Shown: one piece after another, positions 1 to 64,000 of the stretch | Numbering within the stretch: position 1 is the first letter of the stretch | Layout of the letters: each line of letters starts with the position of its first letter | Source of the DNA: Syntrophothermus lipocalidus DSM 12680 | GTDB taxonomy: Bacteria; Bacillota; Syntrophomonadia; Syntrophomonadales; Syntrophothermaceae | DNA length: 64,000 bases | Reading direction: 5' to 3' | Assembly (NCBI RefSeq): GCF_000092405.1 | Contig: NC_014220.1 | Coordinates: forward strand, 1,736,001-1,800,000 | The notes under the pieces: generated by a model | Database searches by the model: none | Told to the model about the DNA's origin: nothing | The model's input: only the letters and a program-made list of their open reading frames with translations | Program-made: the position numbers and the translations under genes

Positions 1-64
1 CCTCACGAACACCGTTTACAGAACCTCTGTCCTCTTCTTAATCCAACTACTACCCCTTCTTGTT

Positions 65-2542
65 TCAGTTCACCACTATGTTGACCAGTTTACCAGGCAC
101 CGCGATGACTTTACGCACGGTTTTCCCTGCTAACATTTCTTGGATACGGTCCAAAGACATGGCAACGGTTTTCATTTCGTCCGGACCCGCACCCGAAGGA
201 ACCATCGCCCTTTCTCTCACCTTGCCGTTAATCTGGACTACTATCTCAATCTCGTCTTTAACCAAAGCTTCTTCATCGTACTTCGGCCACTGCTGTTGAT
301 GGACGCTTCCCTCGCCGCCTATCGCCTCCCACAGTTCTTCCGCTATATGAGGAGAAAACGGAGACAAAACCAAAACCAGCGCCTTCAAGGCCTCCTTGAC
401 CACCGCCAGGTTCTGATGCTCGTTATCTTTATACTGGTAAAGGGCATTGACCAGTTCCATAATGGCGCTGATGGCAGTGTTAAAATTAAACCTTTTTTCG
501 ATGTCCTCGGTCACTTTCTTGATGGTGAAATGGGTTCGATACCGCAGCTCGCGGTCGGCTGCACTCAGATTCGAACCGCCACCATAAGCTTCGACCCCCC
601 GTACCTGGTTCGAATACTCGGCTACCAAGCGCCATACCCGGTTCAAAAACCGGTAGCAACCTTCCACCCCCTGGTCGCTCCACTCCAGGTCTTTTTCCGG
701 AGGTGAAGCGAAGAGAATGAATAGCCGGGCGGTATCTGCACCGTAGGTGTTGATAATATCTTCTGGGCTCACTGTATTTCCCTTAGATTTCGACATCTTG
801 GCCCCGTCCTTCAATACCATTCCTTGAGTGAGAAGGTTAGTAAACGGCTCCTCACAAGAGACCAGCCCCAGGTCATAAAGTACCTTGGTAAAAAACCGCG
901 AGTACATCAGGTGCAAGATAGCGTGCTCAACCCCCCCGATGTACTGGTCGACCGGCATCCAGTAATCCACAGCCTCCTTGTCCCAAGGTCTGTCTTGAAC
1001 GTGAGGACTACAGTACCGGAAATAGTACCATGAGGAGCATACAAAGGTATCCATGGTGTCGGTCTCCCTTTTGGCCGGGCCCCCACAGCTAGGACACTCG
1101 GTGTTCACAAATTCATCTACGTAGGTCAAAGGGGACTCTCCCGTCGGCCGAAACTCGACGTTGAGAGGAAGCATTACCGGCAGCTGCTCGTACGGCACCG
1201 ACTGGGGACCGCAGTTATCACAGTAAACGATGGGGATAGGTGCTCCCCAGTACCGCTGGCGGGAAATGAGCCAGTCCCGCAACCGGTAGTTCACAGCTCG
1301 TCTCCCAATACCCCGATCCTCCATCCATTCGATGACTTTCTGCTTGCCGTCCTCATTGCCCAGCCCGTCAAACTGGCCCGAGTTAACCATGACCCCACCT
1401 CCCTCATAGGCGGCGGTCATGACATCGGGATCCAGTGACATCCCCTCGGGCTCGATTACCACCCGAACCGGAAGACCATACTTGCGTGCAAATTCAAAGT
1501 CCCTTTGATCATGGGCGGGAACTGCCATTATAGCCCCGGTCCCGTATTCCATCAGGACGTAGTTGGCTATCCAGATCGGCACCTTTTCCCCGTTGACCGG
1601 GTTTACTGCGTAGGCCCCAGCAAAAACCCCTTCTTTTTCAGTTTCCGTGGAAGTGCGGTCGATCTCGTTCAAAAATTTCATCCGATGTATAAACTCATCG
1701 ACCGCTTGCTGGTAAGGGGTGTCGCGAGTAAGCTTTTCCACCAAGGGATGCTCAGGAGCAAGCACCATATAAGTTATCCCGAAAACGGTGTCGGGCCTGG
1801 TAGTAAAGACCGAGACGGTTTCAGCCGAGCCGTCGATAGCCAAAGAAAACTCGCAGCCTTCGCTGCGTCCGATCCAGTTCTTCTGCATTATCTTGACTTT
1901 TTCCGGCCAGCCCGGCAACTTGTCAAGGTCGTTAAGAAGGCGCTCTGCATAATCGGTAATCTTAAAAAACCACTGTTCTAACGATTTCTTCTCTACCCTG
2001 GTGCCACACCGCTCGCAATCCCCGTCCACTACCTGCTCGTTGGCCAGCACGGTGGCACAGGACGGGCACCAGTTTACAGCGGCTTTCTTTTTGTAAGCCA
2101 GCCCGTTTTCGTACAACTTCAAAAACAGCCACTGGGTAAACCTGTAGTACTCGGGCTTGCAGGTAGCAAACTCTCGGGTCCAATCGTAGCTGATGCCCAG
2201 CGACTTCAACTGCCGCTTCATGTTTTCTATGTTGGAATCGGTCCAGATGGAAGGGTGTATTCCGTGTTTGATGGCTGCATTTTCGGCAGGCAGCCCAAAA
2301 GCATCCCAACCCATAGGGTGCAGTACGTTGTAGCCGTTCATGGTCTTGAAGCGGGCCACAACATCGCCTATGGCGTAATTACGCACATGCCCCATATGTA
2401 GGTTTCCAGAAGGGTAAGGAAACATCTCGAGGTCGTAATACTTGGGCTTGGTCTTGTCTTCGGTAACAATGTAAAACCCGTTTTCTTCCCAGAAGTTCTG
2501 CCACTTGGCCTCAACGGTTTTGAAGTTGTACTTGCTCTCCAT
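65..2542 (-). CDS. leuS: Leucyl-tRNA synthetase LeuS
   Basis: Cytoplasmic class Ia aminoacyl-tRNA synthetase that charges tRNA-Leu with leucine. The 825-residue length is normal for bacterial LeuS. The HIGH-type signature appears as HMGH near residue 49, the KMSKS loop as KMSKSKGN near residue 582, and a Cys pair cluster (WCPSC, CERCG) near residues 158-180 fits the zinc-binding insertion. The CP1 editing domain is present ([21 protein letters not shown]). The ATG start is preceded by AAGGAGG. It is transcribed behind a T-box leader whose specifier is a Leu codon, so expression should rise when tRNA-Leu is uncharged. It is the last gene seen before the window edge. Confidence 0.98.
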
Positions 2543-2578
2543 AAAAACCTCCTTAAAGCTTGAGGTTGTAATAACTAC

Positions 2579-2611
2579 AAAACCCCCCGCCCCGGTGAAA
2601 GGGACGAGAGG
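2579..2611 (-). terminator. T-box regulated terminator before leuS
   Basis: On the minus strand, CCTCTCGTCCC pairs over 11 positions (some G-U) with GGGGCGGGGGG across a 7-nt loop and is followed by TTTT. It competes with the antiterminator containing the T-box sequence at 2619-2633. Confidence 0.85.
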
Positions 2612-2648
2612 TTTGCTCCCGCGGTACCACCCTCATTGACAAAATAAA

Positions 2649-2723
2649 TGGTGGAGCTGGCGGGAATCGAACCCGCGACCTCCTCCATGCCAAGGAGGCG
2701 CGCTCCCTCTGCGCCACAGCCCC
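2649..2723 (-). tRNA. tRNA-Ala (anticodon GGC), CCA encoded
   Basis: The cloverleaf is complete. The acceptor stem GGGGCTG/CAGCTCC carries the G3-U70 wobble that marks tRNA-Ala. The anticodon stem CCTCC/GGAGG encloses loop TTGGCAT, giving anticodon GGC. The T arm contains GTTCGATTC, the discriminator is A73 and CCA is encoded. No base suggests decay. The gene lies inside the leuS T-box leader, upstream of that leader's terminator, and no separate promoter was seen for it. It would therefore be made on both terminated and read-through leader transcripts and would need processing out of the leader. Confidence 0.96.
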
Positions 2724-2912
2724 ATCTTTTGCCCGCTTACAGCTGATAACGGAATCCCTCCGGTGCAGGCTACCCTCAGCTCACCCGCACAGCTCCCCGG
2801 CGAGTTCGGCTCTGGTCTGTGCTGCCTTGCACCTTCCGCCAGCTCTCTGTAACAGGTACCAAGGCCTACTACTCCGGTTCACAGCCTGTCCTTTTTTCGA
2901 CTTGCAAGAGCA

Positions 2913-2941
2913 ATTATATGATACTTGTAAGAGTTAGTCAA
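2913..2941 (-). promoter_or_regulatory. Sigma-A promoter for the leuS leader
   Basis: Minus strand TTGACT (2936-2941), a 17-nt spacer, and TATAAT (2913-2918). Transcription should begin near 2906, just before Stem I of the T-box. Confidence 0.8.
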
Positions 2942-3145
2942 CTCGAATTCGCCCTATGTTATCGTTCTGTGATATTGTCACCTTGTAATAGTTGGGTTCT
3001 GGGTCAAAGTTCAGATTGTCTATTTCTTCTAACCCTGGTCTTCAGCAACACTGCCGTAGCCTGCTGCACTGGGTGCTGTACCCGCTCTTCCAATTCTTCG
3101 AGGTTTCCCACCGTTCTAGATACCCTCAAAAACACCCTTAACTGT

Positions 3146-4336
3146 TTAAGTCCATAATCCATTGAACTGGAGAGTATCGTATACCTTAATAGCAGTAAAG
3201 AGACCGAGCCTTATGTCGATCCTTGATAAGTCAATATCAAGGATTTGTTCTATCTTGGCTAGCCGATAATGTAGTGTATTAATATGAATAAAAAGCCTAT
3301 CAGCGGTGGTTTTCCGATTAAAGTTGTTCTCAATTAGTGATCTAAGAGTTGGCATTAATTCAGAATTCTTCTTCTTGTCCTCTTCCAGCAATTTGCCGAA
3401 AGTCTTGAGACAGTATTCTTTCAAAACCTCTGTGTCTTTCGAAAAAATAAAAGCAAACACTCCAAGATCAGTGAATTTCTGAATAAAATTATCCTTCCCC
3501 ATAAGCCTGGGCAAAGTTAGCGCAATGCGAGCTTCATTGTAGCTCCTGCACAACTCTGACAAAGGATATGGCGATCCTATACCTAGTGCTATTCTTGTGT
3601 TAAACCTAGTTTCAATGATTTCCTTATATTTCAAAAGGTCATCTGCAATGGGCCACAGAAGATCAACCTCCAAAGAATTGTTTTTGAGATGGGCCGGCAT
3701 AATAAACGTCAGATATTCTGGTAAGAGAATAGAAATAACCTCTATTCCTTTTTGCCTTTTCAGGTACTCGTGTAGATATGAACGAATTATTCGCCGGTCG
3801 ACTACCTGGCTTGCTTCTTCTAGTTGGAGCAATAAGACGACATAAGGCCTGTTAATGTCTAGGGGTTTCTCACTTAACTGAATTATGTCTGTCATACTGA
3901 CATTACTTTTGAAGGACAAGTATTCCGCTATTTGCGCCTCAAACTCGTTCTTACGCTTATTAATCTTGGCAAAATAACATTTTATAGCTAGTTTCGACTC
4001 CATAAGAACACAAACAGCCTGTCCAATCATTTCTGCAGGAAGACTTCTTGCTACTACGTATGCGCTTGAACCTCCAAGCCCAACGCGATAGTAAAGGGAC
4101 TTATCTGCCTCCTGGTAAAAGTACTTATTATTCGGTATGTTTGTTGGCAATTGAATAAACATATCGTCGAGCTCATAGAGGTCGTCGGCTGCGTCCGGAT
4201 AGTGTATCTGTCCCTTATCGTCTGTAATAAGAATAGGACGCCTAATCCTTTTCTCCAAGTATGAACCTACAAAAGGTAATCCTTGCTCAAGTACGCCGTC
4301 CACCAGCTGATATGCGTCTTTCAGCACTTGCGACAT
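3146..4336 (-). CDS. PucR/CdaR-family transcriptional regulator
   Basis: A 396-residue DNA-binding regulator. The C-terminal ~55 residues have the PucR/CdaR-type helix-turn-helix (TADRLFIHINTLHYRLAKI, about residues 340-358, then IDIRLGLFTAIKVYDTL). The central part fits the GGDEF-like domain that precedes this HTH in the family. The N-terminal ~130 residues are likely a ligand-sensing region (CdaR-like), but I cannot name the ligand. The ATG is preceded by GAGAGGTG at good spacing. It is divergent from the sigma-54 activator at 4772 and may share control of the same block. Its sequence is A+T-richer than leuS and the housekeeping genes, suggesting acquisition with the neighbouring respiratory genes. 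Confidence 0.85.
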   Translation of the reverse strand: MSQVLKDAYQLVDGVLEQGLPFVGSYLEKRIRRPILITDDKGQIHYPDAADDLYELDDMFIQLPTNIPNNKYFYQEADKSLYYRVGLGGSSAYVVARSLPAEMIGQAVCVLMESKLAIKCYFAKINKRKNEFEAQIAEYLSFKSNVSMTDIIQLSEKPLDINRPYVVLLLQLEEASQVVDRRIIRSYLHEYLKRQKGIEVISILLPEYLTFIMPAHLKNNSLEVDLLWPIADDLLKYKEIIETRFNTRIALGIGSPYPLSELCRSYNEARIALTLPRLMGKDNFIQKFTDLGVFAFIFSKDTEVLKEYCLKTFGKLLEEDKKKNSELMPTLRSLIENNFNRKTTADRLFIHINTLHYRLAKIEQILDIDLSRIDIRLGLFTAIKVYDTLQFNGLWT

Positions 4337-4771
4337 GTCACATCACCTCTCGTAGATTTACTATCATACCATTGTTGTTAGCAAAACCCATGCCAAGGTG
4401 CGCATCAGGCTGCACATTGCATTTTTCAGCGATTGCCGGCAAACGTTGATTCCCAAAATGAATCATTTCAACGCGAATCAATATGAAAATTAACAAGTTG
4501 TGTGCTATTATGAAAATGTGAGTCATTCACGTTTAAGCGGCAATAGTCGTGTATGTGTTATCAATCTCCGGAACCACGCACTGAATGGAACAATTTGTTT
4601 CTGCTTACTGTCTAGGCGTCCGATATAACACCCGGATAATTTGGTATCAGTTGTAATATAGTATTAAACCGTTGCGCGACAACCTCTAGGGTTATACCTT
4701 AGTACCGTTTTGCTCGATGTCTTGGTCCAAGCTTACCGTTTTTACGCCATCATACAGATCTGATTAGTACA
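4337..4771. other. Divergent intergenic region between two regulators
   Basis: 435 bp between the PucR-like gene (minus) and the sigma-54 activator (plus). No ORF with a ribosome binding site and no hairpin terminator was found. The sequence is A+T-rich and should hold both promoters, but neither a clean -35/-10 pair nor a clear -24/-12 element could be picked out by eye. Confidence 0.5.
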
Positions 4772-6853
4772 GTGGTGATGAAGCCTATGGAAAAAATGCT
4801 AAGCTCCATCGTAAAAAAACGAGAAGAGATACTTGAAGAAATACTTGGCAATAAGGAGAGCTTATTAACTGAAAGAATAAAAAGACAAAAACAACAAATC
4901 TTAAGCGGGCGAATTGACAAGTCGCTATTTGAATCGCTTCGTCCAGAAATAGTGGAGTCATGGATCAGATCACATTATTATGGCCTTGATCCTTTCAAGT
5001 TTAGAGATGGACCGGTCTTGGATAAACCTGAGTTTGAGGAAGTTGTTAGTAAAGAAGGCTCTCTCGTTAAGGCGGCGGATCCGTATATTAATAAACTTAG
5101 AACAGCGCTTTCGGACACAGACTATCTGATCCTGCTAACCGATGAACACGGAGTTTCCCTTCGCGTAATCGTAGGAAATCCTAAAGTATTAGCGCATGTA
5201 AACAAGAAGTTTTATCTTGCTCCGGGGGTCGTCTGGGCGGAACAGACGGTAGGCACCTGTTCACATGTTATGTGTCGTTTGTTGCGGAGTCCCATTCAAT
5301 TATGCGGCCCGGAATTTTATTCCGAAGTCTTTTACGACGCCGCCTGCTCATCAGCTCCGATTTTAGATGTATACGGTAACCTGGCAGGAAGTCTCACCAT
5401 AGTTAGTCCATTCTCATGCCACCATAATCCACACTCACTGGCTTTGGCAGTTTCCTCTGTTTTGAATATCCAAAATGAAATGCAAATAGCACTTCATAGA
5501 CAGTTGATAAACGTTACTTTTGAAGCAATCGATCAAGCCATTCTTATTGTGAATAAGAATGGTGTTATAGCTAGAGCGAATATGAAGGCTAGGGAAACAC
5601 TCGATTGCTCGGACAAAGAAATCGTCGGCATGAACATTGAAGCTGTTCTTGGGCGTCAAAATATGATTACCTCTGTTTTGGAAACGGGCGAACCAGTGTT
5701 CGATGCCGATATAGAAATTCTGAAATCAGATCAAAGGTTACAACTCCGTTCGGTCCAGCCTATAAAAGACCACTGCCGAAAGACTCTAGCTTGCGTGGTA
5801 ACACTGGACAAAGTCGAACAGAGCCGAAAAATTGTCAAACAGGTTAACGGCCTGGAAGCCAATTGTACCTTTGATAATATTATAGGCACCTCTGCTAAAC
5901 TGGTTAAGTCTGTAGATATGGCTAGGAAGTTCGCTCGCTTGGACGCCAATATACTTATCCACGGAGAAAGTGGCACAGGCAAAGAAATGTTCGCCCAAGC
6001 GATTCATAACGAAAGCAGACCTGACGGTCCTTTTGTTGCCATAAACTGCTCAGCTATTCCTAAAGCTCTGATTGAAAGTGAGCTGTTTGGGTACGAAGGC
6101 GGAACATTTACAGGTGCTGATCGTCGAGGTCGACCGGGGAAAATTGAATTGGCTAACGAAGGAACCCTTTTTTTGGATGAGATTGGAGACCTACCCTTAG
6201 AGCTACAGCCGGTATTTCTCCGAGTGCTTGAAGAAAAAAAGGTCATGCGCATTGGGGGCCGTCGGTACATTCCGGTCAATTTCAGGTTAATTGCAGCTAC
6301 AAACAAAAACTTGCTAGAATTGATAGACAAAAACCTATTCCGCCGAGACCTATACTATCGTTTGGCAACTTTACAGATAAACATACCTCCCTTACGGGAG
6401 AGAGGTTCGGACATTATAAAACTGGCCAAAACCTTCATTGCGACCATTTCCAAAAGACAACGCATAGCTGCTCCTGCTCTGAGCAACGCTGCAATTTTCT
6501 ATTTACTGAGGTATAGCTGGCCTGGAAATGTAAGACAGTTGGAAAATGCGATGCTTTATGCGGTTAATATGTCGCGTGAAGGGATTATCAAACCAGAAGA
6601 TCTCCCACAGGAAATTAGTGGAATGCCTGTAAGTGATGATGAAGTCGACACGATGTTGAGATTCAAACCAACAAAGAGTGTTCAAAACAATCTTACTATT
6701 AAAGAGATGGAAATTATAATGATTGTCCAAGCTCTGCTGCAAACGGGAAACAACATATCCGAAGCTGCAAACATGTTGGGAATGAGTAGATCCACGCTGT
6801 ACAGAAAAATAAAGGAGTATGCACTTCTTGATGAAATAAAGACTAAGATATAG
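4772..6853 (+). CDS. Sigma-54-dependent activator (GAF-PAS-AAA-Fis, AcoR-like)
   Basis: A 693-residue enhancer-binding protein that would drive RNA polymerase-sigma-54 open complex formation. Order: N-terminal sensor resembling the AcoR-type GAF (about 60-235), PAS (about 245-345), AAA+ (about 370-600) with Walker A GESGTGKE near 398 and Walker B LFLDEIGD near 467, and a C-terminal Fis-type HTH (AANMLGMSRSTLYRKI near 660). The sigma-54 contact loop reads GTFTGA instead of GAFTGA near 444. There are starts at GTG 4772, GTG 4775 and ATG 4778, with no strong Shine-Dalgarno sequence. Candidate targets are the flavoprotein and cytochrome genes nearby; that is inference from position. Confidence 0.92.
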   Translation: MVMKPMEKMLSSIVKKREEILEEILGNKESLLTERIKRQKQQILSGRIDKSLFESLRPEIVESWIRSHYYGLDPFKFRDGPVLDKPEFEEVVSKEGSLVKAADPYINKLRTALSDTDYLILLTDEHGVSLRVIVGNPKVLAHVNKKFYLAPGVVWAEQTVGTCSHVMCRLLRSPIQLCGPEFYSEVFYDAACSSAPILDVYGNLAGSLTIVSPFSCHHNPHSLALAVSSVLNIQNEMQIALHRQLINVTFEAIDQAILIVNKNGVIARANMKARETLDCSDKEIVGMNIEAVLGRQNMITSVLETGEPVFDADIEILKSDQRLQLRSVQPIKDHCRKTLACVVTLDKVEQSRKIVKQVNGLEANCTFDNIIGTSAKLVKSVDMARKFARLDANILIHGESGTGKEMFAQAIHNESRPDGPFVAINCSAIPKALIESELFGYEGGTFTGADRRGRPGKIELANEGTLFLDEIGDLPLELQPVFLRVLEEKKVMRIGGRRYIPVNFRLIAATNKNLLELIDKNLFRRDLYYRLATLQINIPPLRERGSDIIKLAKTFIATISKRQRIAAPALSNAAIFYLLRYSWPGNVRQLENAMLYAVNMSREGIIKPEDLPQEISGMPVSDDEVDTMLRFKPTKSVQNNLTIKEMEIIMIVQALLQTGNNISEAANMLGMSRSTLYRKIKEYALLDEIKTKI

Positions 6854-6901
6854 TCATAGTAACGGCTAACAAGTGTATGTCCTTCACACGAGAACAGTGT
6901 C

Positions 6902-7323
6902 AATCAACGGGCATCGACCGATTAACCACCTTGCTTTGACATCACCGTACGTACCGTTGGAGATACGACGGTTCATAAGATACTATGACCTCTGCTGACT
7001 CCTGCCCGCTCAGCCCGCCTCTCGATGCAGGTGCCAAGTGACTCGGCTCCCGACGGGCCCCCTCGGGCGAGAACGCTGGCTCTCACTCCATCTACCCGAC
7101 GTGCTTATAGCCTGCGGCAGAACGGATTTCGCTTTGCTTAGTAAGCTCATGCAACTATCCCCAGCCTGGTGCGGTTCCTGTTCGTCGGGCCGGAAGGTTC
7201 GCTGCTGGCTTCCTTTGGATCCCGCGTCTTCGCGGGCACCCGTACCTTAAGCTAACGGCTACTGCTACCTACGCTGCCCCCGTCACTTCGTTCCTATAGC
7301 CAGCGCCTACGCCCTAGGGATAC
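6902..7323 (-). mobile_element. Group IIC intron relic without maturase ORF
   Basis: Read on the minus strand, this ~420-nt stretch follows the order of landmark motifs of group IIC ribozymes such as the Oceanobacillus iheyensis intron: GGCTATAGG near the 5' end, GCCGTTAGC, GGTGCCCGCGAAG, AAAGGAAGC, GAACCTTCCGG, AAGCAAAGCGAAATCCG, AGTCAGCAGAGGTCATAGTA, then a domain V-like GAACCGTCGTA...GGTACGTACGGTGATG and a domain VI-like tail ending near 6902. No reverse transcriptase reading frame lies in domain IV. Domain V has CGT where IIC introns usually have the catalytic CGC, plus a C-A mismatch, so it is probably inactive. The 5' end abuts the flavoprotein terminator hairpin (7329-7356), the usual target type of IIC introns. 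Identification rests on recalled motifs; boundaries are approximate (7320-7327 at the 5' end). Confidence 0.75.
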
Positions 7324-7328
7324 CTACA

Positions 7329-7356
7329 AAGAGAACCCGAATCGTCGGGTTCTCTT
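7329..7356 (-). terminator. Terminator hairpin after the flavoprotein gene
   Basis: A perfect 12-bp stem AAGAGAACCCGA/TCGGGTTCTCTT with a 4-nt loop, 56 bp after the flavoprotein stop. The expected T-run is only TTT because the group IIC intron relic begins in it. Confidence 0.7.
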
Positions 7357-7411
7357 GAACGGTAAGAATCTAACGTTGTGGATAATAAGGTTACGCTTGA
7401 GAGGCTTGACT

Positions 7412-9115
7412 TTAAGCCTTTTCCGCGGCAGCATACTGTCCGGCAAGACGAGCAAAAGTGGCAGTTCGTCCAAGGGCAAGGCCACCGAACATTTGGGGAT
7501 AGCTGTACGCGAAAAAGGATCCGCTGTCGTTTCCAGCTGCGTAAAGGCCTGGAATTGGATTCGTCTCCTTGTCAAGTACTTGCATTTTCGTGTTTATTCT
7601 TAACCCTGTAATATTACAGAGGAGGGCAGCTGAGAGTTTAGCGGCGTAGAACGGAGGCTTCTCCAAGGTTGAGAGCCGAAAAGCTATCTTACCGAAGTCC
7701 TCGTCCTTACCCTTTTTCGCCAGTTCATTATACCTTGCCACTGTAGCCTTAAAGGTTTCTGCTGGCACCCCCATCTTGCGTGCCAGTTCATCAATGGTGT
7801 TTGCAGTAATTATCAGCCCTTGTTTGATGAACTTATCAAATTCCTGTGCCACGTAATCCAGTCCATCCCTTGGAGGAGCTTGAGGGTGAGGTACTATGCG
7901 CGAACAAATAGTAGTGTGGAATCTGGTTATGTCATCCCTCCAGTTTTCATCCCACACCTGCCACCACACATGTTCTGGCTGCATAACAGCGGCATTACAA
8001 GCGTAATCATAGGGGAGATCTTCATTTACAAATCGTTCTCCTCGAACGTTCACGCATAGAAATGGTTGACTGCCAGTTCGTAAGTATGCTCCGTTCCACG
8101 GGGCTCCAAGCTTCCCATCTTTACCAATTAGTCCGCGATTAAACACCATCATTGCTTGAATCGGATCCACGTCTGCACCAACCCACAAAGCCATCTTGAT
8201 TCCGTCCCCCGTGTTACCTGCCGGAGCTATCGAACTACCGGCATACCGGGCTGTGGGGCACCACTTATTAATCATTTCCTCGTTTCTAGCATAACCTCCG
8301 GTGCATAATATGATCCCCTTTTTGGCAACAAACTTAGTATAGTTAGACGGGCTTCCTGTTATGACGCCGGTAACTCTTCCCTTATTGTTACGCTCCAACT
8401 GAACTGCTGGGCTGTTGTAACGAATATCTACTCCCATTCCTTTCGCCTTGTTTTCCAGTACAGGCATGTAGAGTGGGCTCCCGTATTCGCCCAAGTGCCC
8501 AATAGCTTGCTTCGGTGGTTTAATTACCACGTGACCAACCGGATAGGATTTGTAGAACCCTACTTTAAGGTCCGTTTCCAGCATAGTTTCATAGCCAGCA
8601 GCTTCCACGATCGGCATAAACCAGTCCATGAATTCACCGCTCTTATCAGCCCACAGCCTTACTAACCGCTCATCAACTAAATGTCCTCCATACCTGCATA
8701 TTTCCTCTACGGCCTCGTCCTTGTCGATTTTAATTCCCAACTTCTTTTGTAAACTGCTATCAATGGCAGCCATCCACATGGCACCCTTGGTAAATTGTGT
8801 CCCCTTCTCCAGCAAGATGGTCCTAGCCCCTGCCTCCGCAGCAGATATGGCTGCGATCATTCCACCGGTTCCCGCGCCAATTACAATTACGTCCGCAGTC
8901 ACAGTCTTCTTTATCTCGCTGTCTGGAATAGGCTCAGGCGGCACCTCAAAACTTGCCTCACCCTCTTTCCCGGCTTCCGGCGTCTGCGTTTTAGGCTCTT
9001 CTTGCCCACAACCCGCCAAAAGCCCCGCAGACGCAATTCCAGCCGCTCCAATCGCCGCCCCTTTTAGGAATCTCCTTCGTGTTATTCCCGTCGGCTTTTC
9101 GTTTTCAGCACTCAC
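7412..9115 (-). CDS. TAT-exported FAD oxidoreductase, fumarate reductase-like
   Basis: About 567 residues from GTG at 9115, chosen because AAAGGGGAGAGG lies just upstream; an upstream in-frame start at 9262 lacks such a site. It begins with a twin-arginine signal (TRRRFLKG, then a hydrophobic stretch) ending in LLAGC, which also fits a lipobox, so the mature protein may be a lipoprotein outside the membrane. A Rossmann FAD motif VIVIGAGTGGMIAAISAAEA follows, and the C-terminus has the family pattern of the fumarate reductase/3-ketosteroid dehydrogenase flavoprotein group (GLYAAGNDSG...GGLALGRT). It has no CXXCH haem sites, so it would need a separate donor; the five-haem cytochrome at 11348 is the obvious candidate. 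The substrate is unknown: fumarate, urocanate or another enoate are possible. Confidence 0.85.
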   Translation of the reverse strand: MSAENEKPTGITRRRFLKGAAIGAAGIASAGLLAGCGQEEPKTQTPEAGKEGEASFEVPPEPIPDSEIKKTVTADVIVIGAGTGGMIAAISAAEAGARTILLEKGTQFTKGAMWMAAIDSSLQKKLGIKIDKDEAVEEICRYGGHLVDERLVRLWADKSGEFMDWFMPIVEAAGYETMLETDLKVGFYKSYPVGHVVIKPPKQAIGHLGEYGSPLYMPVLENKAKGMGVDIRYNSPAVQLERNNKGRVTGVITGSPSNYTKFVAKKGIILCTGGYARNEEMINKWCPTARYAGSSIAPAGNTGDGIKMALWVGADVDPIQAMMVFNRGLIGKDGKLGAPWNGAYLRTGSQPFLCVNVRGERFVNEDLPYDYACNAAVMQPEHVWWQVWDENWRDDITRFHTTICSRIVPHPQAPPRDGLDYVAQEFDKFIKQGLIITANTIDELARKMGVPAETFKATVARYNELAKKGKDEDFGKIAFRLSTLEKPPFYAAKLSAALLCNITGLRINTKMQVLDKETNPIPGLYAAGNDSGSFFAYSYPQMFGGLALGRTATFARLAGQYAAAEKA

Positions 9116-9325
9116 GATCCTCTCCCCTTTCAGCTTATTGGTTATTGGTTGCACAGAGATAAGTGGTATCCATGTGTCTCCGCCTTCGATTAGAGCTTCA
9201 TTGTGCCGTTCTAATTGTAAAGAACCACTTCTGTAATTCTGGAAGGCGAGAAGACATTTCAACCTGCTATTCAGCGATCACGCGTCATAGATACCATTCA
9301 GTTACAAAACGTTTTCCAAGGCTAC

Positions 9326-9396
9326 GGAATGACTTCCGACTGTGCTCTCAGTCACTGCCGCACAGTCTGCGGCGCATTGTTATCCGACGTCATTCC
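9326..9396. repeat. Nested inverted repeats upstream of the flavoprotein
   Basis: Outer arms GGAATGAC (9326-9333) and GTCATTCC (9389-9396) enclose inner arms GACTGTGC (9338-9345) and GCACAGTC (9360-9367). The structure lies about 210-280 bp upstream of the flavoprotein start. It could be an enhancer for the sigma-54 activator, an mRNA leader structure, or a remnant of a mobile element. Confidence 0.5.
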
Positions 9397-9436
9397 TTAT
9401 GCCAAGAGCGGCTAGAATTCAAGACATATCTCTCAA

Positions 9437-9465
9437 ATAGTATCTACGCTTATGTACGGGGACAA
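9437..9465 (-). promoter_or_regulatory. Possible weak promoter for the flavoprotein gene
   Basis: Minus strand TTGTCC (9460-9465), 17 nt, TACTAT (9437-9442). Each box matches consensus in 4 of 6 positions. It would give a 5' leader of about 310 nt containing the nested inverted repeats. The rest of 9116-9715 shows no gene. Confidence 0.3.
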
Positions 9466-9715
9466 GAACCCAAAGAGCCTAAGAGGAATTTATCATAGAG
9501 TATTAGGGTTTTCATTGGTGCGTAAGTACAATTTCCGGCGCTCCCTATTGTATTCGTGCCCCAAAGATTGACCACTGTAACCGGTAAAATAAAATACACA
9601 AGAAATGGCCAACAAAAATGCACAGAAAACACCAGACAATTTCCATAAGAAAAACCTGGTAGAATGGTCCGTAAGAGATCAGTGCCAGGGAGTGGGAATT
9701 GTGAAGGGGTGGGCG

Positions 9716-9955
9716 ATGTACCAGGAGATACAGCAGCTAAGAGAGCTCGGGTTGAACAAATCGCAAGCAGTTCGTAAGCTCGGAATTGACCGGCGGACGG
9801 TAAGCAAGTACTGGGAGGTGACGCCAGACGAATTCGCCCAACTGAGACAAAAGGCAAAACGGAGGGAGAAAGGACTCGATAGGTACGAACGAAGAATTGT
9901 GGGGTGGTTGATGGAATATCCAGACATGTCTGCATGTAGACTTGCACAATATTAG
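9716..9955 (+). pseudogene. IS21-type transposase IstA, N-terminal fragment
   Basis: An 80-codon remnant from ATG 9716 (AAGGGG upstream). It shows the IstA N-terminal helix-turn-helix (IQQLRELGLNKSQAVRKLGI, then DRRTVSKYW) and the following YPDMSA stretch. After MSA the reading frame departs from the family and stops within a few codons, close to where the repeats of the next element start. The DDE catalytic domain and istB are absent. The sequence suggests another element inserted here or a deletion joined the two. Confidence 0.8.
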
Positions 9956-10068
9956 TCCGCAGCATTTGCAAGGTAAATTAGCCTAAAATTCCAGTGGAAG
10001 TGCAAATATTGCAGGCTATTCGTCCGGGGTATTTGCACATTACCATATTCCATGGCTTGCAAATTGGG
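9936..10068. repeat. Left-end repeats of a Tn7/Mu-like element remnant
   Basis: Several copies of a TTTGCA-type motif followed by an A+T-rich ATTA-like tail occur in 130 bp: near 9942 (CTTGCACAATATTAG), 9965 (TTTGCAAGGTAAATTAG), 10031 (TTTGCACATTACC), 10056 (CTTGCAAATTGG), and one inverted near 10000. Similar motifs (TTTGCAGATTA) recur on the opposite strand at 10841-10944. Arrays of short transposase-binding sites at both ends are typical of transposons that use a transposase plus an ExeA/TniB-like ATPase. Confidence 0.55.
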
Positions 10069-10072
10069 CGGG

Positions 10073-10108
10073 TCAAAAAAAGGACTCAGGATTAAAAACC
10101 CTGAGCCC
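10073..10108 (-). terminator. Intrinsic terminator after the ATPase fragment
   Basis: Minus strand GGGCTCAGG/CCTGAGTCC with a 9-nt loop, followed by a run of seven T. It lies 24 bp past the stop of the ExeA-like fragment. Confidence 0.7.
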
Positions 10109-10131
10109 TTACAGGAATAAGTCAAAACGGG

Positions 10132-10602
10132 CTACATTCCTAACTCGGCCGCAGCCTGGCGAACCGCCTCTTCATCTATGTACTTCAACTCCAACTGACA
10201 GCCGTAGATGAGGCTGGTAACGGCCAGGTTATTGATCAACCGGGGCCAGCCTCTGCTAACAGCGGAGATGGCTTCCCTAGCTCCCTCACTGAAGATCGGG
10301 CGATTGGCTCCGGCAAGGTCCATCTGGTGTTCGAGGTAACTCTTAACCTCATCCCTCGTCAGCGGCTGCATCTTGTAACGCATGATTAGTCTCTGGTTCA
10401 AGGGCTGCTGGTGACTGATTGACAGCTTGGTAGCCAGGTAAGGGAGCCCGCACAGGACCAGCACAAACGGGTTAACCGAATCCATCGAGAAATTAAAGAG
10501 CAGATGCAGATCGCTTAAGAACTCGGTGCTGGCCATTGGAGGATAACCGGTTAACCTCGATGGAAAGATTGTGACCTCAAAAGCTTTAAAACCGCTACGC
10601 AA
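10132..10602 (-). pseudogene. ExeA/TniB-like AAA ATPase, C-terminal fragment
   Basis: The last ~130 codons match the C-terminal half of ExeA-family ATPases carried by two-gene transposons: a MDSVNPFVLVLCGLP sensor-type strand, then MRYKMQPLTRDEVKSYLEHQ and a C-terminal helical bundle. Walker A and Walker B are missing and the N-terminal ~30 codons are unrelated, so the gene is truncated. It sits between two sets of TTTGCA-type repeats that look like the ends of its transposon. Confidence 0.75.
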
Positions 10603-10638
10603 AAGGTTTGTGGGTAAATAAAACTTGCCCTTTGGGGG

Positions 10639-10854
10639 TTACTTCAGTGGTAAAATGAATTTGCCATAAAGTTGGTCAGAATCCGGTTGGAGTGCCTGCT
10701 TGGGCTGGTTATGGTAATTATCAGCCGGTCGACGGCGCACCAGTTTTGCACCAGCCCCGCATATGGGGCATTTTTCGATGACGGGAAACATGACCGAGTT
10801 TCGTTCTTTGGCATACTTTGATATTTTGCCCGGAAAGCTCCAAATAATCTGCAA
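10639..10854 (-). pseudogene. Possible transposase N-terminal zinc-motif fragment
   Basis: A short reading frame with CPICGAGAKLVRRR, which fits a single treble-clef or zinc ribbon half such as found at the N-terminus of some transposases. It lies in the same orientation as the ExeA-like fragment and inside the same pair of repeat arrays, so it is probably what remains of the partner transposase after an internal deletion. The identification is weak. Confidence 0.35.
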
Positions 10855-10944
10855 AGGACCTCTAATCTCCCCAAATAAACTGCCAACATTTTAGCAGATT
10901 GAAAAGGATAAGTACTTACTTCTCCGGTCAACTAATCTGCAAAC
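10841..10944. repeat. Right-end repeats of the element remnant
   Basis: On the minus strand TTTGCAGATTA occurs twice (10844-10855 and 10930-10943), with a related TCTGCTAAAATG between. These mirror the left-end motifs at 9936-10068 in inverted orientation and mark the other end of the transposon remnant. Confidence 0.5.
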
Positions 10945-11347
10945 AGTCCCCCGGATTAAGGCCTACGGAGTGTGAAAAATAACACTAAAGCACAGGGATA
11001 CGATACTAAAGTAGCTGTGGCTGGTAAACCGCACCTCTTTATTGGAACTTTTCTTCCAAAATGTGCGCAAAATTGTTGGCCAAATTTTGTGGAAAGTACT
11101 TAACCGCTTACAACCACCCAGTAAAGGACGAACTGTATCATTGCCTGTCCAAAGGTTAATTGAACAGTTCACACAATTTTCGACGTCTAATACTGTATGT
11201 TTGTCCGATGCTAAGACCACTCAGCGATCCATACAATTAAAAATGAAATTGACAGACTTGAATTAGTTTGGTAAGCGGATGCAGGTGTAACCTGAAAGAA
11301 TTACCGTAAACAAATTTCTTATTGCGAGTATTGGAGGTCTGTTTTTA
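10945..11347. other. Intergenic region before the cytochrome operon
   Basis: 403 bp without a convincing gene. It contains a dyad with 7-bp arms CAAAATT/AATTTTG (11068-11089, 8-nt spacer) that could be an operator. TGGCTGGTAAACCGCA at 11018-11033 has the GG and GC of a -24/-12 promoter at correct spacing but lacks the other consensus bases and lies 315 bp from the gene. A TTGACA at about 11250 has no good -10 partner. Confidence 0.4.
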
Positions 11348-11887
11348 ATGGAACAAGACAGCGGGTCTCAAAGGGGTATTCTCAAAGGACTATCTAGAAA
11401 AAGAATATTTCTCATTGTTACCTTCCTCGTAATAGTGCTTGGCCTCGGAATTGGCGTTGGTTTAATGAAAGGTAGCGATAATCCGGCCTTTTGCGCTAGC
11501 TGTCATGTTATGAAACCCTATTACGATTCATGGAAGAACAGCAGCTTACTGGCCAAGAAACATGCCGATCACAATGTAAAGTGCCACGATTGCCATGAAG
11601 CGTCCTTTTCGACGCTGTTCAATGATGGTGTTAGATACGTCACTGGGAATTATAAGACTCCGCTGGAAAAGCGGCAATTCCCCCGAGATTTTTGCCTGAA
11701 ATGTCATGATGATTTCAACAGCATCAAAGCCAAGACAGCCTTTGCCGAATCCAACCCCCATGATTCTCATAATGGCGAACAAGACTGCAATGTCTGCCAT
11801 AGTGTGCACCAGCAATCAAAGCTGATGTGTGCCCAGTGTCACGTATTCCAATGGGAAAACAAACTAGACGCGAGTTGGGTGCAGTAA
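11348..11887 (+). CDS. NapC/NrfH-type membrane cytochrome c with five CXXCH sites
   Basis: 179 residues: a short cytoplasmic head, one membrane helix (about residues 20-40) and a periplasmic-side domain with five haem-binding motifs, CASCH, CHDCH, CLKCH, CNVCH and CAQCH. The first is followed by Met (CASCHVMKP), as in NrfH, where Met is a haem ligand. The family takes electrons from menaquinol and passes them to a periplasmic reductase. The likely partner is the TAT-exported flavoprotein at 7412-9115, which lacks haem. GGAGG precedes the ATG at 11-nt spacing. resB and ccsA follow at once and could attach its haems. Confidence 0.9.
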   Translation: MEQDSGSQRGILKGLSRKRIFLIVTFLVIVLGLGIGVGLMKGSDNPAFCASCHVMKPYYDSWKNSSLLAKKHADHNVKCHDCHEASFSTLFNDGVRYVTGNYKTPLEKRQFPRDFCLKCHDDFNSIKAKTAFAESNPHDSHNGEQDCNVCHSVHQQSKLMCAQCHVFQWENKLDASWVQ

Positions 11888-11956
11888 CGTTCCAAACTGG
11901 CTAATCCAACTGTTGAAACATGAAACGTGGACTTTTGACCGTCTTGCGAACAAACG

Positions 11957-13027
11957 TTGGAGTACTTAGCTAGGATGAATAAAATGTTAAGAACAAAAAA
12001 AATGCATCGTTTGCTCTCGTCAATGAAAATAGGGTTAGGACTGCTGGCACTGATTGGGCTAACCTCCATTATAGGCACCTTGTACGCACCTGATGGTTTT
12101 TCTCGCACCTTTTTTTTTAAGATGTTACTGTTGTTCTTGTCTTTCAACATAGGCTTATGCAGTCTTAATCAGCTTGCTAGATGCCTAAAAGCCGGTGTAA
12201 AGGGCCGAACGGCAAATCTCTCCAGACAATTGGCATTGCTGTTACTGCACGGCGGAGTGGCGTTAGTTTTAGTTAGTATGGTCGTTAACTCCTATTTCGG
12301 ATACAGTGGGGAGCTGCGAATTGTTCAAGGAAGTAAGGAAAACATTGCTAAAGTAATACCAACCGAAAAACAGTTATTTCTTATGCTGGATACCTTCAAA
12401 ATTGAGTTTAATATCGATGGCTCGCCTTCTCAGTATTATTCATATGTGACTGTATTGGACAAAAACAGCGTACAAGGGCATTATTGTCTGAGCGTCAACC
12501 ATCCCCTTAATTATGGGAAAATTAAAATCTATCAGCAGAGTTTTGGGTACCTGGTTAAAGTTGAAGCTGAATCTTGTACAGGAGAAAAAGTGGAGAAGTT
12601 GTTGTATGAAGGGCAATCTTTACAGGTACCTGGTACAGGAAGAACAGTAAAAATGTACAAATATATTCCCAATTTCGACCCTGCCTATGGCATGATCTCA
12701 AAAACGCTCAGACCCGACAACCCAAGGATGTTGTTCTCCGTATATGAAGGTGGGACGCTTGTAGGAGTGGGAGTAGCGTCACAGGATGAAAAGATAAGTG
12801 TTGACGATAGCCCAGCGCATGTAAGATTTCGAGGGGTGCAACCGTTTACGATACTCAAAGTCAAGTCGGACCCGGGGCTACCCCTAGCCGCTATAGGTGG
12901 AGTAATGTTGATAGTAGGGGTATGCCTGTCAGGATATCCGAGGAAGGCCGACAGGAGAAAAGAACTGTCAGCATCTTTGAAAGCAGACTCAGAATCAGTC
13001 GATAGCATCGTAGATAACCCGCAGTAA
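11957..13027 (+). CDS. resB: ResB/CcsB-family cytochrome c biogenesis protein
   Basis: Half of the System II haem ligation complex. 356 residues with N-terminal membrane helices (about 25-50, 55-75 and 95-115), a large extracytoplasmic domain and a last helix near 315-335, the ResB pattern, although shorter than Bacillus ResB. The start may be at 11957 or at Met7 (11975); neither has a strong ribosome binding site. It lies 69 bp after the cytochrome gene and 45 bp before ccsA, so the three likely form one transcript. Confidence 0.88.
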   Translation: MEYLARMNKMLRTKKMHRLLSSMKIGLGLLALIGLTSIIGTLYAPDGFSRTFFFKMLLLFLSFNIGLCSLNQLARCLKAGVKGRTANLSRQLALLLLHGGVALVLVSMVVNSYFGYSGELRIVQGSKENIAKVIPTEKQLFLMLDTFKIEFNIDGSPSQYYSYVTVLDKNSVQGHYCLSVNHPLNYGKIKIYQQSFGYLVKVEAESCTGEKVEKLLYEGQSLQVPGTGRTVKMYKYIPNFDPAYGMISKTLRPDNPRMLFSVYEGGTLVGVGVASQDEKISVDDSPAHVRFRGVQPFTILKVKSDPGLPLAAIGGVMLIVGVCLSGYPRKADRRKELSASLKADSESVDSIVDNPQ

Positions 13028-13072
13028 ACCCAGTCGCTTGGGTCTACAATAAAAAACGCGAGGTGCTTTTAG

Positions 13073-13885
13073 ATGAATGCATTGAGTCGGCTACTTTTAT
13101 ACGTCACGCCAATACTGTATCTATCTGCTTCGATTTGTTACTTTAAGGGTTCTAGGAATAAACGGATAGTTCAGACGGCTTTTGCTCTTTCTGTCATCGC
13201 TTTCGTTTTCAACCTGTCGGTGTTAGTAATTCGCGCCATTGAAGCTGGCAGACTGCCGCTGGCTAACGGAAGCGAGTTTTTACTAGGTTTTGTCTGTACT
13301 ACGGTATTGATGTACTTAATATATCAGATGAAAACTAAGACGGGAAACGTAGGAGGAATGGTCACGCTCATGGCCTCGCTATTGCTCCTGTCAGTAGCAA
13401 TTTTGACTCCCGACCAACTTGAATACGTAAGCCCCCTTCTTCCCGCTTTGAAAAGTCCTTGGTTAGCAATACATGTATTAAGCGCAGTCACTGCATACAG
13501 CGGTTTCACGTTGGCGGCCGGGCTAGCCTTATTTCAACTAACAAGAACAAATTCATTTGGGGAAGAAGACAACGTATACAAAGTCGTAGCTACCGCTTTC
13601 GCTTTGCTATCCTTGTCAATAGTGTCGGGTGCCGTCTGGGCAGAGCAGGTCTGGGGCAACTATTGGTCTTGGGACCCTAAGGAAACCTGGTCTCTTGCAA
13701 CCTGGATTGTTTATGCACTATATCTCCACCTGCGCTGGCGAAGGGGGTGGAAAGGTAAAAATGCAAATATATTAGTAGTAGTCGGATTCGTCCTAATACT
13801 GTTCACGTTCTTTGGAGTAAACTATTTACTGCCGGGGTTACACAGTTATGCTCTAAAGTCGGCGGTGCAGATATGGATTGCCTGA
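13073..13885 (+). CDS. ccsA: CcsA/ResC cytochrome c assembly protein
   Basis: The haem-handling partner of ResB. 270 residues with about eight membrane helices and the tryptophan-rich WWD haem-binding motif (VWGNYWSWDPKETW, about residues 189-202). His residues on both sides of it (HVLSA near 134 and LHSYA near 255) fit the haem ligands of the family. The ATG is preceded by GAGGTGCTTTTAG. It is the last gene of the cytochrome operon and no clear terminator follows. Confidence 0.92.
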   Translation: MNALSRLLLYVTPILYLSASICYFKGSRNKRIVQTAFALSVIAFVFNLSVLVIRAIEAGRLPLANGSEFLLGFVCTTVLMYLIYQMKTKTGNVGGMVTLMASLLLLSVAILTPDQLEYVSPLLPALKSPWLAIHVLSAVTAYSGFTLAAGLALFQLTRTNSFGEEDNVYKVVATAFALLSLSIVSGAVWAEQVWGNYWSWDPKETWSLATWIVYALYLHLRWRRGWKGKNANILVVVGFVLILFTFFGVNYLLPGLHSYALKSAVQIWIA

Positions 13886-13947
13886 ATGAATTGGTTTTGA
13901 ACAGTGGTCCGCAACAGCTATCAAGGAGATGAGAATATGTGATATTG

Positions 13948-14706
13948 TCACTGCTTAATTTTGCCGAGAATTCGATCGTCAAGCCTCATCAACATAGCCA
14001 CTACCTCGGCCCGGGTCGCTGGTCGGTCGGGGTAGAACAAGCCCGACTCATCCACAGAGACTATGCCTTCCTCAAGAGCCTGTTTGATGTCCTGCTCCGC
14101 CCAGTGTCCTTTTATATCCTTGGCAGTCAACGAACCGGAATCAGTCAGACGCGCGAGCTCGGCTTTCACATCCGCGATGAATCCCCGCCAACCAGAAGCA
14201 GCGTCGGTGAACCCGAATTCCCGAGCCGTATTATCGTCGACAAAATAACGAGGACAGTCCTTCCCGGTAACGTCATAGTGTCTCCATAGGTCACCGGTCC
14301 CCAGGTTGTGCCGTTTCAACACCTCTGCCGCCAGTTGAACCGTTTGTTTATATGTTTTGGCAAAATCCCCATCTCGGTTCACGCACATCTCGATCCCGAT
14401 GGTAGTGGAATTCGGGTACGAACCGAGTATCCGCAGGGCCTTTTCGGTGTACTTCTGGCCTCCTACGTGATAGGCCATCTCGTTCTCCGGCACACACTGC
14501 ACTACTTCTGAATCATCAACTGTGTAATGAGCCGCCACCTTCTTTTCCGGATGATTCTCAAAGTAATCCCGGTTACGCCTAGCATTAGCTCCATACGAAC
14601 GGTTAGCGGTCCAGTGAATGACCAGCCCCTTGGGGGTTATATTGCGGCCGGGGCGACCGCCCTTACCCACAGTCAACCACAGTTTCTCGATCCTCACAAC
14701 AGGCAC
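13948..14706 (-). CDS. N-acetylmuramoyl-L-alanine amidase with an SLH motif
   Basis: 252 residues. Residues 1-190 are an Amidase_2/PGRP-like domain that cleaves the MurNAc-L-Ala bond: zinc-ligand type histidines appear in LVIHWTANRS (near 30) and HYDVTGKDCPRYF (near 143). Residues 195-245 form one S-layer homology repeat (AKDIKGHWAEQDIKQALEEG, then YPDRPATRAEVVAML). There is no signal peptide or membrane helix, so export would be non-classical, by lysis, or the gene is of phage-endolysin origin. It starts at GTG 14706 or at a second GTG nine bases later with a better-spaced AGAGGGG. Confidence 0.88.
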   Translation of the reverse strand: MPVVRIEKLWLTVGKGGRPGRNITPKGLVIHWTANRSYGANARRNRDYFENHPEKKVAAHYTVDDSEVVQCVPENEMAYHVGGQKYTEKALRILGSYPNSTTIGIEMCVNRDGDFAKTYKQTVQLAAEVLKRHNLGTGDLWRHYDVTGKDCPRYFVDDNTAREFGFTDAASGWRGFIADVKAELARLTDSGSLTAKDIKGHWAEQDIKQALEEGIVSVDESGLFYPDRPATRAEVVAMLMRLDDRILGKIKQ

Positions 14707-14834
14707 CCCTCTTTCCGCACCTTCTCTTCCCGCTCATGATTAGACGTTAAAAAACTTGGAAACCGGCCGAGGCCTATTTCACTACAGTTTATACCACCCC
14801 GCCGGTTTTGGTGCCTGCTACCTGCCTGATAGCA

Positions 14835-15155
14835 TCAACTCGCCCAGAGTTTTTCCAACTGGTAGTATTCCCTCTCTTGCTGGCGAAAAACGTGTACAAT
14901 TACCGAGCCGTAGTCCAGCACAATCCATCGCCCCTCATTGAAACCCTCCCGCCTCAACGCACGGTATCCCTCTTCCAAGAGCATGTCCTCTATATTTTCG
15001 GCAATCATCTTGACCTGGATGGTACTCCGACCGCTCGCTATTACAAAGTAATCTGCCAGCACCGTCATCTCTCTAACATCTAACACCACCACGTCAACGG
15101 CCTTTTCCTCCGAAGCAACGTCGGCAATCCTCTTCGCCAACTCCCAGTCTGTCAA
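14835..15155 (-). CDS. rsfS: Ribosome silencing factor RsfS
   Basis: 106 residues, whole RsfS/Iojap domain (VVVLDVREMTVLADYFVIASG; EGRWIVLDYGSVIVHVF). Binds ribosomal protein uL14 and blocks joining of the subunits in slow growth. TTG start with GAGGGGG upstream. It is the last gene of the nadD-yqeK-rsfS operon, a common order in Firmicutes. Confidence 0.95.
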   Translation of the reverse strand: MTDWELAKRIADVASEEKAVDVVVLDVREMTVLADYFVIASGRSTIQVKMIAENIEDMLLEEGYRALRREGFNEGRWIVLDYGSVIVHVFRQQEREYYQLEKLWAS

Positions 15156-15221
15156 AAACCTAGCCCCCTCACGCCTCCCCCAACGGGGTGCAAGATCTCG
15201 AAAAACCTCTATACCTAATGG

Positions 15222-15818
15222 TTATTCTACCATACTGTCTAACTCGCGCAAAGCTCGCAGAAAACGGTTCCGAACCTTCACCGTTCGGGGGTGAATAAGC
15301 CTGCCCTGTTCCAAACAGTAACGCAAGGTGAGGTCAAGCCCGTATACCATCGCCCTATCCAAATTCCGCTCCGCCAAGCACTTGAGACGCTCCAGTCCCG
15401 GGTAGTCCCTCCCGGGCTCAAGCATATCGGCCAAGAAGATTATCTTGTCTAAAACGGTCATTTCTAAATCCCCGAGAGTGTGCTTGGCAACAGCTGAAAG
15501 TAACTCCTCGTCTTCGATCCCCAATCGTTCTCTCAAAAGAAACGCTCCGACCGGCGCGTGCAGAAGATCCGGAACCAGCTTCTCAACCTCGTCGGTAAGC
15601 AGGCCATTTCGAACAGCAATCGCCAGCAATTCTGCCCCCGATATGCCTTTAGCGTAATCGTGTAAGATGCCTGCCATGTAAGCCTGAAATGGATCGGTTC
15701 CAAACCTCTCAGCCATTTCTCGCGCTACCCGGGCCACACCCAAAGAGTGTTCGTAGCGTCGGGGTGAAAGCTTGTTCTTTATCTCTTTTTCGGCTTGTTC
15801 AGGGGTAAGTCCTATCAT
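15222..15818 (-). CDS. yqeK: HD-domain hydrolase YqeK (Ap4A hydrolase family)
   Basis: 198 residues. The HD motif is split as in the family: RRYEHSLGVARVA (near 20), ILHDYAKG (near 53) and AKHTLGD (near 112). YqeK-type enzymes split diadenosine tetraphosphate symmetrically into two ADP. It lies 8 bp after nadD and upstream of rsfS. Confidence 0.93.
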   Translation of the reverse strand: MIGLTPEQAEKEIKNKLSPRRYEHSLGVARVAREMAERFGTDPFQAYMAGILHDYAKGISGAELLAIAVRNGLLTDEVEKLVPDLLHAPVGAFLLRERLGIEDEELLSAVAKHTLGDLEMTVLDKIIFLADMLEPGRDYPGLERLKCLAERNLDRAMVYGLDLTLRYCLEQGRLIHPRTVKVRNRFLRALRELDSMVE

Positions 15819-15826
15819 GATTCATA

Positions 15827-16456
15827 TCACTCCCGGTAGAACCCATGTTCCCGAATATAATCCTCCACCGGCCTCGGCAAGAGATACCTCACCGGCTTGC
15901 CGGTAGCAATGCGATATCGAAGATCGGTGGAAGAAATATGCAGTCCAGGCACTTCAATGACTCGAAGGTTCCTCCAGAACTCTGCAGGCAAACCTTTGAG
16001 CCTTTCGTCGTCTTCCTTGAGCTCAAACCCCGGACGAACCGCGGTTATAAACCGGCAGAGTTTAATTAGTTCACCGACATCTTTCCAAGATTTTAGATCT
16101 AACAGGGCATCGAGACCGGTGATAAAGTAGATCTCTGCCTCCGGGTATTCGAAACGAAAGTAGCGCACCGTATCAATGGCATATGAATAACCTGGCCGGT
16201 CTATTTCTGCCTTCGAAACCTCAAAAAAAGGATTGTCCTTGATTGCCAGTCGCACCATCTCGTAGCGGTAGTTCTCACCCAAAACCGTTTCCCTGTGCTT
16301 GTGGGGGGGCCGGGCTGAAGGAATAAAAATGACCCGGTCCAATTCGCACTCATACCGGGCGCATTCAGCCAGAACCAGGTGCCCGTAATGCACAGGATCA
16401 AAGGTGCCCCCGAATAGCCCTATTCGCTTGAAAATGCTTGCTTGCTGCTGGCTCAA
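15827..16456 (-). CDS. nadD: Nicotinate-nucleotide adenylyltransferase NadD
   Basis: 209 residues. Transfers AMP to nicotinate mononucleotide in NAD synthesis. GLFGGTFDPVHYGHL near residues 13-27 holds the nucleotidyltransferase T/HxGH site, and the C-terminal ISSTDLR motif (near 175) is typical. TTG start with GAGGAGA upstream. First gene of the nadD-yqeK-rsfS operon. Confidence 0.96.
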   Translation of the reverse strand: MSQQQASIFKRIGLFGGTFDPVHYGHLVLAECARYECELDRVIFIPSARPPHKHRETVLGENYRYEMVRLAIKDNPFFEVSKAEIDRPGYSYAIDTVRYFRFEYPEAEIYFITGLDALLDLKSWKDVGELIKLCRFITAVRPGFELKEDDERLKGLPAEFWRNLRVIEVPGLHISSTDLRYRIATGKPVRYLLPRPVEDYIREHGFYRE

Positions 16457-16621
16457 GTCTCCTCATCCTAACCTCGGATTTGTCACATTAGGACTATCCT
16501 CTAATTATTGGTAAAGAGTCTGCACCAGTGATAGAGAAATCAAAAAGCGCTATATCTTTCTTCCCCCGAATACTGAAATTAATTATAATGTAAAGGATAA
16601 CGCTCCGGAAGGAAATTCACC

Positions 16622-17242
16622 ATGGAACGGGACATCGTATTAGTATTTCATAACCAGGGACTTCGCAGCTACATCGAAGTTGACCTATGCCCGCAGTGCC
16701 CCCGGCTTAACGATAAAGGGTGTTGCGGTTATTACTCGCCCGTATTTTATCCTACAGACCTGGCCTATATTATTCTTAATCGGCCCGGGCTGGTAGATCA
16801 TATCTTCAGCCTACCACACCTGACAATCTTGGACGCTTCGGTAACGGTTAACAGCCTGGTTGACGATGACGGTTACCGCTGCCAATTTCATTCCCGTCAA
16901 ACCGGGTGTCTTCTCCCGATGATGCTGCGCGAATCGGTTTGCCGCCATTTCGTTTGTCCCGGGATAGGCTGGTGGGAAGAAGAGTCCCTATCCCATTGGA
17001 AACTCTTCTTTGACCAGCTCGCAGAATATGAAATAGCAGTCAACAACCGTATATCCGGCGAATTGAAACGGCGGGGGTTGACCTTACGGGTGCCCGAACT
17101 CCGCCCTACCTTTTATCGGGAGCTAATGCCTCTATTTAAGAAAGAAACCGAAGCAAAACCCGGTTTTTTCTCCCTGTGCCCAGACCGGGAAAAGGTGGTT
17201 CTCCGGCGTCGGTTATCGTTTGGTAAGGATTGGTGTCTGTAG
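16622..17242 (+). CDS. Cysteine-rich protein of unknown function
   Basis: 206 residues, GGAAGG before the ATG. It holds eight or more cysteines in pairs: CPQCPRLNDKGCCG (near 23-36), YRCQFH (near 84), GCLLP (near 93) and ESVCRHFVCPG (near 104-114). The spacing recalls the YkgJ-type CxxCxxCC proteins proposed to bind zinc or an Fe-S cluster, but the match is partial. No signal peptide. It lies 30 bp ahead of cysK on the same strand and may be cotranscribed. I do not assign a function. Confidence 0.65.
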   Translation: MERDIVLVFHNQGLRSYIEVDLCPQCPRLNDKGCCGYYSPVFYPTDLAYIILNRPGLVDHIFSLPHLTILDASVTVNSLVDDDGYRCQFHSRQTGCLLPMMLRESVCRHFVCPGIGWWEEESLSHWKLFFDQLAEYEIAVNNRISGELKRRGLTLRVPELRPTFYRELMPLFKKETEAKPGFFSLCPDREKVVLRRRLSFGKDWCL

Positions 17243-17271
17243 CTTTCGATTAATATGGAGGTGTCGTTTTC

Positions 17272-18306
17272 GTGAACTGGAACCGCAATCAAAAAATGTT
17301 AGATAACGTCCTTCAATGCATAGGTTTGACGCCGCTCGTCAGGCTGAATCGTTTGGCCGAAGGCTTAAAGCCGGTCATAGCCGTCAAGCTGGAATACACT
17401 AACCCCAGCGGTAGCCTCAAAGACCGGGTAGTATATCAAATCGTCGAAGATGCGGAAAAAAGAGGCGAGCTGAAACCGGGTATGATCCTTCTGGAAGGGA
17501 CGACCGGCAATACCGGCATCGCCACCTGCATGGTCGGGGCTGCCAAAGGCTACAAGGTCATCATCGTCATGCCGGAGGGTATGAGTGAAGAGAGGAAGAA
17601 AACAATCCTAGCCTACGGGGCTGAACTTGTCTTGACTCCAGGAGCCGAAACCGATGTGGATCTGGTTTTGGAAGAAGTAGAACGGCAGAAACAGAAGTAT
17701 CCCGGGCGGGTGTTTGAGGTCGGTCAGTTCGTGAGAAGTCAAAACGTAGAAAGCCACTACGAGACTACTGGGCCTGAGATCTGGGAACAAACAGGGGGAA
17801 CGGTCGATGTCTTCATAATGTGCCAAGGCACCGGAGGCACGGTTACCGGTACTGCCAAGTTCCTAAAAGAGAAAAATCCAAACGTAAAGGTGTTTATCTC
17901 CGAGCCTATAGAATCCCCTATTCTGGCCGAGGGCAGGATTGGCCAGCACAAGATCCAGGGCATAGCCGACGGTCTGATACCACCGATCCTGGATTTCGAA
18001 TACATCGACGGCATCATCCAGGTCCCATCAGACGAGGCCATAGCCGTTGCCCGCGATCTTGCGAGCAAGGAAGGCATGTTCTGCGGCATCTCCTCAGGAT
18101 GTAACGTGGCTGCTGCGCTGAAGGCCGCCAAGGTATTCCCTGACGCCCGGTGTATTGTTACGGTGATAAACGACAACGGCTTGCGTTACTTCTCTACCGA
18201 GCTATGCGGGGTTCCCCGCACCCAGCCACCCCTGGACAGGGAATATAAGGTATCGGACGAAGATTGGATTCGGATTAAAAGCCGCAACTTGACCATAATA
18301 AGGTGA
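17272..18306 (+). CDS. cysK: Cysteine synthase (PLP, O-acetylserine sulfhydrylase family)
   Basis: 344 residues, slightly longer than usual CysK. Forms cysteine from O-acetylserine and sulfide. The PLP lysine lies in NPSGSLKDRV (near residues 42-51), the substrate loop is EGTTGNTGIA (near 76), and the phosphate-binding glycine-rich loop is GTGGTVTG (near 186). GTG start with GGAGG upstream. A cystathionine beta-synthase-like or related beta-replacing activity cannot be excluded from sequence alone. A palindromic repeat follows and may end transcription. Confidence 0.88.
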   Translation: MNWNRNQKMLDNVLQCIGLTPLVRLNRLAEGLKPVIAVKLEYTNPSGSLKDRVVYQIVEDAEKRGELKPGMILLEGTTGNTGIATCMVGAAKGYKVIIVMPEGMSEERKKTILAYGAELVLTPGAETDVDLVLEEVERQKQKYPGRVFEVGQFVRSQNVESHYETTGPEIWEQTGGTVDVFIMCQGTGGTVTGTAKFLKEKNPNVKVFISEPIESPILAEGRIGQHKIQGIADGLIPPILDFEYIDGIIQVPSDEAIAVARDLASKEGMFCGISSGCNVAAALKAAKVFPDARCIVTVINDNGLRYFSTELCGVPRTQPPLDREYKVSDEDWIRIKSRNLTIIR

Positions 18307-18326
18307 GAACTGAGAACTCGAAAAAA

Positions 18327-18388
18327 AGACGCTGATTTACGCAGACCGTTTTAACATAATAACGTTTTATCTGCGTTAATCAGCGTCT
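18327..18388. repeat. Palindromic repeat, 19-bp arms (one mismatch)
   Basis: Arms at 18327-18345 and 18370-18388 are inverted copies with one mismatch around a 24-nt A+T-rich loop, starting 21 bp after cysK. The right arm, TCTGCGTTAATCAGCGTCT, recurs exactly at 34886-34904. A dispersed palindromic element that may also act as a terminator. Confidence 0.7.
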
Positions 18389-18410
18389 GGTTCAAACATA
18401 CGCCTGGGCT

Positions 18411-18641
18411 CTACCTTAAAAACTCGCTCTCTTTCCTGCGGAAGAACAGCAAGTAAATTATTTCCAAGACACCGACGGTATTGAGAACCAGCAGCGCGAT
18501 GTACCAGGCGAGTTGCCGTCCCCTGGCGGCGTGCCACAGGGCAATACCCTTCCAGACAACACTCCAAACGATGACAGCCCAAAGAACCGCCTGGTGCTCG
18601 GCGATGTACTGGGCCACAGAATTAAGAAACACGACATCCAC
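18411..18641 (-). CDS. Small membrane protein, DUF5652-like
   Basis: 76 residues with two hydrophobic helices (about 18-37 and 45-65) and a basic C-terminus (FFRRKESEFLR). The WAVIVWSVVWKGIALWHAAR pattern fits the small integral-membrane proteins labelled DUF5652. GGAGGTGG precedes the ATG. Monocistronic between proA and the palindrome. Function unknown. Confidence 0.75.
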   Translation of the reverse strand: MDVVFLNSVAQYIAEHQAVLWAVIVWSVVWKGIALWHAARGRQLAWYIALLVLNTVGVLEIIYLLFFRRKESEFLR

Positions 18642-18687
18642 CTCCTATATTCTTCATACGCCAGCAGAGCACCTTAAATCCGCGTGC

Positions 18688-19938
18688 TCATTCCCTTATC
18701 TGCCCGCTGCCAAAGACTATGAATTTCGTGCTTGTCAGCTCTTCCAGCCCCATCGGCCCCCGCGCGTGCAGCTTCTGGGTGCTTATCCCCATCTCAGCCC
18801 CAAAGCCGAATTGGAAACCGTCGGTGAATCGGGTGGAGGCGTTCACGAAAACGCAGGCGGCATCCACTGCAGCCAAGAACCGCCTAGCGTTGTCATAATC
18901 CTTGGTAACGATGGCTTCTGTATGCATGGTGCCGTAGCGGTTAATATGACTTATCGCCTCTTCCAGGCTGTTAACCACGCGAATGGCCAGTATCAGGTCC
19001 AAATACTCGGTCTCCCAGTCTTGTTCGGTAGCCGGCTTTACCCCCGGTACGATAGCCCGGGTCCGTTCACAACCCCGCAACTCTACCCCTCGCTGGAGCA
19101 ATTCCGCGCACGCCCCCGGCAGAAACTTTTCCGCAATTTTCTCATGTACAAGTAGGGTTTCGGTAGCATTGCAGACTGAAGGGCGCTGGGTCTTGGCGTT
19201 TATGATTATTCGGGTCGCCATTTCTACATCGGCAAACTCGTCCACATATGTATGGCAGTTGCCCATTCCCGTCATAATGACCGGTACCGTCGCGTTGGCC
19301 TGCACCGCCTCTTTAAGTCCTTTGCCGCCCCGCGGAATCAAAACATCGAGAAACTCATTCATGCGCATCAGCTCGATGGCATCTTCGCGGCTCGCACTAT
19401 CCACGAACTGAATAGCTCCTTCCGGAATTCCGCAATTCTGGGCTGCCCCGGCGATGATGCGAGCTATAGCCCGGTTGGAATTGATAGCCTCTTCTCCACC
19501 CCTAAGCAGAATCGCATTCCCCGTTTTCAGACACAGGCTGGCTGCATCCGCGGTCACATTGGGACGTGACTCGTAGATTATTCCGATGACCCCTAAAGGT
19601 ACCCTCATCCGCCCGATCTCCAGCCCATTTGGCCGCCTCCACATCTTTATAACCTCGCCGATCGGGTCAGGCAGCGAAGCTACATCTTCCACTCCCGCAG
19701 CCATATCCTCGATCCTGGCCTCGGTCAACAACAAGCGATCCAGCAGCGCGGCAGTTAATCCTTGTTTGCGACCGTTTTCCATATCGACGGCGTTAGCAGC
19801 CAGGATCTCGCTTTTTTCCTCTCTGAGGGCCCGGGCCATGGCCATCAAGGCCTTGTTCTTCTGAGAAGTCGAAGCTGTGGCCAAGATGCGGGCCGCTTCC
19901 CTCGCTTTTCTCCCCATTTCGTACAATTGCATTTTCAT
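18688..19938 (-). CDS. proA: Gamma-glutamyl phosphate reductase ProA
   Basis: About 416 residues from ATG 19938. NADPH-dependent reduction of glutamyl-5-phosphate to the semialdehyde in proline synthesis, an ALDH-superfamily fold. Seen: RVPLGVIGIIYESRPNVT, LLRGGEEAINSN and the catalytic-cysteine segment TQRPSVCNATETLL (near 255). AAAGGGG lies 13 nt upstream; a TTG start eight codons earlier (19962) is possible. proB is not adjacent. Confidence 0.95.
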   Translation of the reverse strand: MKMQLYEMGRKAREAARILATASTSQKNKALMAMARALREEKSEILAANAVDMENGRKQGLTAALLDRLLLTEARIEDMAAGVEDVASLPDPIGEVIKMWRRPNGLEIGRMRVPLGVIGIIYESRPNVTADAASLCLKTGNAILLRGGEEAINSNRAIARIIAGAAQNCGIPEGAIQFVDSASREDAIELMRMNEFLDVLIPRGGKGLKEAVQANATVPVIMTGMGNCHTYVDEFADVEMATRIIINAKTQRPSVCNATETLLVHEKIAEKFLPGACAELLQRGVELRGCERTRAIVPGVKPATEQDWETEYLDLILAIRVVNSLEEAISHINRYGTMHTEAIVTKDYDNARRFLAAVDAACVFVNASTRFTDGFQFGFGAEMGISTQKLHARGPMGLEELTSTKFIVFGSGQIRE

Positions 19939-20043
19939 GAAAATACGAACACCCCTTTCCAAGACTTCTGCCGGTCCTTAACCTTCGAAGGTCGTTGCTT
20001 TATTTTAACACTTAACACTCCTCTTCAAAAACCGCAAGACACG

Positions 20044-20081
20044 AAAGAGCTGCCACGGAACCGATCCTGTGGCAGCTCTTT
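20044..20081 (-). terminator. Strong hairpin between acyl-CoA ligase and proA
   Basis: A perfect 13-bp stem AAAGAGCTGCCAC/GTGGCAGCTCTTT with a 12-nt loop, 28 bp past the ligase stop. The adjoining T-run is short in both directions, so strength is uncertain. Confidence 0.65.
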
Positions 20082-20108
20082 CCTTCAGATCAACGGTGGT
20101 ACCAGCTT

Positions 20109-21674
20109 TCATATAACCTGGGCGATGCCATCCTGGGAGTATTTCTCCCGTAGTTTGGGCTTTTCAATCTTGCCCGTCGGGTTACGCGGGATCTTATCGA
20201 AAAATACCTGTCGTGGCCGTTTGTATCTAGGCAATGCTTCGCAAAAGGCAAGTATAGAGTCTTCTGTCAAATCTCGTCCCGGCTTCACTTCGATGACAGC
20301 CACCGGGATCTCGCCTAGCCTGCGGTCAGGCATTCCTATCACCGCTGCGTCTTTTATGTCGTCATGGGTGCGCAGAAAATCTTCGATTTCGACCGGGTAG
20401 ATATTCTCTCCCCCTGAGATAACCACATCTTTCTTGCGGTCAACCAGGTAGATAAAACCGTCCTTGTCCTGGCGTGCCATGTCACCCGTGTAAAGCCAAC
20501 CATCTTTGAGGGTACTCTTCGTGGCTTCCGGATCCTTATAATACCCTTTCATCACTCCGGGCCCCCTCACTATCAACTCGCCGACTTTACCACGAGGTAC
20601 AAGGCGCCCGTTTTCATCCACAATCCTGGCTTCCCAGTTAAATCCAGGAATACCGATGGCCCCAACCTTATGGATGTTTTCGATACCGAGATGAACGCAG
20701 CCGGGTCCGGTCGATTCGCTCAAACCGTAGTTGGTGTCATACTGTTGGTTGGGGAAATACTTTTTCCACCGATAGATAAGGCTGGGAGGTACTGGCTGAG
20801 CCCCGATATGCATCAACCGCCACTGGTCAAGCCTGTAATCGCGAAGGTTAACCTCGTGGCTCTCAATGGCGTCCAGAATATCCTGTGCCCATGGAACCAA
20901 AAGCCATACGATTGTTGCCTCTTCTTCTGAGACAGCCTCCAATATCCAGCGAGGCTCCACCCCGCGCAGGATAACCGCTTTACCCCCTACGATCAGACTA
21001 CCAAACCAATGCATCTTAGCACCCGTATGATAAAGGGGAGGTATGCAAAGAAAGGTGTCTTCCTTTGTCTGCAGATGATGTCTGTTTTCGGTTATACAGG
21101 CTGAAACCAGATTGGAATGGGGATGAATAATAGCCTTGGGTATCCCAGTCGTCCCTGATGAGAAATACAAGGCCGCCTCATCACTGTCCTCGATAATCAC
21201 TCCGGGATCGGTTTCCGGTGCCTTCTCCAACAACTCCCGGTAATCCGAGGCGTAAGCCGGGCAGTCTTCTCCCACAAAAATCATTTTCTCCACCCAGCCA
21301 ACTTCATTCCGGATAGCCTCCACTCTTTCTATAAACTCAGGGCCAAAAATCAGGACTCTCGCCTCTACAGCCTCAATGCTTCTTTTGATCTCCGCCGCCG
21401 TATAACGAAAATTTAAAGGTACGGCCAAAGCCCCCGTTTTTAGCACCCCGAAGTAAATGGGCAGCCATTCAAGACAGTTCATCATCAAAATAGCTACCCT
21501 ATCTCCCTTACGGACGCCTTCGGCCAGCAGAACATGAGCCAGCTTGTTGGCCATATGTTCGAACTGCAGCCAGGTTATCTCGCGTCGAAGCCCTACACCG
21601 GGATCCCGCTCGATTAAACTTATATCATTCGGGTACATCCGGGCATTCCGGGACAACATCTCCGTTATAGGCAC
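20109..21674 (-). CDS. Acyl-CoA ligase (AMP-forming, fatty acid type)
   Basis: 521 residues of the ANL family, activating a carboxylic acid to its CoA thioester through an acyl-AMP. The AMP-binding P-loop FSSGTTGIPKA lies near residues 171-181, the A5-type motif YGLSESTG near 318, the A8 motif GWLYTGDMARQDKDGFIYLVD near 396 and the A10 lysine in PRNPTGKIEK near 500. Similarity is to medium/long-chain fatty acyl-CoA ligases; the exact chain length cannot be told. In this organism type it would feed beta-oxidation. The gene follows a ~197-nt leader with an intrinsic terminator, so attenuation is possible. Confidence 0.9.
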   Translation of the reverse strand: MPITEMLSRNARMYPNDISLIERDPGVGLRREITWLQFEHMANKLAHVLLAEGVRKGDRVAILMMNCLEWLPIYFGVLKTGALAVPLNFRYTAAEIKRSIEAVEARVLIFGPEFIERVEAIRNEVGWVEKMIFVGEDCPAYASDYRELLEKAPETDPGVIIEDSDEAALYFSSGTTGIPKAIIHPHSNLVSACITENRHHLQTKEDTFLCIPPLYHTGAKMHWFGSLIVGGKAVILRGVEPRWILEAVSEEEATIVWLLVPWAQDILDAIESHEVNLRDYRLDQWRLMHIGAQPVPPSLIYRWKKYFPNQQYDTNYGLSESTGPGCVHLGIENIHKVGAIGIPGFNWEARIVDENGRLVPRGKVGELIVRGPGVMKGYYKDPEATKSTLKDGWLYTGDMARQDKDGFIYLVDRKKDVVISGGENIYPVEIEDFLRTHDDIKDAAVIGMPDRRLGEIPVAVIEVKPGRDLTEDSILAFCEALPRYKRPRQVFFDKIPRNPTGKIEKPKLREKYSQDGIAQVI

Positions 21675-21709
21675 AGTCTCACAACCTCCCTACCGAAGTT
21701 CAAAAATCC

Positions 21710-21754
21710 TGTAAAAAAAGAAAAAATTCAACCTTCCAGCAGAAAAGTTGAATT
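21710..21754 (-). terminator. Intrinsic terminator in the acyl-CoA ligase leader
   Basis: Minus strand: a 13-bp stem (21742-21754 with 21725-21737, including G-U pairs) with loop TGCT, followed by TTTTCTTTTTTT. It sits 36-80 bp upstream of the ligase start with no gene between it and the divergent tRNA-Leu. It therefore lies in the ligase's own 5' leader and could be a regulated attenuator. Confidence 0.7.
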
Positions 21755-21878
21755 CTCTACTTCAGGTATCGCCTACCACCCTCTCCATCCTGCGATTGTC
21801 TCCTTTCGGTCAAAACCCAAGTCACATCGTCGAATATTCACTCGCTACAGTCCATCAGCGAAACCTACATTTGCTATA

Positions 21879-21907
21879 ATTATACACACTAAAAACATGA
21901 GTGACCA
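21879..21907 (-). promoter_or_regulatory. Possible promoter of the acyl-CoA ligase
   Basis: TATAAT (21879-21884, minus) with a weak TGGTCA box 17 nt upstream (21902-21907). Transcription from here would give a leader of about 197 nt that includes the terminator hairpin at 21725-21754. Confidence 0.45.
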
Positions 21908-21962
21908 GAGGTATTTGAGATTTAATCGAATTGAGATTTATCTTTTCTGCCTCGGGTTACGC

Positions 21963-21991
21963 TTGACAATGCAGTGCTTGATGTCTAAAAT
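21963..21991 (+). promoter_or_regulatory. Sigma-A promoter of tRNA-Leu(GAG)
   Basis: TTGACA (21963-21968), a 17-nt spacer and TAAAAT (21986-21991), 35 bp upstream of the tRNA. Confidence 0.8.
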
Positions 21992-22026
21992 TACACTTGT
22001 ACAGAAACCAGTCTTGAGTAAATCGT

Positions 22027-22109
22027 GTCGGAGTGGTGGAACTGGCAGACACGTACGTTTGAGGGGCGTATGGGCAACCGTGCGGGTTCAAGTCCCGCCT
22101 CCGACACCA
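22027..22109 (+). tRNA. tRNA-Leu (anticodon GAG), CCA encoded
   Basis: Acceptor GTCGGAG/CTCCGAC; anticodon stem TACGT/GCGTA with loop TTGAGGG, anticodon GAG; long variable arm as in class II tRNAs; T arm with GTTCAAGTC; A73 and encoded CCA. It reads CUC and CUU, and CUC is the specifier of the leuS T-box in this window. A terminator follows at 22158. Confidence 0.96.
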
Positions 22110-22157
22110 TGAACATACCAGCTCCATGAGAGGAGCTTTGCGATAACCAGCCAAGGA

Positions 22158-22203
22158 CGGTGGCTATCCGTGTAGGGTATGGCCACTTTTTCTTTTTCGT
22201 ATT
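22158..22203 (+). terminator. Terminator after tRNA-Leu(GAG)
   Basis: GTGGCTATCC pairs with GGGTATGGCCAC (small bulge) around a short loop and is followed by TTTTTCTTTTT. Confidence 0.7.
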
Positions 22204-22260
22204 TTTCACATACTATAGACATCATGGTATGGCATCATGACCTTGAAGGTGACGAACATC

Positions 22261-23547
22261 GTGAACTGGGAAACAGGAGCAGCTGTTGTTATATTCTTCA
22301 CTGTATACTTCTTGATTGTTTCTGAAAAGATCCACCGTGCCGTCGCCGCTCTACTCGGAGCAGGCGCAGTTATCTGGTTAGGTATTGTCACCCAAGCCGA
22401 AGCAGTGAGAAGTATAGACTTCAATACTATTGGCCTCTTAGTCGGGATGATGATTATCGTCGGCATCACCAAACGTAGCGGTTTGTTCGAGTTCCTCGCT
22501 ATCTGGTCTGCTCAGAAAACGAAAGGTAATCCCGTACGAATATTGATTGCATTGTCATCACTCACCGCCATCGCCTCTGCTTTTCTCGACAATGTAACCA
22601 CGGTATTGCTGATAGTGCCTGTTACTTTCGCCATAACCGATGAACTGGGGCTGAACCCTTTTCCTTTTCTATTCAGTGAAGTCTTGGCCTCCAACATAGG
22701 CGGAACCGCCACCCTAATTGGAGATCCACCGAATATAATGATAGGCAGCGGGGCGGGGCTGGGGTTCCTGGATTTCCTTTTTAACCTAACCCCCGTCATA
22801 GTTGTGGTGTTCCTGTGTACCCTAGGTCTCTGTGCTGTAATCTTTCGCAAAGACCTCCAACTGGCAGAGGAAAAGAAACAGACCGTTTTGGAGTTCGGTT
22901 CGCGCGACGCTCACGATTACATAAAAGACTATTTATTGCTCAAAAGAAGCCTTACGGTGTTGGGCCTGGTTATAGTCGCCTTTGTTCTGCATCAATGGCT
23001 AGGTTTAGAATCCGCTACAATCGCTTTGGGTGGAGCGGCTCTTCTGATGTTGATCATGCCCGACTTTGAACCAGAAGAAGCCCTGCTTACGGTAGAATGG
23101 CCTACCATCTTCTTTTTCATCGGGTTGTTCATCGTCGTAGGAGCATTGGAAAAAGTAGGGGTGATACGGTTTCTGGCTCACCAAGCTATAGCGCTCACTG
23201 GGGGCAAACCCCACGTGATGGCCATGACCGTCCTCTGGACATCGGCCCTGTTTTCCTCATTTGTGGACAACATCCCATTTACGGCGACCATGATTCCCCT
23301 GCTAAAATCCGTGGGAACACTCTCCGGTGCCGACCTCGGCCCTCTCTGGTGGGCCTTGTCGTTGGGAGCCTGCCTGGGTGGTAACGGAACCCTGATTGGG
23401 GCCTCCGCCAACCTGGTGGTAGCGGGCATCGCGGCCAGGCAAGGGCTGACAATCACTTTTAAGGAATACTTTAAGTACGGATTTCCCTTAATGCTGGTTT
23501 CTATCATAATATCGACTGTTTATATATGGGTCCGTTATCTAACCTGA
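22261..23547 (+). CDS. ArsB/NhaD-type ion transporter
   Basis: An integral membrane protein of the ion transporter superfamily (428 residues from GTG 22261, which has AAGGTGA at 8-nt spacing; ATG 22237 lacks such a site). Ten or more hydrophobic segments form two homologous halves, each with a signature loop: FLDNVTTVLLIVPV (near 112) and SSFVDNIPFTATMIPL (near 340), followed by GGTATLIGDPPNI and GGNGTLIGASAN. This matches the ArsB/NhaD/P-protein group. The substrate could be sodium, arsenite or a dicarboxylate. No ars genes are nearby. Confidence 0.85.
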   Translation: MNWETGAAVVIFFTVYFLIVSEKIHRAVAALLGAGAVIWLGIVTQAEAVRSIDFNTIGLLVGMMIIVGITKRSGLFEFLAIWSAQKTKGNPVRILIALSSLTAIASAFLDNVTTVLLIVPVTFAITDELGLNPFPFLFSEVLASNIGGTATLIGDPPNIMIGSGAGLGFLDFLFNLTPVIVVVFLCTLGLCAVIFRKDLQLAEEKKQTVLEFGSRDAHDYIKDYLLLKRSLTVLGLVIVAFVLHQWLGLESATIALGGAALLMLIMPDFEPEEALLTVEWPTIFFFIGLFIVVGALEKVGVIRFLAHQAIALTGGKPHVMAMTVLWTSALFSSFVDNIPFTATMIPLLKSVGTLSGADLGPLWWALSLGACLGGNGTLIGASANLVVAGIAARQGLTITFKEYFKYGFPLMLVSIIISTVYIWVRYLT

Positions 23548-23723
23548 TTGTGTCGCTCAACACTACTTTCGGCATTCCAAAGTTTCCCTGGCCCCCACCA
23601 TCTGCCATCGTCTGGCGCTTTTTGTGGTGTTGTTTACTTTAGCCACTCGGACGTGATATGATCGAGCAAAAAAGTAGGGCAAATAATTTCTGCTCCTTGC
23701 TAGCAGAGACCGAAGGTAGGCTC

Positions 23724-24038
23724 ATGGACAGCAACCTTATCAGGGAGAAAATATTAAGCGGAAACTGGGCCATGTCCAAACATGCGCGTGTGCGGGCGGG
23801 CCAAAGAAAAGTTAAGGACCTCGAGGTAGTGATGGCCATCGCGCATGGTGACATTATTGAAGATTACCCTCAGGACGCCAGGGGACACAGCTGCCTAGTC
23901 TTAGGGTATATTGATCCGGGTAAGCCGGTGCACGCCATTTGCGGGCTTGATCCATCGGGCACACTAATAATTATTACGGTATATTTCCCTGAACCTTCAA
24001 AGTGGATTGATGAGCGTACCCGTAGAAAGGGGGATTAG
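23724..24038 (+). CDS. DUF4258 protein, possible toxin of a small gene pair
   Basis: 104 residues from ATG 23724 (GAAGGTAGG at good spacing); an upstream ATG at 23658 lacks a ribosome binding site. The core SKHARVRAGQRKVKDLEVVMAI and DYPQDARGHSCLVLGYI, then HAICGLDPSGTLIIITVYFP, fit DUF4258, a RelE/BrnT-like fold group often paired with YgiT-type zinc finger proteins. The stop is one base from the next gene's ATG. The toxin role is a family-based proposal. Confidence 0.7.
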   Translation: MDSNLIREKILSGNWAMSKHARVRAGQRKVKDLEVVMAIAHGDIIEDYPQDARGHSCLVLGYIDPGKPVHAICGLDPSGTLIIITVYFPEPSKWIDERTRRKGD

Positions 24039-24039
24039 A

Positions 24040-24279
24040 ATGGTGACAACGTGCTTCCAATGCGGAAGTCCAACTGTTAAAAAACTTGTTACCGTCGAGA
24101 ACTGGTGGGGTGATACGTTTACCCTGGTAGAAAACGTTCCGGCATGGGTTTGCGAGAACTGCGGAGAACAATACTTTGACGCAGAAGTTATTAAAGAACT
24201 GGACGAAATGAAAAAGAAACCTCTAAAGGCTCAAAGAGTTATTCAAGTGCCTGTATACGAGTACGGCCAGCCAGCTTAA
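24040..24279 (+). CDS. YgiT-type zinc finger protein, possible antitoxin
   Basis: 79 residues from ATG 24040, with AAAGGGGG upstream. Two CXXC pairs (CFQCG near residue 5, CENCG near 36) make the YgiT/MqsA N-terminal zinc finger. The HTH of full MqsA is absent, as in many proteins of this two-gene type. Coupled to the DUF4258 gene and followed by a terminator. Confidence 0.75.
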   Translation: MVTTCFQCGSPTVKKLVTVENWWGDTFTLVENVPAWVCENCGEQYFDAEVIKELDEMKKKPLKAQRVIQVPVYEYGQPA

Positions 24280-24323
24280 CGTGTCCCCGATTCGAACTTG
24301 ATTAGATCGCCCAAATGTTACAG

Positions 24324-24354
24324 CGGCCAGGCTTTGCGCCTGGCCGTATTTTCG
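24324..24354 (+). terminator. Terminator after the DUF4258/YgiT pair
   Basis: CGGCCAGGC, loop TTTGC, GCCTGGCCG, then TATTTT. Confidence 0.75.
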
Positions 24355-24369
24355 AGCTGGCACGACGGT

Positions 24370-25965
24370 TTAGCTCCCAGCCGTTTCGAGTTCCAAAGTC
24401 AGCCAATCTACCATCTCCATGGTATTCAGTTTAAAGCCTCGCACTTCCTTCCCTATCATCTTAAAAGCCTCCCGCTGGTAAAGCCACAACATCGGTGCAT
24501 CGTCCACGATGACGGCTTCTGCTCTCCTCATAAGGTTCAGGCGTTCCCGACTGCTAACCGTTTCCGACCGAGCGGTGTCGATTATCTTATCTACTTGGGG
24601 GTTAGAATAGCCAGTAAAATTGCCGATTCCCACGTTTTGACTGTAGTACAAAGGATATAGAAAACCGTCGATATCCGGATAATCTGCCTCCCATCCCAAC
24701 CGGAAAAACGGGTAGGAACAGTTGGTCAAGCCCTTCAGGTACTGTTCCCAGGTAACGCCCTGCAACTTCACACTGATGCCAACGTTAGCAAGCTGGGCCG
24801 CCACCGCTTCTGCTACCCTCCGGTGGCCTGGGCTTTCATTGAAAACCAAAGTTAAAGTAGGTAACCCCTGCCCGTCTGGATATCCCGCCTCCTCCAAGAG
24901 CTCCCTGGCTCGTTCCGGATCGTAGTCGTACCCAGACATTCCCCGGTCATACCCCGCAAGCCCCATAGGGTATGCTCCTTTCATCGGTACCCCCAGGCCA
25001 CCATTAATGTTATCGATAATCGTTTGGCGGTCCACAGCGTAATTCAACGCTCTCCGCAGATAGTGGTTATCGGCAAACGGTTCGCGATTAACGTTAAACC
25101 CTAGAGCATAAATGGCTTGCACGGGCTTCACTGTAAACAGACCGTGGTAATAGGTACTGGTCCGTATCTCTTTGACTTTAGCTAGCGGCACCTCATCCAG
25201 GTAGTCCAGCTTCTTCGCCGTGTAATCCGCCCAAGCCTTTTCTACGTCGGAATAACTGATGAATTGGATTTCGCCCAGTTTAGCCCTTCCCCGATGATAG
25301 CGGTCGTACCTGGTCACCGTCACCTTACCGTTGGCTAATTCTTGGAATTTAAAAGGCCCGGTTCCGGCCAGAACTTGCCCTCGATCCTTGGTATCCCTTA
25401 TCCAAAAAACCGTATTTGTCAGAGAAGAAACAAAAGCAGCATCCGGACGGTCAAGGGTGATTTTTAAGGTATCTTCATCGACTACCCTGACCCCTGCAAG
25501 TTCCTTAGCTTTCCCGTTAAGTCTCTCTTTCGCCCCCGCTATAGGGAAGAAGAGCCACTTCCTGTCCCACTTGGTTTTGTCAAAAGACAGTTCCCAGGAG
25601 TCCTTAACATCGCTGGCTTTGAGCCTTTTACCGTTATGAAACCGTACATTTCTCTTAAGAGTAATACTGATTTCCTTCCCGTCACTAGATATCTTCCAGT
25701 CTTGGGCTAAATTTGGCCTTATGGTCCCCGTGCTTTCATCGTACCTGACCAAACCTTCGTAAATCGTGGATGCCGCCAGTTTTTCTTGGTGAGTAGTTAC
25801 CAAAGCGGGGTCTAACGTCTTGATATATCCAACAATCCCCACCATGAAAGGTCTAGACTGAAGACTGACCGTGTAAGTGCTGCGTGACCAGTATGTCCAA
25901 CTCAAGAGGAGAAAAAGCCCTAACAACGCCCCAACAACTGACAGCCGGCGGCTTGAAACGTACAA
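24370..25965 (-). CDS. Solute-binding protein family 5 (peptide/nickel type), orphan
   Basis: 531 residues. An N-terminal hydrophobic segment (about 8-24) is followed by an OppA/DppA-type domain: TLDPALVTTHQEKLAASTIYEGLV near 50, GTGPFKF near 200 and a C-terminal LYYSQNVGIGNFTGYSNPQVD. There is no lipobox cysteine after the hydrophobic segment, unlike most Gram-positive binding proteins, so it may be held by an uncleaved anchor or released. TTG start with AGGGGGG upstream. No permease or ATPase gene is adjacent. The ligand is unknown. Confidence 0.88.
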   Translation of the reverse strand: MYVSSRRLSVVGALLGLFLLLSWTYWSRSTYTVSLQSRPFMVGIVGYIKTLDPALVTTHQEKLAASTIYEGLVRYDESTGTIRPNLAQDWKISSDGKEISITLKRNVRFHNGKRLKASDVKDSWELSFDKTKWDRKWLFFPIAGAKERLNGKAKELAGVRVVDEDTLKITLDRPDAAFVSSLTNTVFWIRDTKDRGQVLAGTGPFKFQELANGKVTVTRYDRYHRGRAKLGEIQFISYSDVEKAWADYTAKKLDYLDEVPLAKVKEIRTSTYYHGLFTVKPVQAIYALGFNVNREPFADNHYLRRALNYAVDRQTIIDNINGGLGVPMKGAYPMGLAGYDRGMSGYDYDPERARELLEEAGYPDGQGLPTLTLVFNESPGHRRVAEAVAAQLANVGISVKLQGVTWEQYLKGLTNCSYPFFRLGWEADYPDIDGFLYPLYYSQNVGIGNFTGYSNPQVDKIIDTARSETVSSRERLNLMRRAEAVIVDDAPMLWLYQREAFKMIGKEVRGFKLNTMEMVDWLTLELETAGS

Positions 25966-26066
25966 CTGGATAACCCCCCTCGTAATCCTAACCCATTTAT
26001 ATTAAAGGAGGTTACCATATATTCCTAGTGACATAAAGCCGCCAAAAGCCCTGCCCTGTCTCCGCT

Positions 26067-26654
26067 TTATCTGTAACCCTGACTTGAATATATCGTGCGG
26101 TATATTTCGTAATCGGTCAGCACTACTTTGACGTACCTTTTCGTCTCGGCAAACGGAATGTCGTCTACCGTTTCTTTACGCCCGTCCCAGATACCCTCTA
26201 CCAGCCATTTCCTCACGTTACCACGGCCAGCGTTGTATGCAGCAACCGCCAGTGGCAAACGCCCCCCGAATTCCTGTATCAAATCCGCGATGTACCAACA
26301 CCCCATTTCGATGTTAACCTGGGGGTTGTCGAGCTCCTCTTCCTCAAAATCGGTCCGGTTCATCTGTTCCGAGATCCATCTCGCGGTTTCGGGCATTATT
26401 TGCATCAGGCCCCGGGCTCCCCTTGCCGACTGGGCTTGGGTTTTGAATTCGCTTTCTGCCCGTATGATGGCAAAAACCAAATACGGGTCAACCCCGAACT
26501 GGTTGGCATAATTGAACACGTATTCCCGGTGAGGTAAGGGATAAAAGAAAGTAACCCATTGAGGGAAAGACAGGACCATTATCAGAAACAAAAACAATAC
26601 CAGCCACAATAGCAAGACAACCCTGTGGCCGGGGATAGCACGCAACCTCGGCAC
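26067..26654 (-). CDS. Lytic transglycosylase (SLT domain), membrane anchored
   Basis: 195 residues from GTG 26654; longer in-frame starts at 26693 or 26744 would overlap coaE and lack a ribosome binding site, whereas AAAAGG precedes the GTG. One N-terminal membrane segment (LLLWLVLFLFLIMVL), then the SLT fold with catalytic Glu in AIIRAESEF, GLMQIMPETA and AVAAYNAGRGNV. Cleaves the MurNAc-GlcNAc bond to a 1,6-anhydro product outside the membrane. Next to coaE, a common order in Clostridia. Confidence 0.92.
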   Translation of the reverse strand: MPRLRAIPGHRVVLLLWLVLFLFLIMVLSFPQWVTFFYPLPHREYVFNYANQFGVDPYLVFAIIRAESEFKTQAQSARGARGLMQIMPETARWISEQMNRTDFEEEELDNPQVNIEMGCWYIADLIQEFGGRLPLAVAAYNAGRGNVRKWLVEGIWDGRKETVDDIPFAETKRYVKVVLTDYEIYRTIYSSQGYR

Positions 26655-26661
26655 GCGACCA

Positions 26662-27291
26662 CTACCTTTTCTTTTCTTTAATCTTATCGTCATGGGCAGA
26701 GATTGTTTCGTAGAAAAATCTGGTGGTCTGCTCAACCGTTTCATCCAATGTTCCTGAATTATTTATGACCCTATCAGCCCTTCTCGCTTTCTCTTCGAGA
26801 GGCATTTGGGCTCTTATTCGTTGCCAGGCTTCTTCCGGGGTAAAACCCTCTCTTTCCATCAGTCGTTCCAGTTGAACCTTTTCATCCGCCCAAACCACCC
26901 AAATCTCGTCCGCCAACCGGTACATACCTGATTCAAAAAGGAGCGGCACGTCCAATACCACCACCGCCTCGGGGTTTTCTCGCGCCATACGTGCCAGTTC
27001 TTCTCTAAAATACTCGATGACCCTGGGATGAGTTATACGGTTGAGCTTCGCCAGCAAACTCTGGTCGCTGAAAACCAGTTTTCCCAAGACCTCGCGATTG
27101 ATAGTCATATCTTCGTTAAGAACCTGTTGCCCGAACTCTTTCACTATGTCTTGCCATGCCGGTTGCCCCGGCTCCACCACTTTGCGGGCCACTTTATCCG
27201 CATCGATGATCACGGCGCCCAAACTCTTGAGTATGTAGGAAACGGTACTCTTACCGGAAGCTATCCCCCCGGTAAGCCCAATGACCCTCAT
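26662..27291 (-). CDS. coaE: Dephospho-CoA kinase CoaE
   Basis: 209 residues. Last step of CoA synthesis, phosphorylating the ribose 3'-OH of dephospho-CoA. P-loop GLTGGIASGKST at the N-terminus, IDADKVAR, and VLDVPLLFESG. ATG 27291 has GGAAAG upstream; a GTG three codons earlier is possible. In a minus-strand run polA-mutM-ytaF-coaE-transglycosylase. Confidence 0.95.
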   Translation of the reverse strand: MRVIGLTGGIASGKSTVSYILKSLGAVIIDADKVARKVVEPGQPAWQDIVKEFGQQVLNEDMTINREVLGKLVFSDQSLLAKLNRITHPRVIEYFREELARMARENPEAVVVLDVPLLFESGMYRLADEIWVVWADEKVQLERLMEREGFTPEEAWQRIRAQMPLEEKARRADRVINNSGTLDETVEQTTRFFYETISAHDDKIKEKKR

Positions 27292-27306
27292 GTCTACCAC
27301 TCTTTC

Positions 27307-27939
27307 CTAGACTATTTTCAACAGACCTAAAGACACAAGTATCAAGCCGGCGACCACCGTGGACGTTTTTTTCAAGAACCCGTTGGTGACGGTTTTGCCT
27401 ACTACAAGCCCTGTCTTTACCATCAAGAACTCAGCGATACCAACCATAAGAGCTGTGATGACGATGTTATAGCCGGTCATCGCTACCCCTAGTCCCGCAG
27501 CCATCGCATCCATAGCCAAGGCTAAACCCAGAAAAAAGGCCTCCCGCGCACTTATTTCCCCTGAAGCATCGAAGTCAGCGCAGCCAGGTTCTTTCATTAT
27601 CTGTATAATGATACCGAGAGGCCGGATGTTCAAACAAAGAAGAGTATAATCTTTCTGCTTACGTTCGTCCCTGACCGGTTTCAGTGCTCCTATAATAATT
27701 CCCACACCTATTATGACAAGAATAGCAGCTCCGACGGCTCCTGCAACATGGGGGCTCAAATAAACAGCAATACCACGCCCCAGTACCATAGAAGAAGCGA
27801 CAAGCGTCATCGAGGCCAAGCATATTACTGTTAAAGAAAGCCAGGGTATAGCTATGTTTCTTAGCCCGTAAGCCACTCCCGCCCCAAATCCATCTAAACT
27901 CAAAGCTAAGGCGAACATTGTCATGGCCATCCATTCCAT
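27307..27939 (-). CDS. ytaF: Sporulation membrane protein YtaF (MntP-related)
   Basis: 210 residues with six hydrophobic segments in two repeats, each with a conserved Asp-containing helix (ALALSLDGFGAG near 10; ALAMDAMAAGLG near 140), as in the MntP/YtaF family. YtaF is tied to spore formation in Firmicutes. Transport of Mn or another cation is possible by relationship to MntP. Between mutM and coaE. Confidence 0.88.
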   Translation of the reverse strand: MEWMAMTMFALALSLDGFGAGVAYGLRNIAIPWLSLTVICLASMTLVASSMVLGRGIAVYLSPHVAGAVGAAILVIIGVGIIIGALKPVRDERKQKDYTLLCLNIRPLGIIIQIMKEPGCADFDASGEISAREAFFLGLALAMDAMAAGLGVAMTGYNIVITALMVGIAEFLMVKTGLVVGKTVTNGFLKKTSTVVAGLILVSLGLLKIV

Positions 27940-28048
27940 TCCCGCTCATACCCCTCTCCCGTGTTCCGTAAACCGTTAACAGCTACAGTTACTATATGGG
28001 CCGGAGTATGAACAGGTGCGTGTCCTTCAGCACGTAGTTGGGCGAAGG

Positions 28049-28852
28049 CTACTCTTGGCATATCGCACAGTAATGGGTGGTACGGCCTCCGATCACGGTC
28101 TTTTGCACAGGCTGGCCGCATTTGGGACAGGGTTGACCGTATCGGCCATACACCGCCAAATGAGTCTGAAACTGCCCGGGCTGATTGAACCCATCGCGGT
28201 AATCGCGGAAAGTCGTCCCCCGGCATTCGATAGCCCGGGTTATTACCTCCTTTATCGCGGCATGAAGACGGCTGATCTCATACTCGTTTAACTCGGAAGC
28301 CCCCCGAGCTGGATGAAGGCCGGCGGCAAAAAGGATTTCGTCGGCGTAGATATTGCCGATGCCAGCTACTACCCCTTGGTCCAGCAGAACCGGCTTGATG
28401 GAAGCGGACCGCCGCTTTAGCCGGCGAGCCAGTTCTTCTGGTCCAAATGACGGGTCTAGAGGTTCAGGTCCCAAGGAAGAAAAAAAACCTCCTGTATCCT
28501 TTACAAAACTAATGTTGCCAAAGCGCCTAGGGTCTTGGTAACGCACGTCTTTTTCCCCTTCTAGATTTATGACCATGTGGGTGTGAGCTGCTATTGGCTC
28601 GCTGCTCGCCACCATCAATAAGCGCCCGGTCATTCCCAGGTGCACCACCAAGTGGCGGGCACAGCTTAACTTTATTACCAGGTACTTGCCCCGGCGGGTA
28701 ACATCGATGATCTCGGAACCGACAGCATTTTTGACCCCGAAATCGCATCGTTTCACTATGTCCGATCTCAACACCATCAAACCGGTGACCGTCTTGCCAA
28801 CTATGGGCGCAAGCGATCTTTTGATGGTTTCGACCTCAGGCAATTCAGGCAT
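28049..28852 (-). CDS. mutM: Formamidopyrimidine-DNA glycosylase MutM
   Basis: 267 residues. Bifunctional glycosylase/AP lyase removing 8-oxoguanine. Begins MPELPEVETI with the catalytic Pro2, and the C-terminal zinc finger has CPKCG and CAICQE. Its start overlaps the polA stop by eight bases. Confidence 0.97.
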   Translation of the reverse strand: MPELPEVETIKRSLAPIVGKTVTGLMVLRSDIVKRCDFGVKNAVGSEIIDVTRRGKYLVIKLSCARHLVVHLGMTGRLLMVASSEPIAAHTHMVINLEGEKDVRYQDPRRFGNISFVKDTGGFFSSLGPEPLDPSFGPEELARRLKRRSASIKPVLLDQGVVAGIGNIYADEILFAAGLHPARGASELNEYEISRLHAAIKEVITRAIECRGTTFRDYRDGFNQPGQFQTHLAVYGRYGQPCPKCGQPVQKTVIGGRTTHYCAICQE

Positions 28853-31460
28853 TGCTGATTTCCCACCGTTTCATGTCATACCAGTTGGCTCCCACCTTGA
28901 CCTCTACCTCCAGTGGCACCTTCAGTTCAAAGGCGTTTTCCATGCAGTCTCGCACCAGCAAGGCCACTTCCTCAAGCTCCTCCAACGGCACTTCGAAAAC
29001 CAGGTCATCGTGAACCTGCAGCAACATCCTCGAACGCAGGTTACGCCGCTTCAATTCCCTGTATACTGACAGCATAGCCAGCTTGATTATATCAGCCGAT
29101 GTTCCTTGAATCGGAGCGTTTAATGCCATTCTTTCCGCCATACTCCTCACCGTTCGGTTACTGCTTAAAAGGTCAGGAAGATACCGCCGCCGTCCCAGTA
29201 CGGTCGAAACATAACCCTTTTCTCGCCCCATGGCCACTACTTCCTGCATGTACCTGCGAACCCCGGGGTAGCTGTCCAGATATCTCTCGATGTAAGCCTT
29301 GGCCTCTTCCCTGGTAACCCCTGTCCCCCTGGCTAACCCGAAATCACTTATCCCGTAAACTATGCCGAAGTTCACCGCCTTGGCCTTCCGCCGCAGATCC
29401 GGAGTCACCTGATCCAGGGGGACCTTGAATATTTCGGAAGCAGTTCGGTGGTGAATGTCAATCCCCTGGCGAAAAGTTTCGATTAAATTCTCGTCGCCGC
29501 TCATATGAGCCAGTGAACGCAGGTCGATCTGGGAGTAATCGCACGAGAGCAGGATATGGTTTTCGTCACCCGGCACGAACGCCTTCCTGATACGTCTGCC
29601 TTCTTCCATGCGAATCGGGATGTTCTGTAAATTAGGCTCAACACTGGATAAACGCCCTGTAGCAGTAACCGCTTGTTTGAAAACCGTATGGACCCTTCCT
29701 GTTTCGGGATGAATGTACCCGGGGAACGTATCGACGTAGGTGGATTTGAGTTTGGCCAAAGTCCGGTATTCGACGATGTGTTCGATTATCTCGTGGGATC
29801 CATACAGTTCTTCCAGCACCTCGGCACTGGTCGAGTACCCGGTCTTGGTCTTCTTCACCGGAGGCAGGCCCAGATCTTCAAACAATACCTTGCCCAGCTG
29901 GCGAGTAGAGTTGATGTTGAATTCCTGCCCGGCCACCTGGTAAATGCGGGCCTGGTCTTCGGCTATGCGGAGAGCTAACTCCTGGGAAATCTCCGCTAGA
30001 ATTCTCGGATCCACCTTAATCCCGGTAAACTCCATATCGGCTAAAACTGGAGACAGCGGCAATTCAACGACCTTGTAAAGGTTTACAAGATCCTGGCTCC
30101 CCAGTTTTTCCTCCAGAACTTGGTGTAGTTTTTTCAGCCCACGAACGGCGAGGCCCGGATCCATCTTTTCATCGACCACTTCACCCAGATAATGAAAAAG
30201 ATGTTCGCTGAGCGTCTCCCCAGAAAAACCCGGATCCAGCACGTACGACAACAACAAGGTATCGCCACGCACGCCATCGAATTTCAACCCGTACCTCTTG
30301 AGTACAACTTCTATGAACTTACCGTTGTGCACCAGTTTCCCAATCTCTTCGTTTTCCAAAAACGCCCGCAGTTTTTCCAAGGCAGCCCGCGGGTCCTGCT
30401 CCATTTCGAACACATAAACATCTTCGCCATTGGCGACAAAAAGGCTCTTGGGCTTAGCCCACATCGGGTGGTGATAGTCGGCTAATAAATACAGGCTAAC
30501 TTCTTCATCCGGTCTTAGATCCCGGGTTATGTCGAGTACCTGGCCAGCATCCCCCACGATTACTGGTCCTGTAGGCGATTCGGCGGGCGGCTTATCCTTG
30601 TCCAAATCTTTCAGTAAAGAATTGAACTCGAGCTCCTGGTAAACCCTCACCAACCGTTCCCGCTGCGGAGGTCGCCGTCTCAGTTTTTCGAATTCAACTT
30701 CTAAAGGCACATCCTTAACAATAGTTGCCAGCTTGCGGCTGAGAAAAGCCTGGTCTTTGTGGGCCGTGAGTAGTTCCCGCAACCTAACGGGCGTAATCTC
30801 ATTCAGGTTGGCGTAGATTCCTTCCAGCGAGCCGTACTGCTTTACCAGTTTGATTGCGGTCTTTCGGCCAATGCCAGGCACACCCGGAATGTTGTCGGAA
30901 GCGTCTCCCATTAAACCTTTTACGTCCGGCAACTGGTAAGGAGAGACCTCCCATTTCCCGTGTACAGCCTGTAAATCGTACCTTTCCATTTCGCTTATTC
31001 CCTTTTTCGTTACCAAAACTTCGATTCCCGGTGAAACCAGCTGCAGTTCATCCTGGTCCCCGGTCACGATAATACAGGGTAAACCCTGCTCCCCAGCCCT
31101 GACGCTCAAGGTCCCAATGATGTCATCTGCCTCATAACCGCTCATTTCGATGTAGGAAACGTTCAGAGCTTCTAACACCTCTCTCAAAATCCCGAACTGT
31201 TCTCTAAGTTCAGGCGGAGCCGGCGGTCGGTGAATTTTGTACTCGCCATATTCTTCTGAGCGCAACGTCTTCCGGTCCTTGTCAAAAGCTACTATGATAT
31301 GTGAAGGCTGGTATTCCGATAGCACTTTAGACAGCATGTTGAGAAAACCGTAGACCGCATTGGTAAAAGTACCGCGCCGATTACGCAACAGCGGCAAAGC
31401 ATAAAAAGCTCGATAAAGCAAACTGTTCCCGTCTATAATCATCACACGTTCTTGACCCAA
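28845..31460 (-). CDS. polA: DNA polymerase I PolA
   Basis: About 871 residues from TTG 31460, placed by AAAAGGTGG upstream and by the family N-terminus (IIDGNSLLYRAFYALP). Domains: 5' nuclease (1-290), a vestigial 3'-5' exonuclease (about 310-470) in which the metal-binding acidic residues are not seen (LLADYHHP where DTET is expected), and the polymerase domain with DYSQIDLRSLAH, RKAKAVNFGIVYG and QVHDDLVFEVP. As in Bacillus stearothermophilus PolA, proofreading is probably absent. Repair and Okazaki fragment maturation. Confidence 0.97.
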   Translation of the reverse strand: MGQERVMIIDGNSLLYRAFYALPLLRNRRGTFTNAVYGFLNMLSKVLSEYQPSHIIVAFDKDRKTLRSEEYGEYKIHRPPAPPELREQFGILREVLEALNVSYIEMSGYEADDIIGTLSVRAGEQGLPCIIVTGDQDELQLVSPGIEVLVTKKGISEMERYDLQAVHGKWEVSPYQLPDVKGLMGDASDNIPGVPGIGRKTAIKLVKQYGSLEGIYANLNEITPVRLRELLTAHKDQAFLSRKLATIVKDVPLEVEFEKLRRRPPQRERLVRVYQELEFNSLLKDLDKDKPPAESPTGPVIVGDAGQVLDITRDLRPDEEVSLYLLADYHHPMWAKPKSLFVANGEDVYVFEMEQDPRAALEKLRAFLENEEIGKLVHNGKFIEVVLKRYGLKFDGVRGDTLLLSYVLDPGFSGETLSEHLFHYLGEVVDEKMDPGLAVRGLKKLHQVLEEKLGSQDLVNLYKVVELPLSPVLADMEFTGIKVDPRILAEISQELALRIAEDQARIYQVAGQEFNINSTRQLGKVLFEDLGLPPVKKTKTGYSTSAEVLEELYGSHEIIEHIVEYRTLAKLKSTYVDTFPGYIHPETGRVHTVFKQAVTATGRLSSVEPNLQNIPIRMEEGRRIRKAFVPGDENHILLSCDYSQIDLRSLAHMSGDENLIETFRQGIDIHHRTASEIFKVPLDQVTPDLRRKAKAVNFGIVYGISDFGLARGTGVTREEAKAYIERYLDSYPGVRRYMQEVVAMGREKGYVSTVLGRRRYLPDLLSSNRTVRSMAERMALNAPIQGTSADIIKLAMLSVYRELKRRNLRSRMLLQVHDDLVFEVPLEELEEVALLVRDCMENAFELKVPLEVEVKVGANWYDMKRWEISNA

Positions 31461-31593
31461 TGTTCTTAAACCACCTTTTGTTGAGATTTGAATCACACAG
31501 ACGCTCACGACGCCTGCTCATTTACGGGGCCGAACAAAGCTTTCTACTTCAGCCTCCGCATTTCCTTCATTCTGGCATCTCCCTTCTTTGCCC

Positions 31594-31621
31594 TTGCAAA
31601 AACGCGGTGCTGTGGTATAAT
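31594..31621 (+). promoter_or_regulatory. Promoter of tRNA-Leu(CAA)
   Basis: TTGCAA (31594-31599), a 16-nt spacer, TATAAT (31616-31621), 39 bp before the tRNA. Confidence 0.7.
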
Positions 31622-31659
31622 AGTCGTTGCAAAAGCCGCAAATTATATCATCGACAGAC

Positions 31660-31747
31660 GGCCGAGTGATGGAACTGGCAGACGTGCTTGACTCAAAATC
31701 AAGTGAGGTCAACCCTCGTGTGGGTTCGAATCCCACCTCGGCCACCA
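31660..31747 (+). tRNA. tRNA-Leu (anticodon CAA), CCA encoded
   Basis: Acceptor GGCCGAG/CTCGGCC; anticodon stem CTTGA/TCAAG with loop CTCAAAA, anticodon CAA (reads UUG); long variable arm; T arm GTTCGAATC; A73 and encoded CCA. Confidence 0.96.
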
Positions 31748-31758
31748 TAGCCAAACTT

Positions 31759-31784
31759 GAGGGGTTGTATGCACCCCTTTTTTA
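31759..31784 (+). terminator. Terminator after tRNA-Leu(CAA)
   Basis: GGGG, 8-nt loop, CCCC, then seven T. It overlaps the last bases of the convergent recO gene. Confidence 0.65.
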
Positions 31785-32534
31785 TTTATCCTCCAGTAGG
31801 TTTCTTATAACGCTTTTGGTGTTAAACCTGTGCCCGAGGTGGTATTCGAGGTGCCTTTCCAGTATCTGTTCAGCCACCCGCAAAGCTCGAGCAGACGGCT
31901 TCACCCTTTGCAAGAAAGAAACATCCTTCTGCTCCAGGTCGCGTAACAAAGCCCAAAGCTCACCATCCAATGCGAAAATAAGGTTATCCGTGCTCGCCCG
32001 ATTACACCGGTCGCAGAGAACACCCCCGTCTTTGATGCTGAGAACAACCGCCTTTCCGCGACCGCAAAGTATACACTTCTGCAAACCGAGCGCATATCCT
32101 AATTCTCGGGCTAGCTTCAGTTCAAACCAGCGAACAGCCAGAGGAGAAAACGGTCCATCCTCCAGACAACGGAGAACAGTCAATGTGGCATCGAAAACCT
32201 CCGGGTGCGGGTCGGCCTCGGCCAGGCTTTTATCCAGCAGCTCCATCAAATACAGGCTGTGTAACGTTTTAACCATGTCATCCCGTACATACCCAAAAAA
32301 CTCGATGATCCTTCCTTGAGTAATCAGATCCAACTCGCGCCCGCGGCTAAGGTGCAGGCATGAAAAACAAAAAGGCTGTACCGCTCCTCGCAGAGAACTG
32401 TTCGGTTTCTTAATGCCTTTGGCTACCGCCCTCAATTTTCCTTCCCGACGGGCAAAGAACGTTACTATTTTGTCGGTTTCTATGAAATCCTGATTTTTTA
32501 AAACTATAGCTTCGGTTATGTAGTATTTTGCCAT
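31782..32534 (-). CDS. recO: DNA repair protein RecO
   Basis: 250 residues. N-terminal OB fold (EAIVLKNQDFIETDKIVTFF), then a helical domain with a four-Cys zinc site (CILCG, CDRCN, near 150-178). Helps RecR load RecA on SSB-coated DNA. Followed tail to tail by the tRNA-Leu terminator and preceded by the URO-D homologue with 7 bp between. Confidence 0.95.
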   Translation of the reverse strand: MAKYYITEAIVLKNQDFIETDKIVTFFARREGKLRAVAKGIKKPNSSLRGAVQPFCFSCLHLSRGRELDLITQGRIIEFFGYVRDDMVKTLHSLYLMELLDKSLAEADPHPEVFDATLTVLRCLEDGPFSPLAVRWFELKLARELGYALGLQKCILCGRGKAVVLSIKDGGVLCDRCNRASTDNLIFALDGELWALLRDLEQKDVSFLQRVKPSARALRVAEQILERHLEYHLGHRFNTKSVIRNLLEDK

Positions 32535-32541
32535 TCTGCCC

Positions 32542-33462
32542 TCACCAGCTCGGTCGCCAGCTCGTAACCAATTCGCACATTCTCTTGAGCTTTACCAGAT
32601 CCACCTCATCGATAAGCCCCCCGGTTGTACTAAAGATGAACCCGGCTCCGTTACCCACCACTTCCAATATGCCGGTCACCTCTCGAACCAAATCGGATTC
32701 CTCCTGGCACAACAGGTATTGAACTTCTAAATTACCCATCAGGCACAAAGTCTCCCCAAAAACCCTTCGTACCTCCCCCAAGTCCATGCCCGAACTCGGC
32801 TCCAGAGAATGTACCCCGTCAAAGCCTGCACCAACGATATCGGGCAAGGCCTGCCAAATGTTGCCTTCCGAATGGAAGAACACCGGGGCCCCCACCCTCA
32901 CCTTAATCCTCTCCATCATCCTGGCCAAAGGTCCCCACAACACCTCCCGTAAAAGCTCGGGACTTACGAAAAGCCCCTTTCCATAAGCGATGTCATCACC
33001 GATGATAATACCGTCGGCCCCAGCCTGCAGCATCTCCAATGCCGTGCCCTCCAAGCTCTGGCAGGTTTCCCCGATGACCGACACAACGTCCCCGGGCGAT
33101 TTGGCCAGAACCCGGAAAAAGTCTTGCCACCCGAACAGATTCAAAGCCCTAGTAAAACCACCCTCAAAAAGCACGAAAACAAAAAAGTCGCTTTCACGGG
33201 CCCAGAACTCAACCTCACTGACTGCGCAAGACTTGCTACCTATGCTATCTCCTGTCATCTGCCTTGAAGCATCCACCACCACCAGATCCATTCCCAACTC
33301 TTCCAAAAACTCTTTTCTCAAACAAAGCCTGGCCCTATCGCCCCGAGGCTTTACCCCAAAGGCCCTCTCCACTAACCCGTCCGGAATAACCAGTTCCCCT
33401 AATGGAATCCGGTCCAGTGCCTGATGTCTTATGGAAGCCAGTACTCTTTTTCTGTGGTTCAT
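32542..33462 (-). CDS. Uroporphyrinogen decarboxylase-family protein (methyltransferase-like)
   Basis: 306 residues of the URO-D fold. N-terminal RKRVLASIRHQALDRIPLGE fits the family, as do the ADGIIIGDDIAYGKGLFVSPELLREV and FFHSEGNIWQALPDIVGAGFDGVHSLEP segments. It lacks the expected arginine-rich substrate site of HemE and is more like the MtaA/CmuA-type corrinoid methyltransferases or related uncharacterised proteins found widely in anaerobes. The substrate is not known. Confidence 0.8.
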   Translation of the reverse strand: MNHRKRVLASIRHQALDRIPLGELVIPDGLVERAFGVKPRGDRARLCLRKEFLEELGMDLVVVDASRQMTGDSIGSKSCAVSEVEFWARESDFFVFVLFEGGFTRALNLFGWQDFFRVLAKSPGDVVSVIGETCQSLEGTALEMLQAGADGIIIGDDIAYGKGLFVSPELLREVLWGPLARMMERIKVRVGAPVFFHSEGNIWQALPDIVGAGFDGVHSLEPSSGMDLGEVRRVFGETLCLMGNLEVQYLLCQEESDLVREVTGILEVVGNGAGFIFSTTGGLIDEVDLVKLKRMCELVTSWRPSW

Positions 33463-33713
33463 ATTATGAAATGTTCTCCTCCGTCAAAGTAACCTTTTTC
33501 GTAAACTTCACAGCATTATTATGCCATACTTAGTACCTACAGGTCACAATAACGGCCTACTTTCCCTCCCGCTCTGGTTTCACGTGACAAATTGTGCCGG
33601 GCGTTCCCCGGTTAAAGAAGAAATATATACTGGAGCATTTGCAAAAAATAATAGGCGAAGACATGCTGCCGGCGGATATGATGCTGGGAAAACTCACGAA
33701 GGAGGAGATATTG

Positions 33714-33926
33714 GTGAGAATCAGCGCCCCGAACAAGCTAGTCGGGAAAGTGGCCAGCATAAAGGAAAGCTCAGGCATGACAGAAGTTGTAATAGATATA
33801 GGCGACCAACCGGTAACAGCCGTAATCACGGCGGGCGCGGCCGATGCTCTGAGCCTGCGTCCCGGTGATGAAGTTTTTGCCATGTTCAACGCCACTTCGG
33901 TGATGTTGATAAAAGACACCAAGTGA
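33714..33926 (+). CDS. Molybdopterin-binding (Mop/TOBE) domain protein
   Basis: 70 residues from GTG 33714, chosen because AAGGAGGAG lies seven bases upstream and because the product then equals a single Mop domain. APNKLVGKVASIKESSGM and GAADALSLRPGDEVFAMFNATSVML are typical of Mop, which binds molybdate or tungstate. Longer in-frame starts back to 33594 exist but lack a comparable ribosome binding site. It would store or sense oxyanion for pterin enzymes; no molybdenum transporter is adjacent. Confidence 0.82.
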   Translation: MRISAPNKLVGKVASIKESSGMTEVVIDIGDQPVTAVITAGAADALSLRPGDEVFAMFNATSVMLIKDTK

Positions 33927-34030
33927 GAACGGGGCTACGGTGTGTGAGCCAAGGTTGAATGAAATCCAGATACTTGAAATCGTACCGGTGCTAAATATAG
34001 AATAGGGACAAAACCACGGGGAGGTTGGCA

Positions 34031-34288
34031 ATGGCTAAGCGTTATCGCGGAGACAGCAGGCTAGCAAGGGTCGAGCCTAATCCTTCGCCAGGGCATACCC
34101 TTAAACTGAGGGTGAGCCCCGATAACGTTCACTTTCTCATGGCGATCATGGAAGGATACTCTCACTTGGCTTTTCCCGCCCAAGTCAACCCAAAAGAAGG
34201 AAAAATCATTCTTCACACCACTCCTCCCCACCGGTTTGACCTGCAAGCAATAGTCAACCACCTAGCCTTCGCGGTAGAGGTTGAATGA
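34031..34288 (+). CDS. DUF4911-type small protein
   Basis: 85 residues, GGGGAGG before the ATG. LKLRVSPDNVHFLMAIMEGYSHLA and IILHTTPPHRFDLQAIVNHL match DUF4911, found in Clostridia next to housekeeping genes. Predicted compact alpha/beta protein without membrane segments. Function unknown. Confidence 0.7.
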   Translation: MAKRYRGDSRLARVEPNPSPGHTLKLRVSPDNVHFLMAIMEGYSHLAFPAQVNPKEGKIILHTTPPHRFDLQAIVNHLAFAVEVE

Positions 34289-34353
34289 GGAAAAGGTTTG
34301 CCAAGCTTTCAACCAATCAAGTAAAATGATGTCAAACCGGGAGGGGATGAGAG

Positions 34354-34857
34354 GTGCAAAAGGGAACAGTCGTTTTTTTGGTCTTGATGATTTGTTCTGC
34401 TCTGATCATAGGGACAACCCTGGGGTTCATAAGTACTCGCGAGTACCTGGTCCCTCACCTAAGCAAGACTTACACGGACACCGGCACGGCTAAAACCAAT
34501 TCGGCAGATTCCGATGAAAATCAAGCACCTTCGGTGCCTGACCCGAACGCCTCCTCGATAGCAGAAAAGGCCTCGTATTCTGCTCTATCCCGGTACGGCC
34601 AACCACAAACCGTGAATTCACTGCGTTCCAGCGACGCCTTTGCCTCGACTAAGCTTTTGGTCCTGACTGAAAATGAAGTCAAAGAGGTCAAGGCTATGTT
34701 GCAAAATCTCGGTTACGATGCATCTAGTTTACCCGAGGCAGTGAAGCAGTTCCAAGAAAAAAACCACTTAGCGGCTACTGGTTATCTCGACACCGAGACT
34801 TTAACGTCCATTATCACCCAGGTGCTGAGACAAAAGGTGACCAAACTAAGGCCTTAA
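34354..34857 (+). CDS. Secreted or anchored protein with peptidoglycan-binding motif
   Basis: 167 residues. Hydrophobic N-terminus (VFLVLMICSALIIGTTLGFI), a Ser/Thr/Pro-rich linker (about 40-100), then a PG_binding_1-like helical domain (LTENEVKEVKAMLQNLGYD, AVKQFQEKNHLAATGYLDTET). Probably attached to the wall. GTG start with GAGGGGATGAG upstream. Confidence 0.78.
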   Translation: MQKGTVVFLVLMICSALIIGTTLGFISTREYLVPHLSKTYTDTGTAKTNSADSDENQAPSVPDPNASSIAEKASYSALSRYGQPQTVNSLRSSDAFASTKLLVLTENEVKEVKAMLQNLGYDASSLPEAVKQFQEKNHLAATGYLDTETLTSIITQVLRQKVTKLRP

Positions 34858-34885
34858 GCTAAGCTTTTTGTTAAACTCATCAAAG

Positions 34886-34904
34886 TCTGCGTTAATCAGC
34901 GTCT
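34886..34904 (+). repeat. Second copy of the cysK-downstream palindrome arm
   Basis: TCTGCGTTAATCAGCGTCT, identical to 18370-18388. The other arm is not present here. It lies between two convergent genes. Confidence 0.7.
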
Positions 34905-34919
34905 AAATAATAACGCCGT

Positions 34920-36665
34920 TTACCGCACTTGGGCTTGGCCGCGGTAGATTTGTCCCCTAGCCGTATCCATGGTTATGGTTTCTCCGTCTTGGATGACACG
35001 GGTTGCCTCGGCGGCTCCAACGATGACAGGAATATCCAAGTTAATACCTACTATGGCTGCATGAGAAGTCAGGCCTCCCTGTTCCGTGATAATCCCCCCG
35101 GCCTTTTCCAACAACGGCATATAGTCCTTGTCTGTTCCGACTGCCACCACTATATCTCCCGGAGCAAACGAGCCCGGTTTGCCCGGATCCAGTATCACCC
35201 GCGCCTTACTGGTAACGGCCCGGCTACCTATACCCGTTCCCTTAACCAGCACCTTGCCTACTACTTGAACTCTCAGTAGATTGGTAGTCCCAGGGATTCC
35301 AGGAGTACCTGCGGTTATGACTACCAGGTCACCGGGGGAGATTAGCCCTCGCCTGACTGCGGCATCCAGGGCTGTTTCTATCATCTGGTCAGTTCCGTGG
35401 GTTTCCGGGACCGTGAGCGCGTATACCCCCCATACCAAAGTTAGCTTGCGTACCACTTCGGGTGAAGGCGTAGTAGCCACGATCGGAGCCCGGGGACGGT
35501 ACTTGGCCACCATTCTCGCCGTATGGCCCGATTTTGTAGCAGTAACAATGGCCGAGGCCCCCAGGTCGGTAGCGGTAGCACAGGTGGCATAACTGATGGC
35601 ATCGGTCACGGTACGCCTGCCTTCGAATCGTCTTGCCGCCAGCATGTTCTCATAGGGCAAAGCCATCTCCGTCCGCCGGGCTATTCGCGCCATGGTTTCC
35701 ACCGCAACTACCGGATATTTACCGGCTGCGGTCTCTGCCGACAGCATAATGGCGTCTGCCCCCTCAAATATGGCATTAGCCACGTCTGACGCTTCGGCCC
35801 GGGTGGGGCGCGGCACGTTTACCATCGATTCGAGCATCTGGGTGGCAATTATCACCGGCTTACCCTGAGCCCGGCATTTCTCGATTATAACCTTTTGCAC
35901 CAGAGGTACTTCTTCGGTAGGTATTTCAACCCCCAGGTCTCCCCGGGCGACCATGACGCCATCAGCAACCTTTATTATGTCATCCAGGTTGTCCAGCCCC
36001 TCCTGGCTCTCAATCTTAGCGATTATATCGATGTCGGCTCCCTTTTCCTCTAATATGCGTCTGATATCCAAAACATCATCGGCCGTCCTTACGAACGAGG
36101 CAGCAATGAAATCCATATTCTGCTGGATGCCGAAGTTAATGTCTTCGATGTCTTTCTGGCTCAAAAAAGGCAGGTTGGTTCTCACACCCGGCAGGTTTAT
36201 GCCTTTCCTTTCACCGAGTACTCCTCCCGCAACCACCTGGCAGACGATGTCGGTGTCGTTCGCCTCTAAAACAGACAGCTGGATGACGCCGTCAGCGATC
36301 AATATGCAGTCACCCGCTTTTACCTGCGAAGGTAACTCATGGTAACTTATCTGGACCTCGTCTTCGTTACCTTCAACCGGACGGTTGGTGAGAACGAACT
36401 TTTGACCAGGACGCAGCTCTATCTTACCTTCTTTCAAGGGCCCGGTCCTGATCTCCGGCCCTTTGGTATCAAGCATCAACCCTACTTCCGCATTCAGTTC
36501 CCGCGCCACCTCACGCACCATGCGGATGCGGCGCTCATGCTCATCATAAGTGCCGTGTGAAAAATTCAAACGGGCCACGTTCATGCCGTTGGTGATCAAA
36601 GCTCTTAGCCGCTCATAATCATCGGTGGAAGGTCCCAGGGTACAGATGATTTTGGTCTTCCGCAA
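34920..36665 (-). CDS. pyk: Pyruvate kinase with C-terminal PEP-utiliser domain
   Basis: 581 residues from TTG 36665, placed by AAAGGGGGG upstream and by the family N-terminus RKTKIICTLGPS. The pyruvate kinase core has ARLNFSHG, MVARGDLGVEI and TQMLESM; the last ~90 residues are a PEP-utilising mobile domain with GGLTSHAAIVG, the extension known from Bacillus and relatives. Makes ATP and pyruvate from PEP. 63 bp after pfkA in the same direction. Confidence 0.96.
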   Translation of the reverse strand: MRKTKIICTLGPSTDDYERLRALITNGMNVARLNFSHGTYDEHERRIRMVREVARELNAEVGLMLDTKGPEIRTGPLKEGKIELRPGQKFVLTNRPVEGNEDEVQISYHELPSQVKAGDCILIADGVIQLSVLEANDTDIVCQVVAGGVLGERKGINLPGVRTNLPFLSQKDIEDINFGIQQNMDFIAASFVRTADDVLDIRRILEEKGADIDIIAKIESQEGLDNLDDIIKVADGVMVARGDLGVEIPTEEVPLVQKVIIEKCRAQGKPVIIATQMLESMVNVPRPTRAEASDVANAIFEGADAIMLSAETAAGKYPVVAVETMARIARRTEMALPYENMLAARRFEGRRTVTDAISYATCATATDLGASAIVTATKSGHTARMVAKYRPRAPIVATTPSPEVVRKLTLVWGVYALTVPETHGTDQMIETALDAAVRRGLISPGDLVVITAGTPGIPGTTNLLRVQVVGKVLVKGTGIGSRAVTSKARVILDPGKPGSFAPGDIVVAVGTDKDYMPLLEKAGGIITEQGGLTSHAAIVGINLDIPVIVGAAEATRVIQDGETITMDTARGQIYRGQAQVR

Positions 36666-36728
36666 GGCGGGTCCCCCCCTTTTACTTCGTAAGGTCCTGT
36701 CCAGACCTGTTTCTCTCAAGCTCCAAAA

Positions 36729-37688
36729 CTAGATAGACAATATCCGAGCGATCTCGCAGATGTCGAGGTCAATATCCTTCTTGCCCTCGATGACCTGAGC
36801 CAAAGGCACATCAACAATCTTCATCCCTTGGTAGCCGGTCATCATATTTCCTTTGCCTTCTACGATAAGGTCAACTGCTCGTTTACCCATGCGTGACGCC
36901 AGGTTCCTGTCCATGGCACTCGGCATACCCCCCCGTTGGGTATGCCCGAGAACTGTAACCTTTGTATCCATGCCGGTTTTGGCCTGGATTTCTCTAGCCA
37001 ACGGGTAAGCGCCGCAACAGCCTTCGGCTACTACGATTATGCTGTGCAGCTTGCCTCTTTTCATCCCCTGCTTAAGCCTCTCCACGACCTGGTCCAAGTC
37101 AAATGGAACCTCCGGGATAAGTATGCTTTCGGCCCCGCCGGCCAGCCCGGCGGTCAATGCTATGTGTCCGGATTCCCGTCCCATCACCTCGACGATGAAA
37201 ATGCGCTCGTGGGCTGTTGCCGTGTCCCGGATTCGATTGATGGCACTCACCACCGTGTTTACCGCGGTGTCAAACCCGATGGACATGTCGCAGTAGGGGA
37301 TATCGTTGTCAATGCTTCCGGGAATGGCAACGGTATTTACTCCCAGTTTCGAGAACTCATAAAGTCCTCTTATCGTGCCATTGCCGCCGATACCGATGAC
37401 ATCCTGAATGCCTGCATCCCTTAAAGCCTCTAAACCCCGGAGTCTCCCTTTTTCTTCCATAAACTCTTCACAACGCGAGGTTCTCAAGATAGTCCCGCCC
37501 CGGTGAATTATATCCGCTACCGACCCCAGGGTCATCTCAACGAAGTCCCCGTTTATCAGACCCTGAAAACCGCGGGTAACACCGAAAACCTGGTATCCCG
37601 CGTATATGCCCGCCCTAACCACAGCCCTCACCGCTGCGTTCATCCCCGGGGCATCGCCGCCGCTCGTCAATATCGCGATCTTCTTCAT
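36729..37688 (-). CDS. pfkA: 6-phosphofructokinase PfkA
   Basis: 319 residues from ATG 37688 with AAGGAGGTG upstream. ATP-dependent type: AILTSGGDAPGMNAAV, GIGGNGTIRG, PGSIDNDI, MGFDTA-like SIGFDTAVNT, and the effector-site GHTQRGG. Note GGNGT instead of the usual GGDGS in the ATP loop; the Asp to Asn change falls at the residue that in E. coli PfkA binds the Mg-ATP, and Gly104 is retained as Gly. Pairs with pyk for glycolysis. Confidence 0.95.
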   Translation of the reverse strand: MKKIAILTSGGDAPGMNAAVRAVVRAGIYAGYQVFGVTRGFQGLINGDFVEMTLGSVADIIHRGGTILRTSRCEEFMEEKGRLRGLEALRDAGIQDVIGIGGNGTIRGLYEFSKLGVNTVAIPGSIDNDIPYCDMSIGFDTAVNTVVSAINRIRDTATAHERIFIVEVMGRESGHIALTAGLAGGAESILIPEVPFDLDQVVERLKQGMKRGKLHSIIVVAEGCCGAYPLAREIQAKTGMDTKVTVLGHTQRGGMPSAMDRNLASRMGKRAVDLIVEGKGNMMTGYQGMKIVDVPLAQVIEGKKDIDLDICEIARILSI

Positions 37689-37752
37689 CCCATCACCTCC
37701 TTGGCCTTTCTTTGGGGCCCTTTCCGAGGTTGGATTGATTTCTTTTCCCAAA

Positions 37753-37980
37753 CTACAGTTCTGTGGTAACCAAACCGAAACGAGTCAGTATTTCTGCCTT
37801 CCCTCTGACTTTGATGGCTGAAGTATGCTCGGTAAACTGGGCGATCATTACCTCACCCTTGTCAAGCTTTTCAGTATGGTGAAACTTGGTTTCCTTTCCC
37901 CGAGTCAGACCGATTATAGTGACGCCGTTTTCCAAAGCCTTGATTATCACATAATCTTCCCCAACGTAATCCCTCTCCAT
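37753..37980 (-). CDS. mtrB: Trp RNA-binding attenuation protein TRAP (MtrB)
   Basis: 75 residues from ATG 37980 with GAGGAGG upstream. It aligns over its whole length with Bacillus [40 protein letters not shown] and [16 protein letters not shown], including the Lys and KxR positions that bind GAG/UAG triplets. The Bacillus protein forms an 11-subunit ring that, with Trp bound, terminates the trp operon transcript. It sits between dnaE and pfkA rather than with mtrA or trp genes, and 14 bp after the dnaE stop. Confidence 0.93.
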
Positions 37981-37994
37981 ACGTTCGCCTCCTC

Positions 37995-40900
37995 TCATCT
38001 GAACCACACGTTTCCTCTGCCGTAGAGTGAAGATAGCTGCTGTTTCAAAGCCAAACTGGGCTGTACCCATAAGTTCTTGTCTAAACGAATAACTTTATTG
38101 GCTGAAAGCCGAAGGTATACTGGTATTTCTCCCGAGTAACCTCCCAGAATCCTGACCAATTCTGACTTCGAGTTCCCGGTGCCAGCCGCGTTCGATACCT
38201 GGATGTGCAGCTCCTTCAGTTCGTGAGAAACGGGATACACCTGGTTGACGGCAACCTCAACCGAATCATCCCGGTGGATAACCTTCCCTTCAATGACCAA
38301 AGCCGTATCCAGTTTTATCTGCCTGTAATGCTGCCGGTAAACCGCAGGAAAAACAACTGCTTCGACTTTCCCCGTGAAATCCTCGAGTACCAGACGAGCC
38401 CAAGGCTCCCCCTTTTTGCTTCGGCTCCTCTTCATAGCAGTTACCGTAGCCACGATCCGGACCACTTGGCCTTCATCGAGTTTGGAAAGTTCACTGATCT
38501 CATGTGACATCAGATATGGAATCACCTCGCGGTATTCCTCCAACGGGTTCTGAGAAACATAGAAGCCTAATACTTCTTTTTCTTTCTTCAGTTTCTCCTG
38601 TACACTGAATTCCCCTTTCGAACGGGGAACAGGATCCTGAACCACCGTGGCCGCGGCATCGTCAACAAACAGAGAAGGCTGTGCACTGTCCATAGCAGCC
38701 CTCACCTCAACAGCCAAGGCCAAACACTCGTCCAGTAGAGATAAGGCCTCCTTTCGTTTGAGTCCTAACGAGTCAAAAGCACCCGCCAGAATCAAGTTTT
38801 CCATGACCCGCTTATTCAACTGCCGCAGGTCCACCCGCAGGCAGAACTCGAGGAGAGAAGAGAATCTTCCTTCTTTACGGGCTTCGATTATGGATCTGAC
38901 CGCGTTAATACCTACGTTTTTTATCGCACCCAACCCAAACCTGATCCTACCTCCGGCTACGGTAAAATTCTCAAAACTCTCGTTGATGTCCGGAGGTAAG
39001 ATATCCATCCCCATGCGCCTGCATTCCTTCAAATAGTAGACCACCCGGTCCTGGTTATCGATGACGCTGGTGAGAAAGGCGCACATGTATTCAACCGGGT
39101 AGTGCGCCTTGAGATAAGCGGTCTGATAAGAGACAAGCGCGTACGCCGCCGAGTGGGATTTGTTGAACCCGTAGCCGGCAAAATGCTCCATCAATTCAAA
39201 CAGGGATGATGCCGTTTCTCTGTCAATCCCGTTGCGGTAAGCTCCTTCCACGAACTTATTCCTCTGGGCTGCCAGTTCGTCCGGTTTCTTTTTCCCCATA
39301 GCCCTGCGGAGCACATCGGCTTCCCCCATGCTAAAGTCGGCGAGTTCGCTGGCAATCCTCATGACCTGTTCCTGGTAAAGAATTACCCCGTAGGTTTCGC
39401 GAAGAATCGGCTCCAGTTTAGGGTGTAGGTATTCTATCGGTTGCCGCCCGTGTTTACGGTTAACAAAGTCCTCTACCATACCGCTTCCCAAGGGTCCAGG
39501 GCGGTAGAGAGCTATAATGGCGATGAGATCCTCAAAACTGGAGGGCCGAACCTCCTGCAAAAGCCGCCTCAAACCCTCGCTTTCCAGTTGGAAGACCCCC
39601 ACGGTATCGCCTTCCGATAGGAGTCTGTAGGTATCAGGATCATCTAGAGAAATATGATCGATGTCGATTTCGTAGCCACGGGTCTTTCTGATGATATCGA
39701 GGCAGCGGTCGATCACGGTCAGGGTTCTCAATCCCAGGATGTCCATCTTGAGAAGTCCTATCTCTTCCACCGTCTCCTTGGTAAACTGGGTTACTACATG
39801 CCCGTCTGCGGTCCTCTGCAGGGGTAGCACACGGCTCAGGCTTTCTCGCCCGATAACCACACCAGCGGCGTGAACCGAAGCGTGCCGTGGGAAACCTTCG
39901 AGAGCCCGGGCAGTATCCACTAGCCTTCGCACCCGAAAATCGTTCTTGTAGGCTTCTGCCAGGTCGCCCGAGACCTCAAGAGCCCGGTCCAAACTTATAC
40001 CCAGTTCTGCCGGTACCATTTTGGCAATGCGGTCAACCTCGCTGTACGGGTACTCCAAAACCCTCCCTACATCACGTATGGCCGCTCGGGCTGCCATAGT
40101 ACCGAATGTAATGATCTGAGCCACCCGATCGCTGCCGTACTTTTCGATAACGTAGTTTATGACCTGGTCCCGTTTCTCGAAACAAAAATCGATGTCGATA
40201 TCCGGCATGGTTATTCTCTCCGGGTTTAAGAAACGTTCAAACAGCAGTCCATACTCCAGGGGATTGATGTCGGTGATGCCCAGCACATACGATACCAGGC
40301 TGCCTGCAGCCGATCCCCTTCCGGGCCCCACCCTTATTCCCCTGTTCTTAGCCCAGTGCACCAGGTCTTGTACGATGAGGAAATAACCTGCAAACCCCAT
40401 TCGGTTGATGACATCCAGCTCAAGCCTCAGACGGTCTATAACTTTCGTACCGGGATGAGCAAACCTTTCCCGCAATTTCTTCCAGGCAAGGTCTTCGAGG
40501 TACGATTCGGCGGTAGCTCCTTCCGGTAAAGGGAATTCCGGCAGACAAAAACTATCAAATCCGAAATCAACTGAACACCTTTCTGCAATGGTCACAGTGT
40601 TGGTAACCGCTTCGGGTATATGAGCGAACAAGCTGCTCATTTCTTCCCCTGACTTAAAATAAAACTCCGGACAAGGGAACCTCATCCGCGATTCGTCCGT
40701 AAGAACCTTTCCGGTCTGGATGCAGAGCAGGACATCGTGGATAAAAGCGTCGTCCCGGTTGAGGTAGTGAACGTCATTGGTCGCCACTAGGGGCACATCC
40801 AGTTCCCGGCTCAAATGACACATAGCCTCATTAACCACCCGCTGTTCGCTCAAACCGTGATCTTGGACCTCTAGGAAAAAGTTGTTCTCACCAAAAACCT

Positions 40901-41390
40901 CTCGAAAATAGCCGGCAACCGCCCTGGCCTCCTCATAATTGCCAGCCAGAAGCAGTTCAGGTACCTCGCCGGCGATGCACCCAGAGAGCGCTATGAGCCC
41001 TCGGCCGTGCTGCTCTAACAATTCCTTGTCCACCCGCGGTTTGTAATAGAACCCCTCCAGAAAAGCCTTGCTTACCATCTGCACCAGGTTACGGTATCCG
41101 TCCTGGTTCTCGCAGAGAAGAGTCAAATGGTACAGAGCATCATCCACCTTGGGTGTCCGGTCGAATCTGTGCCGCGGAGCAACGTATACCTCGCAACCAA
41201 TAATAGGTTTAATTCCGGCTTTTCTAGCTTGTTTGTAGAAATCGATTACCCCGTAGAGAACACCGTGATCCGTTATGGCCAATGCAGGCATACCCAACTC
41301 TTTGGCCCTTTTAACCAGTGACGATACACGTACCGCCCCGTCCAAGAGACTGTATTCGGAATGGGTGTGAAGATGCACAAATCCTTGCAT
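37995..41390 (-). CDS. dnaE: DNA polymerase III alpha subunit DnaE
   Basis: 1131 residues. N-terminal PHP domain ([16 protein letters not shown]), polymerase palm with the catalytic PDIDIDF, fingers, tandem HhH, and a C-terminal OB fold ([23 protein letters not shown]). Main or lagging-strand replicative polymerase of the DnaE type in Firmicutes. mtrB and pfkA follow on the same strand. Confidence 0.97.
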
Positions 41391-41434
41391 GGAACCACCT
41401 GTGTTTCGTTATTTTTGTGTTTCGCTTTTTTTAG

Positions 41435-41629
41435 TCAAATCCTTCTCAAACGGCTGTTCAGAATTCCTCCTACCCGGCCGCACTCAGCCAAAGTCAAAGC
41501 CTTCCAGCCTTCACGTTCCACTTTCTCCAGGAGACCGAGTTCCGCGAGTATCTCGAGTTTAAGCTTCTCTACCGGAGTCAGTTTTGCCTTAGCACCTGGG
41601 CCCTTACCCGTGTTCCTGTTTTTGTTCAT
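41435..41629 (-). CDS. Alpha/beta-type small acid-soluble spore protein
   Basis: 64 residues, GGAGGAG before the ATG. A basic, Gly-rich N-terminus is followed by LKLEILAELGLLEKVEREGW and LTLAECGRVGGI, the paired alpha/beta SASP signatures (the E-x-A-x-E-L-G region with the GPR cleavage site, and the G-R-x-G-G DNA-binding segment). Coats spore DNA. Evidence that the organism forms endospores. Confidence 0.88.
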   Translation of the reverse strand: MNKNRNTGKGPGAKAKLTPVEKLKLEILAELGLLEKVEREGWKALTLAECGRVGGILNSRLRRI

Positions 41630-41672
41630 CCCTATCTCCTCCGGTAATAGCTTTGCCCAGGAACCAGCAACC

Positions 41673-41975
41673 TTAATCTTGAAATGCAGCTAACGAAGTC
41701 TTGACCGCATCCATCCCCGCAACGTAATAAGCTAACCGCAGGGCCTCGCAGATCTCCATGTCCGTGGCACCGGCTCCCCGTGCCTGAGCCGCCAGTACTT
41801 TTACCCCTTCCTGAGCCCCCTTGTACGCATCCAGGGCCAAGGTAATCAGGTATTTCGTCTTAGCATCAAGGGCACCGGGAGTCATGGCCAGTTCTACAAC
41901 CGCTTTTAACTGTTGATAAAACACAGGATCGATATCTCTCATTTTCTCTACAAACCAGGGTATCCTTACCTCCAT
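41673..41975 (-). CDS. Carboxymuconolactone decarboxylase-family protein without Cys pair
   Basis: 100 residues of the CMD/AhpD-like helical fold (TPGALDAKTKYLITLALDAYKGAQEG...ARGAGATDMEICEALRLAYYVAG). The CxxC found in the peroxidase members is not present in the YKGAQEGV segment, so a thiol peroxidase role is unlikely. Small members lacking it are common in anaerobes and are of unknown use. Confidence 0.8.
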   Translation of the reverse strand: MEVRIPWFVEKMRDIDPVFYQQLKAVVELAMTPGALDAKTKYLITLALDAYKGAQEGVKVLAAQARGAGATDMEICEALRLAYYVAGMDAVKTSLAAFQD

Positions 41976-42103
41976 GGCAAAAGCTCGCCTCCCCTTGTCA
42001 CAAAAATGTTGCCTTTCGAAACTATCGGCCTCAACTCACAACTGCAAAATCGTTATCCTGAAACCATTATAAAGGAAGTTTCTCCCTCTATAAACCTGCG
42101 ATC

Positions 42104-42158
42104 AGGGGGACGGTTCTGTTGTGATCACTTTTAGTGATCACAACAGAACCGTCCCCCT
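42104..42158. repeat. Perfect 26-bp inverted repeat with 3-nt loop
   Basis: The left arm 42104-42129 and right arm 42133-42158 are exact reverse complements. Each arm contains GGGGGACGGTTCTGTTGTGA, a sequence I recall as a dispersed REP-like motif in Clostridia. It is followed by AAAAATTTTTT, so it could also terminate plus-strand transcription. Confidence 0.85.
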
Positions 42159-42249
42159 GTGCCGAAAAATTTTTTCATTGCTTGCAGGTATTTTTTGTTA
42201 TCTGTAGAAATACTTTACATGCCTAACCTGGAGAAAGGAGGTATTACCT

Positions 42250-42684
42250 TTGTTCAGCCACCTGATTGGCAAGCCGCTCAAACGTTATGATATTTCGGTT
42301 TTTGAAAACTACCCTCCTGAGGCCATCCTAGAGTACCACCATCATCGGGATCTAGAAATCGAATTTCAAACCTACCGCCTGCTCAAAGAAAAAGCTTCTT
42401 GTCAGGAATCAGAAAACCCGGTTGTCGCATCGTGGGTCTCGTTTTTCGACGAGGTTCTGAAAGCAAAAGAAGACCTTGAAATGAATTTGGACAACAGTTT
42501 CCTACCCGTTCTTGGTCCATACTATTACCCCAGGACTAATACCACCGTTTTCTTTACCTCCTACACGCCTGCAACCGAATGTGTGAACGCGACAGACCTT
42601 CAGTACCTGTGTTCACTAGCCGAGCCCCCCTTGCCCAACGATAAAGTGGTCAAACACTACCAATCCATCAAGAAATTAACGTGA
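42250..42684 (+). CDS. Hypothetical protein (first of a two-gene unit)
   Basis: 144 residues, TTG start with AGAAAGGAGG nine bases upstream. Acidic, soluble, rich in aromatic residues (ILEYHHHRDLEIEF; PVLGPYYYPRTNTTVFF). No membrane segment, signal peptide or recognisable motif. It is 19 bp ahead of the coiled-coil gene at 42704 and probably cotranscribed with it. Confidence 0.6.
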   Translation: MFSHLIGKPLKRYDISVFENYPPEAILEYHHHRDLEIEFQTYRLLKEKASCQESENPVVASWVSFFDEVLKAKEDLEMNLDNSFLPVLGPYYYPRTNTTVFFTSYTPATECVNATDLQYLCSLAEPPLPNDKVVKHYQSIKKLT

Positions 42685-42703
42685 TTAGCGGGAGGAGTCA
42701 ATA

Positions 42704-43588
42704 ATGAAGCCTAAGCCTGAACCTTTGGTGAACATTGAAATGTGCCTGCTCGCTCACCATGAATTCAAAATATTGTCAGACAAGGTGAGTTATTACAAAG
42801 CTCTCATACGGGAAAGAATGAAATTTATTCGTCACCCGGACATAACCCCTAAAGAGCCGGAGCCACCGGGAGAAAAACCGGACAAGCCTTCTCCGCCTGA
42901 ACGACGTATCCTAAATTACATTCCACTGGTAACCAGGCGTAAAAAGCTGGAGTACGAAAAGGCCTGCGAAGAGTATAACCACAGGCTCAAAGAATACTAC
43001 ATTGCCTACAAGGAATACGAAAAGGCGTGTGACCGTTATAAAGAAGCTTTGCAAAGGTGGGAGACTGATAGAGAGGCCCTGCTCACCCAGAGCCAGGAAG
43101 ACATTAAGCTGGCCAGGAAAAACCTCAAAAAAGCGAGCAGACTGCTGAAAATGTACCTGGAAGTCATTGAAAATTCCCAAATACACCCCGCATACAGGCA
43201 ACCCGAAACCCTCGAGAAGTTCAAGTCCTACTTAGAAACCGGACGGGCTTCAACCGTGCAGGAATGCATAAACCTGTACGAAACTGAAATAACCTGGCAG
43301 CAACTCCGGGGGAGCCAAGAGAGGATGGAAAACCAGTTAACCGCCACCATTCACTTCATCCAAAATGACCTTACCCGGGCAACGGCGCAAGTGGCCTGTA
43401 TCGAAGATGCTTCTGTAGCACCAAAACAGGGCAATAACGATAGCCCCATTCTTGCAAAATTAATCATCAGGTCGCGTGGGAAGGCTCCGCCTTCAGTCCC
43501 AGAATTCGGCGTTAACCGTATAAGCCATCCCCCTAAGAACCTCATTGCTTCCCTAAGGTATCGGGTGCTCAGGTTGCCACCCTTGTGA
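42704..43588 (+). CDS. Hypothetical coiled-coil protein
   Basis: 294 residues, GGGAGGAG before the ATG. A Pro/Glu/Lys-rich linker (about 48-68: PKEPEPPGEKPDKP) separates an N-terminal helix from a long charged coiled coil (about 75-165, heptads of EYEKAC and KNLKKASRLL type). A second helical part covers 185-235 and the C-terminus is basic. No signal peptide. Probably structural or a scaffold; no family recognised. Followed directly by tRNA-Pro. Confidence 0.6.
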   Translation: MKPKPEPLVNIEMCLLAHHEFKILSDKVSYYKALIRERMKFIRHPDITPKEPEPPGEKPDKPSPPERRILNYIPLVTRRKKLEYEKACEEYNHRLKEYYIAYKEYEKACDRYKEALQRWETDREALLTQSQEDIKLARKNLKKASRLLKMYLEVIENSQIHPAYRQPETLEKFKSYLETGRASTVQECINLYETEITWQQLRGSQERMENQLTATIHFIQNDLTRATAQVACIEDASVAPKQGNNDSPILAKLIIRSRGKAPPSVPEFGVNRISHPPKNLIASLRYRVLRLPPL

Positions 43589-43658
43589 ACACCCTTGATT
43601 TTCTTCAATCCCGGTGATAAGATTTTAGGTGTCAGTTTCACAACGTATATATGGTCAC

Positions 43659-43735
43659 CGGGATGTGGCTCAGCTTGGTAGAGCGCCTGGTTCGGGACCA
43701 GGAGGTCGCTGGTTCAAATCCAGTCATCCCGACCA
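43659..43735 (+). tRNA. tRNA-Pro (anticodon CGG), CCA encoded
   Basis: Acceptor CGGGATG/CATCCCG; anticodon stem CCTGG/CCAGG with loop TTCGGGA, anticodon CGG; T arm GTTCAAATC; A73 and encoded CCA. Confidence 0.96.
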
Positions 43736-43742
43736 TGGAAAC

Positions 43743-43777
43743 AAAGGACTTCAATCATAGAAGTCCTTTATTTTTTC
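43743..43777 (+). terminator. Terminator after tRNA-Pro
   Basis: AAAGGACTTC, a 7-nt loop, GAAGTCCTTT, then ATTTTTT. Confidence 0.85.
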
Positions 43778-43984
43778 CGTCTCAATTGCGCCTCTGGTAC
43801 ACACCAGCACACGATCTACCCCGCCTGTCCGTACTTGCGAAACAAATGCCAACACTGCTTCCGGGGTCTCAGCTGGGGTTAAGTCCAGAATTCGTTTACC
43901 GTAAAATCTAATCTTGAGTATAATACTCTTGCTCCTGCCGAATCAGGTTTGAGGACCGTGTAGCACCGCTGCCTGGCAGAGGCG

Positions 43985-44272
43985 TTACTCTTCACCGAGC
44001 CATAACTCCTGGTAGTTGTTGCTTGCCGCACCCGCCCGGTATTTGTTTTGGATATCCTGGACCTGCGGAACCAAGCTCTGAATACGTTCGCGGATATTCC
44101 GCTCTGTGGCCTCGTCTATTACCACAACTCTGTCTTCATCTAACTCGACCCCAATTTGCAGGTTACCACTTCGAGGATCAGCGGTTACCAACAATCCTTC
44201 GTACTGTTCTTTGGCAAACTCCTTTCCCCCTAAGAACTCTCTCTTGCTTACTACCTGACCTTTTCTGGCCAT
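43985..44272 (-). CDS. Hypothetical small charged protein
   Basis: 95 residues, GGAAGGAAA before the ATG. No cysteine, membrane segment or signal peptide; beta-rich middle (LLVTADPRSGNLQIGVELDEDRVVVIDE) followed by a helix. Monocistronic. No family recognised. Confidence 0.6.
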   Translation of the reverse strand: MARKGQVVSKREFLGGKEFAKEQYEGLLVTADPRSGNLQIGVELDEDRVVVIDEATERNIRERIQSLVPQVQDIQNKYRAGAASNNYQELWLGEE

Positions 44273-44562
44273 TTTCCTTCCTCCTTCGGTTTATATTCAT
44301 GAGGTAGTCTTTCCCGAATACAAGGCAGTGTATACTAAAGGGTCCTTAGGAGGGTCATCGCCATCCATTAAACCGGATCTGTTTGAGTTTCCTTTCTTAA
44401 GGCTGGAGTTATTACTTTGCTACTAGAAGTACTTTTTGTAGTAATTATATAAATTTTAGGAGAACCTAGCAGGAACTGGACAGATGGTGTATAATAATTT
44501 TCGGTGTGTGCGTCTGCTGTCTCTTGCAGTAAATATCTAGAGTAAAGGCAGGATGTTTGGAC

Positions 44563-44835
44563 ATGCAGGTCGGAAAAAACGACTCTTTATCTAGAGCTAT
44601 AGCTAAGATCGAAATTTTGTCGCTTTTCAGGCAATATCCACATACGAGAGACACCTTGGAAGGGCTCACTCGTCGGCTTTGGCTCGATGCGGAACCTGTA
44701 AGATCGGTCCTGGAAGACCTGGTCAGTTTGGGTATCATTACCAAGTCTGGCCATGGGCAACAATCCGTTTACCGCCTGAGAGTATCTTATTCCACTTCTG
44801 AAGAACAAGACTGCGGTTTGGCGGGGGAACACTGA
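44563..44835 (+). CDS. Winged-helix-like small protein
   Basis: 90 residues from ATG 44563. IEILSLFRQYPHTRDTLEGLTRRLWLDAEPVRSVLEDLVSLGIITKSG reads as a winged helix with recognition helix near 45-55 and a wing near 60-75. It could bind DNA or serve as a protein-protein module. Its TGA overlaps the ATG of the next gene (TGATG), so translation is coupled. Confidence 0.65.
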   Translation: MQVGKNDSLSRAIAKIEILSLFRQYPHTRDTLEGLTRRLWLDAEPVRSVLEDLVSLGIITKSGHGQQSVYRLRVSYSTSEEQDCGLAGEH

Positions 44836-45371
44836 TGTTGGACCTGTTTAGAGTCCTCGACAACATATGCATTGGGGTCCTAGTCTACGGTGACAACTTG
44901 GAAATAAGGTACAGCAACCGGACCAGCAGCGTCTTAGCATCGAAGTTAGAAACACCGGGCCTGCTTTACGATGAAATCAAAGAGCTAGCCCGGCAAAGCC
45001 GTATTCAGTCTGCTCCTAAGACCAGGTTTCTGTTTTTCGAAACCCACAACCAATACCTCACATATGCGGTAACAGCCCAGAGCCTTGATGAAGGATATAA
45101 GGAAATAATCGTAACCGTCGCCGATGAAACCCCGGCTCATCGTTTAGAACGTACTCTCCTCAAAGCCGAAACCCTGACGGTGGTCGGACAGCTGGCTATA
45201 AACGCCCTCACCGAGATCAGAAACCCTCTTACCGCAGCTTTAGGCTTTTGTCAGTTTATCACCGAAACCGGTGACAAGTCCCTTCAGTTTGTCAGCTTTA
45301 TCAGTGAAGAATTGGCTACCATCAAACACATTTTGGACGAGTTTACCCGCATTTCCACCACCTACCGTTAA
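44835..45371 (+). CDS. PAS/HisKA-like protein without phosphoacceptor His or ATPase domain
   Basis: 178 residues. Residues 1-100 resemble a PAS sensor (VLDNICIGVLVYGDNLEIRYSN). Residues 110-175 align with the dimerisation and phosphotransfer helix pair of histidine kinases, GQLAINALTEIRNPLTAALGF, but Thr stands where the phosphorylated His should be (usual A-H-E-I-R-N-P). There is no HATPase_c domain; the gene ends with a normal stop. It may act as a Spo0B-like or regulatory dimeriser. Coupled to the upstream winged-helix gene. Confidence 0.75.
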   Translation: MLDLFRVLDNICIGVLVYGDNLEIRYSNRTSSVLASKLETPGLLYDEIKELARQSRIQSAPKTRFLFFETHNQYLTYAVTAQSLDEGYKEIIVTVADETPAHRLERTLLKAETLTVVGQLAINALTEIRNPLTAALGFCQFITETGDKSLQFVSFISEELATIKHILDEFTRISTTYR

Positions 45372-45578
45372 CCATACCCAAAAGATTGGAAAATATCGAG
45401 CAGGATTTTCTCCGCTTATGGCGAAATTATCCCGCTGTGAAATGATTCTCATGCCCTTAATTTTCCAGGCCTCTTTGGCCATTGGTTTTATGGGGGCGTT
45501 TAACTAGGAGGTGGTGATATCGATTAGCCACGGAAGCCCATTTCAGCCTAAACTTTGCAAGGAGGTTCGCTAGCACGA

Positions 45579-46226
45579 ATGAAAAACAACGATGTTAAAG
45601 AAGTAAAAGTAGTAGGTCATGTCCAAGAATTAGTCGGTAACCCCTCTGCCCTGGGACTCCTAGGGCTTGCCATGGTTACTCTGGTTGCCTCTAGCCAAAA
45701 GCTAGGCCTTACCGGCGGGCCTACTGGAAGCGTTGCTTATGTTCTGCCCTGGGCCATATTTCTAGGAGCACTGGCCCAATTTGTAGCCGGCTTATACGAC
45801 TTCAAACACAACAACACGTTCGGAGCCACCGCGTTCTGCGGTTACGGTTTCTTCTGGTTCGGAGTAGCCATGACCTGGATGATAAAGATGGGCATGTTCG
45901 GGCAAGCTGTAGCTGCCACCGGTGACATCAGGCAACTGGGGTTTGCTTTCCTCGGCTACTTCATTTTCACCGTGTATATGACCATTGGCTCCATGGGGAC
46001 CAACAAGGTGCTCTTCATCATCTTCTTCCTTATCGACCTGTTGTTCCTGGGTCTCTTTATGAGCACGCTGGGTTGGGGAGGAGAAACTTGGCACAAGCTA
46101 GCAGCATGGTCCGAACTCTTGATCTCCATCTTCTCATTCTACGGTTCAGCAGCCTCTGTACTGAACACTCACTACAACCAGGTGGTATTACCGGTCGGCA
46201 AGCCCTTCGGCCCCTGGGTTAAATAG
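45579..46226 (+). CDS. Acetate uptake transporter (GPR1/FUN34/YaaH, SatP-like)
   Basis: 215 residues from ATG 45579. Six hydrophobic helices; the family signature NPSALGLLGLAM near the N-terminus (NPAPLGL in SatP) and the AQFVAGLYDFKHNNTFGATAF segment. Moves acetate, or other short monocarboxylates or succinate, probably with protons. In a fatty acid or acetate metaboliser this could be an exporter or importer. An AAGGAGG lies 12-13 bases upstream. Confidence 0.92.
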   Translation: MKNNDVKEVKVVGHVQELVGNPSALGLLGLAMVTLVASSQKLGLTGGPTGSVAYVLPWAIFLGALAQFVAGLYDFKHNNTFGATAFCGYGFFWFGVAMTWMIKMGMFGQAVAATGDIRQLGFAFLGYFIFTVYMTIGSMGTNKVLFIIFFLIDLLFLGLFMSTLGWGGETWHKLAAWSELLISIFSFYGSAASVLNTHYNQVVLPVGKPFGPWVK

Positions 46227-46268
46227 ATACCGGTTAGCTTGACTTAATAAATAGCGCACTAATAAGAC

Positions 46269-46292
46269 AGCCCACCTTCGCAAAGGTGGGCT
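46269..46292. terminator. Hairpin between convergent satP-like gene and ppsR
   Basis: AGCCCACCTT, loop CGCA, AAGGTGGGCT: a perfect 10-bp stem between two convergent genes. T-runs are poor on both sides. Probably bidirectional. Confidence 0.65.
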
Positions 46293-46320
46293 ATTCGCTT
46301 ACAATTCACATTCTCCGCGT

Positions 46321-47151
46321 CTAATCTTCGAACTTGGCGTGAGACCACTTGATGCGGAAATTAAACTTCTGCATTATAATGTGCGCGGTTTCCTCTATGT
46401 TGCGCGAAGTGACGTTTATGACCTCACACTTTAACTTGGAGAAGATAAGGTAGGCGTTTTCTAAAATCTGCTCCAGTTCCTCATCGACGCTTTCCAGGTT
46501 CAGAGGCGGGTCAAAGCGGTGAACCAGATCCCGCTTCATCTCGATAAGCGCGTCGATGTCCAGGTCTAAGCCTACCATCGGCTTAACCCCGCGTAGGTCC
46601 AATATTTCTTTCGGAATGTGAAAATCACGGGTTATAGTATAGTTGGCGACCTTCAGACCGAGGTTAGCCAGGAACATAGACAAGGGAGTTTTGGAAGTCC
46701 GGGGTAGCCCTAAAATAATAAGATCAGCCTCGCCAATGGTATCGAGGTTCTGCCCATCATCATGCTCTAATGTGTACTGGATAGCCGTCATGCGGTGGAA
46801 GTAAGCATCGTCCATCTGGTGCGTTAACCCGGTGATGCAGGCTGGTTGAAGACCTGTTTTGTCGCTTATAGCCTGGAGCAACGGCTGCAACACGTCTATT
46901 GCGACTACCCCCATTTCACGACTCTGCTGTTTCATATACTGGGAAATCTCGGGAATGACGATGGTATAGACGATGATCGCATCTGCCTCCCTCGCCCTCC
47001 TTATGAGGTTGTCTACCTGTTCCTTTTTGACTATCCTGGCAAAACGGGTCAATTTTCGCTCGATGTCAAACTGCAAAGCCGATGCTACAGCGATGCGTTC
47101 TGCTGTTTCCCCCAGGGAATCGGATACGGTGAAAATGTTCAGACTTTTCAT
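46321..47151 (-). CDS. ppsR: PEP synthase/PPDK regulatory protein (DUF299)
   Basis: 276 residues from ATG 47151 (GGAAAGGGG upstream). Bifunctional Ser/Thr kinase and pyrophosphorylase controlling pyruvate phosphate dikinase or PEP synthetase. N-terminal IFTVSDSLGETAE and the P-loop-like LGLPRTSKTPLSMFLANLG (near 150) match; DUF299 is the whole-length family. Its target enzyme gene is not in the window. Confidence 0.93.
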   Translation of the reverse strand: MKSLNIFTVSDSLGETAERIAVASALQFDIERKLTRFARIVKKEQVDNLIRRAREADAIIVYTIVIPEISQYMKQQSREMGVVAIDVLQPLLQAISDKTGLQPACITGLTHQMDDAYFHRMTAIQYTLEHDDGQNLDTIGEADLIILGLPRTSKTPLSMFLANLGLKVANYTITRDFHIPKEILDLRGVKPMVGLDLDIDALIEMKRDLVHRFDPPLNLESVDEELEQILENAYLIFSKLKCEVINVTSRNIEETAHIIMQKFNFRIKWSHAKFED

Positions 47152-47265
47152 AACTAATCTCCACCCCTTTCCCAAACATGTCCAAAACCGTCCCTCGGAA
47201 TCGTACACCCTATGACTAATATATTAGAGAAACCCTTACACTTTTCCTGCAAAAACCGCCACTTT

Positions 47266-48042
47266 TTATAACAACCAGGATAACCACCCGTGTTCTGCTA
47301 GAGCCAAGGCCGCAAGAACCACTGCCGTCTCGGCCACTTCATTTATTGCCCCGTAAGTATCCCCCGTCAGACCGTTCAACCGCCGGTTCAGATACCAGGC
47401 AACGGCTAGTCCACAAAAAACCCCGGCCCCGATCAGAGCTAATCCCGTTACACCCGCGATTCCGCACACCACAGTCAATGCTATCACCGTCGCCAGTATC
47501 GCGTGTTTTGCCGTCACGTTTTCGGCAAAAGGACGTCCTGTTCCCGGTCCTGACCGCGCGTAAGGGAAACAGGCCAGAGCCCAAACCATCGAGCACCGGC
47601 CAATCACTGTGAAGACTATGAGGACGCGGCAAACATGAGCAGGTTCAAGCAAAATTAAGGCAACCAGTTTGAAGGCCAGAACCACAAAACAGGCAATAAC
47701 CCCCATCGCTCCTACCCGGCTGTCCTTCATTATCTCTAACATCTTATCCCGGCTCTTGCCGCTCATGATACCGTCGGCAGTATCCATCAACCCGTCCAGG
47801 TGCAACCCTCCGGTTAACCCTATCAATCCGGCCAACGCCAACAGTACCGCCACTTCATGAGACCAAATTACCCGGCTCAAGTAGTAAATGAGGAGCAAGG
47901 CCGCTCCTATCAGCAAGCCGGTTAAGGGAAAAACAGCCGCCGCCCCGGCTAACTCCCCCGCTTTCACCTCGTCTTTAATCTTCACAGGGAGTCTCGTAAG
48001 AAACTGAACGGAAATCAGAACTGACCTGCCCCATCTTAGCAA
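47266..48042 (-). CDS. cobS: Cobalamin synthase CobS
   Basis: 258 residues, multi-spanning membrane protein. Joins adenosyl-GDP-cobinamide and alpha-ribazole. FLTRLPV, GGLHLDGLMDTADGI and the downstream MKDSRVGAMG motifs are diagnostic. No other cobalamin genes are adjacent. Confidence 0.95.
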   Translation of the reverse strand: MLRWGRSVLISVQFLTRLPVKIKDEVKAGELAGAAAVFPLTGLLIGAALLLIYYLSRVIWSHEVAVLLALAGLIGLTGGLHLDGLMDTADGIMSGKSRDKMLEIMKDSRVGAMGVIACFVVLAFKLVALILLEPAHVCRVLIVFTVIGRCSMVWALACFPYARSGPGTGRPFAENVTAKHAILATVIALTVVCGIAGVTGLALIGAGVFCGLAVAWYLNRRLNGLTGDTYGAINEVAETAVVLAALALAEHGWLSWLL

Positions 48043-48094
48043 TAGCCTTCTTCCCTTTCTTGTCTGTATTTGTTTCCGTGACTAGCCCTATTCA

Positions 48095-48502
48095 TCAAAA
48101 ATCTTCTTCCTCTTGTTGACGTACAAAGCCCATTTTTGCCCAAAAACCTACAGCAGATGGATAGGACTCGAGAACAACGCGTTTGAATCCGAGGGCCCGG
48201 GCCAAGCCCTTAAGCCACTCGACACAGAAAGTCCCTATTCCCTCTCTCCGTCGGCTAGCCGGTACCTTCAGATTGGCGAGAAAAATCGAATCCTCCTCCA
48301 GTTTAAAACGAAAGTAAAATTCCTCTTCAGATGATCTGTTGTGATCAATACTTTTGATCACTACCGTACTGTCCTCATTCTTAAGAAGCTCCAGCTTCGT
48401 TTCCAAGCCGCTACAGCAGAAAGCTATCAGATCCTTGAGCTCGGAATCAAGAACGGGTCTTTCCCTTGACTCTCCTCGCGCCTCGACACGGCAAACCAGC
48501 AT
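48095..48502 (-). CDS. GNAT-family N-acetyltransferase
   Basis: 135 residues. The C-terminal half has the acetyl-CoA loop RRREGIGTFCVEWLKGLARA and the following GFKRVVLESYPSAVGFWAKMGF. The N-terminal ~45 residues are unlike other GNATs and hold two adjacent Cys. The acceptor is unknown. Confidence 0.8.
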   Translation of the reverse strand: MLVCRVEARGESRERPVLDSELKDLIAFCCSGLETKLELLKNEDSTVVIKSIDHNRSSEEEFYFRFKLEEDSIFLANLKVPASRRREGIGTFCVEWLKGLARALGFKRVVLESYPSAVGFWAKMGFVRQQEEEDF

Positions 48503-48592
48503 TTACCTCCCCCCGATGATTCCCGTTCATCCTTCCCTTATTACACACCATCGAAAATGTGCGGATCCCCTTGGGAAACACGCCGCCCAACC

Positions 48593-49225
48593 CTATTTCA
48601 AACCTTCCGTCTCAGACTTCTTGAGAAGTTCCAAAAAACTCACCAGTATCCTGGCTGTCATTCCCCAGATAACCTTGCCTTCGTAGCTGTAGAAATACGT
48701 TCGGTAAGTTCCGGTACTCCATTTATAGCTCTTGCCGCCAGGAATGAGGTCGAAGGGAAAATCATCCCCCGGATCCAGAAAAACCCTGACATCATACACC
48801 CGGGGAGTGGTCGACTTCAAATAATTTAACGGGACAAAGAATACCGATTTGACTTCACTGTGATTGGGATGAATGGCCTTCGGGTTGTCTATTTCACACA
48901 AGTAGGGATAAACGATGGAATTATAGGGGGTAATCAACACGTCGAGCGGGGCGATGAATTCCATATCGTTTCTGGTTATGCCCAGTTCTTCACAGGTCTC
49001 CCGCAAGGCTGCTCGAACCGGGTTGCGATCGCTTTCTTCTACCGCTCCCCCTGGGAAACACACTTCTCCCGGCTGCCGGTTTAAGGTCAATGCCCTCTCT
49101 TCGAACAGGATATTTACCTGCCCTTCGAGCTTTACCAGAGGTACCATCACCGCCATCCGGTTCAACTCAAATTCACCTAGGATACCGGCTTGCCTTCCTC
49201 TTAACCGAAAATATGCATCTTCCAC
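48593..49225 (-). CDS. Nudix hydrolase, CoA pyrophosphatase type
   Basis: 210 residues. The Nudix box GGAVEESDRNPVRAALRETCEELGI (25 positions near 60-85, given here as GGAVEE... REtcEELGI) and the preceding LNRQPGEVCFPGG are as in NudL/YeaB-type enzymes that split CoA to 3',5'-ADP and 4'-phosphopantetheine. No membrane segment. Confidence 0.85.
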   Translation of the reverse strand: MEDAYFRLRGRQAGILGEFELNRMAVMVPLVKLEGQVNILFEERALTLNRQPGEVCFPGGAVEESDRNPVRAALRETCEELGITRNDMEFIAPLDVLITPYNSIVYPYLCEIDNPKAIHPNHSEVKSVFFVPLNYLKSTTPRVYDVRVFLDPGDDFPFDLIPGGKSYKWSTGTYRTYFYSYEGKVIWGMTARILVSFLELLKKSETEGLK

Positions 49226-49444
49226 TGCCCATTTCTCCTTCTCCTCATAGACTTCTTGCCGTCGAGTGCCATCGACCCACTACAGAAACACTCGAACTTG
49301 GCCAAACCCTCCCAGAGGATTTCAGGCTGGGCTTCACAGGCAAGACGCGCCCCGTGGCCCCAATCCAGATATACATAGTATATACTGCGGTTACGGGGTC
49401 TTCAACATCCAAATCTCTGTTCTTCCACTTTTTTACACGCGCTA

Positions 49445-51784
49445 TTACTTGCGGAAAAAAGCCACCGTTACCCCGTGACCCCCTTCCTCGCGTTCCCCAT
49501 CGCGGAAACTCGTCACCCGAGGACACTGGGCCAGCCACTCGCGCACTGCCTGTCGCAGGGCACCCGTTCCTTTCCCGTGAATGATGCGGACCTTCTCCAA
49601 CCCCGCCAGGTAAGCATCCTCGATGTAGCGTTCGACCTCGAAGACGGCATCATCCGCAGTAAGCCCTCGCAGATCAAGTTCGGGAGAAATCCTCTTGGCC
49701 TTTTCCAGAAATGCATGGCTCTTTCTTCTCGCCATTTCTTCTTCCGGCGGAGTAGTCAGAACGACGTCATCCCTGGGAACGGTTAACTTGAGAATACCGA
49801 CCTGCACCAGTACCTCGTCTTTATCGTTAGGCCCCTCTAGAATATAACCCCTGCGGCCGATGGAACGGATCTCTACGTAAGCGCCGGGGTTCAGTTCCGC
49901 TCCTTCCGGGGCTTGCAGGCTTCCCACCTGCCTTTCTGTTCTGAGTCCGCGTACCCGGTGCCGCGCTTTCTCCAGTTCGTGCCACTTAGGAGGTGTTTCC
50001 CTCTCTTTGAGGCTGCGTTTTACCTCATCCAGGACGGTGTCCGCCTCCCCCTTAACCTTTCTTAAATAGCTCTCGGCCTCTTCCCGCGTTTTTCGTATAA
50101 TCTCCTCCCGTTCCCGCCTCAGTTTCTCCTTCTCCTCCTGGAGCGCTCGGCGTTCCTCCTCCATTCGGCGCCGTAACTCTTCGACCTCGTAGATATCGCT
50201 TTCTAGTCTCCGGCGGTGTTCCTGCACCTTGTTTATGATACGCCCCAGGTCCTGCTCGCTCTGAGGAACAAACTGGCGGGCTTTTTCGACTATGCGATGA
50301 TCGAGTCCCAGTCTTTCTGCAATTTCCAAAGCGTTGCTGTGCCCGGGTATACCGATAGACAAACGGTATGTCGGTTGCAGCGTAATCGGGTCGAATTCGA
50401 CACAAGCGTTTTCAACCTTTGCTTCTTGAAAGGCAAAGACTTTGAGCTCGCTCTGGTGAGTGGTTACCACGGCCTTCACCCCTTTGGCGAGCAATTCACC
50501 CAGTATGGCTCTGCCTAAAGCCGCTCCTTCCACCGGGTCGGTACCCGCCCCCAGTTCATCCAGCAACACGAGGGACTGCGAAGTAGCTCTCTTGAGGATG
50601 TCGATGATGTTGGTCATATGAGAGGAAAAGGTGCTGAGTGACTGTTCGATGCTCTGTTCGTCCCCGATATCCGCATAAACCGCGTCTACCAGCGCGATCT
50701 CAGTACCTTCAGCTGCAGGCACGAACAGGCCTGACATAGCCATGAGGGTAAGCAGCCCCACGGTTTTTAAAGTCACGGTCTTGCCCCCGGTGTTAGGCCC
50801 GGTAATAACCAAGATATCAAAACCTTTCCCCAACTCCAGATCTACAGGCACCGCTCCTTTGCCCAAGAGCGGGTGTCGTGCCCGTCTCAGAACAAAAACA
50901 CCCTGTCCGTTCAACCGGGGAGCAACCGCATTCATTTCCAAAGCTAATCTTCCCTTAGCCAGAACAAGATCAAGGTCGGTAAGTATCTCCAGATCGCGCT
51001 CCAGTTCTGATACGACAGGCTCTAAGAGAGAAGTCAAGCGGCGCAGGATCTTTTCTATCTCCCGGTTCTCAGCCATTTCCAGCCTGCGGATATCGTTGTT
51101 AACGTGTACCACGGCTTCCGGTTCCACAAACACCGTAGCCCCGCTGGCAGATTCATCGTGGATGATGCCCTTAACTTCTGAGCGGTACTCTGCTTTAACC
51201 GGAACCACGTAACGCCCCTGGCGTTCGGTTATAATAGCGTCCTGCAGAAACTTCTGGTAATGAGAAGACCGCACAAACTCTTGCAAGTACTCCCGTACCC
51301 TGTTTTTGGCCGTTGCTATCCGGTTTCGTATGGCCTTTAGTTCGGGCGAAGCAGTGTCGCGCACTTCTCCTCCTTCATCTATGGATTCTCGTATCGCCCT
51401 CTCTATACCCTCATCTACGAATAGGTCCCCGGTCAAACCGCATAGACCGGGGCATTCTCTCCCCTCTACCATGTCTCGAGCTAGGCGTGATGCCCGCACT
51501 AGTGCCCCCACGTCTAACAACTCTCCTGTGCTGAGAGGAACCCCACTTCTTACCCGCCGCATGTGCTGGCGGATATCCTTGACCCCGGTCAAAAAACCGG
51601 TATCCCTTAACCGCAACACCTTCAAGGCTTCTCCGGTCTCTTGTTGGCGCATGCTGGCGGTCTCCAAATCGTAGACGGGCTGCAGTTCCAACGCCTTTTC
51701 AGCCCCCATCGGCGAACAAGCCTTTTGACTCAACATTTCGAGAATTTTGTCAAACTCCAGGCGGTGCAGCGCTTTTTCTTCCAT
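49445..51784 (-). CDS. mutS2: Endonuclease MutS2
   Basis: 779 residues. MutS core and lever regions, ATPase with Walker A ITGPNTGGKTVTLKT (near 330) and VLLDELGAGTDPVEGAALG, a long coiled coil (about 510-610), and a C-terminal Smr nuclease domain (ELDLRGLTADDAVFEVERYI; IIHGKGTGALR). In Firmicutes linked to ribosome collision rescue and to suppression of recombination. GAGGAG before the ATG; two bases after the U32 gene. Confidence 0.96.
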   Translation of the reverse strand: MEEKALHRLEFDKILEMLSQKACSPMGAEKALELQPVYDLETASMRQQETGEALKVLRLRDTGFLTGVKDIRQHMRRVRSGVPLSTGELLDVGALVRASRLARDMVEGRECPGLCGLTGDLFVDEGIERAIRESIDEGGEVRDTASPELKAIRNRIATAKNRVREYLQEFVRSSHYQKFLQDAIITERQGRYVVPVKAEYRSEVKGIIHDESASGATVFVEPEAVVHVNNDIRRLEMAENREIEKILRRLTSLLEPVVSELERDLEILTDLDLVLAKGRLALEMNAVAPRLNGQGVFVLRRARHPLLGKGAVPVDLELGKGFDILVITGPNTGGKTVTLKTVGLLTLMAMSGLFVPAAEGTEIALVDAVYADIGDEQSIEQSLSTFSSHMTNIIDILKRATSQSLVLLDELGAGTDPVEGAALGRAILGELLAKGVKAVVTTHQSELKVFAFQEAKVENACVEFDPITLQPTYRLSIGIPGHSNALEIAERLGLDHRIVEKARQFVPQSEQDLGRIINKVQEHRRRLESDIYEVEELRRRMEEERRALQEEKEKLRREREEIIRKTREEAESYLRKVKGEADTVLDEVKRSLKERETPPKWHELEKARHRVRGLRTERQVGSLQAPEGAELNPGAYVEIRSIGRRGYILEGPNDKDEVLVQVGILKLTVPRDDVVLTTPPEEEMARRKSHAFLEKAKRISPELDLRGLTADDAVFEVERYIEDAYLAGLEKVRIIHGKGTGALRQAVREWLAQCPRVTSFRDGEREEGGHGVTVAFFRK

Positions 51785-51786
51785 AT

Positions 51787-54288
51787 CTAGACAACTCCTC
51801 GGTAGTAGTGAATCTTACTGAAGTCAGACAGGGCCACTTTCTTCAGCCTTTCTTTCAGCGATGCCAGCCTGACCGGTTTGCCCTGTATTAAACCATCAAT
51901 AGCCTGACGGTAAACCAGCACCGTTTCTGCAACTGCCTGGGCTGGACTGAGCCGGGCTTCAATACGCAACGTCCCTATTCCCAGTTCTAGGAGCTCTGGC
52001 AATTCTTCTATCAAACAAAGGGTACGAGAATTAAAGAGGTACACCCGGCAATGGTTATCAGCCCTGACCGGGAACTCGTAGCCTTTGCGGTCCACAAGGA
52101 AAAACTCATCCTCCCGGCACGGCCGCTCGCACTTTCCCTCTTTTCCTTGTCCTAAAGCTTTCCAGGGGCAGTAGGCCGAAATCATCAAAATTAAATCCCC
52201 GTGTGTCAAAACTTCGGCCCAGCTCAATTCCGGCTGCGGCCAGTTCTTGAGCTGGCTCGAGCTCAACTCCGGCGAAAGGCAAAAGTTCTCGGCCCCATGC
52301 TCTAACCAAAATCGAGCTGCCTCAGGATTAAACGTGTTGAGCGGATAGTCGGCAAAAACAGTCAACCCTCTCTCGCGGGCCTCCAGCAACAAACCAGGGT
52401 TGGCTGCAAGCACTCCTTCGAAGCCAACTTCTTCTATCTCATCCCAAGGTATCTCCTGCAATGGCCCCGTTATTCGGGGCAAAGCCAAGACAAGTTCGTG
52501 TCCCTTGTTGATGGCCAATTGTTTGAGTTCTAATACCTTGACCCGCTCCGATGTCTTTAGCCCTTTTAATCCTTCTAGATCCAGATATACGCGATCGGCT
52601 CCGGACTCCAGAGCAGCTCTAGCCACATCGACTCGGCCGGCGAACACCGAAAGCATCGTTCTTCGGGCAGGTTTCTCGAAGCGCCATTCGCTACTTTTTG
52701 CCGCACGCTCATTGAGCCTACGTGTGAACTCCTTCCGGTCAATAGCCGGTGGTTTGGCCAGTTTTAGAATATTTTCCCGCAGCTGGTCGGCTGCCTCGCG
52801 CCGCGCCTGATTAATCTCGCTGAAAGGCACTATCAGCGGCTCTTCCACAAACAATTTGAAGTCTTCAATCTCGAAGGGAGTGTTGCCTAACCGACTGACC
52901 TTTTCGTAGATATCTTGCTCGCTCAAAGGCCTGGTTTCTGCCGGAACCGCGGTCGAACGGGTACAGGCTTGGGCCTTGATCCCTCGTTTGTCCCTGAAAG
53001 TTATTTTTAGCGGCTCTCCCCGCGACACCTCCACAACCGCCCCAATCTTTACCTTGCCCTCAGGGCGGTTCTCCACCATGGTCGCGGCTGCCCGCCCTAC
53101 TAAAACAGTATCGTGAGTCCGAAACACCCTGTCACCCGGAGCAACTCTACAGCTGAGAGGTATTACTGGCACCGAACCCGGCCCTGCCTCCTGTACGGCC
53201 TGTCCCTGAACCTCAAGATGCGTTACCACGGTAGCCGGATTCTTGCCCGATCTCACCCACACCTCGATGCCATCTCCAACCCGCAAGGACCGCGTAAGGC
53301 GGATACTAGTAAAACCGTCTGCCTTTTGACTCAAGACCCGCCCTATATAAATCCCCCGGTTGTTAGGACGGCTCGGGCTCAGTACCCCTGTCCCTCTTCC
53401 TGCCCACAACCCGGGCGTAAAGGTGCGGTTAAATATCCCGGCCAACTCCTCCAACATTTCCTGAGGCACGGTATCTTCCCCGGCCTCTAAACGATCGAGA
53501 GCCTGCCGGTAAACCCGGGTGACTGTTGCCACGTATTCGGCCCGCTTCATCCTGCCCTCTATCTTTAAAGAATCGACCCCTGCTGCCTTGATATCTGGCA
53601 AACATTGAATAAGGCAAAGGTCGGCCGGGCTCAGAGGGTATTCCCCGGCCTGAGCGTAGTCCCCTTTTTCTTTCGACCGCAGCCGGTAGGGCAGACGGCA
53701 GGGCTGGGCACAGCGGCCGCGGTTGCCGCTCCGTCCCCCGACCACGCTGCTGAACAGGCACTGCCCGGAGTAACTGTAGCAGAGCGCCCCGTGAACGAAT
53801 ATCTCGATCTCGATGTCCGGTACCGCCTCGCGTATAGCTTCGATTTCCTGCCGTGTCAGTTCGCGGGCAAGCACCACCCGGCTGAATCCGTTTTCTTTCA
53901 AGAAACGGACCCCTAAGACGTTGTGAATGGTCATCTGGGTACTGGCGTGCAGGCGCAGGTCGGGAAACACCCTGCGCAGAACCGACATAAGACCGATGTC
54001 TTGAATAATAAGGGCATCGACACCCGATTCCTGGAGTTGAAAGACAAAATCAAGGACCGCATCAAATTCGGTTTGGTCGATGAGGGTGTTGACGGTAATG
54101 TAAACCTTCTTGCCACGCACGTGGGCGTATTCCACCGCTTTTCTAATGTCTTCAATCTCAAAATTCGCCGCGTATTGCCGGGCGCTGAATTCCCTGCCTC
54201 CCAGATACACGGCATCGGCCCCGTTTTCGATTGCCGCTATAAACGATTCCCAGTTTCCGGCCGGTGCCAGCAGTTCCACCCCCATCAC
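51787..54288 (-). CDS. Peptidase U32-family protein, long form (RlhA-like)
   Basis: 833 residues. The N-terminal half is the U32 TIM barrel (LLAPAGNWESFIAAIENGADAVYLG; HGALCYSYSGQCLFSS; RGRCAQPCRLPYR) with the conserved Cys cluster for an Fe-S centre, followed by DUF3656 and a second U32-like barrel at the C-terminus. Members such as RlhA and TrhP hydroxylate RNA, and others were called collagenases; the RNA-modifying role is more likely for this long form. Directly precedes mutS2. Confidence 0.88.
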   Translation of the reverse strand: MMGVELLAPAGNWESFIAAIENGADAVYLGGREFSARQYAANFEIEDIRKAVEYAHVRGKKVYITVNTLIDQTEFDAVLDFVFQLQESGVDALIIQDIGLMSVLRRVFPDLRLHASTQMTIHNVLGVRFLKENGFSRVVLARELTRQEIEAIREAVPDIEIEIFVHGALCYSYSGQCLFSSVVGGRSGNRGRCAQPCRLPYRLRSKEKGDYAQAGEYPLSPADLCLIQCLPDIKAAGVDSLKIEGRMKRAEYVATVTRVYRQALDRLEAGEDTVPQEMLEELAGIFNRTFTPGLWAGRGTGVLSPSRPNNRGIYIGRVLSQKADGFTSIRLTRSLRVGDGIEVWVRSGKNPATVVTHLEVQGQAVQEAGPGSVPVIPLSCRVAPGDRVFRTHDTVLVGRAAATMVENRPEGKVKIGAVVEVSRGEPLKITFRDKRGIKAQACTRSTAVPAETRPLSEQDIYEKVSRLGNTPFEIEDFKLFVEEPLIVPFSEINQARREAADQLRENILKLAKPPAIDRKEFTRRLNERAAKSSEWRFEKPARRTMLSVFAGRVDVARAALESGADRVYLDLEGLKGLKTSERVKVLELKQLAINKGHELVLALPRITGPLQEIPWDEIEEVGFEGVLAANPGLLLEARERGLTVFADYPLNTFNPEAARFWLEHGAENFCLSPELSSSQLKNWPQPELSWAEVLTHGDLILMISAYCPWKALGQGKEGKCERPCREDEFFLVDRKGYEFPVRADNHCRVYLFNSRTLCLIEELPELLELGIGTLRIEARLSPAQAVAETVLVYRQAIDGLIQGKPVRLASLKERLKKVALSDFSKIHYYRGVV

Positions 54289-54312
54289 CCCCTTTTACTG
54301 CCCAAACCCGTT

Positions 54313-54368
54313 AATTCTCAATTCTCAATTCTTAATTCTTAATTCTTAATTCTCAATTCTCAATTCTC
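54313..54368. repeat. Eight tandem copies of a 7-bp unit
   Basis: AATTCTC or AATTCTT repeated eight times without interruption, the order being CC TTT CCC in the last base. It overlaps the 3' end of the NIF3-like gene and supplies its last codons and stop (54353). Confidence 0.95.
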
Positions 54369-55312
54369 CTCACCCTTATCAACCCCGATGCCGGGATGAT
54401 CTTTACCCCTGCCTTCTCGATTTCGTCCAGGAACAAGTTGAGCCCGAGCGAATCGCTGGCCATGTGTCCGGCCACAATCACGTTTATATGGTGGTCTTTG
54501 GCGTTCTTGCGATGCTTCTCCTGCATATGCATACAGACAACCGTGCCGATGCCGGCCGCTGCCATCTTCTCGTAAGCCTGCTCGGAACCGGAGGTTCCCC
54601 CGGTCATATCCACCAAGATACGGCCTGCCCGCTTCTTCTTGTCACCGGAGAATATGCGCGGTCCGGCCTTGAGTTTTCGAGCCTCCCGGTACTCAGGGAT
54701 ATTCTCCAACGCTTCTACCACGTCGCCCACCGTCCGCAAACCCGCATTATCGAGGTAATCCTGCAGAAAACGGTTGACCAGGTTATCGGCGGCAGTGTGC
54801 ACGCACATGAAGGGTATCCCCAAGAGCCTCGCCGCATCCACCGCCCGCTGGTGGTTGACCGGGGCTATGAGCCTCTCTACCTCGGCTATGCGGGGCCCGA
54901 GTATGCCTTCGGCCACGTTAATAGGTATCCCGGCCCGGTAAAGAAGATCCGCCTGCAACTCCATCACCTGGTGCAAAGCTGCCTGGGCTTTCCCTTCGGG
55001 ATGATGGGCAATGACCAGGTCTATCTTCTCGCCCCGTTCCCGCAGGCGGTCTGCCAGCAGCATCTCCGGGGTCTCGATATCGACCCCGCACATAACTGTG
55101 TTTACTTCTTCTTCACCGTTTCCGTTAAGTATTCGGGTGTCGGCAAACGGGTTCCATAGCGAATCCTGGTCAAAAAACTCCCGGTCCTTTTCCTCCAGCT
55201 TCTCGTAATCTTTGCGGGCCTGGGCCAGCAGCCTCTCGATTTCCTCCCGGCCCCGCACGTCGCTCTCAATCCCCTTCTCTACCGCCAATCGATATATGTC
55301 TGCAAGTTTCAT
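54353..55312 (-). CDS. NIF3-like (NGG1p-interacting factor family) protein
   Basis: 319 residues. Metal-binding type histidines in VIAHHPEG (near 100), MCVHTAADN (near 168) and the C-terminal VVCMHMQEKHRKNAKDHHINVIVAGHM (27 positions near 255-285; His-rich core MHMQEKH and DHHINVI) are the family pattern of a dinuclear metal site. Cellular role unknown. The final residues I-E-N and the stop come from the heptamer repeat at 54313-54368. Confidence 0.82.
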   Translation of the reverse strand: MKLADIYRLAVEKGIESDVRGREEIERLLAQARKDYEKLEEKDREFFDQDSLWNPFADTRILNGNGEEEVNTVMCGVDIETPEMLLADRLRERGEKIDLVIAHHPEGKAQAALHQVMELQADLLYRAGIPINVAEGILGPRIAEVERLIAPVNHQRAVDAARLLGIPFMCVHTAADNLVNRFLQDYLDNAGLRTVGDVVEALENIPEYREARKLKAGPRIFSGDKKKRAGRILVDMTGGTSGSEQAYEKMAAAGIGTVVCMHMQEKHRKNAKDHHINVIVAGHMASDSLGLNLFLDEIEKAGVKIIPASGLIRVRRIEN

Positions 55313-55431
55313 AAGCCAAGTCCCCTCTCCCTGAAGTTACTGGAAAAACAATGTACGAATAGAATGGTTATCTTCTGTCAAACCAGGCACAGCCGTTTAT
55401 CGGCAATTTCATAATCACGTTGGGCAGACAA

Positions 55432-55671
55432 CTACTCAGCAGGGAACAGCGTATTCCCAGGCAAAGAAACAGCTATATCCTCTAATATAACTTTTCGAAA
55501 AACATCTAAACTGCCGAACCTTCTGCGAGCGTCTAGAACCTCTATACCAGCCAGGCGGCCGTCTTCTGCGTAATCCAGGGCAATTCCCTCTGCGACATGT
55601 TCCGTCGTAACCGTAGTTTCGATAAACCTGATGTAGAGAGCATCAACTTCAGCATCATAGGTTATTCTCAT
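55432..55671 (-). CDS. DUF2283 small protein
   Basis: 79 residues. RITYDAEVDALYIRF and GIALDYAEDGRLAGIEVLDARRR match DUF2283 over its whole length. Often found beside DUF4258-type genes, but no partner lies next to it here. AAGGGG and GGAGG precede the ATG. Confidence 0.82.
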   Translation of the reverse strand: MRITYDAEVDALYIRFIETTVTTEHVAEGIALDYAEDGRLAGIEVLDARRRFGSLDVFRKVILEDIAVSLPGNTLFPAE

Positions 55672-55881
55672 ACCTCCAAACCCCTTTCATCAGATTCGGT
55701 CAACCGCGACCCCTCCTCCCTACGCTTAACTATAACCCGGCACACGGTTTCACTCAATAGGCTCTTCGGGGCCGCATTTCACACGGTGGATTGGTCTCTC
55801 ATTGCTGCATCTCAGCGTTATGGGTTATACTGTATGGGAGTTTTTGAAGCCACCAAGTGTATGTAGGAGGAATGATACCCC

Positions 55882-57171
55882 GTGTTCGGACTGGATTGGC
55901 ACAGCCTCTCTGAAGCGTTGGTAGCTTACGGATCGATTGGGCTCCTTATAGTCGCTTTTGCCGAATCATCGTTTTTCCCTATCCCCCCGGATATCCTTCT
56001 AATCGGCCTTTCCGTCAATCGACCGGGGTTGGCTCTGTGGTATGCAGCGATTACTACCGGTGGTTCGGTCATAGGAGGCCTGTTCGGTTATTTTTTGGGA
56101 GTCAAGGCTGGTCGCCCTCTTCTCTCCAAGCTGGTCTCCGCAAAGCGCCTGCAAAAGGTAGAAGAACTTTTCGCGAGCTACGGTGGTTGGGCTGTAGCTG
56201 TGGCCGGTTTTACCCCAATCCCTTATAAGATATTCACTATTGCCTCCGGCATTTTCCGAATAAGAAAGCGGGTTTTTGTTCTCGCCTCACTGGTCAGCCG
56301 GGGGGCAAGGTTTTTCTTTGAGGGATTTCTCCTTTTCGCCGCAGGCGCCCGAGCTCAGGAGTTCATAACCAAGTACTTCGAGCTCATAACTATAGGATTG
56401 GTCTTAGCTTTCACTCTTATCTACGTGGTTCTGCGCCACACCCCTGCAGTCTCTTTAGGGCGAAACCTTTGGACTACGGGCAAAACAAAACTCGAAAACT
56501 TCTATTCCCGCCGTTTGGCTTGGCTGCACCAGAATACCCCTCTCCTCCCGGCGGCTACACTTGTAGCTTCGGTGTGCTTGTTAGTTTTTGCCTCGCTAGC
56601 CGAGGAACTCTTGGAGAACGAGCTCGAGCCATTCGACCTCGCGGTATCCCAGGCGGTGGCCGCCTTTCACCACCCTGCCCTCACCGCCGTAATGAAATCG
56701 GTCACCGTCATCGGTTCGCCTGCGGTCATGACAGGCATAGCAGTTATTCTATGGCTATACCTGACGCTGACCAGGAAACGGTCTTTTGAAGCCCTTACAG
56801 TGGTACTGGTTCTGGCAGGAGCAGGCATGACAAACGAGGTGTTGAAAAACGTCTTCCACCGAATCCGGCCGGAGCTCGCGCCCCTGGTCTCGGCTCCCGG
56901 ATACAGTTTCCCCAGCGGTCATGCCATGATGTCGACCGCCTTTTACGGGTTTCTGGCTTACCTGGTCTTTCGCCACTCGTCTTCGCCCGTGACCAGATGG
57001 GCTTTTTCGTGTCTTGCTCCGCTTTTAGTGCTGGCTATCGGTTTCAGCCGGGTTTATCTAGGAGTCCACTACCCTAGCGATGTGCTGGCTGGCTTTGCTG
57101 CCGGCGGGTTCTGGCTCGCCAGTTCCATCTTGTGCTTGGAACTTCTCCAGCCTTCTCAGAACATCGTCTAG
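55882..57171 (+). CDS. DedA (VTT) - PAP2 phosphatase fusion membrane protein
   Basis: 429 residues, GTG start with AGGAGGAATG upstream. Residues 1-190 are a DedA/SNARE-associated (VTT) domain with FAESSFFPIPPDILLIG and FTPIPYKIFTIASG; 215-420 are a membrane PAP2 phosphatase with KNVFHRIRP (near 315), PSGHAMMSTAF (near 343) and SRVYLGVHYPSDVLAG (near 388), the three signatures including the catalytic His pair. DedA proteins flip or move polyprenyl or phospholipids, and PAP2 enzymes remove phosphate from undecaprenyl-PP or phosphatidate, so the fusion would couple lipid movement and dephosphorylation. The 3' end overlaps the convergent YetF-like gene by 114 bp. Confidence 0.92.
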   Translation: MFGLDWHSLSEALVAYGSIGLLIVAFAESSFFPIPPDILLIGLSVNRPGLALWYAAITTGGSVIGGLFGYFLGVKAGRPLLSKLVSAKRLQKVEELFASYGGWAVAVAGFTPIPYKIFTIASGIFRIRKRVFVLASLVSRGARFFFEGFLLFAAGARAQEFITKYFELITIGLVLAFTLIYVVLRHTPAVSLGRNLWTTGKTKLENFYSRRLAWLHQNTPLLPAATLVASVCLLVFASLAEELLENELEPFDLAVSQAVAAFHHPALTAVMKSVTVIGSPAVMTGIAVILWLYLTLTRKRSFEALTVVLVLAGAGMTNEVLKNVFHRIRPELAPLVSAPGYSFPSGHAMMSTAFYGFLAYLVFRHSSSPVTRWAFSCLAPLLVLAIGFSRVYLGVHYPSDVLAGFAAGGFWLASSILCLELLQPSQNIV

Positions 57172-57810
57172 GACCATCCGTATCTCTTTCACCATTCCTT
57201 CCAGTTGAGCAAGGGAAACCGGCGGCTCTTTTTCCCCGTCGTCCGTCATGGCCGGTTTGTTTAGTACGTGCTTTCTTGAAACCGGCTCTAGGGTTAAAAT
57301 GCTGTCAGGGCCCGGTTCCCAGTTAAGCCCTAACTCACCACGGGTTACGGGTTCAAAATCAGGCTTGAGGACAACGCTGAAGCCTCCGCAGGGCTCCAGT
57401 ATGCCTTTGTCTACTTCGCTCACATCCCTTATTCCCTGTTTCCGCAGTTCTTGCATCAGGTCATCGACATTAAACTTTTCCCGGGCCAGGTTCTCCCTTA
57501 TAACCCGGCCGTTATCAATGACAACTACCGGCACCCCCGAAATGAGGCGGGCTAAGCGCTGGCTTTTGAGCGAGGCAAAGCCCATGATATACTCGAGCCC
57601 AGCCAGGGTCAAAAGCACCACGATGCCTTCGTAGAAAGGAAGGCTGCGGTCCAAAGCGATCGAGGTCAGGGTATGGCCTACCCCGGTCATTATCACAAAA
57701 TCAAAGAGCCCCAGTTCTCCCAGGGCTCTCTTTCCCATAAACCTTATTACCACCATGGCCAGAAAATACATACCTACAGCCCTCAGGACGAATTCCAGCA
57801 TCTCATCCAT
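57058..57810 (-). CDS. YetF-like (DUF421) membrane protein
   Basis: 250 residues. Three N-terminal membrane helices (about 8-75) and DUF421 domain (FMGKRALGELGLFDFVIMTGVGHTL; PVVVIDNGRVIRENLAREKFNVDDL), with a C-terminal extension (about 195-250) rich in Glu/Pro/Gln. The reading frame's last 38 codons overlap the DedA-PAP2 gene tail to tail. Function of YetF unclear; linked to spore proteins and membrane in Bacillus. Confidence 0.85.
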   Translation of the reverse strand: MDEMLEFVLRAVGMYFLAMVVIRFMGKRALGELGLFDFVIMTGVGHTLTSIALDRSLPFYEGIVVLLTLAGLEYIMGFASLKSQRLARLISGVPVVVIDNGRVIRENLAREKFNVDDLMQELRKQGIRDVSEVDKGILEPCGGFSVVLKPDFEPVTRGELGLNWEPGPDSILTLEPVSRKHVLNKPAMTDDGEKEPPVSLAQLEGMVKEIRMVLDDVLRRLEKFQAQDGTGEPEPAGSKASQHIARVVDS

Positions 57811-57866
57811 CCTCCGCCAGGCTAATCCAGGTCGGGACCCTGACTTAGTATGCTGCTTCCAATCCT

Positions 57867-59540
57867 TTATTTATTCCTGAGGTAAGCCATGAGCTCTTCT
57901 GTTTCCAAAGTGTTCAACACATCCTCCTTGCTCAGCCACCCTCTCCTGGCGTTTATCACCCCGTATTTTATCAATCCCAGATCAGCCCGGTGGTGGGCGT
58001 CACTCGAAATCGCAATTTTTATCCCCTTTGCCTTGGCCTTAAAAGCGGTTTCCTCGTCGATGTCCAGCCGGTCCGGGTAAGAATTGATTTCCAGAGCCGT
58101 GCGGGTTTGGGCCGCTGCTTTTAAAACCGCTTCGATGTCGATCTCATATCCTGGGCGCCGCCCCAGAAGCCTTCCCGTGAGGTGCCCAATGATGTCGACG
58201 TGCGGGTTTTCAACCGCCTTGAGCACGCGCTCGGTCTGCTCAGCACGAGACAAACGAAAATGGCTGTGAATGGATGCTATAACCACATCCAGGTTTGCCA
58301 AAACCTCATCCGGCAGGTCTAAGCTGCCGTCCTTGAGTATATCGACCTCGATACCGGTCAGGATCTTGAACCCGTCGTTTTCCCGGTTAAGTTCTTCTAC
58401 CAACTTCCCCTGGGCTAAAAGCCTTTCCACATCGAGCCCGCGGGAAACGGCCAGAGAACGCGAATGTTCGGTTACAGCCATGTAGGAGTAACCGAGTTTT
58501 GCGGCAGCGGCTACCATTTCACGCAAACTGTGGGCCCCATCACTCCAATCGGTGTGAATATGCAGGTCGCCTTTAATATCTTCCAGAGTTACCAGATGGG
58601 GTAAAGCAAAGTTCCGCGCCAATTCGATCTCGCCCCGGCCTTCGCGCAACTCCGGAGGAATATACTGCATAGAAAGCAGCCTGTAAACGTCTTCTTCCGA
58701 ATGAGCCGAACTACAGTCGAAGGTATCTAAGGCAGGTTGTATCTGTTCGCGATGGGTTTTAGACCCCGTACTGATGACCAGTGCTCGCCAGAACTCCCCA
58801 AACGGTACTATCAACACCTCAAACACAATGCCTGGCCTTAATCTACCCTTAACGTGTCCTGGTTTCTCTTCGGTAATTTCCTGAACCCGCCGGAAACGCC
58901 GCACCTTTTCTCTCACGGCTTCTTCCTCGGCGGACCCGACCAGGATATCTATGTCTCCTACTACGGGTTTTCCCCTTCTCACGCTTCCTGTAATCTCGAC
59001 TATCTGGACACAATCGAACCCCGAAAGAAAGTTCTTGAATTCGAGAGCAAGAGGTAGGACTGTTCCCAAGTTGAAACTATCTCGTGTTGACCGGAGCATT
59101 TCAATGCCCTTTTTGATATTGTATTCGGTCTTGGCACCCATCCCTGGGAGTTCTCGAATCCTCTTCTCCTGGGCGGCCCGGTATAGCTTTTCCAGAGTAT
59201 CGATTCCGGTCTGAGCGTAGATGGCCCCGACTGTTTTCGGCCCCAGGCCAGGTATAGCCAGCATCTCTAGAACCCCGGGCGGCACTTTTTCCTGAAGTTC
59301 CCGGTAGTACTTGAGGTCCCCGGTCTCCAAAAGTTCTTGTAACTTGGCCCGAATCGCCTTACCGGCCCCCGGAATACCCTCCAGGCCATGATGCTTTGAA
59401 ACCTCGTGCAGATCGGTCTCCATCCGGTAGATATGGTTGGCTACCTGACGGTAGGCCCTGGCTTTGAACGGGTTCTCGCCCAGTATATCGAGTATATCGG
59501 CGATCTCATCCAGAATCCGGGCAATTTCCTGATTATCCAT
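57867..59540 (-). CDS. polX: PolX family DNA polymerase/3'-5' exonuclease
   Basis: About 557 residues. N-terminal Pol-beta-like part with tandem HhH (GLEGIPGAGKAI, IPGLGPKTVGAIY, LPGMGAKTEYNI) and the palm acidic pair GDIDILVGS; C-terminal PHP phosphoesterase domain from about 335 (GDLHIHTDWSDG; AVTEHS; DVVIASIHSH; ISSDAHH). Repair polymerase of Bacillus type. Its start overlaps the zapA stop. Confidence 0.95.
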   Translation of the reverse strand: MDNQEIARILDEIADILDILGENPFKARAYRQVANHIYRMETDLHEVSKHHGLEGIPGAGKAIRAKLQELLETGDLKYYRELQEKVPPGVLEMLAIPGLGPKTVGAIYAQTGIDTLEKLYRAAQEKRIRELPGMGAKTEYNIKKGIEMLRSTRDSFNLGTVLPLALEFKNFLSGFDCVQIVEITGSVRRGKPVVGDIDILVGSAEEEAVREKVRRFRRVQEITEEKPGHVKGRLRPGIVFEVLIVPFGEFWRALVISTGSKTHREQIQPALDTFDCSSAHSEEDVYRLLSMQYIPPELREGRGEIELARNFALPHLVTLEDIKGDLHIHTDWSDGAHSLREMVAAAAKLGYSYMAVTEHSRSLAVSRGLDVERLLAQGKLVEELNRENDGFKILTGIEVDILKDGSLDLPDEVLANLDVVIASIHSHFRLSRAEQTERVLKAVENPHVDIIGHLTGRLLGRRPGYEIDIEAVLKAAAQTRTALEINSYPDRLDIDEETAFKAKAKGIKIAISSDAHHRADLGLIKYGVINARRGWLSKEDVLNTLETEELMAYLRNK

Positions 59541-59542
59541 CA

Positions 59543-59821
59543 TCAACCCATCCTGCTGGTCTTGCCTTCTTCCAGCTTCTTTACCAACTCATCATAGTCC
59601 TCTTGAAGCTTGCTCAGCTCGTCTGCCAAATTGAGAGCTGCTAGAACTGCCACCTTCGTTGCCGGCAAGCTAGGCATCTTTTGGCTTATACCCTGCATCT
59701 TGCGGTCCACGTATGCCGCCAGCATCTGTATGTACTCGGGATCCTCCGTCCCTTTTACCACATAGTCTTCGCCGAAGATCTTGACATTAACCCTGGTAAA
59801 CTCGCTCTTCCTTTCTTTCAT
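59543..59821 (-). CDS. zapA: Cell division protein ZapA
   Basis: 92 residues from ATG 59821 (GGGAGGGG upstream; a GTG two codons before is possible). TRVNVKIFGEDYVVKGTEDPEYIQMLAAYVD and C-terminal coiled coil (ALNLADELSKLQEDYDELVKKLEEG) fit ZapA, which bundles FtsZ filaments. Coupled to polX. Confidence 0.93.
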   Translation of the reverse strand: MKERKSEFTRVNVKIFGEDYVVKGTEDPEYIQMLAAYVDRKMQGISQKMPSLPATKVAVLAALNLADELSKLQEDYDELVKKLEEGKTSRMG

Positions 59822-60031
59822 TGCCACCCCTCCCTACCACGGGTTTTTTCCTTCATTCGACACCCGGGCCTTGTTTCCCTTCTCTCTCGATCCAGGACAC
59901 CTTGGCTACTCTATTGCAAGAAAAGTCTAGGACAGATGTCGAATAGTGTCAAAAAATTTTCCTCCTTTAGAAGCAGGAGTACTGTCATATAATGTCGAAT
60001 AGCTGGTTTGTTGGCAATTAATCCCTGGTCA

Positions 60032-61195
60032 ATGATTGCGGAAAATAGCGAAAGAATCCGTAAAGATGTTCGCCGCCAATATGAAACGAGGAGCGTGCAG
60101 CTCGTGCCGGGTATCGATGAACTCATAAAATCACTCAACTCAGCCAGCGAAAAGGAGCGGGCTTTTGCCGCTGAAGATCTTGGCTACGAGAACTCCGACG
60201 AGAGCGTTTCAGCCTTGGTCGAGAGGTTGCAGGTCGAAGATTCCCGGTTTGTCCGCGAGGTTATCGTCAACGCCCTCAAATCGATGGACACCCCGCTGCT
60301 GATCAACACCGTGGTATCGCTTCTTTATAGCGATGACGCCTTTACCCGCAACTCCGCCATCGACATTCTGGCCAGGCTGGGAGACAAGGCCGTTGACGGT
60401 ATCCGGCCCCTGCTCGCTGATCCCAGCAAAGATGTGAGGAAGTTCGTGCTCGACATAGCTTTCCATATAGGGGGCGCAGAGGCGAAGGCGGTCTTAGCCG
60501 AGGCTTTAAGTGACCCTGAGGTGAACAACGTGATCACCGCCGTTGAGTACCTGGGACGGCTAGAATCGACTGAATATACAGACCGTATCAACGAGCTTCT
60601 CCGGTCTACCGGGAACCTGCTTTTGCGCTGTACCTGTCTGGAGGCTTTGGCTCGTATCGGTGATGAAACCAGCCAGGAAATAGTCACCCGGCTTTATCCA
60701 GACTACGAATCAATCGGCGAGCTCGAAAAATACTCGTACCTCAAGTTCATAGCCGGTAAAGGAACTCGGGACCATCTCCCGTTGCTGTTGTCTTTCATGC
60801 GCGAAAAAGGCCCGTTGATGGTCAAAGAGATTATCAACGCCCTGGAGGGCATCCTGCAACGCAACGGTTATGACCTATTACCATCGGAGTTGTTGTCGGA
60901 GATCGTACATTTTATCGGGAGCCCGATCAATGACATCAACCGCTACGAGCTTCTGGTGCTTCTGGGAGAGTATAAAAATCCCGAGATATACTCGCTTTTT
61001 CTCCGGTATCTCCAACCAGAAAACAAGCTCGCCTGCCTGGGAGCAGTCGAAGGTTTAGGGCTATACGGCAACCGTGATGCGGTGACGTATTTGAATAACC
61101 TTAGACAGCACACTCACGATGACGAGCTCTTAGAAGCAATCGAAAGATCGCTCGAACTCTTACGGGGGCGAGGCGGCGACTGCTGGGCTGATTAA
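60032..61195 (+). CDS. HEAT-repeat protein of the chemosensory operon
   Basis: 387 residues from ATG 60032 (a TTG at 60008 is also possible; neither has a clear ribosome binding site). Residues ~25-360 form ten or more HEAT-like helical pairs (for example SVSALVERLQVEDSRFVREV and AVDGIRPLLADPSKDVRKFV). Such proteins act as docking scaffolds. It is 28 bp upstream of cheR and in the same operon as cheY and cheA, so it may be a scaffold or accessory for that signalling array. Confidence 0.82.
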   Translation: MIAENSERIRKDVRRQYETRSVQLVPGIDELIKSLNSASEKERAFAAEDLGYENSDESVSALVERLQVEDSRFVREVIVNALKSMDTPLLINTVVSLLYSDDAFTRNSAIDILARLGDKAVDGIRPLLADPSKDVRKFVLDIAFHIGGAEAKAVLAEALSDPEVNNVITAVEYLGRLESTEYTDRINELLRSTGNLLLRCTCLEALARIGDETSQEIVTRLYPDYESIGELEKYSYLKFIAGKGTRDHLPLLLSFMREKGPLMVKEIINALEGILQRNGYDLLPSELLSEIVHFIGSPINDINRYELLVLLGEYKNPEIYSLFLRYLQPENKLACLGAVEGLGLYGNRDAVTYLNNLRQHTHDDELLEAIERSLELLRGRGGDCWAD

Positions 61196-61223
61196 CCTGA
61201 AACGGAGGAACGGTGACAACAGA

Positions 61224-62054
61224 GTGGATCTACCGATTGAGGACTTCATTGCTTTGAGAAACCTGATCTACGAGCGGACCGGGATGTTTTTCGGGGAAAA
61301 CAAAATCTACTACATAAAGAAGCGCCTGCACAAGCGGATGCAGGCTTGTTGTGCGGACACGGTACATGAATATATACGTTTTCTGAAGTTCTTCGACCCT
61401 AAGCAGCGCGAGTTTCAAGAGCTGGTTAACCTCCTCACCGTCAACGAAACTTACTTTTTCCGGGAGTTTTCGCAGCTGAAGGTTTTTGCCGAACACTGCC
61501 TGCCAGAGATAGTAGAACAAAAGCAGAGGACCGGAGACACGACCCTGAAATTGTTCTCCGCCGGGTGTTCAACCGGTGAAGAGCCTTACACTTTGGCTAT
61601 CATCCTTTCGGAGATGCTCGATGATCCAACCCAGTGGGAAGTGATGATCAAAGCGGTCGACATCGATGAGAACGTCCTGAAAACAGCCCGGCGCGGCGTT
61701 TATGATCCCCGTTCGGTCAAGGACGTTCCCCCTGCTTACTTGCAGAAGTATTTCACCACTCCGTCCCCCGGGGTCTTCGCGGTCAAGCCTGAGCTCCAAG
61801 AAATAGTGGTATTCGAGCACCTTAACCTTATGGACAGGCGGGCTCTCAGGTACGAGAACAATTACGATTTTATATTCTGCCGCAATGTCTTGATCTACTT
61901 TGACGATGCTGCACGTAAACAGTTGGTGGAACGGTTTTATACCATGCTGAACAAAGGCGGGTTTATATTCCTGGGTCATGCCGAGTCTCTGAGCCGTATC
62001 AGCACGGCTTTCAAGATTAGGAAAATGGACGGCCATATCGTTTACCAGGCCTGA
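61224..62054 (+). CDS. cheR: Chemoreceptor methyltransferase CheR
   Basis: 276 residues, GTG start. N-terminal helical CheR_N, then a SAM-dependent methyltransferase domain with LKLFSAGCSTGEEPYTLAIIL (core GCSTGEEPY near 112), ILKTARRGVYD-like LKTARRGVYDPRS, and FCRNVLIYFD. Methylates glutamates of chemoreceptors using S-adenosylmethionine. Confidence 0.96.
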   Translation: MDLPIEDFIALRNLIYERTGMFFGENKIYYIKKRLHKRMQACCADTVHEYIRFLKFFDPKQREFQELVNLLTVNETYFFREFSQLKVFAEHCLPEIVEQKQRTGDTTLKLFSAGCSTGEEPYTLAIILSEMLDDPTQWEVMIKAVDIDENVLKTARRGVYDPRSVKDVPPAYLQKYFTTPSPGVFAVKPELQEIVVFEHLNLMDRRALRYENNYDFIFCRNVLIYFDDAARKQLVERFYTMLNKGGFIFLGHAESLSRISTAFKIRKMDGHIVYQA

Positions 62055-62065
62055 GGAGGTTCGTA

Positions 62066-62440
62066 ATGGGCGGCAAGATTCTGGTGGCTGATGATTCGGA
62101 AATGATTCGCAACTTTCACTCTTATATATTGAAAAGCGCCGGCTTTGATGTGGTAACCGCGGTAGATGGAGCTGATGCCTTGGAAAAGGCATACGGCTCA
62201 TCCGCCCCCTGGGCCGTGGTAATTACCGACATCAACATGCCCAACCTGGATGGCTATGCCCTCATCGAGCATTTGCGCGGGGAACCGGAATTCGAAGACA
62301 TCCCCATCATCATCGTTTCTACTGAAGACGAGTTAAAAGATAAGCAAAGAGGGTTCGAGGCCGGTGCCAACGCCTATCTGGTAAAACCGACCGACCCGGC
62401 AACCTTGATCGAAATGATCAAAATGCTGATTGGAGCTTGA
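62066..62440 (+). CDS. Response regulator CheY-like
   Basis: 124 residues, single receiver domain. Acidic pocket DDSE near 10-13, phosphoacceptor Asp in VVITDINMPNLDG near 57, Thr/Ser at IIIVSTED near 87 and Lys in YLVKPTDP near 109. GAGGAGG before the ATG; between cheR and cheA. Presumed target of CheA phosphotransfer. Confidence 0.94.
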   Translation: MGGKILVADDSEMIRNFHSYILKSAGFDVVTAVDGADALEKAYGSSAPWAVVITDINMPNLDGYALIEHLRGEPEFEDIPIIIVSTEDELKDKQRGFEAGANAYLVKPTDPATLIEMIKMLIGA

Positions 62441-62463
62441 AGGAAAAGCGAGGCGAAAAGAGA

Positions 62464-64000
62464 GTGAGGCTGACCTTTGAGCCTGACGATATAGACATAC
62501 TCCAAGGCATAGTGGAGGAATCGAGCGAGCATCTTAGAGGCATTGAAGAAGGTATTCTGAGGCTAGAGGCAGACTTTGATCCTGAAACCGTAGACTCTGT
62601 CTTTCGGGCCCTGCATTCGGTTAAAGGAGTAGCCGGGCTACTCGATCTCACGCCAATTAAAGATTGCGCCCACTGTCTAGAATCGATGCTGACGGATATC
62701 CGCAAAGGCCTCTACATTCCGGACTCAGAAATAACCGACCTGCTCTTACGGGGAGTCGATGTTCTGCACCTGCAGCTGGCAGAGGTTGTGGCCCAGTTGC
62801 AGGAGTTACAGGCGGATCCACCTCAGGAGCCCTTCGCCCTTAATATTCCCGACGCCGGGGGTAAGGAGTTGGCAGCAACAGTTGAAGAGATCCGTCTCCG
62901 GCTCACCGGACAGTCTCAGCCTGAGCCTGATGAGGAGGCGAGGCCGGAGCAAAGCCCCGATTTTTCGTATCTACTCGATCAAATGCTCCCCGACTTTATT
63001 GATGAAACGGTAGAACACCTCAGCTCTGTAGAACATTACTGCGTGGAACTGGAAAAACACCCACAGGATCCGCAAATACTCAACTCTATCATGCGCAGCT
63101 TCCACAGCATCAAAGGAGGAGCCGGGGTCATAGCCAGCATGCGTCCTGACCAAGGAGAGAATGACCCGGTCAAACTTATCCGAGCCCTAACCCATGCGGC
63201 CGAAACCGTACTTCAATCTTATCTTGGCCAAAACCAACCTCTCTCGGAATCTATAGTTGATCTGGTCCTACAGGCAGTCGACAAGGTATCTGCCTTGGTT
63301 AAAACGCTGGGCGAGGGCGGGGAGCCGGATCCTTCGACACGAGATATCATCCAGCGGATGGAAATGGCAGCCAGGTGCGTCTCGAGCAGACGGAACGAGA
63401 CTGAAGAAAGCATGTCTACTAGGCCCTTCCTGGCCTCTAACCAACTGGCCGCGTTTATCAACATAGCCAACCAAGCCCTGGAATCCATAAAAGGCCTGCT
63501 GGATACCGCCCGCGAAGGATACCCTGTAAGAACTAACCGTTTCAGGCAGTACTCGCGGGCCCTAAAAAACCTCCATTCGAGCGCTCGCTACCTCGGATTT
63601 AATGAGCTGGCTGAAGAAGCGGCGACCCAGGCTCAGTTTGTCCGGACAGTTACACCGGAACGAGACGTGCTTACAGGTTCGATGCTGGAAAGGCTTCGGG
63701 CAGGATTTGAACGCTTGCTCTACCTGCTAGAGACCAAGGTGGCTGAGGTCGAGCGTATCATAGAGGACGTGCCGCTGGAGTACGCCGACAAACGACTGGG
63801 CGAGATCCTGGTCGAATCGGGTCTAGCCTCCCCCTCAGAAGTGGCTATGGCCCTCTCTAAGCAAGCAGTAGCCCGGGAAAAACAGCGGGAAACAGCAGAA
63901 GAAACCAGACCAGTTGGGGAAATTGCCGGGCAGTCGGTTAGGGTCAGCCAGGAAAAGCTGGACCGGCTCATGAACATGATAGGCGAACTCCTGATCTCCA
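62464..64000 (+). CDS. cheA: Chemotaxis histidine kinase CheA, 3' end beyond the window
   Basis: Open without a stop from GTG 62464 to the window edge (512 codons). It starts with an Hpt domain (FRALHSVKGVAGLL near 50), a second Hpt (SFHSIKGGAGVI near 215) and a third, apparently degenerate one (ALKNLHSSARYLGF near 365). Then comes RLGEILVESGLASPSEVAMAL (near 445; core LGEILVESGL), a short motif known from CheA proteins of delta-proteobacteria and Clostridia, and the start of the P3 dimerisation helix (VSQEKLDRLMNMIGELLI). The kinase, CheW-like and any receiver domains lie outside the window. 23 bp after cheY. Confidence 0.9.
   Translation, partial: MRLTFEPDDIDILQGIVEESSEHLRGIEEGILRLEADFDPETVDSVFRALHSVKGVAGLLDLTPIKDCAHCLESMLTDIRKGLYIPDSEITDLLLRGVDVLHLQLAEVVAQLQELQADPPQEPFALNIPDAGGKELAATVEEIRLRLTGQSQPEPDEEARPEQSPDFSYLLDQMLPDFIDETVEHLSSVEHYCVELEKHPQDPQILNSIMRSFHSIKGGAGVIASMRPDQGENDPVKLIRALTHAAETVLQSYLGQNQPLSESIVDLVLQAVDKVSALVKTLGEGGEPDPSTRDIIQRMEMAARCVSSRRNETEESMSTRPFLASNQLAAFINIANQALESIKGLLDTAREGYPVRTNRFRQYSRALKNLHSSARYLGFNELAEEAATQAQFVRTVTPERDVLTGSMLERLRAGFERLLYLLETKVAEVERIIEDVPLEYADKRLGEILVESGLASPSEVAMALSKQAVAREKQRETAEETRPVGEIAGQSVRVSQEKLDRLMNMIGELLIS

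Follow-up and report, generated by a model that had tools for sequence, protein, structure and literature searches.

A tRNA-Ala(GGC) gene predicted to cap Stem III of the leuS T-box leader in Syntrophothermus lipocalidus and other bacteria

In the tRNA-tufB unit of Escherichia coli, tRNA is co-transcribed with mRNA. Similar to that unit, the leader described here would release a tRNA from an mRNA-bearing transcript. Different from it, the tRNA lies inside a regulatory element, between the sensor and the terminator. In Alphaproteobacteria, the tRNA-Sec gene is nested in the selB reading frame, and a link between processing and expression has been proposed (PMC8124441). What the leader shares with that case is the nesting of a tRNA gene within a different functional unit; here, however, this unit is a riboswitch instead of a coding sequence, and the tRNA and the gene are also different. 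The T-box leaders of thrS and thrZ of Bacillus subtilis are cut by nucleases (PMC3542257). Cutting of a T-box leader by endonucleases is also expected here, but the cuts in B. subtilis are those of RNase J and RNase Y, whereas tRNA-end processing that yields a product tRNA is expected in the leader of this study. Finally, similar to the transcriptional leuS T-box (RF00230; TBDB, PMC7778990), the leader possesses Stem I with a Leu specifier, Stem II, the F-box, the RRRNG-Stem III-AA element and an antiterminator and a terminator upstream of leuS. Different from that T-box, a complete, functional-looking tRNA gene takes the place of the short loop at the tip of Stem III. The preliminary description of this DNA knew of no such case, and our search of the open-licence PMC literature likewise found no published description of a tRNA inside a T-box. 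A T-box survey (PMC2494555) contains no mention of "tRNA gene" or "tRNA-Ala".

The leader is located in the window, i.e., the whole stretch of 64,000 nucleotides of the S. lipocalidus DSM 12680 genome that was analysed. Its parts, together with leuS and the predicted effector tRNA, are as follows.

2913–2941, minus strand: leader promoter TTGACT-17-TATAAT, with 11/12 consensus matches
2597–2891, minus strand: full-length leuS T-box leader, into which the tRNA is inserted (RF00230)
2802–2804, minus strand: specifier codon CTC (Leu), cognate to tRNA-Leu(GAG) (sequence and Rfam alignment)
2745–2752, minus strand: F-box CCGTTATC, in the Stem IIA/B region (sequence and Rfam alignment)
2734–2738, minus strand: RRRNG motif AAGCG, before Stem III (sequence; motif definition from PMC7778990)
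2727–2733, minus strand: Stem III 5' arm GGCAAAA (Rfam structure line; covariation)
2649–2723, minus strand: tRNA-Ala(GGC) gene with encoded CCA, the predicted Stem III apical loop (ARAGORN, RF00005)
2638–2644, minus strand: Stem III 3' arm UUUUGUC, then AA at 2637–2636 (Rfam structure line; covariation)
2600–2633, minus strand: antiterminator, with the T-box AGGGTGGTACCGCG at 2633–2620 (Rfam alignment)
2580–2614, minus strand: intrinsic terminator, a 14-pair stem and then a T-rich tail
65–2542, minus strand: leuS, leucine--tRNA ligase (TIGR00396 leuS_bact of NCBIfam, 1185 bits; Pfam)
22027–22109, plus strand: tRNA-Leu(GAG), predicted effector of the CTC specifier (ARAGORN; single copy in the genome)

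Rfam RF00230 matched positions 2891–2597 of the minus strand as one full-length T-box (model positions 1–219, 112.4 bits against a gathering score of 93, E 5e-24), and its alignment took the tRNA as a single long insertion. Both ARAGORN and RF00005 (68.2 bits) identified tRNA-Ala(GGC) at 2723–2649 of the same strand, with a cloverleaf, an encoded CCA, G3:U70 and A73. These results agree, at the coordinates given there, with the preliminary description, which had placed an intact tRNA-Ala(GGC) in the leuS T-box leader. The terminator and the antiterminator overlap, with CGTCCC common to both, and are therefore mutually exclusive. The CTC specifier agrees with the downstream leuS, and the cognate tRNA-Leu(GAG) is present in the genome; its gene lies about 20 kb from the leader, within the same window. 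TTGACT-17-TATAAT (2941–2913) was the sole promoter-like site in a scan of 2400–3300. When the entire leader was folded by free energy, the T-box fold was not obtained. The gene upstream of the leader (3146–4336, minus strand) encodes a PucR-type regulator with HTH_30 and GGDEF-like domains, and elsewhere in the window a group II intron fragment matched RF02001 at 7236–7072 of the minus strand.

The RRRNG-Stem III-AA element is conserved among T-boxes and serves the sensing of aminoacylation (PMC7778990). In the window, this region reads AAGCG-GGCAAAA-[GAU-tRNA-UUUA]-UUUUGUC-AA. In leuS leaders without an embedded tRNA, an ordinary short Stem III hairpin occupies the same site, such as GAGTG-GGTAATTTATTACC-AA in L226. 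The AA after Stem III was present in 125 of the 133 distinct loci with an embedded tRNA among the matches listed (see below). When a helix was sought beside the RRRNG motifs, the arms of the same locus formed 5.35 pairs on average, whereas arms swapped between loci formed 2.42 (maximum of 2.73 in 200 shuffles). In a second test with 83 loci, in which the anchor was picked regardless of pairing, 91.1% of the cells paired in register, compared with 36–49% after sliding by 1–3 nt and 67.9% with swapped mates (maximum of 72.7% in 500). Compensatory exchanges were A-U/G-C at pair 2 and C-G/U-A at pair 3. Such covariation across the tRNA indicates that both halves of the leader are under constraint to function as a single RNA. 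Stem III is thus retained, with the embedded tRNA as its predicted apical loop. The suggestion that the tRNA replaces a variable hairpin was correct in that the tRNA lies between the two halves of the leader, but Stem III itself is kept. The further claim that cutting out the tRNA would separate the sensing half from the antitermination half is to be corrected, as the covarying Stem III pairs would still join them; cutting therefore need not separate the halves where Stem III is long. In some loci the helix has only 3–5 pairs. The 5' spacing between Stem III and the tRNA varied freely from 0 to 18 nt, with no unpaired nucleotide in several loci.

Other genomes were searched with a pattern that requires a tRNA T-arm 15–45 nt before a T-box core and is blind to the kind of tRNA. 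It matched all four genomes of the family and 39 of the 63 genomes of the order; the latter is an undercount, as T-box cores like GGTGGTACCACG and AAGGTGG escape the strict pattern. In a species-level genome collection at least 120 loci matched, and ARAGORN identified tRNA-Ala(GGC) at the match in 114 of the 120 among the matches listed. L049, L060, L061, L111 and L112 contained no tRNA and were dropped as chance matches; in L054 the edge of the locus cuts through the match, and this locus is not included in the 114. After addition of the loci of the order, with that of the window included, the same architecture was found in at least 148 loci, of which at least 133 were distinct. The comparison of leuS leaders among related genomes, proposed in the preliminary description, thus revealed a widespread arrangement and not a single odd case. 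Every embedded tRNA across the 133 distinct loci among the matches listed was Ala(GGC), and the tRNA-blind searches revealed no second case with another tRNA embedded. In a sample of 249 genomes of the phylum, the tRNA-blind pattern and an Ala(GGC)-specific pattern returned the identical 51 genomes, compared with 1 match for a backward-pattern control. The recurrence of one architecture in at least 148 loci indicates that the embedded tRNA is not a chance occurrence.

By their labels, the carriers belong to Bacillota, Chloroflexota, Thermomicrobiota, Armatimonadota, Coprothermobacterota and Caldisericota. A few carrier MAGs are labelled Actinomycetota, Pseudomonadota or Desulfovibrio and may be mis-binned. 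No match was found in the viral contigs searched. Among the matches listed, leuS was downstream of the T-box in all but five loci, whose sequences stop 10–1139 nt past the T-box core. In one of these five, L091, another gene comes first, which is also found before leuS in the relatives of L091. In L051, L091, L109, L119 and their relatives (Desulfofundulus/Pelotomaculum group), the leader is separated from leuS by an AMP-binding acyl ligase gene, and in L080 and L105 (Armatimonadota and one Chloroflexota) by an ilvE-like branched-chain aminotransferase gene. In distant loci, Rfam also reported a single T-box spanning the tRNA, in some above the threshold and in others below it at E values of 1e-8 to 1e-14. 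For annotation, this means that the insertion drives distant members under the Rfam gathering score.

Both the switch and the tRNA were conserved. The CTC specifier was present in 121 of the 127 loci testable with a simple pattern, and three further loci read GAGACTCGCC. Among the matches listed, G3, U70 and A73 were found in 133/133 distinct loci, an encoded CCA in 99/133 and U at N(-1) in 99/132. In addition, the acceptor stem of the embedded tRNA showed compensatory changes among loci. These patterns indicate that the parts of the switch and those of the tRNA are both under selection.

The complete genome of S. lipocalidus (2,405,559 bases, one contig) contains 45 tRNA genes, of which one is Ala(GGC). 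A count of other tRNA-Ala(GGC) genes, also proposed in the preliminary description, hence gave none: the embedded copy is the only one. The Ala(UGC) and Ala(CGC) genes are located elsewhere in the genome. In 29 long ORFs of the window, 65% of the alanine codons were GCC or GCT. Across the order, a recognisable Ala(GGC) gene was found in 56 of the 63 genomes, as exactly one copy in 55 of these 56, and it was inside the leuS T-box in 52 of the 56 (42 identified by a relaxed pattern and 10 by reading the sequence). Its status as a single copy, here and in the order, lends indirect support to a tRNA that is matured and charged with alanine in the cell. It therefore appears that one RNA acts as a tRNA-sensing gene switch and, at the same time, is the sole source of a high-demand tRNA.

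In 113 loci, the 150 nt before Stem I were scanned for promoter-like sites, defined by at least 10/12 consensus matches. Such a site was found before Stem I in 83 of the 113 loci, where its -10 element mostly lay about 40–60 nt upstream of the AGTA box. Only 4 of the 113 loci had one between Stem I and the tRNA. A promoter directly before the tRNA, with Stem I on another transcript, had been named as the finding that would speak against the arrangement, and the positions of the promoter-like sites do not point to it. As judged from these positions, the leader is one transcription unit.

We propose that the leader is one dual-purpose transcript, in which the T-box would decide on uncut RNA and tRNA-Ala would be released from both terminated and read-through products. 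We assign to this reading a probability of about 0.75. Its starting points, namely the architecture, promoter position, conservation, Stem III covariation and sole gene copy, were all read from the sequence. Transcription would start immediately upstream of Stem I, and RNA polymerase would always pass through Stem I, Stem II, the F-box and tRNA-Ala(GGC) on its way to the antiterminator and the terminator. From T-box homology, we infer that the leader senses tRNA-Leu: tRNA-Leu(GAG) would bind the CTC specifier and, if uncharged, stabilise the antiterminator so that leuS is read; without such stabilisation, transcription would stop near 2580. The embedded tRNA would fold independently as the tip of Stem III, which would leave the RRRNG-Stem III-AA element of the T-box intact for a decision before any cut. 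RNase P and a 3' processing enzyme would then free a working tRNA-Ala(GGC) from the precursors of both outcomes. Given that the terminator follows the tRNA, both outcomes would yield a tRNA-Ala precursor, as had been proposed before, and the supply of tRNA-Ala would be independent of leucine status. The longer stretch transcribed before the decision may also extend the time for tRNA-Leu binding. Points against this reading are that RNase P could cut ahead of the T-box decision, that Stem III is short in some loci, that L155 lacks Stem I (see below) and that free-energy folding did not yield the T-box fold; the conservation of Stem III favours a decision on uncut RNA. The leader lends itself to a direct test of whether a T-box decides before it is cut, and of how it deals with the enzymes of tRNA processing.

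A different matter is why the arrangement has been kept. The tRNA-Ala gene might have landed harmlessly in the Stem III loop and been locked in after other Ala(GGC) copies were lost, in which case the link to leuS would be functionless. We regard such a frozen accident as a serious possibility, at somewhat less than even odds; it is compatible with the dual-purpose transcript and concerns only the reason for its retention. The loops of T-box Stem III vary in size, by which an insertion would be tolerated, and decayed arrangements keep the tRNA. For instance, in genomes of the order, Ala(GGC) stands alone in L210, L213 and L214, where it has a promoter of its own but lacks a T-box. In L212 (G026:C109:14900-16043), Stem I, CTC, the F-box and the Stem III 5' arm run into tRNA-Ala, which is followed by a terminator-like hairpin; neither the T-box half nor leuS is present. 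By this comparison, it is the tRNA that remains in the decayed arrangements of the order. Against an accident, however, the same tRNA is found at the same site before the same gene over several phyla, and Ala(GGC) is the only tRNA found there among the matches listed. This constancy indicates that the dual-function transcript is old and stable. In a LeuS tree (101 rows, unrooted), most Chloroflexota and Thermomicrobiota grouped together, apart from most Bacillota, and the embedded-tRNA trait changed at least 11 times. Together with the identity of tRNA, site and gene, the tree suggests an old single origin with repeated loss. Recent horizontal spread was considered as the main cause, but the LeuS tree rather suggests age and repeated loss; gene transfer may nevertheless have occurred.

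The preliminary description had left two options side by side, that the switch acts before processing or that processing is itself part of the control. The conservation of Stem III favours the former, and the latter was not favoured. Under the latter, the rate of cutting, or a T-box fold that holds the tRNA ends through Stem III, would set the output of leuS and tRNA-Ala, acting on leuS read-through, leuS mRNA stability or tRNA-Ala yield. In its favour, Stem III can reach the tRNA ends, several loci having 0 unpaired nt between the helix and the tRNA on the 5' side. In addition, RNase P is reported to be hindered when a pre-tRNA leader pairs with the 3' RCCA (PMC9433436), and RNase Y, for some also RNase J, cuts the T-box leaders of B. 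subtilis (PMC3542257). However, the free variation of the Stem III-tRNA distance (0–18 nt on the 5' side) does not point to a tuned link, and U at N(-1) in 99/132 loci is as expected for an ordinary RNase P site. Control by processing is therefore improbable. Similarly, we consider it unlikely that the leader represents a composite RNA class, in which the tRNA-reading riboswitch also serves as a tRNA precursor, each role affecting the other by way of Stem III. If it did, RNase P cutting would tune leuS, or the T-box state would tune tRNA-Ala output, and leucine sensing would be linked with alanine tRNA supply.

It is very improbable that the tRNA is a mere structural plug of Stem III that is never matured: it does form the tip of a needed helix, but G3:U70 and A73 are found in 133/133 loci, the acceptor stem has compensatory changes, CCA is encoded in 99/133 and the embedded copy is the sole Ala(GGC) gene of the genome. 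An assembly artefact or two separate transcripts, with the tRNA under its own promoter and Stem I from elsewhere, can practically be dismissed, as nothing was found in favour other than the promoter-like sites between Stem I and the tRNA in 4/113 loci, while the same order recurs in many independent genomes and phyla, this genome is one complete contig, the backward-pattern control gave 1 match vs 51 and Stem III covariation links both halves.

Some loci with the dual-purpose arrangement varied at or before Stem I. L155, from a Peptococcaceae MAG, has no recognisable Stem I and keeps the promoter, Stem III, tRNA-Ala, T-box, terminator and leuS. By its sequence, it is a natural Stem I deletion, and the switch is therefore probably not needed everywhere. 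In L059, L076 and L078 (Coprothermobacterota and Caldisericota), Stem I is very short, its distal part seemingly missing, and the specifier, tRNA and T-box are present. In 13 Chloroflexota loci (L070, L102, L105, L106, L116, L120, L131, L133, L139, L154, L158, L159, and L162), a tRNA-Ala(CGC) gene of the same strand precedes Stem I at a short distance, so that Stem I is located between two alanine tRNA genes ahead of leuS. For instance, the T-box match of L131 starts 18 nt past tRNA-Ala(CGC), and a promoter-like TTGACA-17-TATACT precedes that tRNA. Thus, the unit in L131 would be tRNA-Ala(CGC)-Stem I-tRNA-Ala(GGC)-antiterminator-leuS. A unit headed by tRNA-Ala(CGC) is not universal among these loci, because L154 has a promoter-like element between tRNA-Ala(CGC) and Stem I.
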